The position numbers were made by a program, and so were the translations under genes. From assembly GCA_029976805.1 (NCBI GenBank), contig JAPOLY010000023.1, positions 1-36,255 on the forward strand: DNA of 36,255 nt, in the 5' to 3' direction. The notes under the pieces are model-generated. The model was not told where the DNA came from and did not search any database. It saw only the letters and a list, made by a program, of their open reading frames with translations. Shown here piece by piece: positions 1 to 36,255 of this stretch. Every line of letters begins with the position of its first letter. Position 1 is the first letter of the stretch. The DNA is from a bacterium. Its GTDB lineage: Bacteria > Planctomycetota > UBA8108 > UBA1146.

Positions 1-1
1 C

Positions 2-280
2 ACTTCCGGCGATGCGGAAATCGGCATTCTGGTCTGTGGTACAGGTCAGGGAATGGCGATGACGGCCAACAAATATGCAGGTGTCCGCGCAGCCGTGATC
101 ACGGATTCCTTCACCGCAGAAATGGCTCGTGGTCACAACGACGCCAACATTGCATGCTTCGGGGAAAGGGTTCTCGGGACGGAAAAGATCTCCGAACTGC
201 TGGCGGTCTTCCTCGACACCCCCTTCGAGGGTGGACGACATGGAACACGGGTCAACAAGATCGATCGTGTCACCGGTTGA
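2..280 (+). CDS. rpiB: Ribose-5-phosphate isomerase B (RpiB/LacAB family), 3' end only
   Basis: This is the C-terminal part of a gene that begins before the window; the reading frame is open from base 2. RpiB interconverts ribose 5-phosphate and ribulose 5-phosphate in the non-oxidative pentose phosphate pathway in the cytosol. The visible part begins with the family's catalytic cysteine segment (ILVCGTGQGMAMTANK), where the Cys is the expected proton-transfer residue and GTG..M the anion-holding loop. Then comes the conserved RGHNDANI segment, followed by the usual C-terminal GGRHGTRVNKI. The length after the Cys fits a normal RpiB of about 145-150 residues, so the end is intact. It is the only plus-strand gene before the long minus-strand block and is closed by the terminator at 292-329. 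Confidence 0.93.
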   Translation, partial: TSGDAEIGILVCGTGQGMAMTANKYAGVRAAVITDSFTAEMARGHNDANIACFGERVLGTEKISELLAVFLDTPFEGGRHGTRVNKIDRVTG

Positions 281-291
281 GAGTCGTTCAA

Positions 292-329
292 AAAAAAGAG
301 CCGGCAGGAATCCCTGCCGGCTCTTTTTT
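292..329. terminator. Bidirectional intrinsic terminator between rpiB and the ppiD-like gene
   Basis: A perfect inverted repeat has 17-bp arms at 292-308 and 313-329: six A, GAG, then CCGGCAGG, mirrored by CCTGCCGG, CTC and six T, with a 4-base loop. The T-run on the plus strand ends rpiB transcripts. The A-run becomes the T-run on the minus strand and would end the operon finishing at 353. The genes converge here, which agrees with use in both directions. Confidence 0.9.
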
Positions 330-352
330 GTCCCGGATTAGAACAAGGGTTA

Positions 353-2260
353 TCAACCAGAAGTTGCTTCACCCTCGTCTTCCGTTGAATCCTCAGTGGA
401 AGCAGTCTCCTCATCATTAAGGAACTGCTGAATGTCGGCTTCAGCCATCAGGTTGGCTCGATACTCTTCCCACAGAGCAGTCCGCTTTTGGTTGATAAGA
501 CGAATCTCAATCGTGTCCTTGAGAGTCTCAAAAAGCTCAAGGTCAGCATCACCCATTCCCTGAAGACGGACCATGTAGACCGCCTTGTCGAGATCACTGA
601 CTACAGGCCCGATCACGGTCCCCACTTCCTGAATATCGAATGCGGAAGTCAGGAGATCCCTGGCTGCAGGGACTGTATTGCCGTTGATACGCACATTGAA
701 TGATTGGGTCCGGGTCAGCGGCTCAAGACTGTTGACGGTGTAGTTGTTCTCTTCAGCGGTGGACTGCAAAGTAGCCGAGCCTTCTGCGATCTGACTGACC
801 CAGCCTTCGACGGCTGTCGAGGCAAGAGCCTTGGCCTTGTTCTCCTCGGTGGCCTTGATCACATCTTCGAGGGCCTCGTCGTAGGTCATCGGGCGCTTCG
901 GCATCATTTCACGAACGCGAATGATGAAGTTACCCTGCGAGTTGGTGGCAATGGCCTCGTAGAGATCCCCTGGCATAACCGAGCCCGGGGTGTTTCGCTC
1001 ACGGACAAAGAATTCGCTGTAGGCTGCGGGGTTACGGAGTGTGGCGTCGAGGGTGCCCAACTCTCTTTGGGTGAACGGCTCCACCTCCGAAAACTCGACG
1101 TACTCGAGCCCTTCCGGGAAGACCTGCTTCAACTCCACCGTTTCACCCTGGGATCGGAAGTTGATCAGGGCATCGAGGGCACTCTGAAGCAGCTCTGCTT
1201 CCTGCTCCTGTGCCTTGGCCTGCTGAATCGAACGCACGACACGCTCAAAGACTTCAGGAAGCGGACGGTACTCATCCTCTGGGCTGGCATCCTCCGGTGG
1301 CACATAGCCCTCCGGTCGGCGGATGCGATAAAGGATGTCTCTATCTTCTGCATATTTGGCTTCGATCTCCTCAGCCGTCGGCTCGTAGTTGACCGATGAG
1401 ATCAAGTTGTTGCGGTTGACACGGGCGACCTCGACGGAGAGGCGATTTTCCAGAAGGAACTCTTCACTGTTGTCGTTGAAGTACTGCTCAAAATCCTCGA
1501 CCGTGACCGATTCGCGAGCTTCCTCAATGAAGGAATCTGCCGGAATCTGTACCACTTCAAGAATTCGTTTCTCGTAGGTGGCCAGGAAGTCGTTGTAGAT
1601 TTCCTCTTCGGAAACAGCAATCGATCCAACGACCGCTTCATACAACTGCTGAATCCGCAGGTTGCGAACGACCGCTTCCTCAAAATCTTTTTTGGTCACA
1701 GGACGATCGGTGTCCCGTTCACTGCGCTTGGCCAAGCCGAAACGAACATCGTTGAATGCTGCATCGTAATCGACTGTCTTGAAGGATAAGTTGGGATCAT
1801 TGCGGATGGCGCTCCACTCAGGGAAAGCCTCCTGGTATGTTACAGGAGGAGTCCAACCCACTTGTTCCATAAATCTGTACCAAGCAATCAAATCCAGTGC
1901 AGCGTTGCGGACTTCCTCACGCTTTCTCTCTTCGCTGGGCTCAAGACCCCGTGCGAGACGATCGTGATTCAGCACCATCTGCCCGAGAACATCATCTGCT
2001 CTGGCAGATCCATATCTGCTGCGATTGGAATAGGGACCAAATCTGCGAAAGCTGCTGGTCCACAACCCCTCTGAAATGCTTCTGCGGTTTTTGAGGAAAG
2101 TCTCGGCATCGATATTCTCGCCGAAGACCACGTAGTAATCCGGATTCCCGCTGCCGAAGAAAGACTCCACGAGCCCGGTGGCAGCGAAAGTCGGCGCAAG
2201 AATCAACAGGAGCAAGGTCATGATGACCTTCTCATTACTTTTGAAGAAGCCGGTGGACAT
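353..2260 (-). CDS. PpiD/SurA-like membrane-anchored periplasmic folding protein, parvulin domain degenerate
   Basis: I start this 635-residue protein at the ATG at 2260 (MSTGFFKSNEK), preceded by a GAGAGGGGA Shine-Dalgarno sequence; an upstream in-frame start adds 11 unlikely residues. A short cytoplasmic N-terminus is followed by one hydrophobic segment (about residues 13-31), then a long acidic, helix-rich extracytoplasmic region. The order resembles PpiD: anchor, SurA-type N-terminal chaperone domain with the second half of the SurA_N fold near residues 190-270, then a C-terminal region. I do not find the GGDLG-type core of an active parvulin domain. Only parvulin-like fragments such as AFDIQEVGTVIGPV (about residue 540) remain. 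It is probably a holdase or chaperone for exported proteins rather than a prolyl isomerase. It lies 208 bp downstream of the FKBP gene, consistent with a folding role. The tail is very acidic and Ser/Thr-rich. Confidence 0.75.
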   Translation of the reverse strand: MSTGFFKSNEKVIMTLLLLILAPTFAATGLVESFFGSGNPDYYVVFGENIDAETFLKNRRSISEGLWTSSFRRFGPYSNRSRYGSARADDVLGQMVLNHDRLARGLEPSEERKREEVRNAALDLIAWYRFMEQVGWTPPVTYQEAFPEWSAIRNDPNLSFKTVDYDAAFNDVRFGLAKRSERDTDRPVTKKDFEEAVVRNLRIQQLYEAVVGSIAVSEEEIYNDFLATYEKRILEVVQIPADSFIEEARESVTVEDFEQYFNDNSEEFLLENRLSVEVARVNRNNLISSVNYEPTAEEIEAKYAEDRDILYRIRRPEGYVPPEDASPEDEYRPLPEVFERVVRSIQQAKAQEQEAELLQSALDALINFRSQGETVELKQVFPEGLEYVEFSEVEPFTQRELGTLDATLRNPAAYSEFFVRERNTPGSVMPGDLYEAIATNSQGNFIIRVREMMPKRPMTYDEALEDVIKATEENKAKALASTAVEGWVSQIAEGSATLQSTAEENNYTVNSLEPLTRTQSFNVRINGNTVPAARDLLTSAFDIQEVGTVIGPVVSDLDKAVYMVRLQGMGDADLELFETLKDTIEIRLINQKRTALWEEYRANLMAEADIQQFLNDEETASTEDSTEDEGEATSG

Positions 2261-2387
2261 CCCGGTCCCCTCTCTGTGTGGGGTCTGACCCACATTATCG
2301 GTAAGAAGAACTCTCGTTTGAGTTCAGGGCGGTCAAACGAAGATCCTAGAGGGATTGCTCAAATCCTGCAACGGAAGACGGACAGGA

Positions 2388-2439
2388 CAGGGCGGTCCCA
2401 CAAGAAGAATACGATGGATTCTTCCCTGAGACCGCCCTG
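2388..2439 (-). other. Two-tier hairpin in the FKBP-ppiD intergenic region
   Basis: An outer 10-bp perfect stem (CAGGGCGGTC at 2388-2397 with GACCGCCCTG at 2430-2439) encloses an inner 7-bp stem (GAAGAAT at 2404-2410 with ATTCTTC at 2418-2424), separated by internal loops of 6 and 5 bases. No T-run follows on either strand, so a classical intrinsic terminator is unlikely. It may be an mRNA processing or stability element that separates expression of the FKBP gene from the ppiD-like gene. The rest of the 208-bp gap (2261-2468) shows nothing else I can name. Confidence 0.55.
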
Positions 2440-2468
2440 CCCCCCGGTTTACCGGCCCTTTTCGTCAA

Positions 2469-3155
2469 TTACTGGTCTTTGACCACTTCCAGCAGCTCCA
2501 CGTCGAAGATCAGCGTGGCTCGCGGTGGAATGGTCGGCGGACGGCCATTGGCCCCATATGCCAGATCGAAAGGAATGATCAGTTTGCGCTTTCCGCCCAC
2601 CTTCATCGAACCGACTCCCTCGGTCCAACCGGCGATGACGCGATTGAGAGGGAAGGTGGCGGGCATGCCGCGATCGACGCTGCTGTCAAACTTGACACCG
2701 TCCACCAGATAACCGGTGTAGTGAACTTTAACGTTGCTGGCAGCAGAGGGCGGAGTTTCGCCTGTTCCTTCGGTGATCTCGATGAACATCAAACCGGAAT
2801 CGGTTCGCTGGATCGGGTTGTCGGTTGCAACACCAGGGAATCGCATGATGTCTTCCCGGTTACTGACCTTGCCATCCGACGTGATCGTCAATCGTTCACG
2901 CTTTTCTGCGGTCACGGTTTCCACCTCGATCAACACCATCGAAGTGTCATCCTTGAATCGGGCAGAACTGACCGCGCCGCCGGTGGTTTCCTTGGCGATG
3001 CCGATCGCCTCGGTCAGATCGGTTTCAGAACCGCTGACCCGCTCAAACAAATCCTTGGCCGCAGGCGGAATGCTCGTGTAATCGGCGATGGCCGCCGTCA
3101 ATGCACCTGCCAGGGCTAGGATGCTCAATATGATTAAAATCTGCATGAGATTCAT
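2469..3155 (-). CDS. FKBP-type peptidyl-prolyl cis-trans isomerase, exported or membrane-anchored
   Basis: The protein has 228 residues. Residues 5-24 are hydrophobic (ILIILSILALAGALTAAIA) and form a signal peptide or anchor. Residues 25-115 are a family-specific region I do not recognise, and residues about 118-226 are an FKBP domain. The domain keeps the active-site set: the Tyr of VHYTG, Phe and Asp of KFDSS, Phe of TFPLN, the VIAGW core with its Trp, Tyr of AYGANG and the FDVELL strand. It should be a working prolyl isomerase, placed in the periplasm by its N-terminus. The start ATG at 3155 has GAGAGGAA upstream. It begins 11 nt after rnhA stops, so it is probably in the rnr-rnhA operon. 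Because this gene and the next one downstream both encode envelope folding factors, they probably act on the same class of exported clients. Confidence 0.9.
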   Translation of the reverse strand: MNLMQILIILSILALAGALTAAIADYTSIPPAAKDLFERVSGSETDLTEAIGIAKETTGGAVSSARFKDDTSMVLIEVETVTAEKRERLTITSDGKVSNREDIMRFPGVATDNPIQRTDSGLMFIEITEGTGETPPSAASNVKVHYTGYLVDGVKFDSSVDRGMPATFPLNRVIAGWTEGVGSMKVGGKRKLIIPFDLAYGANGRPPTIPPRATLIFDVELLEVVKDQ

Positions 3156-3166
3156 TTCAGTTCCTC

Positions 3167-3619
3167 TCAGGGAGTCCAGGACGCTTCATCGATGGCCTGA
3201 TTCGCCAGACCGTCACATCGTTCATTCTCTTCATGACCCGCATGGCCTTCAACCCAACTCCAGCGAACCTGGTGAGTCGCAGCCAATTCGACCAACTCTT
3301 TCCACAAATCGTCATTGACGACCGGCTTGCCATCCGACTTTTTCCAGCCGCGGCGTTGCCAACCCTTGACCCATTCATTCATTCCCTTGACCACATATTG
3401 GGAATCGCTGAACAGTTCGACAGAACTGGGTCCGGGCAATGACTTCAACGCCTCGATCACCGCCATCAGTTCCATGCGGTTGTTCGTGGTTTGACGCTCT
3501 GCATCATACTGAACCGACTCTTCTCCTGAAGAGGCGCGGACAATATACCCCCACCCTCCGGGACCGGGATTCCCCCTGCAGGCTCCATCGGTCCAGATTC
3601 TGAAATCAGGCTCTGCCAT
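3167..3619 (-). CDS. rnhA: Ribonuclease HI
   Basis: The enzyme hydrolyses the RNA strand of RNA-DNA hybrids, clearing R-loops and Okazaki primers in the cytosol. Started at the ATG at 3619 (MAEPDFRIWTDG; AGAAGGTGA upstream), it is 150 residues, the usual size for RNase HI. The longer ORF, starting 26 codons upstream, would overlap rnr and has no homology there. The four metal ligands and the His are present: Asp11 (TDGACRGNPGPGGWG), Glu50 (TTNNRMEL), Asp72 (FSDSQYV), His126 (EGHAGHEEN) and Asp136. The basic protrusion (EWVKGWQRRGWKK) is also intact, so it is the HI class that does not need an extra hybrid-binding domain. It starts 7 nt after the rnr stop codon, implying co-transcription and perhaps coupled translation with RNase R. 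Confidence 0.96.
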   Translation of the reverse strand: MAEPDFRIWTDGACRGNPGPGGWGYIVRASSGEESVQYDAERQTTNNRMELMAVIEALKSLPGPSSVELFSDSQYVVKGMNEWVKGWQRRGWKKSDGKPVVNDDLWKELVELAATHQVRWSWVEGHAGHEENERCDGLANQAIDEASWTP

Positions 3620-3626
3620 CCGTCTG

Positions 3627-5912
3627 TCACCTTCTGTCTTTACGACGACCTCGGCCGCCTGTTTTCTGACTCGATCGCCGAGACTTTCCGGAGCCATGTC
3701 GGCCCTTCTTTGAAGGCCGTGAGGAGCGCGGCTCGGCGTGGCCCCCGGAGCCGCGGCCCCGGCGAGCTCCTGGTCTGGTATGAAGGTAACGTAGATCGAT
3801 GTCTCTTTGGAGGGGATCCACTCCTTCCAGTTCGATCTCTACCGGATCTCCCAATCGGATCATGTTGCCCTTGTTGATCCCTCTCAGTGCAAACTGGGTT
3901 TCACTGAACACATAGTGATCATCCCGAAGTTTCGAGACGTGGACAAATCCATCGACCAGAACTCCGTCCAATCGAACATGAAACCCCTGATCTCTCACTG
4001 AAGTCACCATTCCGGAGAATCGCTCTCCCACCCGATGTTTCAACCAGGAAATCGCCCTCAATCGGCTCATGTCCCTTTCGGCTGCCTCTGCGGCCCGCTC
4101 ACGGGTCGAACAGGTTTCAGCCAGTTCATGCAGAGTGACAGACTCCTGACTCATCTTTGGCCCCGCACTCCCGGTCAGGAAAAACCGATCGAGTGTCTGA
4201 TGAACCTGTAAATCCGGGTACCTGCGAATCGGCGAGGTGAAATGGCAGTACTCCTGCTTCTGCAGGGCAAAATGAATCTCTTTGGCAGGACTGTACTCAG
4301 CCCTGTTCAGACTTCTCAATAATGCGAAAAACACCACGGGAGCGACGTCTGAATCGGCCACCACGCCCATCATTTGTGGCAAGTCGTCTACGGAGTTGAC
4401 GGTGGCTTCGGGAACGAGAACCCGACAGAGCTTGATAAACTTGTCCAGCTCCGCTTCATCCGGCGGTGAGTGAATCCTTCTCAGAATCGGTAACTCATGG
4501 CGTGAGGCGAAAGTCGCCACCGCCTCGTTGGCCGCCAACATGCACTCCTCGACCAACCCGTGGGCCGCCAACTGCTCGCGGGAAATCACATCGATGACTT
4601 CTCCCTCATCATCGAGGACCAACTTCATCTCCTCGATATCCAGTTGCAGTGATCCCTGACGCAAGCGCCGATTCAACAGGACCTGCCGGAGCTGATTGAG
4701 GAGAATGATCTGTTCCTGCAAATCTTGTCCCACCGATTCAGGCGCTGCTCCATCGATGGTCGACTGTGCTTCCTCATAAGTAAATCGATGGGCGCTGCGA
4801 ATCACCGCCTTCTCGAGTTGTATATCGAGAAATTGCCCCTTCGCATCCAGCTCCATCCAGGCGACTTTCGCCAGACGGTCTTCGTGTGGACGCAAAGAGC
4901 AAAGACCATTGCTCAATCGTTCCGGCAGCATCGGAATCGTCTTGCCCGGAATGTAGACACTCGTTCCCCGAAGCAGTGCCTCCTGATCGATAGGGTCACC
5001 CTGACTGACAAAGTGACTCACATCAGCAATAGCCACTCCCAATCGAAATCGTCCCTCGGGCAATGCTTCCGCACAAATGGCGTCATCGAAGTCTTTGGCG
5101 TCGATGGGATCGATGGTGACAAAGGGCAAATCCCTGCGATCAACTCGCTCTGCCATTTCTTCTGCGGAGATCTGTTCTGGAAACTTCTCGGCGAGTTCTT
5201 CGACTTCTTTGGGAAACTCTTCTCGCAATTCGTGCTCTGCACACACCATCTGCAAATCCGCAAGCCAAGTCCCCTCAGGAGCCCAGTGACAGAGAACCTC
5301 CCCCGGTGGCAATCCATCCACCGCCGTTCCCTGCCTCAATCTTGCGAGAACACGATCTCCATCCTCTACCCCACTGCGAAAACCGGGATCGATCCATACT
5401 TCACGAACGCTTTCGTGGCGGGCTGGTTCCACCACTCCTCCTCCGCCATGAACCTCCCTGTAATATCCGGGGAAGACTCTTGGACTACGCTCGATCACTT
5501 CCAGAATTTTTCCGGATCGACCTTCACCCCCATATTCCTGGTGTCCCTTGCGCCTTGATTCCAGCGCAACGAGGACCCGGTCCCCATGGTGGGCATCGCG
5601 AAGTCGGCGGATCGGAATAAAGACATCGCCCCGCGGATCAACCACCAATGAACGGACAAATCCGAACCCTCGACGGGCGATGGACAGGGTGCCAACAAAC
5701 CAGTTCTCTCGACTGGTGCAAAACCATCCCCTGGCGAACAGGAAAACCATCTCGCCCAGGTTTTCCAGCTCTCCGAGTGCTTCTTCCAGCTCTTTTGGAT
5801 CGACCTTTCCCCAATCGGGCAACTCCTGCAGCTCCGAAGTCTTGAAGGGGCGGTACTGATCACTGCGATACCATGTTCGAATCGCTTTGAGCAGCTCAGT
5901 GGAAGGTTTCAC
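3627..5912 (-). CDS. rnr: Ribonuclease R (RNB-family 3'-5' exoribonuclease)
   Basis: RNase R degrades structured RNA processively from the 3' end and acts in mRNA and rRNA quality control. The 761-residue protein begins at a GTG preceded by AGGTGA. Domains in order: N-terminal winged helix (about 5-65), cold-shock/OB domains (about 70-220), and the RNB catalytic domain from about residue 262. The catalytic segment is TIDPIDAKDFDDA, with Asp268, 274, 276 and 277 as metal ligands. The core continues with VAIADVSHFV and RLSNGLCSLRPHEDR, then an S1 domain near residues 635-715 (GERFSGMVTSVRDQGFHVRL). The last about 45 residues form a very basic Arg/Lys/Ser/Gly tail, which in RNase R helps unwind and bind RNA. 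It is first in the run rnr-rnhA-FKBP-ppiD, and its promoter must lie in the short gap before the pil operon terminator. Confidence 0.96.
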   Translation of the reverse strand: MKPSTELLKAIRTWYRSDQYRPFKTSELQELPDWGKVDPKELEEALGELENLGEMVFLFARGWFCTSRENWFVGTLSIARRGFGFVRSLVVDPRGDVFIPIRRLRDAHHGDRVLVALESRRKGHQEYGGEGRSGKILEVIERSPRVFPGYYREVHGGGGVVEPARHESVREVWIDPGFRSGVEDGDRVLARLRQGTAVDGLPPGEVLCHWAPEGTWLADLQMVCAEHELREEFPKEVEELAEKFPEQISAEEMAERVDRRDLPFVTIDPIDAKDFDDAICAEALPEGRFRLGVAIADVSHFVSQGDPIDQEALLRGTSVYIPGKTIPMLPERLSNGLCSLRPHEDRLAKVAWMELDAKGQFLDIQLEKAVIRSAHRFTYEEAQSTIDGAAPESVGQDLQEQIILLNQLRQVLLNRRLRQGSLQLDIEEMKLVLDDEGEVIDVISREQLAAHGLVEECMLAANEAVATFASRHELPILRRIHSPPDEAELDKFIKLCRVLVPEATVNSVDDLPQMMGVVADSDVAPVVFFALLRSLNRAEYSPAKEIHFALQKQEYCHFTSPIRRYPDLQVHQTLDRFFLTGSAGPKMSQESVTLHELAETCSTRERAAEAAERDMSRLRAISWLKHRVGERFSGMVTSVRDQGFHVRLDGVLVDGFVHVSKLRDDHYVFSETQFALRGINKGNMIRLGDPVEIELEGVDPLQRDIDLRYLHTRPGARRGRGSGGHAEPRSSRPSKKGRHGSGKSRRSSQKTGGRGRRKDRR

Positions 5913-5934
5913 TCTTCACCTGTTTCAACATGAG

Positions 5935-5978
5935 AAAAAAGCGGGCCGTGTCAGGATCATACCCGACACGGCCCGCTT
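5935..5978 (-). terminator. Intrinsic terminator of the pilB-pilB-pilC operon
   Basis: Read on the minus strand, the arms AAGCGGGCCGTGTC (complement of 5965-5978) and its inverse (5939-5952) form a perfect 14-bp GC-rich stem with a 12-base loop. It is followed at once by a run of T (complement of A5935-5940). It lies 22-65 bp after the pilC stop codon and ahead of the rnr start, so it ends the pilus transcript. Confidence 0.9.
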
Positions 5979-5999
5979 GCACTCAAAAGGTGTTCGGTC

Positions 6000-7235
6000 T
6001 TATCCGACCTTCTGAATGATCGAAAGCAACGGCATGAACAGCGCGACGACGATGAATCCGACCGCTCCTCCCATGCCCACAATCAGGACCGGCTCGAGAA
6101 GGCTGGAGAGTGAATCCACCAGCACGTCAACGTCGAGATCGTAGTTGTCCGAGATCTTGTTGAGCATCTTGTCCAGCTCACCGGTTTCCTCACCGATGTC
6201 GATCATGTTGACCAGTAGTGGGTCGAAAACGCCGGAGCTGCCCAGAGGCTCGGCGATGGTTTCACCCTCACGGATAGAACCACAAACCGATTCGATGGCG
6301 TCCGAGATCACCCTGTTGCCAACGGCTGCCCGAACGATCTCCAGAGCCTCAAGAATCGGCACACCAGAACTGATCAAAGTTCCGAGGGTGCGGCAGAAAC
6401 GTGAAACCGTCGATTTCTTGACGATCTGCCCAAAGATGGGTGCGTTCAATTTCGACTTGTCGATCATCAACTCGCCCGCATTGGTCCTGCCCAGTGCCTT
6501 CAAGGCAGTAATCATGGCCATGATGATCAGCGGAGCAGCCCACCAGTAACCCTGCACCGCCTCGGCGAAGCCCAGAAGAGCCTGTGTCGGACCGGGAAGG
6601 GCGGTGTTCATGTCGGCGAACATTTTTTGGAACTGGGGAATCACCTGAGTCATGATGAATCCGAGAATCAGCGCAGCCACGCAGATCACGGCGACCGGAT
6701 ACACCATGGCACCCTGCACCTTTTTTCGCAGCTTCATCGACTTCTCCTGGAAGTCGGAAAGTCGCTGAAGAATCGTATCGAGCACACCACCGGCCTCACC
6801 GGCCTTGACCATCGCCACAAACAAGGTGTCGAAAGTCTTTGGGTACTTTTCGAGAGCTTCGGAAAGGGTTGAACCCCCTTCGACATCATCCGTCACAGCG
6901 TTGAGCTGATTCTGGAAGGTGCCCGGCTTCATCTGGTCGGCGAGGATCTTCAGGGATCGCACGATGGGCAATCCTGCGTCCTGCAGCGTCGCCAACTGTT
7001 GGGTGAACTGGACAAGATCGGCCTGAGTGACCTTGCCGCCGAAGAGGCCGCCACCCTTCTTCTTTTTGCCGCCGCCACCGCCACCGGCAGCAGCTTTTTT
7101 GCTCTCGCGAATCTTGGTCGGCTTCAAACCCCGGGACCGCAACTGTTTGATCGCCTCGGCCTGATTGGCCGCCTCGATGGTGCTGCGCTTCTTTTGTCCG
7201 CCGGGTCCAATGGCTTCGAACTCGAATACCGCCAT
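6000..7235 (-). CDS. pilC: Type IV pilus / type II secretion inner-membrane platform protein (PilC/GspF family)
   Basis: This is the membrane platform that couples the cytoplasmic PilB/GspE ATPase to pilin assembly. The 411-residue length is normal. The N-terminal segment (1-45, FEFEAIGPGGQKKRSTIEA) is the usual GspF N-terminus. Two T2SSF repeats follow: about 72-195 (FTQQLATLQDAGLPIVRSL, MVKAGEAGGVLDTIL) and about 275-400 (FCRTLGTLISSGVPILEAL, MIDIGEETGELDKML). Hydrophobic helices are near 180-202, 230-250 and 380-404. Residues 46-68 are an odd Gly/Lys-only linker. The start ATG has AAAGGAG eight bases upstream. It is the last gene of the operon, 66 nt after the second ATPase. No pilin, prepilin peptidase, PilT or secretin gene is in the window, so pilus and type II secretion cannot be told apart. 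Confidence 0.93.
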   Translation of the reverse strand: MAVFEFEAIGPGGQKKRSTIEAANQAEAIKQLRSRGLKPTKIRESKKAAAGGGGGGKKKKGGGLFGGKVTQADLVQFTQQLATLQDAGLPIVRSLKILADQMKPGTFQNQLNAVTDDVEGGSTLSEALEKYPKTFDTLFVAMVKAGEAGGVLDTILQRLSDFQEKSMKLRKKVQGAMVYPVAVICVAALILGFIMTQVIPQFQKMFADMNTALPGPTQALLGFAEAVQGYWWAAPLIIMAMITALKALGRTNAGELMIDKSKLNAPIFGQIVKKSTVSRFCRTLGTLISSGVPILEALEIVRAAVGNRVISDAIESVCGSIREGETIAEPLGSSGVFDPLLVNMIDIGEETGELDKMLNKISDNYDLDVDVLVDSLSSLLEPVLIVGMGGAVGFIVVALFMPLLSIIQKVG

Positions 7236-7301
7236 TTGGGCTGCTCCTTTTTCTGAACCGGAAATCCTGCTCCGGTGAATGACATCCTAGTCGATGATCC
7301 T

Positions 7302-9011
7302 CTAGCTGACGATGGTCTCCTTGACGACTTCCTCGATGGTGGTCACCCCGTCGTAAATGTGAATCAGGCCGGCATCCCTGAGGGTCTGCATTCCCTCCTC
7401 GCGGGCCGCATTCTGCAATTCCTGGGTACTGGCACCGTCCATGATCATGTCGCGGATCCGGTCCGACATCAGCATGATCTCGAAGAGCGCAATTCGCCCC
7501 TTGTATCCTGAACCGTTGCAGACCTTGCAGCCTTTTCCGTAGAAGAAGGTACGGCCTTGAACGTCGGATCGGGTCAACTCCAGCTCCATCAACACCTCAT
7601 CGGTCGGCTCAAACTCTTCCTTGCAGGCATCGCAAACGCGTCTCACCAGACGCTGGGCGACCACTGCCTCGACCGTCGCGGTCAAAAGGAACGCCTCGAC
7701 CCCGAGGTCGACCAATCGAATCACAGAGGAGGGTGCATCGTTGGTGTGGAGGGTGGAGAACACGATGTGACCGGTGAGGCTCGCCTCAACGGCAATCTGC
7801 GCGGTCTCAAGGTCACGGATCTCACCGACGAGAATCTTGTCCGGGTCCTGACGCAGGATTGCCCGCAGGCAAGCCGCGTAGGTCACACCGATCTCTTCGT
7901 TGATGGGAATCTGCACAATACCGTCGATGTTGTACTCCACCGGGTCCTCGGTGGTGATGATCTTCGTTTCAGGATCATTCGCTTCATTGAGACATGAATA
8001 GAGCGTGGTGGTTTTTCCCGAACCGGTGGGCCCGGTCACAAGAATGATTCCGTTCGGCTTCATGATCAGCTTACGGATGGTCTCGAGATCCTTGGTGCGC
8101 AGACCGATGTTCTCCAGATCGAGTGACACCTGACCACGGTCGAGAACCCTCATCACGACCGACTCGCCGTACATTGTCGGCAGCGTCGAGACACGCAAGT
8201 CGACCGGGCGACCAGCGATGTTGAGTTCGATACGACCGTCCTGCGGCAATCGGGTTTCAGCGATGTCCAGGTTGGACATGACCTTGACCCTCGAGATCAC
8301 GGCACGGGCCAGCTGAATCGGCGGCGGCATCATCTCGTAGAGGACGCCGTCGACCCTGTAGCGAATCTTGAATTCTTTCTCGAACGGCTCCAGGTGGATA
8401 TCGGAGGCTCGGTCCTTGATAGCGGAGAGCAGCACCATGTTGAGCAGCTTGACGACGGGCGCCGCATTGACGTCCTTCTCCAGCTGATCCATATCCATCA
8501 TCTCGTGACGATTGTCGTCCATCACTTCCATGTCGCCGCCGTCCATGGAACCGAGAAGACTCTCCATCGATTCCGAACGGTCAGAGTAGTACTTCTCCAG
8601 TGCGGCTTCGACTGCAGCGGGATCGCTGAGCGCGCCCTTGACGTCGACGTTGAGCATGAACTTCATATCGTCCAGTGCGCTGACATTTTGCGGATCTGCA
8701 AGAGCCAGAGTCAAAACACTGCCATCGAAATCCACCGGAATCACCTGATAGGTTTCCGCCACATGAGCGGGAACCATATCGAGCAAGTCTGTAGTCATGA
8801 CCACTTCGCCAAGATCGACCGGTTCCATGCCCGATTGACGGGCGATGGCCAGACGGATGTCATCGTCATTGACCAGTCCCTTGTCGACGAGGATTTTGCC
8901 GATGGCTCCACCCTTGTCTTTTTGGGTCTGCAGCGCTTCCTGGATATCCAGTTCGGAGACTTTCCCCATCTCTTTGAGGATCTGTCCGAGTGGCTGGGAT
9001 GTAATCGCCAT
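7302..9011 (-). CDS. pilB: PilB/GspE-family secretion ATPase with MshEN domain (downstream copy)
   Basis: This hexameric cytoplasmic ATPase powers pilin or pseudopilin assembly through the PilC/GspF protein encoded next. It has 569 residues. An MshEN domain (about 1-145) begins with LGQILKEMGKVSELDIQEAL; this domain binds cyclic di-GMP in several relatives. A Met- and Asp-rich linker (about 149-180) follows, then N2 (about 185-300; SDIHLEPFE) and the ATPase core. Motifs are all standard: Walker A GPTGSGKT (327-334), Asp box TTEDPVEYN, Walker B/arginine region RQDPDKILVGEIRD (388-400), and His box TGHIVFSTLHTND. A zinc site is formed by Cys460, Cys463, Cys495 and Cys498. Every catalytic residue is canonical, so this is the copy most likely to work as the motor. 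It starts 48 nt after its paralogue. Confidence 0.94.
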   Translation of the reverse strand: MAITSQPLGQILKEMGKVSELDIQEALQTQKDKGGAIGKILVDKGLVNDDDIRLAIARQSGMEPVDLGEVVMTTDLLDMVPAHVAETYQVIPVDFDGSVLTLALADPQNVSALDDMKFMLNVDVKGALSDPAAVEAALEKYYSDRSESMESLLGSMDGGDMEVMDDNRHEMMDMDQLEKDVNAAPVVKLLNMVLLSAIKDRASDIHLEPFEKEFKIRYRVDGVLYEMMPPPIQLARAVISRVKVMSNLDIAETRLPQDGRIELNIAGRPVDLRVSTLPTMYGESVVMRVLDRGQVSLDLENIGLRTKDLETIRKLIMKPNGIILVTGPTGSGKTTTLYSCLNEANDPETKIITTEDPVEYNIDGIVQIPINEEIGVTYAACLRAILRQDPDKILVGEIRDLETAQIAVEASLTGHIVFSTLHTNDAPSSVIRLVDLGVEAFLLTATVEAVVAQRLVRRVCDACKEEFEPTDEVLMELELTRSDVQGRTFFYGKGCKVCNGSGYKGRIALFEIMLMSDRIRDMIMDGASTQELQNAAREEGMQTLRDAGLIHIYDGVTTIEEVVKETIVS

Positions 9012-9059
9012 TTGTCACCTCACCGCCTTCACGGGGCGGCACCGTCTGAATGGTTAAAC

Positions 9060-10760
9060 TTATCCGGCGAACTCCGAGGAGTGGGTCACACGAAGGATCT
9101 CTTCCACAGAAGTGATTCCTGCGAGCAGTTTCCTGACCGCGTCCTCCTGAAGGGTCACCATGCCCTCACTGCGAGCCTTGTTTCGCAGGTCCTTCGAAAC
9201 CGACTTGTTGAAGGTCAGGTCACGGAGATCCGGAGACATTTCAAGAAGCTCGTAAATTCCCAGTCGTCCCTTGTATCCAGCCGAGCACTTGTCACACCCC
9301 ACCGGACGGAAAATCTCCTGCCCCTGAACTTCCGTGGAAGTCAGGCCGATCATGCGCAATTCAGTCTCAGCCGGCTCGTAGGGCTCTTTGCAGGCAGGGC
9401 AAAGTTTGCGGATCAGTCGCTGACCCATGATCGAAAGTACTGCCGAGGCGACCAGGAACGGTTTCACACCCATGTCGATGAGTCGGGTCAGTGCCGAGGG
9501 AGCATCGTTGGTGTGCAGGGTCGAGAAAACCAGGTGACCGGTCAGCGCCGCCTGAATCGCGGTGTCCGCGGTTTCCCGGTCTCGAATCTCACCGACGAGA
9601 ATGATGTTCGGTGCCTGACGCATCATTGCGCGCAGGATTCGCGAGAAATCGAGTCCGATCTCGTGTCTCACCTCTGACTGGTTGATTCCGGTGAGGTTGT
9701 ATTCGATCGGGTGCTCAGCGGTGATGATCTTGGTGTCTGGCTTGTTGAGGTTCATCAACGCCGAGTAAAGGGTGGTCGTCTTTCCCGAACCGGTGGGACC
9801 GGTCACCAGGAAGATTCCGTTCGGACGTTTGATGATGCGGTTGAATCGCTTCAGGTCCGATTCGTGGAATCCCAGTTTCTCGAGGTCCACCAGTCCGGCG
9901 TCCTTGTCGAGAATCCTCATGACGATGCTCTCACCGTGGACCGTCGGAATGACCGACACACGAAGGTCGATCTCTTTACCCTGGATCTTGATCTTGATTC
10001 GACCGTCCTGAGGTCTGCGTTTCTCGGCCATGTCCATGCGCGACATGATCTTGACCCTGGAGAGGACAGGTCCCTGAAGTTTCTTCGGTGGTGAATCCAT
10101 CACCTGGCAGACGCCGTCGATACGGTAGCGAACCTGCAGGTGGTGCTCCATGGGCTCGATATGAATATCGGAAGCCCCGCTTTTGAGAGCATTGGCAATG
10201 ATCATGTGCACCAGTTTGATCACCGGAGCATCATTGGCATCCGCATCTTCGCCGGTGTAATCGCCGCGACCGAACTCCACATCCTCGTCCGATCCAGCAT
10301 CTTCACCGAGAACCGAATCATATCCCCCTGCGAGGCGATAGTAGTCGTCCAGTGCCTCTTCGATGGCGTCCGGCATGGCCAGGGCGCAATCGAGATCGAG
10401 ACCGAGAATGAAGCGAATGTTGTCGAGTTTGAAGGCGTAGTCATCCGGATCACCAATGGCGACCACCAGTCTGCGTTCACCTTTTTTGGCGACGGGAATG
10501 ATCTGGTTCTCAATCGCCACCTCTTTGGGGACGAGATCGATGATGTCCTGGGCGATCACGTGTTTGCCAAGGTTCGCGAAGGGCAACTGGTTGTGAATGG
10601 CGAGGGCACGGGTGATCTGCTCTTGGGAGCAGAGCTCCAGGTTGAGCAGCGCTTCCCCGATTCGACAGTTCTCAGCCTTGCCGTATGCGAGGGCTTTTTC
10701 GATCTGGTCTGGGGTTGCCCAGCCCTTCTCGACGAGAATCTCTCCGACTTTTTTCTTCAT
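9060..10760 (-). CDS. pilB: PilB/GspE-family secretion ATPase with MshEN domain (upstream copy, altered Asp box)
   Basis: This 566-residue paralogue of the next gene has the same layout: MshEN (1-145, starting VGEILVEKGWATPDQIEKAL), an acidic linker (about 150-178), N2 (ASDIHIEPMEHH), and the AAA core with Walker A GPTGSGKT (321-328). It also has TGHLVFSTLHTND and two Cys pairs for zinc (CPACKEPYEP and CDKCSAGYKGR). Two normally acidic positions differ. The Asp box reads TAEHPIEY, with His where relatives have Asp, and the segment before Walker B reads RQAPNIILVGEIRD instead of RQDPD. The catalytic Glu of VGEIRD is kept. It could be a second motor, a slower or regulatory partner in a mixed hexamer, or a motor for another pilus or secretion system. 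It is first in the operon, so the promoter should lie in the region after 10760. Confidence 0.93.
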   Translation of the reverse strand: MKKKVGEILVEKGWATPDQIEKALAYGKAENCRIGEALLNLELCSQEQITRALAIHNQLPFANLGKHVIAQDIIDLVPKEVAIENQIIPVAKKGERRLVVAIGDPDDYAFKLDNIRFILGLDLDCALAMPDAIEEALDDYYRLAGGYDSVLGEDAGSDEDVEFGRGDYTGEDADANDAPVIKLVHMIIANALKSGASDIHIEPMEHHLQVRYRIDGVCQVMDSPPKKLQGPVLSRVKIMSRMDMAEKRRPQDGRIKIKIQGKEIDLRVSVIPTVHGESIVMRILDKDAGLVDLEKLGFHESDLKRFNRIIKRPNGIFLVTGPTGSGKTTTLYSALMNLNKPDTKIITAEHPIEYNLTGINQSEVRHEIGLDFSRILRAMMRQAPNIILVGEIRDRETADTAIQAALTGHLVFSTLHTNDAPSALTRLIDMGVKPFLVASAVLSIMGQRLIRKLCPACKEPYEPAETELRMIGLTSTEVQGQEIFRPVGCDKCSAGYKGRLGIYELLEMSPDLRDLTFNKSVSKDLRNKARSEGMVTLQEDAVRKLLAGITSVEEILRVTHSSEFAG

Positions 10761-11367
10761 GCGTGGCCTTCCCTTACAGGGCTTCGAACGGATCGAGGAC
10801 AGAAATCACGCTGTCACCTGTGACTCAAAACTGAATCCACTTCAGGAATCCTGGCGACACCCGGAGAACACTGAACTCCGAATCGCTGAACTCCGAATCA
10901 CTGAACTCCAAAACCGGAGGGGTCCAAACCCCGGGCTCTGAGAACTCAGTTCTTCAGATTCACATTTTCAGATCCACGGGCGAGGAGCGGAAAATTTGGG
11001 ACGAAATCCCACTCCAGAATTCCTGTCACAAATCCCAGAAAAGTGCGCCTGATTCAAAATCGACGATGAACTAAGAACATTGAACACGGGCTGGCGAAGC
11101 GATCAGAAAGGACCGTCAATAAAAATGACGTGACCCCACCTCCCGGCTGTCTCCATCCCCGATATCCAAAAAACCGTCAAAAACGACTCGGGTCGCCTCC
11201 TCAGGCACTCTGGGGCTGACAAATCTCCCTCAGGAGTTTCCGTCAACAAATGATCGTAAAAGATCCCCGATCAGAGTCAAGAAAGGCGAAACAAACCACT
11301 TTTCAGGCTCCAGAGCGAAAAATCCGGCCCTCGGCACCCTCTTCCGAGAAAGCCGCCGCCGGCACCC
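10761..11367. other. Intergenic region between divergent pilB and lipoprotein genes
   Basis: These 607 bp contain no convincing gene on either strand. The operon promoter for the two pilB genes should be here, but no -35/-10 pair on the minus strand is strong enough to name. Visible structure is limited to the 15-bp tandem repeat at 10871-10909 and a short inverted repeat GTCAATAAAAATGAC near 11115. The region from about 10990 has many isolated A-runs, and no codon-like periodicity was apparent by eye. Confidence 0.5.
10871..10909. repeat. 15-bp tandem repeat, 2.6 copies
   Basis: The unit CTGAACTCCGAATCR occurs at 10871-10885 and 10886-10900 with one G/A difference, and a third copy starts at 10901 and is kept for nine bases. 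It lies 110-150 bp upstream of the first pilB gene, within its likely leader or promoter region. Copy-number change could alter spacing there; no function is known. Confidence 0.8.
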
Positions 11368-11396
11368 TTGCCGCTCTGCCGCCCAGAGTCTAGAAT
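11368..11396 (+). promoter_or_regulatory. Candidate sigma-70-type promoter for the lipoprotein/barrel gene
   Basis: TTGCCG (11368-11373) is followed by exactly 17 bases and TAGAAT (11391-11396). Both boxes are close to consensus with ideal spacing. Transcription would start near 11403, giving a leader of about 150 nt before the GTG at 11551, which includes the tandem repeat at 11499-11540. Confidence 0.5.
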
Positions 11397-11498
11397 CCCG
11401 CACTTCTGCCTTGTTTGTGGGGTGAGGTTTTCATTGTGGACTCACCCCCCAAAACAGTGGTGCCCTTGGGACATGGTGTCCCCGGTCACCCAGCCCCA

Positions 11499-11540
11499 GG
11501 GAAGAATTGCCCAAGGGAAGAATTGCCCCAGGAAGAATTG
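11499..11540 (+). repeat. Three-copy tandem repeat in the 5' leader of the lipoprotein gene
   Basis: The element GGGAAGAATTGCCC occurs at 11499-11512 and 11515-11528. A third copy at 11530-11540 keeps only GGAAGAATTG, which runs straight into the GGAG Shine-Dalgarno sequence at 11540-11543. Spacing is 16 then 15 bases. The repeat is outside the coding region as I call it. Each CCC-AA-GGG junction could form a small hairpin. Confidence 0.8.
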
Positions 11541-11550
11541 GAGACCCAAA

Positions 11551-12135
11551 GTGTCCAGTCTCAAGACCGTTGGTATTGCTCTCTTCTGCCTCGTTTACCT
11601 TGCCGGCTGCGCCGGAAACGAGGACTGGATTCGCCTGCGCCCCGATGCCAAGTCCCCCTTCTCCGGAGTGGAACAGCCGATCGAAAAGCCCTACACGGGT
11701 CAGGTCAGCGTCATCTACGGCACCTACGATGACTACGAGGACAACCCTCAGAACCTTTCCGACGTTGACGGATTCGGTCTTTGGGTGAGTGCCCGTCCCA
11801 GCGAGTGGTACATCGCTCCCGAGATCGGATATCTCAATGCGACCGAAGACAACGGCGCACTCGGAGAGATCGACAACTCGGAGGTGTTCTTCGGTGGAAG
11901 AGTCACTGCTGAACTTCCCTTCACCCCCTTCTCGCTGATCGGTGGTGGTGGAATTTCCCAACTCAAGGTACGTGAGTACAACTTCAGTGCCGATGAGAGT
12001 GGTGTCTACTTCCATACCGGTGCATTGCTCCACCTCGGAGACAACGCTCATCTTGGAATCAATTACCGATTCAGCACCTACGATGACATTGCAGACCGTT
12101 CCAACTTCTCGGTCATGACCGGTGTCAACTGGTAA
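11551..12135 (+). CDS. Small outer-membrane lipoprotein with OmpW/OMP-like beta-barrel
   Basis: I start at the GTG at 11551 because GGAG lies seven bases before it and the protein then opens with a textbook lipoprotein signal: a basic Lys, a hydrophobic stretch and the lipobox LAGC with Cys20. Longer starts would put about 60 odd residues ahead of that signal. The 194-residue product has alternating polar/hydrophobic strands rich in Tyr, Gly and Ser (GQVSVIYGTYDDY, FGLWVSARPSEWYIAPEIGY, FFGGRVTAELPF, HLGINYRFSTYDD). It ends in ...VMTGVNW, and a terminal aromatic residue is the usual barrel-assembly signal. It resembles eight-stranded OmpA/OmpW-type barrels, with a lipid anchor in addition. 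I cannot name a specific family or ligand. It is a single-gene unit with its own candidate promoter and a strong terminator. Confidence 0.75.
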   Translation: MSSLKTVGIALFCLVYLAGCAGNEDWIRLRPDAKSPFSGVEQPIEKPYTGQVSVIYGTYDDYEDNPQNLSDVDGFGLWVSARPSEWYIAPEIGYLNATEDNGALGEIDNSEVFFGGRVTAELPFTPFSLIGGGGISQLKVREYNFSADESGVYFHTGALLHLGDNAHLGINYRFSTYDDIADRSNFSVMTGVNW

Positions 12136-12154
12136 CAACAGTTCACCCATATTG

Positions 12155-12194
12155 AAAAAGGCCCCGCACGCTTTGACGTGCGGGGCCTTTTTTT
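12155..12194 (+). terminator. Intrinsic terminator after the lipoprotein/barrel gene
   Basis: A perfect 16-bp stem (AAAAAGGCCCCGCACG at 12155-12170 with its complement at 12177-12192) has a 6-base loop and a run of seven T on the plus strand. The A-run at the left makes it usable on the minus strand too, for the DUF1501 gene that ends at 12230. Confidence 0.93.
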
Positions 12195-12229
12195 GAACTC
12201 GTTTTTTTGAACCCATTGAACAACAGAAT

Positions 12230-13654
12230 TCAGGCGATGATGTCCTTCACCACACGCCCATGGACATCTGTGAGGCGGAAGTCCCTGCCGGCGTAGCGAT
12301 AGGTCAGACGCTCATGGTCGATGCCGAGAAGGTGCAGCATGGTCGCATGCAGGTCATGGACATGTACCTTGTCGATGGCAGCGTGGTAACCGAACTCATC
12401 GGTCTCACCGTAAGAGAAACCACTCTTTACACCGCCCCCTGCCATCCACATGGTAAATCCATGGGGATTGTGATCACGGCCGGTACCGTCCTGGGCCATC
12501 GGTGTTCTGCCAAACTCTCCGCCCCAGAGCACGAGAGTGTCTTCCAGAAGGCCCCGACTTTTCAGATCCTTGATCAGACCTGCGATGGGTTTGTCGACTT
12601 CCTTGGCGTTATTCGAATGATCCCGTTCAAGATTGGTGTGTTGATCCCACTTGTAGGAGTGGGTGCATTGAATGAAACGAACTCCAGACTCGGCGAAACG
12701 CCGTGCCATCAAACACTGGCGACCAAAGTTGTCGGTCGGTTCCTCGTCAATTCCATAAAGTTCGAGAGTCGCTTCGGACTCTCCTGAAAGATCCATCACT
12801 TCCGGTGCTTCGGTTTGCATCTGGAAAGCGAGTTCAAAGGAACGTATCCGAGCTTCCAGTGCATCGTCGGTCTCGCGTTGACCCAGGTGTTCAAGGTTGA
12901 TGTCCTCCAGTAACTCCAACTGAAGCTTCTGAAGTCCTTCATTCCAGTGTTCATTTTTCAAATGATGGATGGTGGCTTCCCGCGCCTTGACGCCGGCATG
13001 TCCAATCGGGGTTCCCTGATATCGGGCTGGCAGGAAACCGCTCGACCAATTGTTGACTCCCCCGTGTCCCAGAGTCGGGCAGATCGTAATGAATCCTGGA
13101 AGGTTGGAGTTCTCCTCACCCAGACCGTACTGGATCCAACTGCCCATACTGGGGCGAACAAAAGTGTCGCTTCCCGTATGCAATGCCAGCAATGCTCCAC
13201 CGTGGGCATCATTGGTTCCATGAAGGCTCTTGATGAAACACAACTCATCGACGATTCCCGCCACATGGGGAAACAGGGTGCTGGCCCACATTCCCGACTC
13301 TCCGTGCTGGCTGAACTCCCAGGGAGATCGCAAAACACCGCCATATTGGCTCGGCTCGGCAAAGGTGACGCGGGGCAAGGGGATCGACAATGGCTTGCCG
13401 TGATCCTTGATCAAACGTGGCTTGTAATCAAAGGTGTCGACCTGCGATGGACCACCGTGCATGAAGAGGAAGATCACTCTTTTCGCCCGTGGAGCGTGAT
13501 GGGGTTGTATCGGACGATCTGCAAAGAGATTCGAAGTACCCAACAGACCTTCAAGAGCCAGAGCTCCGAAACCGGCGCTGCAGCCTTTCAAAAGACTCCT
13601 TCGCGAAATCAGCGGAATTCCATCTGCTCCAGATTGACCCGGTTGAATGATCAC
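12230..13654 (-). CDS. DUF1501 family protein (Tat-exported, sulfatase/alkaline-phosphatase-like fold)
   Basis: I start at the GTG at 13654. It lies 8 nt after the preceding gene's stop with GAGGA just upstream, and it gives a compact Tat signal (ISRRSLLKGCSAGFGALAL, twin Arg at residues 18-19). The longest ORF would overlap the previous gene by about 58 bp. The 474-residue mature part shows the DUF1501 pattern: VIFLFMHGGPSQVDTFDYKP after the signal, SLHGTNDAHGGA, GRQCLMARRFAESGVRFIQ, LWGGEFGRTP and a terminal DLHATMLHLLGIDHERL. The His/Asp/Glu-rich motifs resemble metal ligands of the alkaline-phosphatase superfamily. The substrate is unknown; in Planctomycetota these genes nearly always sit beside a DUF1549/DUF1553 gene, as here, and are suspected of acting on sulfated or other complex polysaccharides. 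This last point is inference from the literature pattern. Confidence 0.92.
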   Translation of the reverse strand: MIIQPGQSGADGIPLISRRSLLKGCSAGFGALALEGLLGTSNLFADRPIQPHHAPRAKRVIFLFMHGGPSQVDTFDYKPRLIKDHGKPLSIPLPRVTFAEPSQYGGVLRSPWEFSQHGESGMWASTLFPHVAGIVDELCFIKSLHGTNDAHGGALLALHTGSDTFVRPSMGSWIQYGLGEENSNLPGFITICPTLGHGGVNNWSSGFLPARYQGTPIGHAGVKAREATIHHLKNEHWNEGLQKLQLELLEDINLEHLGQRETDDALEARIRSFELAFQMQTEAPEVMDLSGESEATLELYGIDEEPTDNFGRQCLMARRFAESGVRFIQCTHSYKWDQHTNLERDHSNNAKEVDKPIAGLIKDLKSRGLLEDTLVLWGGEFGRTPMAQDGTGRDHNPHGFTMWMAGGGVKSGFSYGETDEFGYHAAIDKVHVHDLHATMLHLLGIDHERLTYRYAGRDFRLTDVHGRVVKDIIA

Positions 13655-13662
13655 GTCGTTCC

Positions 13663-16600
13663 TCAATCCAGATACAGAAACTCGCTCGAAGCGAGCAGGG
13701 TTTGACAGAAACTGTGCCACATTTGCTGATCAGAGAAATCTTCCTGCCGACCACTGGAGTTTCTCCATTGGCGAACTTTTTCGAAGTAATTCTTGGCCCT
13801 TTGCTTTTCTTCCGCAGTGGCATTTCGACAAAGAATCTGCTGATAGATTCTGTCCAGACGATCCGAGTCCGAGGCTTCTTCGGCCAGCGCCTGATCAACG
13901 ATTTTCTCTGACGCATTCAAAACCATCGGCGAATTCAAAAAGTAAAGTGCCTGATGGGGAACCACTGTCGAAGGCCTGCGGGCGATGTGGATCGATGGAT
14001 CGTTGTAATCAAATGCACTGAACAACTCGTACATCGCGTTACGAATGATCGGAAGATAGATCGACCTTCGAGGACGGTCATAGCGTGCCTGATTGTTCGA
14101 TTGGTCATTGGTCACATAGCCCCTGTTGCCCGTCATGAGCAGTGTTCCACCCATTTCACGATCCAACTGCCCACTGACCCTCAGGACAGAATCACGGACC
14201 GCTTCTGCGCCGAGACGCCGACGATTCTGACTCCAGAGAAGCCGATTCTCCGGGTCATCGATCATGTACTCCGCATGGCTGATGACCTGTTGACGCCAGG
14301 CCGTGCTGTCGATGATTCTCCGAATCAACCTTTTGATGGACCAGCCATCAGCAATGAAATCACGAGCCAATCGATCGAGGAGCTCCGGGTGACTGGGAGA
14401 AGATCCTCTCAGTCCAAAGTTCGAGGGGGTGCTGACAAGTCCCTCCCCAAAAAGTTGGAGCCAGACTCGATTAACCAGAACTCTGGCAGTCAGTGGGTGG
14501 TCGGGATGGAGCATCCATTCTGCCAGTTGAAGACGCCCGCTCTGATCGGAAGGCATCGTCGGTCCTGTCAAAATATTGCCGATCACCGACATGACTCCTC
14601 TGGGAGTGGATTCTTTTGCCAGACGAAGATGGCTTCCGCGCAGATGCACCGGGATATCAACGATTTCTGCATCGCGAACTCCCAAAGCCATGGAAGCCGC
14701 AGGGGGCTTCATTTGATCGAGTTCGTCCAACTCCTTTTTTGAAGCGGTCAGCTCCACTTTCAGATTTTCAGGGGCATGACGGTCGGCGGTCTGCAGCAGT
14801 TCATACCAGGGACCTGACACTCCTCGGACGCTGGAGCTGATGGCTTTCAATGCTTCGGAAGCGTCATCTTGAGTCGAAAGCTGAAGCAGGTTCTTCCACC
14901 GTTGGGCACGCTCTTCCAGAGTCGAAACACTTGCAGTCCCGAGTAACTCGACCACTTCGGGGGCCAACTGTTTCTTTTGCTCAGCCGTGAGGAACTCCGG
15001 CTGACCATCATGAACAGGCTCTGATGTCCTTTGCCTGGAGCGTTCAGCCCATGCCCCCCAAAGAGGATCTTTCAGTGTCGATGGCCTTTGCAGGAACTCC
15101 AGCCATGCCATCACTCCCTGGTCTTGGACAGGCGAATCAAGGTAGGAGGGTGGCAGAAGGCGAATTCGATCCAGATGGGGAACGGCGGTCCCCCCCACCA
15201 ATTTGAATTGGTGCTTGCCCAGAGAAAGCTCCCTTTTGCCGATGGATTCCCAACGCAAACCCTCGACACTCCAGGTTCCGCTGACATTTCCCAATACCTT
15301 GTCTTCAATTAATTCACCGTCCAGATACAACTTCATCGTCCTCGACTCGAGGGCGGTGTAGCGAATCTGGATTTCGTGCAACCCTTCTTCAAGAATTTCC
15401 AAATCCCAAGTGACCTGCTGTTCCCCGCCCTGAACAGTATGGGCGAGAGGAATTTGCTCATTGCCATACATTCCGGTATTCAGACCCAGCGTCATGGCGC
15501 TGTTCTCAACGACTGTTTTTCCGGGAATTCTCTGGACCCAATCGAGCGCTTCCAACAACTGCTCATCCATTTTCTCGAGGAGCTTGTCTTCATAGTTGTC
15601 GCGAACAACTTCAAGTTGATTCTGACGACGCTCTTCCACACCTGCTCGGCGGGATTCCCAATCTTCCCGATCGGATTTTTCCCGGGGAGTCTCCAGGGAA
15701 ACCTCACGCCAGCGGGATACAAACTCAAAGTTTTCCAGGGTACTGGTTGAGCGAAAGATCCCAGCCATGGCGTAGTAATCTTCATCGGTGACAGGGTCAA
15801 ATTTGTGATCATGACAGCGGGCACAGCCAAGCGTCATTCCCAAAAACACCTGACCTGTCACGTCCAACTGTTCATCCACAATATCGATAGCCAGTTTGTC
15901 CTTGTCCTGCTCCGCCAACATCTTCGGGCCCAAGGCCAGAAAACCGGTACCGATCTGCTGGTCACGCCACTGCTGATCCGTCTCCGGTTCAGGAAGCAAA
16001 TCCCCTGCGATTTGCTCCAGCAGAAAGCGGTCGTACGGTTTGTCCTGATTGAAAGATCGGATCACGTAATCCCGGTAACGCCAGGCTTCACCGAATGCCA
16101 GATTCTCATCGAGACCGTTGGAATCGGAGTAACGAGCCAGATCCAGCCACCACCGCGCCCAGTGCTCACCGAATGCCTTCGACTCGAGAAGTTCGTCGAT
16201 GTAGTTGTCGAGGGCCTCTTCGCTCCCTGCCTGCTGAATCTCTCTCCAACGCTGCCAGTCGAGGGGCAACCCTGTCAACAACTGGGCAGCCCGGCGCGCA
16301 CGGGTGAATCGATCCGCTTCCGGGGCAAAAGACCACCCCTGTTGTTCCAGTGAGGCCAGAATGAAAGCGTCCAGATCCTGACGAACCTGTGAAGTCTCTT
16401 TGACTACGGGAACTCCGGGATCTTTCAAAGGCTGAAATGCCCAGTGCCGACCCCGTTCGGCCATCGGCGGGATCCCCTCGACCCCTTCGCTGCCTGAAGC
16501 GTGGGCAGGCTTTCTCGGGTCCACCAGTCCGTCGTCGATCCATTTCCTGAAAACCGACTTTTCGTCCCCGGTCAGGGGCCCCTCAGGGGGCATCCCCAAC

Positions 16601-16875
16601 TCACCGCCATGACCATCCAACAATTGGACCAACAAACTCTCGCTGGAGTTTCCGGGGACTGCTGCAGGCCCCCGACCTCCTCCTGAAAGCAGGGACTCGC
16701 GGGTGGACAGATCGAGTCCGCCTTCACGTCTGCCGGGATCGGGACCGTGACAATCGAGGCACTTTTCAACCAGCAAAGGACGAACACGATTTTCAAAAAA
16801 CCGAAGATCGACATCGTCTGCATGAAGAGGTGGCATCAGGAATGCCGCTGCCAACAAGACGATCACAATTCTCAT
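13663..16875 (-). CDS. Planctomycete cytochrome c (PSCyt1) - DUF1549 - DUF1553 (PSD1) protein
   Basis: The protein has 1070 residues with a cleavable signal peptide (residues 1-19, ending LHA). Residues about 30-120 are a planctomycete cytochrome c-type domain with one haem site, CLDCH (Cys39, Cys42, His43). Residues about 160-370 are DUF1549, which contains a second haem-like motif CARCH (351-355) just before DHKFDPVTDEDYYAMAGIF. Residues about 490-580 are a beta-rich insert with carbohydrate-binding-module-like pattern (EIQIRYTALESRTMKLYLDGE). The C-terminal third is DUF1553, with RVLVNRVWLQLFGEGLV and YDRPRRSIYLPIIRNAMYELFSAFD. It acts outside the cytoplasm, and electron transfer coupled to carbohydrate binding has been proposed for the family, though the reaction is unknown. 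GAGG lies eight bases before the ATG. It forms a two-gene operon with the DUF1501 gene. Confidence 0.93.
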   Translation of the reverse strand: MRIVIVLLAAAFLMPPLHADDVDLRFFENRVRPLLVEKCLDCHGPDPGRREGGLDLSTRESLLSGGGRGPAAVPGNSSESLLVQLLDGHGGELGMPPEGPLTGDEKSVFRKWIDDGLVDPRKPAHASGSEGVEGIPPMAERGRHWAFQPLKDPGVPVVKETSQVRQDLDAFILASLEQQGWSFAPEADRFTRARRAAQLLTGLPLDWQRWREIQQAGSEEALDNYIDELLESKAFGEHWARWWLDLARYSDSNGLDENLAFGEAWRYRDYVIRSFNQDKPYDRFLLEQIAGDLLPEPETDQQWRDQQIGTGFLALGPKMLAEQDKDKLAIDIVDEQLDVTGQVFLGMTLGCARCHDHKFDPVTDEDYYAMAGIFRSTSTLENFEFVSRWREVSLETPREKSDREDWESRRAGVEERRQNQLEVVRDNYEDKLLEKMDEQLLEALDWVQRIPGKTVVENSAMTLGLNTGMYGNEQIPLAHTVQGGEQQVTWDLEILEEGLHEIQIRYTALESRTMKLYLDGELIEDKVLGNVSGTWSVEGLRWESIGKRELSLGKHQFKLVGGTAVPHLDRIRLLPPSYLDSPVQDQGVMAWLEFLQRPSTLKDPLWGAWAERSRQRTSEPVHDGQPEFLTAEQKKQLAPEVVELLGTASVSTLEERAQRWKNLLQLSTQDDASEALKAISSSVRGVSGPWYELLQTADRHAPENLKVELTASKKELDELDQMKPPAASMALGVRDAEIVDIPVHLRGSHLRLAKESTPRGVMSVIGNILTGPTMPSDQSGRLQLAEWMLHPDHPLTARVLVNRVWLQLFGEGLVSTPSNFGLRGSSPSHPELLDRLARDFIADGWSIKRLIRRIIDSTAWRQQVISHAEYMIDDPENRLLWSQNRRRLGAEAVRDSVLRVSGQLDREMGGTLLMTGNRGYVTNDQSNNQARYDRPRRSIYLPIIRNAMYELFSAFDYNDPSIHIARRPSTVVPHQALYFLNSPMVLNASEKIVDQALAEEASDSDRLDRIYQQILCRNATAEEKQRAKNYFEKVRQWRNSSGRQEDFSDQQMWHSFCQTLLASSEFLYLD

Positions 16876-17002
16876 CTGGCGAACCTCATTCAGAAAACTC
16901 TGTCCATCGGTCTCAGGTCGAAATGTGTGGAGAGAGGCCGAAAGACCCGATTTTATCCTGAGAGTCGCGACGGCACCAGAACCATGCCCCCTCCTTCAAG
17001 CC

Positions 17003-17030
17003 TTGCTTCTTTCAAATTGAAGCGAATAAT
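17003..17030 (+). promoter_or_regulatory. Candidate promoter for the lipoprotein-phoB-phoR unit
   Basis: TTGCTT (17003-17008), 16 bases, then AATAAT (17025-17030). A start near 17037 would give a leader of only about 13 nt that still contains the GAGGAG Shine-Dalgarno sequence at 17040-17045. The spacer carries the palindrome TTCAAATTGAA (17011-17021), which could be an operator. The -35 box is weak. Confidence 0.35.
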
Positions 17031-17049
17031 CCACGTTATGAGGAGATCC

Positions 17050-17907
17050 ATGAATCTGCGAAGTTCCCTGTCCGGAATTGATGAATTCCTCCGCTGCCAA
17101 AGCGTCACCCGCCGCTTCCGGGATTCGTTGTTGCTCAGTGCACTATGGGTCACCCTCCTGTTGCCGGGTTGCACCATCACCCAGGAGCAACTGGACCAAT
17201 ATTCCATCGAGCACAGTCATGCCCTCAGTCGGGTTGGGTATTCGGGTGGGTTGTCCAATACGGATGGATCAGGTTCTATTCTCCGGTTTGATGAGGTCGG
17301 TCTGGAAGTCCCCGAATTCAACTACCGCCCCGGTTTGTCTCTGAAACGCGGCCCTCTTCAATGGAAGCTGGAGCAGACTCACGGCCAGGCCGAGTCAGTC
17401 GCCCCCTTCTCTGCCTTGACCGGCGGACTATCGCTTCCTGCCGGCAGTTACTCCTTCGATACCGGAGTCACTTCCACACGACTGAGCCAGGATTGGGCTC
17501 TTGATCTTCTCGAACAAATTCAATCTCCCCAAATTCACTGGCTCACAGGAATCGATTTTGTCGACTACAAGCTGACGGCTCAATCTCTCGATATCACCTC
17601 CGCCCGCCTGGACTTGAAAGATCTCGTCCATGTTCCATTTACGGGGCTGTTGCTCGATTGGCGCCTCAACTCCCACTGGAATCTTAAGGGAATCTTTACC
17701 AAATCTTGGCTGTCCAAATCCTCTGGGCAACCCTCAGAATATAGAGAGGCTGGAGTATCACTGGAGTGGACCCCCAGCAACGACTGGCGAACTCACCTGA
17801 GTTTGACCAACAAAAAAGTGGGGTTCGACCACCGCGCGGGTGGAGAGCTCCTCAACCTCAACTTTGAGATTCAATGCATCGAATGGGGCGTGACCTTCAG
17901 TTTTTAG
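17050..17907 (+). CDS. Predicted lipoprotein with beta-barrel character, function unknown
   Basis: I choose the ATG at 17050 because GAGGAG precedes it by four bases; a longer frame back to 16747 runs into the divergent cytochrome gene and shows no signal. The 285-residue product has a long, basic N-region and a hydrophobic stretch ending in the lipobox LLPGC (Cys41). The rest is strand-like with many Ser, Gly, Thr and aromatic residues (GYSGGLSNTDGSGSILRF, LKRGPLQWKLEQTHG, PFTGLLLDWRLNSHWNLKG, REAGVSLEWTPSNDW). It ends ...CIEWGVTFSF with a terminal Phe, as in outer-membrane barrels. I do not recognise a family. It lies 34 nt ahead of phoB on the same strand and is probably co-transcribed, so it could be a target of, or a sensor partner for, the two-component system. 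Confidence 0.7.
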   Translation: MNLRSSLSGIDEFLRCQSVTRRFRDSLLLSALWVTLLLPGCTITQEQLDQYSIEHSHALSRVGYSGGLSNTDGSGSILRFDEVGLEVPEFNYRPGLSLKRGPLQWKLEQTHGQAESVAPFSALTGGLSLPAGSYSFDTGVTSTRLSQDWALDLLEQIQSPQIHWLTGIDFVDYKLTAQSLDITSARLDLKDLVHVPFTGLLLDWRLNSHWNLKGIFTKSWLSKSSGQPSEYREAGVSLEWTPSNDWRTHLSLTNKKVGFDHRAGGELLNLNFEIQCIEWGVTFSF

Positions 17908-17941
17908 GTTTACAGATATCGCCCGAAAGAGAGCTCGCACT

Positions 17942-18637
17942 TTGAGTGCCAAATCAAAAATCATCGTCGTCGAAGACGAAGCAGACATCCTTGACGTCAT
18001 CGAATACAACCTCACCAGAGAAGGTTACAAGGTTCTGGGGTTCCGGGATGGCGAGCAGGGTCTGGAAGCGATTCGGGGAGAAGATCCCCAGTTGGTTCTG
18101 CTCGACCTCATGCTTCCGGGAATGGACGGCATTGAAATCTGCAAAAAGGTCAAAGAAGATCCGGTGACCAGAGATGTACCGGTCATCATGATTACTGCAA
18201 AAACCGAAGAGAGTGACGTCGTTCTCGGATTGGGTGTGGGTGCAGACGATTATGTCAGCAAGCCATTCAGTCCCAAAGAACTGGTCGCCAGAGTCAAAGC
18301 GGTCTTGCGTAGAGCTCCCCTCAAGGAAACCGTCATAAAAAGTGATCGGATCACCCGCGACGGTTTTGTGATCGACAACACTCGTCATGAAGTGACCCTC
18401 GACGGAGAACCTGTGACGATGACCGCCACAGAGTTCAAAATGTTGCATTTTCTGGCTTCTCACCCGGGCAGGGTCTTCAGCCGAGAACAACTCCTTTCCA
18501 AGGTCGTCGGATCAGATACGGTAGTGATCGACAGAAATGTGGATGTCCACATTCGATCGATCCGAAAGAAACTCGGTGAGAACCACCGCAGCCTGATTGA
18601 TACAGTTCGTGGCGTCGGATACCGATTCAAATTCTGA
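17942..18637 (+). CDS. phoB: OmpR/PhoB-family response regulator
   Basis: This is a DNA-binding response regulator of 231 residues starting at a TTG (17942). Receiver domain (4-122): acidic pair in VVEDEAD, phospho-acceptor Asp55 (LVLLDLMLPGMDG), Thr85 (VIMITAKT) and Lys107 (DDYVSKPFSPKEL). Winged-helix effector domain (about 135-230): LDGEPVTMTATEFKMLHFL, RVFSREQLLSKV, VDVHIRSIRKKLG and the wing VRGVGYRF. The linker and effector resemble PhoB, hence the symbol, but no pho-regulon gene is in the window and phosphate control is only inferred from family. Shine-Dalgarno support for the TTG is modest (AAAGAGAG about 10 bases upstream). Its 3' end overlaps the kinase gene by about 30-40 bp. Confidence 0.93.
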   Translation: MSAKSKIIVVEDEADILDVIEYNLTREGYKVLGFRDGEQGLEAIRGEDPQLVLLDLMLPGMDGIEICKKVKEDPVTRDVPVIMITAKTEESDVVLGLGVGADDYVSKPFSPKELVARVKAVLRRAPLKETVIKSDRITRDGFVIDNTRHEVTLDGEPVTMTATEFKMLHFLASHPGRVFSREQLLSKVVGSDTVVIDRNVDVHIRSIRKKLGENHRSLIDTVRGVGYRFKF

Positions 18638-20483
18638 TCAAAACCCTGCTTTCGATCAGACTCCCACTCCTGATCAGAATTCCAACCCTGATAAGAATTC
18701 CACCAGCCCGAAGTTTTTCTGGCAGGTCTACTCCATCTATGGAGTGCTGATCACTCTTGGAGGCTGGTTTTTCGGAATCCTTCTCTTCGAGAGATTCACT
18801 CAGGACGCTTTCAACAACTTTCAACAATCTGTTTCCGAACAGGCCACTTCCTGCTCCCTCATTTTGACCAAACTGGATGAAACCTCCATCCTGTCTAGCC
18901 TGGAACGACTTCAATCTCCCCAAACTCGTGTGGATTTGATCTCTGCGGATGGCCGACGGTTTCTCAATACAGGTTCCAACGATGGCAGAACAGAATCAAA
19001 CCCACTGACTCTCTATCCGGAACTGACTGATTTCATTTCCTCTGGTGCAGAGTCCACTCATACCAATTTCGAGTTGGATCTCGCGCGGTCGAATTTCCCT
19101 TCTGTCACCCGACGCTTCTTCTCTACAAAGAGTGACACACAGTACCTCCTCCGGATTTCCCGAAATCCCCAAGTTCTACTCAGTCAGTCTGATGCCATCT
19201 TTGAGAGTGTCTTGATGCTCGGTCTCATTGCAGCATTGCTTGCAATGGTGATGGGTCACTTGCTTTACCGCAGGATCAATCGGCAGTTTCAAGCCTTGAC
19301 GAAAGTTGCGATAGCCTACTCGGAAGGTGACTTCTCTGCCCGCGCACCGAAAGGGATGGATGTAGAGAGTAACTTGCTTGGTGAAGCACTGAACAAACTC
19401 GCGGACGAAATTCAGGATCAGGTCTCGGAAATCCACCTGGAGCACAACCGATTGCGGGTGATCCTCGGAGGAATGCGGGACGGCCTGATCGCCATCGATG
19501 ATCACGGTAAGATCGTATTGATCAATTCGGTCATGAGCAGAATCCTCGGGTTTGAGATTCGTGAAGCCCGAGGACGATATCTCTCCGATGTCGTCAAGGA
19601 TTCCGAGATCATTGAACTGCTGTTGAACACTCTGAAAATGCAGCGGCCTCTGGAAGCCGAATTTGATTTGGGCCTGGGACAATCTGAAAAGTTTCTCAAG
19701 GCCTACACCAGTCCGCTGATCGATTATGGGCAGGACGTTTCCGGGGCACTGATCGTGCTCCACGACCTGACCCAGACCCGACTGCTGGAAAGCATGCGCA
19801 GAGATTTCGTTGCGAATGTCTCCCATGAGTTGAAGACGCCCATCACTGCGATTCGTGGTATTGCTGAAACACTGGTCGACGATCCGGAAATGAATCATGA
19901 ACTGCGCCAGAAATTCATGACCAAAATCACAGATCAGTCGCACCGTCTGTCAAATCTGGTCTCGGACCTCTTGGCTCTCGCCCGCCTCGATGAACGTGAG
20001 AAAACCCCAAAAGCCCGAATCGATCTGAGATCTCTCATCGAAGAACGCATCACATCGCTGTCAAAGGTTACCGCCCCTGAAAAGATGGCCCGTCTCATCT
20101 TTGACAAGCCTGATGAACCTGTCCATGTCTTTGGCGATGAAGAGGAACTGCGACAGGCGATCGGAAACCTGATAGACAATGGTCTCAAATACACTCCACG
20201 ACATGGCTCTGTTCGTGCCATTTTGAGTTCAAAAGAGGATCAAGCCACCATCAGAATTGAAGACAATGGCATCGGGATTCCTGAAGAGTACCTCGACAGA
20301 ATCTTTGAGCGGTTTTTCCGTGTCGACAAAGCCCGTTCCAGAGAGATCGGTGGTACCGGGCTGGGACTTGCCATCGTCAAAAATATCTGCCTCAAGCATG
20401 ACGGAAATGTCGAAGTCGAAAGCAAAGATGGTAAAGGGACCACTTTTACGATCACGTTGCCAGTTCACGCAGACTCTAATTAG
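18597..20483 (+). CDS. phoR: PhoR-type membrane histidine kinase (HAMP-PAS-HisKA-HATPase)
   Basis: This kinase pairs with the response regulator just upstream. Counting from the TTG at 18597: a repetitive Asp/Asn/Gln/Pro tail (10-39), transmembrane helix 1 (about 42-63), an extracytoplasmic sensor of about 140 residues, helix 2 (about 202-224), HAMP (222-275), PAS (about 284-395, RVILGGMRDGLIAIDDHG), HisKA with phospho-acceptor His410 (FVANVSHELKTPITAIRG), and HATPase_c (about 510-625). The N box is NLIDNGLKYTP, G1 is EDNGIGIP, the F box is IFERFFRVDKARS and G2 is GTGLGLAIV. All catalytic motifs are intact. The start is unresolved: TTG 18597 or GTG 18609, both inside phoB, are the only ones that leave helix 1 complete, and neither has a strong Shine-Dalgarno sequence. 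Translational coupling to phoB is therefore likely. Confidence 0.93.
   Translation: MIQFVASDTDSNSDQNPAFDQTPTPDQNSNPDKNSTSPKFFWQVYSIYGVLITLGGWFFGILLFERFTQDAFNNFQQSVSEQATSCSLILTKLDETSILSSLERLQSPQTRVDLISADGRRFLNTGSNDGRTESNPLTLYPELTDFISSGAESTHTNFELDLARSNFPSVTRRFFSTKSDTQYLLRISRNPQVLLSQSDAIFESVLMLGLIAALLAMVMGHLLYRRINRQFQALTKVAIAYSEGDFSARAPKGMDVESNLLGEALNKLADEIQDQVSEIHLEHNRLRVILGGMRDGLIAIDDHGKIVLINSVMSRILGFEIREARGRYLSDVVKDSEIIELLLNTLKMQRPLEAEFDLGLGQSEKFLKAYTSPLIDYGQDVSGALIVLHDLTQTRLLESMRRDFVANVSHELKTPITAIRGIAETLVDDPEMNHELRQKFMTKITDQSHRLSNLVSDLLALARLDEREKTPKARIDLRSLIEERITSLSKVTAPEKMARLIFDKPDEPVHVFGDEEELRQAIGNLIDNGLKYTPRHGSVRAILSSKEDQATIRIEDNGIGIPEEYLDRIFERFFRVDKARSREIGGTGLGLAIVKNICLKHDGNVEVESKDGKGTTFTITLPVHADSN
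18624..18713 (+). repeat. Five 18-bp tandem units coding a six-residue repeat at the phoB/phoR overlap
   Basis: In the phoR frame residues 10-39 are five hexads, most ending D-Q or D-K (for example NPAFDQ, TPTPDQ, NSNPDK). The DNA copies are degenerate; the two clearest are CCTGATCAGAATTCCAA and CCTGATAAGAATTCCAC, 18 bp apart. The first unit covers the last four codons and stop codon of phoB, so part of the repeat is read in two frames. Confidence 0.8.
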
Positions 20484-20495
20484 GAGTACTTCAAC

Positions 20496-21896
20496 CTACA
20501 GTTCGAGTCTATCCGCAAGGCAAGACCGTATTCTCCGTTGAGGATCCACCCGGTTTCGAACCTCCATGAAACTTCCCAAGTCGGGATACATTTGCCTCAT
20601 CAGCTCTGCTGACAATGTCGAGTCCTTGGACAGATACACCCGCCCCCCTGCTTCAACTGTGAATTGATTCAATCTCCCGAGCAGGGCCAGCACTTCTGGT
20701 CCATGGGCAAAGTCCATGGACACAGTCCAGCCCGGTGCAGGAAAGGACAATCCACCCCGCCCTTCACCCATTCTTTTGATCACCACCAGAGTCGGTGAGA
20801 TTCCACCTTTGCTGACGAGTTGGAAGAGGGATTTCACAGCTGAAAGACCCGCCTCCTCAGGAATCAGGGATTGATGTTGATGAAATCCGGCAGGTTCATA
20901 CACCTTTTGCCATGAACTCCATGCTTCCAGAGGGAAAAACAACTTCTCAAGGGGCCAATAGGAGACACGGGAAGTCCGGCGTGCCAGCAGGTGATAAAAC
21001 CTGTTATGCCAAAACACCAACTTCTCACCGGGAGTCGGCAAAGGTGGAAATTCGGGGCCTGAACAGGGTTGCCATAACTGATAGGTTTCAGACTCTTCGG
21101 AAACCGGAATCAGGTTTCCACCGGTGATCACACCCCTGCCGGGGTTTTGGCTTTTCAGGGAAAAGTCGACCCAGGCAGACGAATGCTCCGAGTCGACAGC
21201 CACCTTTTCAAGGGTTTGAAGCGTTTGTTCGAGATCTTCAGTGGGCGTCACCGCGACCTCTGCAATCGCTGCACTGCGACGGACCAACCTTAAAAGAACG
21301 GAAGTGACAATTCCGGTGAGGCCCATGCCTCCCAGGGTGGCCCGAAAAATATCCGGCTCCGTCTCCCGGCTGCACTTGATCTTCTGGCCATCCGTCAAGA
21401 TCAGTTCCAGGGTCTCCACGGAGTTCCCAAAACTGCCCCGATGAAGATGATTTTTCCCGTGAACATCAGAGGCCACCATCCCGCCCACTGTTGCTGACAG
21501 GACTCCAGGAACTACCGGAAGAGTCCAACCCCGGATCGACAGTTGTGGCAGCAACTCACTCAGGGGCATCGAAGCAGAGACCCAAACGGTTCCATTCTTT
21601 GTATCCGAATGGAGCTGACCGGAACCGACAGGTTGAATTCGGGTTCCCCCTGCACTGAGGGCTGCATCACCATAACTGCAGCCATTTCCGACGGGCAGCC
21701 AGCTGGAAGTTTCATGAAGGATTTCCTGAAGTGAACCCTTAGCGGAAAGACTTCGAAATGACGACGAAGCCCTGCAATATCCAGCCCAACCCCTGACAGG
21801 TACAAGCCTGCGGTTGTTGTCTGAGATCAAATTGGAGTCAGAACTGGTCATGGCGCACCCTAAACCCCATCCGCTGGTCTGGGGCTGTTTTACCAT
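20496..21896 (-). CDS. FAD-linked oxidoreductase of the DprE1 / sugar-lactone oxidase family
   Basis: The protein has 466 residues with a PP-loop (VAO-type) FAD domain: LPVGNGCSYGDAAL (the GRGxSYG-like flavin motif), TLPVVPGVLSATVGGMVASDVHGKNHL, and LGGMGLTGIVTSVLLRL. The C-terminal FMEVRNRVDPQRRIRS resembles the end of DprE1, the decaprenylphosphoryl-ribose 2-oxidase, and of aldonolactone oxidases. HGKNH..GSFG is more DprE1-like than lactone-oxidase-like, so an epimerase half-reaction on a lipid-linked or nucleotide sugar is likely. A DprE2-type reductase partner is not seen here. The start is uncertain: ATG 21896, 20 nt after mqnD with GGTG close by, or ATG 21851 with AGGGTG. The latter would give 451 residues. 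Its 3' end lies 12 bp from the convergent phoR gene with no terminator between them. Confidence 0.85.
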   Translation of the reverse strand: MVKQPQTSGWGLGCAMTSSDSNLISDNNRRLVPVRGWAGYCRASSSFRSLSAKGSLQEILHETSSWLPVGNGCSYGDAALSAGGTRIQPVGSGQLHSDTKNGTVWVSASMPLSELLPQLSIRGWTLPVVPGVLSATVGGMVASDVHGKNHLHRGSFGNSVETLELILTDGQKIKCSRETEPDIFRATLGGMGLTGIVTSVLLRLVRRSAAIAEVAVTPTEDLEQTLQTLEKVAVDSEHSSAWVDFSLKSQNPGRGVITGGNLIPVSEESETYQLWQPCSGPEFPPLPTPGEKLVFWHNRFYHLLARRTSRVSYWPLEKLFFPLEAWSSWQKVYEPAGFHQHQSLIPEEAGLSAVKSLFQLVSKGGISPTLVVIKRMGEGRGGLSFPAPGWTVSMDFAHGPEVLALLGRLNQFTVEAGGRVYLSKDSTLSAELMRQMYPDLGSFMEVRNRVDPQRRIRSCLADRLEL

Positions 21897-21916
21897 GAAT
21901 CACCGACAGTTTCAGT

Positions 21917-22747
21917 TCAGCGAATGAACTCCGGATCAGCGACGGCAGGAACCGCGCCCGCTTTTTCGCCCATGTCGAGGAACCTTCGGACTGCCTCACG
22001 GCCATCATCCTTGTAGTCGAGTGTTCGCTGATTGACATACATGCCGACAAACTTGTCAGTCAACTCACGGGTCAAACCACGGTTGTACTTTTCAGCGTAC
22101 TGCAAGGCTTCTTCGCGGTGATCGAGGGCGTAAGCGATGCTCTCACGCAAAATCCTGGAAATCTCGTGAATATGCTCTTCACCCAGATCTCTGCGGATTG
22201 CGTTCCCGCCCAGCGGCAGCGGCAGACCATCCTGGGTTTCAGCCCACCATTTTCCGAGGTCGACCACAGGGTAGTAACCCTGATCCTGATAGGTGACCTG
22301 ACCTTCGTGAATGATCACCCCGGCCTCGAATTCTCCAGAGCCAACCCTTTCCATGATCTGGTCAAAATCAACGGAGACGGTTTTTGCCTCCGGATACCAG
22401 AGCTTGGTCGCAAGGGTGGCGCTGGTCCAGTCTCCGGGAACCGCGATGGGAACTCCGGCAAGATCTTCACGGGTTTTGGGCTCACGGGAAATCATCACCG
22501 GGCCGTAGTTTTCACCCATGCTGGCGCCGTGATTCAACAGAGCATAGCGATCGGAGAGATGAGCATAGGCATGGATCGAGATGGCGGTCACTTCGTGTCG
22601 ACCCTCGACAGCGTGCTGATTCAGAGTCTCGATGTCCGCCATCATGTGATCGAACTCGTAAATACCCGTATCAATTTTGCCCTCGCCAATGGCGAAATGC
22701 ATGAAGGCATCGTCAGAATCAGGACTGTGGGCGATGACTACTTTCAT
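21917..22747 (-). CDS. mqnD: 1,4-dihydroxy-6-naphthoate synthase (futalosine menaquinone pathway)
   Basis: MqnD converts cyclic dehypoxanthinyl futalosine to 1,4-dihydroxy-6-naphthoate in the futalosine route to menaquinone. The 276-residue protein has a periplasmic-binding-protein type II fold. It shows the family's N-terminal HSPDSDDAFMHFA, the segment TLNQHAVEGRHEVTAISIHAYA, LLNHGASMGENYGPV, and IIHEGQVTY with His147, which corresponds to the catalytic His of the Thermus enzyme. GGAGGAG lies three bases before the ATG. Other mqn genes (mqnA, B, C) are not in the window. The gene is divergent from the ferredoxin gene, and a low-potential carrier next to a quinone-synthesis gene is a reasonable but unproven association. 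Confidence 0.94.
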   Translation of the reverse strand: MKVVIAHSPDSDDAFMHFAIGEGKIDTGIYEFDHMMADIETLNQHAVEGRHEVTAISIHAYAHLSDRYALLNHGASMGENYGPVMISREPKTREDLAGVPIAVPGDWTSATLATKLWYPEAKTVSVDFDQIMERVGSGEFEAGVIIHEGQVTYQDQGYYPVVDLGKWWAETQDGLPLPLGGNAIRRDLGEEHIHEISRILRESIAYALDHREEALQYAEKYNRGLTRELTDKFVGMYVNQRTLDYKDDGREAVRRFLDMGEKAGAVPAVADPEFIR

Positions 22748-22889
22748 GGTCTCCTCCGTAGATATTCGTTACCGCAGGCAGGAAAGATCTCCCTGTTTTC
22801 ACGAATCACACAAAATCGCTGTTATCACGTGAATACTCAAGATAAGGGCAAAATCGACCACCTGCCAGCAAAGCGGGGCCATAGTTCAC

Positions 22890-22918
22890 TTGCCACGATC
22901 AGTTCAGGATCCTATTCT
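22890..22918 (+). promoter_or_regulatory. Candidate promoter of the ferredoxin gene
   Basis: TTGCCA (22890-22895), 17 bases, then TATTCT (22913-22918). It lies about 115 bp before the ferredoxin start in the 288-bp divergent region with mqnD. A perfect TCACGTGA palindrome sits at 22825-22832, between the two genes. Confidence 0.45.
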
Positions 22919-23035
22919 CTATATTGTCAGGTCTCACGGAGTCATTTTCCGGCTGAGACCTTTCCCGGCGGCAAATTCCAGGGGGAATGCCGACACCAAC
23001 AAACTAAACAGAGATGAATCAGCAGGAGGCCGCAA

Positions 23036-23269
23036 ATGGCAGATCCCGCAAACAAGGTCGAAAGCAATATTTCAGGCAAGTGGTACGTCGATGACGAGTG
23101 CATCGACTGCGATCTCTGCAGGACTACCGCTCCTGACAACTTCAAGGCCAACGAGGACGAGGGCTATTCATTCGTCTTCAAGCAGCCGGAGTCTCCTGAA
23201 GAGGAAGAACTCTGCGAGCAGGCCAAGGAAGAGTGCCCCGTCGAAGCCATCGGCGACGACTGCGACTAA
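23036..23269 (+). CDS. Single-cluster 4Fe-4S ferredoxin
   Basis: This small acidic electron carrier has 77 residues and an excellent CAGGAGG Shine-Dalgarno sequence. Three cluster ligands lie in CIDCDLC (Cys22, Cys25, Cys28) and the fourth in EECPVEAI (Cys67 followed by Pro). A fifth Cys (Cys60) sits at the place where Thermotoga- and Pyrococcus-type ferredoxins form a disulfide with a Cys of the lost second cluster. There is no second CxxCxxC, so only one cluster is expected. The sequence is strongly acidic, as usual for a soluble low-potential ferredoxin. The redox partner cannot be read from the context; candidates nearby include the radical SAM protein encoded convergently, which needs an electron donor. 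Confidence 0.93.
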   Translation: MADPANKVESNISGKWYVDDECIDCDLCRTTAPDNFKANEDEGYSFVFKQPESPEEEELCEQAKEECPVEAIGDDCD

Positions 23270-23302
23270 AGGGCAACTTCCTCACTTCCGCAATACTCCT
23301 TT

Positions 23303-23333
23303 AAAGTCTGACTCTCTCCAGAATCAGACCCTT
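23303..23333. terminator. Weak hairpin between the convergent ferredoxin and radical SAM genes
   Basis: GTCTGA (23306-23311) pairs with TCAGAC (23324-23329), flanked by AAA at 23303-23305 and CTTT at 23331-23334. The hairpin overlaps the TGA stop codon of the radical SAM gene. The T-run is short, so it is at best a weak terminator for the ferredoxin transcript. Confidence 0.3.
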
Positions 23334-26197
23334 TCCAGAGTTTTGGAGCTGGGCGCCGGGAGAAGTCTCCTGCGCACCACCTGCATTCCCGTGGGCAACT
23401 CACCGTCGAACAACTGAACGAGGACGTCTTCGGGCTTCGCAAGGTGATCCCCCTGAAGACAGATTCGCATCGACAGCAAACTTTCTTCCGGGCGACAGGT
23501 CTGCAGACCCTGTACATCGGAAGGAACCTCAGCAAGCCAACTCAGGTTGCGAATTCCAGGGCGGATATCGACCACCTTCGGCTTGCCTTTTTTCGTCAAT
23601 CGGTCAACCGGGATTTCTTTGCGATCGAGAAGTTTCTGCAAGACTTCTGTGGGAATCCGTTCTGCGACCTCATTCGGCACGAAGATAAGAAAGTCTGCCC
23701 ACGTGCTGACAATGGAGAGCTTCGGAGCGTCCGGTCCCAGGGCATGCAGGGATCGAATGACGATTCCATCTGGACACTGCATGCTCAGCTTTTCGAGAAC
23801 CACTTCAGCGGGAACGTCTTCCTGAAGGCGAATGTCGACGACTTCCGAAAGCCCCGCCATTCCCAAACGCAACGGCGGCCCGAATGACATTTGAGGAATC
23901 GGGTGAAAACCCTTGGAGTATGCAGGAGAGAATCCCGCTCTTCGGATTGCCCTTGGCAGGAAACGGTTCAGATCCAAATGGCTCATGTAGCGGGCGCGAC
24001 CCAGCTTGGCGTATCTGATTCGATATCCATGACTGGCATGATCCAACTCTTTCCGCTCTGGCGGAAGTTTGGGATTTATGCGCTCCGCAAAACGCTTTTT
24101 GGCTTCTTCCCTGACCTCTTCAACACCCGCATCGGTTTGTGAAGAAGCCTTGCCCACTTTTTTCTCTTTGGCATCGAGGAAATCGAGGAACTCGATGCGC
24201 TCTTCTTTCATTTGACTGAGATCACATTCAATTCCACAGTCGTAACAAACCAATCTGCGCTTGTCTTCACTCGCCTCTGCCACATTTGTGTAGTGGGTTA
24301 GTCTCTTGCCAGGCTTGCCACACGGATGGGAAGTCCGATCCTTGAGAGCTCTCTGGTACTCGCGTTTGAGAAACTTGGGCTCTACTCCGCAATCGAGGTG
24401 ATCCCAGGGGAGCCTCGCATCGATGGGAATGGTGCCGAGGAAACGATAGCGGTCGATCTCATTTTCCTCGATCGCTTCCATCCAGTAGTCAAATCTCATG
24501 CGATCAGACCAGCCGTCGAATCGGCAGCCTTTTCGCCACGCAGTTTCGATGACATTGGAGATGGTTCGGTCTCCCCTGCTGAGGATTCCCTCGAGGTGAC
24601 TCGTCGATGGATCGTGCCAGCGCAATTGGAGGCCCGGGTACCGGGTCCACTTCCTCAATGCTTCGTGTTTCAGTTCGATATCAGGAAGGTCGTCCATCGC
24701 TGCCCACTGGAAGGGAGTGAACGGCTTCGGTACATGACTTGAAACAGAGACGGTCACCTGGGCTCGTCCTTTTGGGAGATACTCCCGGGCAATGTCGAGC
24801 ATGCGCTTGCCTGTGTCAGCGATTCCGCGGACGTCACTTTCATCTTCTGTGGGCAGGCCAATCATGAAGTACAGTTTCATCCTGCGCCAACCTCTGGAGA
24901 AGATCCGGTGCGCACTCTTTGCGATGTCTTCCTCAGTAATGTTCTTATTGACCACGTCACGCATTCGCTGAGTCCCTGCCTCCGGAGCGAAGGTCAGGGA
25001 GGTATTGCGGACACTCGACATCTCTTCCAGCATTTCATCGGTCAAACCATAGGCACGAAGAGAAGAGACACTGAGAGAAATATTCTTCTCCCGCAACTCT
25101 GGCATGATCTTTTTGACGAGTGGTTCAATGGCGCTGTAGTCTGCAGTCGAGAGGCTGGTGAGAGAGACTTCATCGAAGCCTCCGCACTTGACCGCATCAC
25201 GGACCACCTCCTGAATATCTTCCGGGGGTCTCTCCCTGACAGGGCGGTAGATCATTCCCGCCTGACAGAATCGGCAACCCTCGGTACAGCCCCTGGCAAC
25301 CTCGATGCTCGCACGATCAAAAACCACTTCCGTATTGGGAACGGGGGATTTGGCCGGGAATGGATACTCGGCAAGGTCGGGAACGTGTGCCCGCTTCACT
25401 GAGGCAGGGACTCTTTCGTCCAGCGGTGAGTCGACAACAGTGAACCCTGTATCCGGTTCCACCCGAGTACTGTAAAGCGACGGAACATAAACCCCGTCGA
25501 AACCACTGATCTGGATCAGTCGATCTCTTCGGGAAACACCCAGTTCCTTGAGTGATTTCCAATGGTCGACCACCTTGTGAAAGTGTCCTTCACCGTCGCC
25601 GATCAAAAATGCATCGATGAAGGGACTCATCGGTTCTGGCTGGAATGCCACCGGTCCCCCGGCCATGACCAACGGGCAATCGTCGTCGCGATCACTGGAG
25701 CGAATGGGGATGCCACCGAGATCGAGCATCGTCAGAATATTGGTGAAGGTGAGCTCGTACTGCATCGAGAAACCGACGACGTCAAAATCTCGCATCCTTC
25801 GCCAGGATTCCAGGCTGACCAATTCAAGGTCACGGGCCCGCAACTCTTTTTCACAATCGATCCAAGGGGTGTAAACCCGCTCGGCACGAACATCCTCGAG
25901 GCCATTCAATTGCGAATACAGAATCTTGAAGCCCAGATGGCTCATCCCAATTTCATAGACATCCGGAAAGGCCAGAAGGAAGGAAAGTCGGGCATCCGTC
26001 TTCGTGACCGAATGCAGCTCTCCCCCGGTGTAACGGCCAGGCTTTTCGAGTCGATGGAGAAATGCTCTGTATGGATGGCGGGCAATATCGTGACGGTCGG
26101 GAAGAATCGAGAGATCTTCGCCATCGGCAGCTTCCGAGGCACCACTCTCAAAACCGACCTTGCCCATGGAATCCCAGAGGGAATTTTCGTCAGACAC
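23324..26197 (-). CDS. B12-binding-like radical SAM protein fused to DUF2344 (TIGR03960-TIGR03936 type)
   Basis: The GTG at 26197 has GGGAG eight bases upstream; the longest ORF begins 20 codons earlier without support. The product has 957 residues. An N-terminal region (about 60-240) has the cobalamin-binding-like fold pattern (FPDVYEIGMSHLGFKILYSQLN, VVGFSMQYELTFTNILTMLDL). The radical SAM core starts at CTEGCRFC (Cys304, 308, 311), with the S-adenosylmethionine-binding region SLTSLSTADYSAIEPLV. A Cys group (HPCGKPG and CYDCGIEC, about 626-658) may bind zinc or a second cluster. The last about 225 residues are DUF2344 (RYAKLGRARYMSHLDLNRFLPRAIRRAG). The family is widespread and often encoded near ribonuclease G or ribosomal-protein genes; its reaction is not known to me. 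RNA modification is a guess supported here only by rnpA and yidD upstream in the same run. Confidence 0.92.
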   Translation of the reverse strand: MSDENSLWDSMGKVGFESGASEAADGEDLSILPDRHDIARHPYRAFLHRLEKPGRYTGGELHSVTKTDARLSFLLAFPDVYEIGMSHLGFKILYSQLNGLEDVRAERVYTPWIDCEKELRARDLELVSLESWRRMRDFDVVGFSMQYELTFTNILTMLDLGGIPIRSSDRDDDCPLVMAGGPVAFQPEPMSPFIDAFLIGDGEGHFHKVVDHWKSLKELGVSRRDRLIQISGFDGVYVPSLYSTRVEPDTGFTVVDSPLDERVPASVKRAHVPDLAEYPFPAKSPVPNTEVVFDRASIEVARGCTEGCRFCQAGMIYRPVRERPPEDIQEVVRDAVKCGGFDEVSLTSLSTADYSAIEPLVKKIMPELREKNISLSVSSLRAYGLTDEMLEEMSSVRNTSLTFAPEAGTQRMRDVVNKNITEEDIAKSAHRIFSRGWRRMKLYFMIGLPTEDESDVRGIADTGKRMLDIAREYLPKGRAQVTVSVSSHVPKPFTPFQWAAMDDLPDIELKHEALRKWTRYPGLQLRWHDPSTSHLEGILSRGDRTISNVIETAWRKGCRFDGWSDRMRFDYWMEAIEENEIDRYRFLGTIPIDARLPWDHLDCGVEPKFLKREYQRALKDRTSHPCGKPGKRLTHYTNVAEASEDKRRLVCYDCGIECDLSQMKEERIEFLDFLDAKEKKVGKASSQTDAGVEEVREEAKKRFAERINPKLPPERKELDHASHGYRIRYAKLGRARYMSHLDLNRFLPRAIRRAGFSPAYSKGFHPIPQMSFGPPLRLGMAGLSEVVDIRLQEDVPAEVVLEKLSMQCPDGIVIRSLHALGPDAPKLSIVSTWADFLIFVPNEVAERIPTEVLQKLLDRKEIPVDRLTKKGKPKVVDIRPGIRNLSWLAEVPSDVQGLQTCRPEESLLSMRICLQGDHLAKPEDVLVQLFDGELPTGMQVVRRRLLPAPSSKTLERV

Positions 26198-26345
26198 CTT
26201 GTTTTCTCCCACCCTCAATTTGGAGGTATTGATCCACTGGACAAATCCTGAGCCCAAGGATCGAGAACCAATCTGGATAATATCATGCCGGAATCGGCTG
26301 CACAGTTTTCTCTGTTCGCCACTCCCGAATCACACCGCGGAGGGA

Positions 26346-26498
26346 TCACTCCCCTTTTGGACCGTTTCTTCGATCGTTCCGGGAAGAAGGGATTCGGACC
26401 TTGTTTGGTGAAGATGAATTCTTGCGGGCGGGGATCCACTGAATGGCCAGGGCCACGATCAGGGCGGTGGTCAGGAAGGAAGGATCGGTCCAGAACAT
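26346..26498 (-). CDS. Small single-helix membrane protein, 50 residues, coupled to the MerR gene
   Basis: The ATG at 26498 follows the MerR gene's TAG with no base between them (TAGATG). GAGGGG lies nine bases upstream, inside the last MerR codons. The protein begins MFWTDPSFLTTALIVALAIQ, one hydrophobic helix at about residues 8-22, and continues WIPARKN into a very basic, Ser/Asn/Arg-rich cytoplasmic tail ending in GPKGE. By the positive-inside rule the N-terminus faces out. I know no family. The perfect spacing and clean stop-start junction argue for a real gene. It is followed by 148 bp without a gene before the radical SAM start. Confidence 0.6.
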   Translation of the reverse strand: MFWTDPSFLTTALIVALAIQWIPARKNSSSPNKVRIPSSRNDRRNGPKGE

Positions 26499-26792
26499 CT
26501 ACAGTTTCCCCTCGTCGATCAGTTGCTTGATTTCTTTCAGGGACTTCCCCTGCTCCTGCAAATCCGCCATTTTGGCCAAACGCTCAAAGATCCATTCGGC
26601 ATAGAGGCGGTGGCCAGCGGGGGTTCGCTCCTCCTCCTCGATGAATCCCGAGACGGTGTAATCGTGGATCGTCTGACGGGAGATCCCCGTCGCAGCCATC
26701 ACTTCACCGATCTTGAAGAGTTTTCTCGGCACCTGGCCTGCAGAAGGCTTGGGCAAGCGTCGTATTCCCCTCTTGGATATCAAAATGCACAC
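26499..26792 (-). CDS. MerR-family one-domain transcriptional regulator
   Basis: The product is up to 97 residues and is essentially only the MerR winged-helix domain: FKIGEVMAATGISRQTIHDYTVSGFI, then EERTPAGHRLYAEWIFERLAKMADLQEQGKSLKEIKQLI. The wing (PAGHRLY) and both helices are intact. There is no C-terminal effector or metal-binding region and no dimerisation helix of normal length, so it probably senses nothing itself, or needs a partner. The start is ambiguous: GTG at 26792, a TTG with AGAGGGG upstream, or a GTG just before PRKLFKIG (77 residues). It lies 96 nt after yidD behind an A+T-rich heptad repeat, and it is immediately followed by the small membrane protein at 26346-26498, a plausible partner. 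Confidence 0.85.
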   Translation of the reverse strand: MCILISKRGIRRLPKPSAGQVPRKLFKIGEVMAATGISRQTIHDYTVSGFIEEEERTPAGHRLYAEWIFERLAKMADLQEQGKSLKEIKQLIDEGKL

Positions 26793-26820
26793 CGGACATG
26801 ACGGCCGGCTTCCCCGCGCG

Positions 26821-26841
26821 CTTTATACTTTATACTTTATA
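26821..26841. repeat. Three tandem CTTTATA heptads upstream of merR
   Basis: Three exact copies of CTTTATA run at 26821-26841; on the minus strand they read TATAAAG three times, each copy a possible -10 box. They lie 29-49 bp before the most upstream merR start and form a sharp A+T-rich island in GC-rich DNA. A TTGAAC that could serve as -35 lies further upstream on the minus strand, but spacing to the copies is 7, 14 or 21 bases, none ideal. Confidence 0.8.
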
Positions 26842-26888
26842 AACCATAGTTCAAGAGCAGAATTTTCTCTTCTGAGCGTGGATTCGAT

Positions 26889-27170
26889 TCAGGTTTTGCC
26901 GGGAGGCTCCGGAACCGGGTCGTAGCCGCCACGGGAAAAGGGGTGGCAACGAAACAACCGGTGAAGGGTGAGATACAGTCCGCGCAAAGCTCCGTGACCA
27001 CGAATCGCCTCCGCCGCATAGCAACTGCACGTCGGCTCGAAGCGACACAAAGGTGGCAACAGTGGCGAGATCCCGCTGCGATAAAACCGGATCAGTCCCA
27101 GAAAGACCCTCGCCAGCAGGCCCGGACTCTCAAGCTCAGCCCGTTGATCCCCTTCCCCCTGCTCCGTCAT
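26889..27170 (-). CDS. yidD: Membrane protein insertion efficiency factor YidD
   Basis: YidD assists YidC-dependent insertion of inner-membrane proteins. The 93-residue protein has the complete family signature: [20 protein letters not shown] followed by SCYAAEAI, and [14 protein letters not shown] at the C-terminus. The N-terminal extension (about 15 residues, Glu-rich) is slightly longer than in E. coli. The ATG at 27170 overlaps the rnpA stop codon by four bases (ATGA), the arrangement common in bacteria, so the two are translated together. Unlike the usual rpmH-rnpA-yidD-yidC order, what follows is a regulator gene and no yidC is visible. Confidence 0.96.
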
Positions 27171-27529
27171 CGGGGCTCTCCGGAAGAATCGACGGAACGG
27201 GAGATCAAATCGATGACTTCCAGCCTCAACTTTTGAAAATCGAGGTCGGAGCAGCCGGGACGGGGAATCAGAATGAGATCCCTGTGTGCAGGAGCCCGGG
27301 AGCGTTCAACCCGAAAGATTTCCCGCAGCCGCCTCTTGAGACGGTTTCGAACGACTGCGTTGCCGACCTTGCGACTGACTGCGAGCCCCAGACGACTTTC
27401 GTCACGACCCGCTTCAAGGACCACCGCACGGAGGTGCCGGGTACTCCAGCGAACGCCTTTGGAAAAGACTTCCTCAAAATCCGCCTTGCGGCAGATTCGT
27501 GAAGATCTTGGAAACTGGTGACCACTCAT
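27167..27529 (-). CDS. rnpA: Ribonuclease P protein component
   Basis: This is the protein subunit of RNase P, which helps the catalytic RNA bind pre-tRNA leaders. The 120-residue protein has the expected N-terminal [18 protein letters not shown], central [20 protein letters not shown] with the RNR signature, and LREIFR followed by [16 protein letters not shown]. The start ATG at 27529 is preceded by GGGGG very close (3-nt spacing) and by a better GGAGGTGG 10 nt upstream, which lies inside a perfect palindrome (27538-27559). The gene starts only 17 nt after the leucine dehydrogenase stop codon; rpmH, its usual partner, is absent. Translation may be controlled by the palindrome. Confidence 0.95.
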
Positions 27530-27537
27530 GTGCCCCC

Positions 27538-27559
27538 TTCCACCTCCTAGGAGGTGGAA
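27538..27559. promoter_or_regulatory. Perfect 22-bp palindrome holding the rnpA Shine-Dalgarno sequence
   Basis: The core CCACCTCCTAGGAGGTGG is extended by TT and AA to a perfect 22-bp palindrome. On the rnpA mRNA the left half equals the anti-Shine-Dalgarno tail of 16S rRNA (CACCUCCU) and the right half is its complement AGGAGGUG. Folded with a CUAG loop, the 9-bp stem would hide the Shine-Dalgarno sequence. The centre contains the TAG stop codon of the upstream dehydrogenase, so terminating ribosomes would open it. Confidence 0.75.
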
Positions 27560-28629
27560 TCAGCGACCGACTGACCATTCATTTGGCGGGCTTCTTCAAG
27601 GCGGTTTTCGGCGACTCGGTACGCGGCTTCTGCGGGTGTCAGGTTTTCCCTGCGTGAGGTTTCGAAGACTTCACGGAGCCCGTTGTAGATGTTTTCAATC
27701 TTGGAGACTGCGGTGCGCTCGTCGTAACCTTCCGGTCGAACCTCTACCGAAACGTTGATGATTCCACCGGCATTGATGATGAAATCCGGTGCATAAAGGA
27801 TTCCGAGATCGTGCAGCTCTTGGGCATGCTCTTCACCCAGAAGCTGATTATTGGCCGCACCCGCAACCACTTTCACTTTCAGGCGAGGAATGGTGTCACC
27901 ATTGAGGATTCCACCGAGAGCGCACGGAATGAACACATCTGCATCCACATCGTAGATCTCATCACCGAGAACCACTTCCACTCCCGGAAGAGCAGCGAAT
28001 TCCATACAACGATCTTGATTGATGTCGGTCACGGTCACGCGAGCCCCCAGCATGGAGAGACAACGAACGACGTCTCCTCCCACCTGACCCAGACCCTGTA
28101 CCGAATAGTGAAGACGATCCAGGTGACTGGTACCAAACTTCTCTTCAGTACACGCGAAGAGTCCACGGATCACTCCGCGTGCTGTGAAAGGAGAAGGGTT
28201 TCCGCTGGAGCCTGACTGACGACTCAACCCGGTCACGTATTGGGTCTCCTTTTGCAGCCACTCCAGCTCCTGGATTCCAATGCCCACATCCTCTGCGGTG
28301 ATATAGGTACCACCGAGGGAATCGACGAATCTGCCCATGGCACGCATCAGAGGCTCGGTCTTGTCTCTCCTCTGGTCGCCAATGATGACCGCTTTACCGC
28401 CGCCGAGACCGGTATTGGCGCAGGCACTCTTGTAAGTCATGCCTTTTGAGAGGCGCAGAACGTCAAAAATTGCCTCTTCTTCTGTGGTGTAGTTCCACAT
28501 TCGGAGTCCCCCGAGGGCAGGCCCAAGGGTGGTGTCATGCACGGCAATGACCGCTTTCAATCCCGTTTCGGGATCATTGGCCATCACGACGTTTTCATAT
28601 CCATCGGCTTCAATTTTTTTGATCTTCAT
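27547..28629 (-). CDS. Leucine dehydrogenase (Glu/Leu/Phe/Val dehydrogenase family)
   Basis: The enzyme deaminates branched-chain amino acids oxidatively to 2-oxo acids with NAD. I start at the ATG at 28629 (MKIKKIEADG), preceded by AAGGGGAAG; an in-frame extension upstream adds 63 residues with no homology. The 360-residue length matches leucine dehydrogenases. Lys67 (GMTYKSA) and Lys79 (LGGGKAVI) correspond to the substrate-binding and catalytic lysines, and Asp114 (TAEDVG) to the conserved acid. The NAD site is VQGLGQVGGDVVRCL. GGLRMW and the motif FIPCALGGILN are as in Bacillus leucine dehydrogenase (bcd). The gene is also close to phenylalanine and valine dehydrogenases, so exact substrate preference is inferred. 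It leads the minus-strand run to rnpA and yidD. Confidence 0.93.
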   Translation of the reverse strand: MKIKKIEADGYENVVMANDPETGLKAVIAVHDTTLGPALGGLRMWNYTTEEEAIFDVLRLSKGMTYKSACANTGLGGGKAVIIGDQRRDKTEPLMRAMGRFVDSLGGTYITAEDVGIGIQELEWLQKETQYVTGLSRQSGSSGNPSPFTARGVIRGLFACTEEKFGTSHLDRLHYSVQGLGQVGGDVVRCLSMLGARVTVTDINQDRCMEFAALPGVEVVLGDEIYDVDADVFIPCALGGILNGDTIPRLKVKVVAGAANNQLLGEEHAQELHDLGILYAPDFIINAGGIINVSVEVRPEGYDERTAVSKIENIYNGLREVFETSRRENLTPAEAAYRVAENRLEEARQMNGQSVADSTS

Positions 28630-29029
28630 GCTTCCCCTTGGTCTCTGTGGGTTTGGTGAGACTTCAGGCAACTTGCCGAAGTCGGGCTCACACCCTCGAC
28701 ACGGGCTATCTGGACCCCAAAACCACCTCGCCTCCGTCTGCATTTTCCCCGAAAACCGTCGAAGGAACGATTCGCCTTGGCGAACCGTTGCAGGGAAGAG
28801 GTGATAACAACCCGGCATGTTCCCCTGAGGTCACATACACGGATCATACTGATTGTAACCGTTCACTTGTCAGTGCAGAAGTGAATCGGAAACCTGTGTC
28901 ACCTCCCTGGCCGTTTCCACAAGTCATTATTTTACAGGGGTTTGCAAAATAGGATCTAACCGATTCCAAGCCTTGCAATCCCTTCTGGCAACAAGTAGAC
29001 ATAGACGATCCCCAATCCACGGAGTTCCG
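28630..29029. other. Divergent intergenic region, leucine dehydrogenase / lolC
   Basis: These 400 bp hold no credible gene; the short ORFs on both strands lack ribosome-binding sites and conserved motifs. An imperfect hairpin (AACGATTCGCC with GGCGAACCGTT, 28766-28789, one A-C mismatch) lies about 140 bp upstream of the dehydrogenase start and would be in its leader. A+T-rich DNA at 28924-28956 (ATTATTTTACAG, TTTGCAAAATAGGAT) is the most promoter-like stretch before lolC. No -35/-10 pair is convincing on either strand. Confidence 0.4.
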
Positions 29030-30445
29030 TTGAAGTACCACGACTACCTGACTCGCCGTTATCTCAGCAGACGCTGGGCACCCTGGGCCGCCACCGTAGC
29101 GGTGGCCCTGGGAGTCTTTTCGTTGCTGACAGTTCTGGCAGTCATGGAGGGCTTCAAAGTCGAAATGCGGGAAAGGATTCGCGGTACCCTCTCCCATCTG
29201 GTCATCGAAGCAGACCCGTTCAGGGGACTCGTCGGGGAAGACTCGCTTCTCAGAACGATCGAATCCATTGACGGAGTCAAGGCTGCTGCGCCACATGTCA
29301 CCACCCTCGCCCTCTACAAGGTAGGCGTCATGGACCACTGTGTTCTCAGGGGAGTAGAGCCTGCCGCCGAGTGCGAAGTTTCCGATCTCGCACGCTTCCT
29401 TCTCTCTGATGTCGAGATCAACGAAATGCTGAATGACCGCTTCATGCTGTTGCCGGCAGATCGCGAGCCGATGCCGGTGGAACAGGTGGAACAGCTCTTC
29501 TCACTGGAACGCAGGAGAGATGTTCTGCGCTGGCGACTGCAGGAGGATCCCGGTTCAGGCTTCTCTGTGGACGCTCCTCCCAAACCCTTCATCGTCGGTA
29601 TCGAAGCATTGCGAAGCGGCAGACTGAGCATGGGCGATGTGGTTCAGATCTCCTCCTACTCTCCCGTCTCTCTGGAACCGTGCTCAGACAATTTTATCGT
29701 CGTCGGTGCATTCCAATCCGGTGTCTATGAACAGGACCTGCGTTGGGCATACACCTATATTCGATCACTCCAGGACACTCTTGAATTGTGGGATGATGAA
29801 GCAGAGGACATGAGACTCTCTGGAATCTCGATCAAACTCGATGACTATTCGCAAGCGGACAAGATCAAAGGCGAGATTCGTCGGGAAGTGGATCGGCGAA
29901 TGTTCCTCGATCAGGATCATCCGGACAAGATTCCCCTGCGCAGTCCATCCTTTGAAACATGGGAGGACAAGAGGGCAAATCTGATTCAGGCCGTCGAAAT
30001 CGAAAAACGCATCATCTCGGTTTTGATGTTGCTCATCGTTGCATTCGCCGCAGGAATGATCTTCCTGATTCTGATGCTGCTGGTGATTGAGAAAGAACGG
30101 GATCTTGGAGTCCTCCGCGCCCTCGGAGCGACCCGCAGTGGAGTCGTCTCTCTTGTTCTGCGCCAGGGGATGTTCCTGTGCACGTTAGGAGCCGCAGTCG
30201 GCCTCTTGGCTGGCTGGGTTTTCCTCGAGAACATCAATGCGTTTCATGATCTGGTCTATCAGATGACCGGGCTGAGACTCTTTCCTCCAAATGTCTATTA
30301 TCTCGAGCGCATTCCAATGGTGTTACGTTGGCAGGACGTTCTTCTCGTCAGCCTCCCGACCCTGATCTTTGGCTTCTTTGGCAGTATTCTCCCGGCTATC
30401 CGGGCGGGCCGCCACGACCCCATCAAGGCGTTGCATCATGAGTGA
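29030..30445 (+). CDS. lolC: LolC/LolE-type lipoprotein-releasing ABC permease
   Basis: This is the inner-membrane subunit of the complex that extracts outer-membrane lipoproteins. The TTG at 29030 has GGAG five bases upstream and puts the N-terminus at MKYHDYLTRRYLSRR, the typical LolC/E beginning. The product has 471 residues with four helices: about 18-38, then after a large periplasmic domain about 320-352 (FLILMLLVIEKERDLGVLRALGAT, the coupling-helix region), 370-395 and 425-450. FtsX/MacB_PCD features are present. It is about 60 residues longer than E. coli LolC; the extra part is in the periplasmic domain near residues 130-190 and is charged. With only one permease gene beside lolD, a homodimeric permease of the LolF kind is likely. 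The end overlaps lolD by eight bases. Confidence 0.88.
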   Translation: MKYHDYLTRRYLSRRWAPWAATVAVALGVFSLLTVLAVMEGFKVEMRERIRGTLSHLVIEADPFRGLVGEDSLLRTIESIDGVKAAAPHVTTLALYKVGVMDHCVLRGVEPAAECEVSDLARFLLSDVEINEMLNDRFMLLPADREPMPVEQVEQLFSLERRRDVLRWRLQEDPGSGFSVDAPPKPFIVGIEALRSGRLSMGDVVQISSYSPVSLEPCSDNFIVVGAFQSGVYEQDLRWAYTYIRSLQDTLELWDDEAEDMRLSGISIKLDDYSQADKIKGEIRREVDRRMFLDQDHPDKIPLRSPSFETWEDKRANLIQAVEIEKRIISVLMLLIVAFAAGMIFLILMLLVIEKERDLGVLRALGATRSGVVSLVLRQGMFLCTLGAAVGLLAGWVFLENINAFHDLVYQMTGLRLFPPNVYYLERIPMVLRWQDVLLVSLPTLIFGFFGSILPAIRAGRHDPIKALHHE

Positions 30446-31190
30446 TCTCTCCTCCTCCCTCCCTGTGATCAATGCCAGAAAGCTGGTGAAGTCATTCCCC
30501 ATGGCGAATGGCTCCGAACTCAAGGTATTGCAGGAACTCGATCTGCAAATAGACGAAGCAGAGATGGTCGCCATCGTCGGAATGAGTGGGGTGGGCAAAA
30601 GCACACTGTTGCATTGCCTCGGTCTTCTCGACACCCCAACCACTGGCGAAATCACGTACCGGGATGGTGACCGTATCTGGCGCTCAACAGATTTGAGCGA
30701 AGATGACCGCTGTCAATTGCGTAACCACTTTATAGGATTCGTGTTTCAATTTTTCCACCTGCTGCCCGACCTCAACGTTCTAGAAAACGTCATGTTGCCA
30801 ACGGTGATCAGTCAAGAGACGGGCGAGTGGAATCGGAACCGCAGCAGTCTCGAAAGCCGGGGTGAAAGTCTGCTGGAGCGAGTCGGACTGAAAGGTCGCG
30901 AGCGTCAATCTCCAGGAACCCTGTCTGGAGGAGAACGCCAACGTGTCGCCATTGCCAGAGCATTGATGATGTCACCCAAGCTTCTTCTCTGCGATGAACC
31001 CACCGGCAACCTGGATTCACGGACCAGTGAAAGTATTCACCAGTTGCTTCGGGAACTGCATCAGGATCTGTCGACTTCGATTTTGGTCGTCACCCATGAC
31101 CCCGACCTCGCTTCGCGAGCAGACCGAAGATTGCAAATGATCGACGGACGCTTCCAGAATGAATCCGCTGATGACCCGGAGACTTCCTAG
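30438..31190 (+). CDS. lolD: LolD-type ABC ATPase (lipoprotein release)
   Basis: This is the cytoplasmic ATPase of the Lol extraction complex with the permease just upstream. I start at the ATG at 30438, which overlaps the lolC stop by eight bases; the longer frame only reads lolC sequence. In 250 residues: Walker A GMSGVGKST (48-56), Q-loop Gln103 (FVFQFFHLLPDLNVLENV), signature LSGGE (161-165), Walker B LLLCDEPTGNLD (181-192), and H-loop VVTHDPDLA. The Q-loop and LENV segments match the LolD/MacB/FtsE subgroup. An acidic/Asn-rich insert of about 10 residues (GEWNRNRSSLESRGE) sits before the signature. The last four bases (CTAG) are shared with the stop codon of the convergent ABC gene. Confidence 0.92.
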   Translation: MSDLSSSLPVINARKLVKSFPMANGSELKVLQELDLQIDEAEMVAIVGMSGVGKSTLLHCLGLLDTPTTGEITYRDGDRIWRSTDLSEDDRCQLRNHFIGFVFQFFHLLPDLNVLENVMLPTVISQETGEWNRNRSSLESRGESLLERVGLKGRERQSPGTLSGGERQRVAIARALMMSPKLLLCDEPTGNLDSRTSESIHQLLRELHQDLSTSILVVTHDPDLASRADRRLQMIDGRFQNESADDPETS

Positions 31191-31813
31191 TAGTCGGAAC
31201 CAACGCCGAGCGGGATGGCTTCGATGTCAGGAATTGCTTCATGGATCGCCAGCAATATCGTTCTGCCAGCGTCCAACTCCCTGTGAAGAACCTCCAGAAT
31301 CCGCTCACGTTGTTCGCGATTCTGTGCAGAAAATGGCTCATCCAGAAGCAGCAGGGGGGCACTCCCACAAAGGGTACGCATGAGTTCTCCTCTTTGGGCT
31401 TCTCCACCGGAGAGCTGGTCCGGACGGCGATCCAACAGAGATTGAAGGTCGAGGGCTGAAGCAGTCTCTTCCAACTGGCCTGCGATTGTTTGACCGGCAA
31501 CCAACTGGGCCTGCTCACGCAAGGTCATGTGTGGCCACAGACCTCGCTGTTGTCCCAGCCAACCGATTCCCCTTTGCCACGGCTCATTCTCAGTGCCCAC
31601 GTCAGAGACGGTTTTGCCGCCAATCCGGATTGTTCCTGACTCGACCTGAAGGAATCCGGCGACCGCTTCGAGAATACTGCTTTTACCAGAACCATTCGCG
31701 CCGACCAGTGAGCGGCACTCTCCCCGCTGAATCTTCAGGGAAACAGGGCCCAGCCTTTGCGCTCCCCTGCATACGACGACTTCAGACAACTCCAGAGTGA
31801 CTTCACTATTCAC
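31187..31813 (-). CDS. Short ABC importer ATPase (iron/thiamine-type), last gene of the five-gene ABC operon
   Basis: The product has 208 residues, starting at GTG 31813 with AGGAG upstream. It has Walker A GANGSGKSS (38-46), a Q-loop within WLGQQRGLWPHMTL, signature LSGGE (134-138), Walker B LLLLDEP (154-160) and H-loop His191. The sequence after the signature, AQRGELMRTL, departs from the usual QRVALARAL. It ends soon after the H-loop and lacks the C-terminal TOBE regulatory region of FbpC/PotA-type ATPases, as ThiQ-like proteins do. It begins 8 nt inside the end of the permease gene, so it should energise that permease. What is transported is not shown by this protein. Confidence 0.88.
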   Translation of the reverse strand: MNSEVTLELSEVVVCRGAQRLGPVSLKIQRGECRSLVGANGSGKSSILEAVAGFLQVESGTIRIGGKTVSDVGTENEPWQRGIGWLGQQRGLWPHMTLREQAQLVAGQTIAGQLEETASALDLQSLLDRRPDQLSGGEAQRGELMRTLCGSAPLLLLDEPFSAQNREQRERILEVLHRELDAGRTILLAIHEAIPDIEAIPLGVGSDY

Positions 31814-33302
31814 CGGTCACTCCTCTCCTTCGAATCATGATCGTAAAAAACAATGTCCAAAGGGTACTGATGACGACCATCGCCAGTGCCAGTCTTGCGG
31901 CTTGTTCATCATTGCGAAAGTGCAATAACTGATGCAACTCCAGCGCTGGGGAGGGGTGCCCCGGTGGGGCCAACAGCAGGGTCGATTGAACCTCACCCAT
32001 GATGAGTAACATTCCAAGAATTGCTCCCGGAAGCAGCACTGGCAGAGACCGAGGTAACAACGCTTTCCAGCGGGCAGAGCCTGGTGGTAACTGAAGCGCT
32101 GCTTTCATTTCAGTCTCGGGAATCATCCATACCGACAACAAGGCAGTCATCACTGCCAGAGAACCCAATTGGGTGATCTGGGCCAGTGAAAGCAACAGAG
32201 GCGTATGATCCAGAGCAAGGGGAATCCACGGCCTGATGGAGGTGGCCAAAGACAACCCGACCAGACTCCCAGGCAAGAACGTCGGCAGGCACCACAGCAA
32301 CAGTGACTTTCGCCTGCGAGTCAAGGCCAGAGCCCAACAGGACAAAAACCCGATGGAGACGATCAGCAATGCCCGCGGCAACTCTCTGAACCCGGCCCAG
32401 ACCGCTTCCAAAAATTCTGCCGCCGCTTGTTCGAATTGCGAGGCCTTCGGCCATGCTGTGAAAATCAGGACGCCAAGAAAGACCGCCACGGGCAACAATC
32501 TCGGAATCCACCAGAGAGAAACCCATTTCGTTGCGGGCAGTCCCACTGTGGTCGGTGCCTGAAAAGAGCGCCCCAACCACAATCCTCTGGGCAATAGCCG
32601 TATCACCCATGGAAACACGAGCAGTATCAATCCAGCGGCCAACCACCAGCCGGAAAGTCCATCGCCGATGGTCAATCGTGCCATGATTCGCCGTCCCACA
32701 CTTTCCACACCGGTGTAGGACGGAATCTCGGTCGCAGGCAACATCAGCAAAAACAGCAGCAGAAGACAACTTCTGCGCCAGGGCTTTTGCATTTGCCAGC
32801 GAAGTTTGAGTGCAGCTCTGGGAGGCAGAGTTCTCAGGGCCTGTTCCTGTGCCACCGGAATCGTGAGAGACAATCCGGAAAGAAGCAAAAACGCCACTGG
32901 AGCCCACCTCAGTGTCAAAAGGAGCACTGCCCCCAACTCGTCACTTGTACCCGCCAACAAGAGTGAAGATCCGATGGTCGCCTGAATCGCAGAAGCGATG
33001 GCAGCAGGTGGGGTCGTAAAAGTGATCAGCAAGCCGGGCAACAACCACAGGAAAGCACCTCTCGGTTGGCGGAATGCAGAGAAGACCAGCGCGTCCAGTC
33101 CACCGACAAGAGTCGCGAGCAATGCCGCAGCAAGAGCCAAAAGAGCCGTTGAGAAAAACAGGGGAACTGCAGACCATGTACTGGCAGCAGCCTCGGAAAA
33201 ATCGCCGCTCAGAGTGTCCTGGTACAGAGTGAGAAGTACAGGAACATAAAATCCGGCGAGCAGCACCCACAGTGGCCAGGTTCGGATCACATTAGAAATC
33301 AT
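31806..33302 (-). CDS. Two-fold binding-protein-dependent ABC permease (FbpB/ThiP-like)
   Basis: The 498-residue protein has about twelve hydrophobic helices in two similar halves, the layout of iron(III) FbpB/SfuB and thiamine ThiP permeases. The second half has a recognisable ATPase-contact (EAA) loop, ETEMKAALQLPPGSARWKALLP. The first-half equivalent, QEQALRTLPPRAALKLR, is less canonical. The ATG at 33302 shares one base with the TAA of the binding-protein gene (TAATG) and the 3' end overlaps the ATPase by eight bases. The cargo should match the neighbouring solute-binding protein, most simply an iron(III) species, but this is inferred from family and not from a ligand site. Confidence 0.87.
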   Translation of the reverse strand: MISNVIRTWPLWVLLAGFYVPVLLTLYQDTLSGDFSEAAASTWSAVPLFFSTALLALAAALLATLVGGLDALVFSAFRQPRGAFLWLLPGLLITFTTPPAAIASAIQATIGSSLLLAGTSDELGAVLLLTLRWAPVAFLLLSGLSLTIPVAQEQALRTLPPRAALKLRWQMQKPWRRSCLLLLFLLMLPATEIPSYTGVESVGRRIMARLTIGDGLSGWWLAAGLILLVFPWVIRLLPRGLWLGRSFQAPTTVGLPATKWVSLWWIPRLLPVAVFLGVLIFTAWPKASQFEQAAAEFLEAVWAGFRELPRALLIVSIGFLSCWALALTRRRKSLLLWCLPTFLPGSLVGLSLATSIRPWIPLALDHTPLLLSLAQITQLGSLAVMTALLSVWMIPETEMKAALQLPPGSARWKALLPRSLPVLLPGAILGMLLIMGEVQSTLLLAPPGHPSPALELHQLLHFRNDEQAARLALAMVVISTLWTLFFTIMIRRRGVTGE

Positions 33303-34297
33303 TAACGATCCAACAAAGCTCTCTCCACATCCTTGATGGCACCCGGCAGAGTCTCGGCAGCAGCACTCCAGTCGATGGTCATGACGCTACCCAAAGAATT
33401 CAGATCCAGCCCTCCCGGGCCCACCTTTGTCCCTTTTCCCAAAGGAACCTGACGACTGGAAGAAGCTGCCAGCATCTCTTCCACCCGGGGACTGAGCAAC
33501 CAGCGAGCCAAAGCTTCCGCTTCCTCCGGATGGGGGGAGCCCTCGATCAAACCCACTACGTTGGGAAGAAGGATGACCCCGTCGTCCTCAGTAAACCCTT
33601 CACCCAGATCGATGCCGCGCCTTCTCACCACCTCGATATCATCCGTATCCGTCAAACCGATCCAGACTTCCCCGGTGATGACACGGTCCCGGCTGGCAGA
33701 ATTGGAAGCGGCGATCCGAATCCTGTTTTCTTTCAATCCCTGTAACCAGGCGGTGAAATCTGCTTCACCCCAGGACCACTTGAGGATTGCCATGTGTGTT
33801 CCGGTCGTTCCCAATCGGGGATCCGCCAGAGCCACCTTGTCACGCCATTGCTCCTCCACCAGATCGCGAACCGAAGTCGGAGGTTTGATTCCAGCGGGCG
33901 ATTGCGGATCCAGAGCCAGAGCTCTCACCCTTCCTGCAAATCCACACCAGCGATTTTTCGGATCTCTCCATTTTGCAGCGATTCCGGGAGCGAAACCTTC
34001 CGGCAAACTTCGGTAGATCCCCTCGCTTGCCAGGCGAACCGATCGCAATGGTTCATTGGACCAATGAACATCACAGCGAGGCCTCTCCTTTTCAGCCCGG
34101 AGTCTCTCGGCCAAACCCACCGTCTTGCTCGCTTCCGTGTCATAGATCGCCTCGACACGGATTCCTGTTTCTTTCTCAAACAAATCCAGAATCTGCTCAG
34201 CGTGCGCTCGGTCATGAGCACAATAGATGGTCACCACCGAGTCACTCTGACCCTGACAGCCCGCGACAAAGAGAAAAATCCAAAGCCAGTTTTTCAC
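33302..34297 (-). CDS. Extracellular solute-binding lipoprotein (iron(III)-type family)
   Basis: The GTG at 34297 overlaps the preceding stop codon (GTGA) and has AGGAGG four bases upstream; it gives a lipoprotein signal with lipobox VAGC (Cys14). A TTG six codons earlier is less likely. The 331-residue protein follows the type-2 periplasmic-binding pattern of FbpA/FutA proteins: VVTIYCAHDRAHAEQILDLF, TGIRVEAIYDTEASKTVGLA, CDVHWSNEP, and later GEVWIGLTDTDDIEV and NVVGLIEGSPHPEEAEALARW. A Tyr pair near the C-terminus that holds iron in FbpA is not obvious, so another anion or metal complex is possible. It supplies the permease and ATPase encoded next and is anchored to the cell membrane rather than free. 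Confidence 0.88.
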   Translation of the reverse strand: MKNWLWIFLFVAGCQGQSDSVVTIYCAHDRAHAEQILDLFEKETGIRVEAIYDTEASKTVGLAERLRAEKERPRCDVHWSNEPLRSVRLASEGIYRSLPEGFAPGIAAKWRDPKNRWCGFAGRVRALALDPQSPAGIKPPTSVRDLVEEQWRDKVALADPRLGTTGTHMAILKWSWGEADFTAWLQGLKENRIRIAASNSASRDRVITGEVWIGLTDTDDIEVVRRRGIDLGEGFTEDDGVILLPNVVGLIEGSPHPEEAEALARWLLSPRVEEMLAASSSRQVPLGKGTKVGPGGLDLNSLGSVMTIDWSAAAETLPGAIKDVERALLDR

Positions 34298-34986
34298 TTG
34301 GCCTCCTGCTGCCAACGCCCATCAAAAAGAGTCAACGTCCTGTCTGCTCTGGCAGCAACCTCGCGATCATGAGTTACCAGAATCAGGGTCGTCTGAAAAT
34401 CCTCGCGCAATCCTGAAAGCAGATCGAGGATCTGTCGACTGTTTTCACTGTCGAGATTTCCCGTGGGTTCATCACAGAGAAGCAGTTCCGGTTTCTTGAC
34501 CAATGCTCTTGCGATGGCCACTCTCTGGCGCTCACCCCCACTCAATTGGGACGGGCGATGGCTACTTCGATCTGCAAGCTGAACCCTCTGCAACACCTCT
34601 TCCGGGCTTCCATGATCTTTACTCCCCCTGCGATACTCGAGAGGAAGGCGCACATTTTCCAGAGCACTGCGATCTCCCAAAAGATGAAACGATTGAAAGA
34701 CAAATCCAAGGGTCTCATTACGCGCCCGTGCCATTTCTTTTTCTGACAGGGAAAGAACATCCTTGCCGGAAAGAAGGTAGCGCCCCCGGGTCGCCCGATC
34801 GAGGCAGCCAAGAATCTGTAACAGGGTGCTCTTGCCACTTCCTGAAGACCCGACGATGGCCACAAACTCACCTGATTCGATCTGCAAGTCGACTCCGGCA
34901 AGAGCAAGGACTCCCGTTTCTTCATCACCGTAACGGCGCTCGATCCCCTGCATGTCGACGATCAGTTTTTTATCTGTAGCAGCCAT
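34294..34986 (-). CDS. LolD/MacB-type ABC ATPase
   Basis: I start at the ATG at 34986, which shares its A with the permease stop codon (TAATG) and has GGAGAG seven bases upstream; the ORF extending to 35130 only reads permease DNA. In 230 residues: Walker A GSSGSGKST (46-54), Q-loop FVFQSFHLLGDRSALENVRLPL, signature LSGGE (148-152), Walker B LLLCDEPTGNLD (168-179) and H-loop VTHDREVA. These place it in the MacB/LolD/FtsE class that works with FtsX-type permeases, here the gene just upstream. It is a distant paralogue of the lolD at 30438-31190. It is unusual that the next gene in the operon is an importer binding protein. Confidence 0.92.
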   Translation of the reverse strand: MAATDKKLIVDMQGIERRYGDEETGVLALAGVDLQIESGEFVAIVGSSGSGKSTLLQILGCLDRATRGRYLLSGKDVLSLSEKEMARARNETLGFVFQSFHLLGDRSALENVRLPLEYRRGSKDHGSPEEVLQRVQLADRSSHRPSQLSGGERQRVAIARALVKKPELLLCDEPTGNLDSENSRQILDLLSGLREDFQTTLILVTHDREVAARADRTLTLFDGRWQQEAK

Positions 34987-36239
34987 TACAAATCTCTCCG
35001 TCCACAAAGCACTGGAGCAGGATCCAGTGTGGCAACACGCCAGGCAGGAACCAATGCAGAAAGCATTGCTGTTCCGATCAATGCACCAAAGGTGCCCACC
35101 AGAGTGGTCGGCGGGAGCCAAGCCTGCCAACCGAGAACCGGAACGATCCCCACTTCGATCACTTTCAATCCGAGCCAGTAACCGGGAGCCAGCGCCAAAA
35201 ATGCAAGAATTCCGGCCTCAAGAAAAACCGGTGCTGTCACTTGTCCAATGGCAGCACCCTCAGCCCTTCGCAAGGCAACCTCTTCCAGACTTTCGTCGAT
35301 GGCCAAGAGCGAAATCGTCGCTGTCAGAATCAGGACGATGATCAGATTGAGAACCCAAATGAAGTGCCCCAATCCCCGAAACCGGTCGACCATTTCGAGA
35401 ATGACTCCGGTCCACTCTTTTTGAACATGCAGGTAGACACCTTTTTTGTTTTCCCCGATCCACGAGGCAACAGTGGGCTCGACTGTAGCGACCGTATCGA
35501 CATCCCTGACATCCAGGATGACCACAGAAGGCTCATCGACTCCAGTCCGCCAAGGCATGTACAGATTCAGGAACTCAAGCCTTCTTGCAGGGACCGATCG
35601 GGCTTTGGATGTGGCATCAAAAGAACTCATGTGCTGACGCAACAACAAGGGATCCTTGACGACGCCGACGATTTCGCAATCGATCGCCTGTCCCTTGCGG
35701 ATCGATCGGAAGGATTTTCCCAGTGCGTCTTCCGCCTGCGGATAAAACTTCAAAGCCAGGGCTTCGTCGATCACTGTCGGCACGGGATTTTCCGGATCTT
35801 CCGGCCAACGGTCGCTGTCCGTGAGAAATCTGCCAGCCAGCATTCCTGACCGAAGCACAGACTGAAAACCGGGAGTGGTGGAGACCATGGTGTGTTGCCA
35901 CGAAACGTCCTGGTGGGTGGTCAATCCCAGATCGATCACCAAAGGTGACATTGAATCGATCATGGTTCCCACCCTTTGGAAAAGGGAATCCAGATCCGCT
36001 TCCGCCACCGGTACCCCCTCTGTACTGGTTCCCAAAGAGAGAGTGCCAAGAGAGATCGGATTGACGAGGGCAACCAGATCGGTTCCGAGTGCTTCCAGAT
36101 CATGACCGATGGCTTTACGCCCACCTTCGATGGTCCCCACGATGCTGACGACGGATGCCAATCCGAGAACAAAGGTCAGGACCATCAACAGTGCCCGGAC
36201 TTTGTGACGAATGATTCGAGAGAGGGCTTCAGAGATCAT
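34986..36239 (-). CDS. FtsX/MacB-type ABC permease
   Basis: The 417-residue protein has one N-terminal helix (about 15-37, ALLMVLTFVLGLASVVSIVG), a periplasmic MacB_PCD-like domain of about 250 residues, and three C-terminal helices (about 290-315, 335-357 and 375-402). EEVALRRAEGAAIGQV is the coupling region and AWRVATLDPAPVL the end, matching the family's A..P...L ending. GAGAGG lies before the ATG at 36239. With the following ATPase it forms a MacAB/LolCDE-like unit without a MacA-type adaptor in view, so it may extract lipoproteins or peptides, or act as a mechanotransmission module. Bases 36240-36255 hold only its leader; an earlier gene in the operon may end just outside the window. Confidence 0.88.
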   Translation of the reverse strand: MISEALSRIIRHKVRALLMVLTFVLGLASVVSIVGTIEGGRKAIGHDLEALGTDLVALVNPISLGTLSLGTSTEGVPVAEADLDSLFQRVGTMIDSMSPLVIDLGLTTHQDVSWQHTMVSTTPGFQSVLRSGMLAGRFLTDSDRWPEDPENPVPTVIDEALALKFYPQAEDALGKSFRSIRKGQAIDCEIVGVVKDPLLLRQHMSSFDATSKARSVPARRLEFLNLYMPWRTGVDEPSVVILDVRDVDTVATVEPTVASWIGENKKGVYLHVQKEWTGVILEMVDRFRGLGHFIWVLNLIIVLILTATISLLAIDESLEEVALRRAEGAAIGQVTAPVFLEAGILAFLALAPGYWLGLKVIEVGIVPVLGWQAWLPPTTLVGTFGALIGTAMLSALVPAWRVATLDPAPVLCGRRDL

Positions 36240-36255
36240 CGATCAACGCCTCTCA

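Follow-up and report, generated by a model that had tools for sequence, protein, structure and literature searches.

ABC transporters of the MacB or type VII family (MacB, LolCDE, YknZ-like) combine permeases with four transmembrane segments (4-TM) and a MacB-like periplasmic core with a LolD/MacB-like ATPase, and variants with separate ATPases and heterodimeric permeases have been described (PMC5985334). Importers of the FbpABC/ThiBPQ/PhnSTUV type (FbpA, AfuA, P5PA cluster) consist of a binding protein with an FbpA-like fold, a two-fold permease and a single ATPase, encoded in the order binding protein, permease, ATPase. In Pseudomonas, PvdT is MacB-like and, to our knowledge, the genes for FpvCDEF and PvdRT-OpmQ do not form one operon of overlapping genes. 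The importer FpvCDEF and the efflux pump PvdRT-OpmQ serve one compound, pyoverdine (PMC3813593). The Bacillus subtilis ytrGABCDEF operon encodes two ATPases, two membrane proteins and the MacB-like YtrF (PMC8060467). Compared by description rather than homology, it resembles the locus reported here in that one operon holds a MacB-like part alongside other ABC parts, and differs in not being a binding-protein-dependent importer of the FbpA kind. A literature search for operons uniting FtsX/LolD and binding-protein genes found nothing relevant. In one order of the Planctomycetota, we observe a MacB-like module and an importer joined into a tight, long-conserved operon, which is a real but modest regulatory novelty.

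The window, that is, the whole stretch of DNA analyzed, is an entire contig of 36,255 nt and carries five minus-strand genes with overlaps of 1, 4, 1, and 8 nt, the overlaps being those given in the preliminary description. FtsX-B, a MacB-like type VII ABC permease (34986..36239; Pfam MacB_PCD 62 bits, FtsX 33 bits), overlaps by 1 nt (TAATG) with a separate LolD/MacB-like ATPase of 230 aa (34294..34986; ABC_tran 112 bits). The junction between the two modules is a 4-nt overlap, GTGA (34294..34297, minus strand), with the gene for a substrate-binding protein with an FbpA-like fold, a GTG start and the lipobox FVAGC (33302..34297; SBP_bac_6 52.8 bits). This gene again overlaps by 1 nt (TAATG) with that of a two-fold (fused) importer permease of 498 aa (31806..33302; recognized from hydropathy, EAA-like loops and homologues), followed after an overlap of 8 nt by a short importer ATPase of 208 aa (31187..31813; ABC_tran 111.5 bits and alignment). 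Since the contig ends at 36255, only 16 nt upstream of the FtsX-B start, the operon is cut by the window. A second FtsX gene, FtsX-A (~440 aa, with MacB_PCD and FtsX domains above the Pfam cut-offs), lies directly upstream of FtsX-B in 15 of the 17 genomes of the order, indicating that the operon has at least six genes, in the full order FtsX-A, FtsX-B, separate ATPase, binding protein, two-fold permease, short ATPase. FtsX-A was not found when the window's own assembly was searched, consistent with a gap in the assembly where the contig stops.

With respect to module 1 (FtsX-A, FtsX-B and the separate ATPase), MacB is the top PDB match of FtsX-B both by profile and by fold, the latter from a model (pLDDT 76, pTM 0.54) that serves for fold class only. 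Both FtsX-A and FtsX-B have four hydrophobic segments, a MacB-like periplasmic core and an FtsX C-terminal domain, as in MacB-like type VII permeases. In MacB the ATPase is fused to the permease, whereas here it is encoded by a separate 230-aa gene, next to two unlike permeases. The locus may also differ from the MacB family in lacking an adjacent adaptor gene: by eye, no adaptor (MacA/HlyD-type) or outer-membrane factor gene was recognized in the flanks of the relatives.

Module 1 had been called "MacB/Lol-type", and only the first half of this label holds. FtsX-B shares the type VII fold with LolCDE but is not a LolCE family member: it has no match to the NCBIfam LolCE model TIGR02212 at E<=0.001, and its best NCBIfam match is ADOP. 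The module 1 ATPase scores 249 bits against the LolD model TIGR02211, below the cut-off of 307.75. Outside the operon, on the plus strand, a convergent pair consists of a LolCE-type permease (28973..30445; TIGR02212 193 bits, below cut-off) and a LolD-type ATPase (30369..31190; TIGR02211 251 bits, likewise under the cut-off). The stops of this ATPase gene and of the short importer ATPase gene have the CTAG tetramer at 31187-31190 in common. Each genome of the order has one strong LolCE-type permease locus, distinct from FtsX-B and in this family the convergent neighbor, and judged by sequence the Lol role would be better filled by the pair at 28973-31190. Naming FtsX/LolD pairs of Planctomycetota "Lol" can thus mislead.

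The same evidence bears on the proposal, made in the preliminary description, that the first module releases or matures the binding lipoprotein in a Lol-like service. Such a role would agree with the LolD-like ATPase, with the type VII fold common to module 1 and LolCDE, and with the lipobox cysteine of the binding protein, a residue found in the window protein and in those of most genera of the order. However, FtsX-B is nearer to MacB than to LolC/E, each genome has its separate, single LolCE-type permease, the modules lie 3.5 kb apart in the order's other family, and the lipobox cysteine is missing in five genomes of two genera that all retain the locus (G009, G011, and G015 in one genus, G010 and G012 in the other). 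The lipid anchor is therefore dispensable where module 1 is retained. The lipobox is variable outside the order, too. With a labile lipobox and a separate Lol pair, we reject lipoprotein release and regard a Lol-like service of module 1 as highly improbable.

The binding protein of module 2 has an FbpA-like fold, with HitA, VmFbpA, and FutA among the top fold matches of its AlphaFold model (pLDDT 92.8) and HitA as the best PDB match (TM 0.82/0.88). Its earlier designation as "iron-type" is not supported by the comparison of ligands. In Moraxella FbpA, three tyrosine ligands are all required for Fe(III) (PMC10182148), and here the tyrosine pair (YY) of FbpA/FutA aligns to TDTDD at positions 216-220, while the third tyrosine position lands in a G-T-T stretch. 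TDTDD is nearly invariant in this binding-protein family across the phylum, and tyrosine-based Fe(III) binding is rejected, as the ligands are absent. AfuA, formerly called an iron binder, was found to bind sugar phosphates (PMC10182148), and an "iron" label on FbpA-fold proteins in Planctomycetota can mislead, given a widespread family without the iron ligands. Residues D29, E55, W79, R123, R125, G163, N199, T216, and D217 show no variation in the phylum set sampled, and the ligand-pocket residues are identical inside and outside the order, which suggests that the substrate was probably not altered by the joining. Rather than Fe(III) held by tyrosinates, this substrate would be a small periplasmic solute, probably an organic anion or a chelate. 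An Rfam search of three relatives returned no RNA family naming the importer substrate.

Topology and homology both bear out the description of the importer permease as two-fold. We observe 10 hydrophobic segments and two EAA-like loops in the window permease, which itself has no Pfam or NCBIfam match, and BPD_transp_1 is matched by 11 of 25 permease homologues, with those outside the order matching BPD_transp_1, ModB, and PhnU/PhnV-type models. The marks of a type I importer are thus seen as loops in the window protein and as a domain match in its homologues.

Within the order, the locus is far from a feature of a single strain, and the wider search proposed in the preliminary description showed the binding protein in all 17 genomes and FtsX-B in 16 of them, with all contigs consistent with the same arrangement. 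Gene order is kept across the order's six genera, even where protein identity has fallen to 36-49%. The five genes stand in order on one contig in 13 family genomes; G014 and G010 have the locus divided between contigs in a manner compatible with this order, and the G012 contig starts within the ATPase gene. In G016, the sole sampled member of the second family, both modules lie on one strand with a 3.5-kb insertion between them, which by eye encodes a dockerin/FG-GAP repeat protein and a nucleotidyltransferase-like protein; its permease/ATPase overlap is 4 nt (ATG at L033:9181, from the reading frame). A search of genome contigs with the permease as query returned three close relatives only. 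Given the order-wide conservation, we reject a chance junction. The trees of the six genes are concordant on the main groups and the binding proteins of the order form one clade (support 0.989), which argues for one joining followed by vertical descent. Mirror-tree correlations among the six genes are high (r 0.88-0.99), but are not counted as evidence of interaction because shared species history alone yields such values.

When overlaps are tabulated with the start taken as the candidate start codon nearest the upstream stop, the overlap at the junction between the modules is 1 or 4 nt in each of the 13 family genomes. The FtsX-B/ATPase junction within module 1 is looser, and six of these genomes have gaps of 53-98 nt there. 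As a control, we considered the flanks, namely, the separately transcribed convergent LolD/LolCE pair and LeuDH, which are equally conserved in the family; adjacency within the family is therefore weak evidence and on its own no proof of shared function. The joining might then be a neutral accident, kept only by slow rearrangement with no selected shared regulation, as the conservation of flanking genes on both strands would allow. We nevertheless find this unlikely, as the start-stop overlap at the junction persists in 13/13 family genomes though its exact value varies, and as the two modules of G016 are still one-strand neighbors within 3.5 kb, with its LolCE gene located on a different contig (C281).

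Outside the order, the two halves are found apart. The binding protein occurs in 158 of 244 sampled Planctomycetota genomes (those of the order included), and its surroundings in 40 loci, each taken from a different family outside the order, contain neither FtsX-A nor FtsX-B, whereas a permease and/or ATPase was recognized downstream in most of them. In one of these loci (L135), a LolD-like gene lies on the other strand. By itself, and with its genes again ordered FtsX-A, FtsX-B, ATPase, module 1 occurs in eight loci of five other families of the phylum (L151-L158) and in three loci from the class (L147-L149, with L147 truncated by a contig end); no binding protein was found near any of these stand-alone loci. 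This is in line with the earlier remark that export-type and import-type modules are normally separate, and the independent placement in relatives that had been raised as a sign of a chance junction holds elsewhere in the phylum but not within the order, where the modules are joined. As the modules stand apart elsewhere, each half is self-sufficient. The separation outside the order also makes it most likely, as far as these sequences indicate, that the joining took place a single time, before the order diversified. With the same joining kept order-wide and the halves separate in relatives, the locus provides a clean case of two different complete ABC transporters fused into an operon, in which the effect of joining is directly comparable.

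On the basis of gene order, overlaps, distribution and lost features, all of which are read from the DNA, we consider it probable that two complete ABC transporters were joined once into a six-gene operon and are co-expressed and translationally coupled, with complexes that work separately; the single transcript, the separateness of the complexes, the heterodimer, and the substrate class are what we infer. One ancestral event would have joined two transporters that operate independently elsewhere. Module 1 would be a MacB-like machine of type VII, built from a heterodimer of FtsX-A and FtsX-B and from ATPases as separate subunits; hydrolysis of ATP in the cytoplasm would drive motion of its periplasmic domains, serving efflux or tasks in the envelope. 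Module 2 would be a type I importer composed of the binding protein, the two-fold permease and a dimer of the short ATPase. With one transcript and start-stop overlaps, translation of both modules would be coupled, and both would therefore be made together under one condition, while the two complexes most likely function separately. A simple sigma-70 promoter scan, which says little for this phylum, gave no promoter-like site, and terminator-like matches were at chance level.

Paired uptake and efflux would give the two modules a common purpose, in that the importer would bring in a metal chelate, a cofactor or a phosphorylated compound, and the emptied carrier or the excess would be expelled by the MacB-like module. 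Overlap coupling kept across the order and the MacB-like best matches of FtsX-B are compatible with such a cycle, which also has a physiological precedent in pyoverdine handling (PMC3813593). The pyoverdine pump, however, has adaptor and outer-membrane parts, whereas no adaptor or outer-membrane factor gene is seen by eye at the planctomycete locus, nor are siderophore genes or other biosynthesis genes recognized at or near it. Each module also occurs without the other elsewhere in the phylum, and we find paired uptake and efflux doubtful. The fixed stoichiometry or joint task proposed in the preliminary description is likewise not supported.

The short ATPase distinguishes the importer from its relatives outside the order, in which this protein is mostly ~340 aa long, includes a C-terminal domain and has D or E in its D-loop. 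In 16 of 16 loci of the order it measures ~200-215 aa, and its D-loop has Q and no Asp. The window protein (208 aa) accordingly lacks the FbpC/PotA-type C-terminal regulatory domain and reads SAQN instead of a SALD-type D-loop. Together with the absent Fe(III) tyrosines, the lost domain and the altered D-loop set module 2 apart from importers of the FbpABC/ThiBPQ/PhnSTUV type. These changes count against separately working complexes, since they could mean that the importer is no longer an ordinary solo importer. The two modules might then be one functional unit in the order, with the importer ATPase adjusted to, or under the control of, the MacB-like machine, which we judge quite unlikely. If true, uptake across the inner membrane would be linked to a type VII machine acting in the periplasm, and we know of no ABC importer whose uptake is coupled in this way. 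By comparison of sequences inside and outside the order, the shortening of the ATPase and the change of its D-loop appear to date from the time when the order diversified or from earlier.

Throughout the source organism's order, the importer ATPase that closes the operon (31187-31813 in the window, with its homologues) is a short protein from which the C-terminal domain is gone, and its D-loop departs from the SALD type, reading SAQN, SGQH, SAQF and other variants. Among the homologues outside the order with a readable D-loop, an Asp or Glu is retained in this motif. At its 3' end, the short ATPase gene shares the CTAG tetramer at 31187-31190 with a convergent LolD-type gene, the TAG stop of each gene lying within it, and close relatives appear to have a comparable tail-to-tail overlap.

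The LolD-type ATPase belongs to a convergent pair with a LolCE-type permease (28973-31190), both scoring under their family cut-offs. Since this pair is the sole strong LolCE-type locus in each genome of the order, it suggests a one-permease (homodimeric) Lol system.

With respect to the FtsX-A/FtsX-B/ATPase module, its stand-alone copies in two other families of the phylum (f57 and f58; loci L153, L154, L155 and L156) adjoin DUF58/BatA-like and CvpA-like genes, as judged by eye, and these surroundings are a further recurrent neighbourhood of the module. In G016, the insertion separating it from the importer module (L033:3169-6608) holds, by eye, one gene for a dockerin/FG-GAP repeat protein and another whose product resembles a nucleotidyltransferase. 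Immediately upstream of FtsX-A, relatives carry a divergent gene for a conserved lipoprotein without a Pfam match (L025:14648-15118; L030:4258-4863), a position that falls past the end of the window's contig.

Other gene overlaps occur on the minus strand of the window, namely about 58 nt between what are, by eye, a DUF1501-type protein gene and the gene of a large planctomycete cytochrome-type (PSCyt/PSD) protein (12230-16875), and about 70 nt between RNase H-like and RNase R-like genes (3167-5912), whose starts are ORF-calling predictions.
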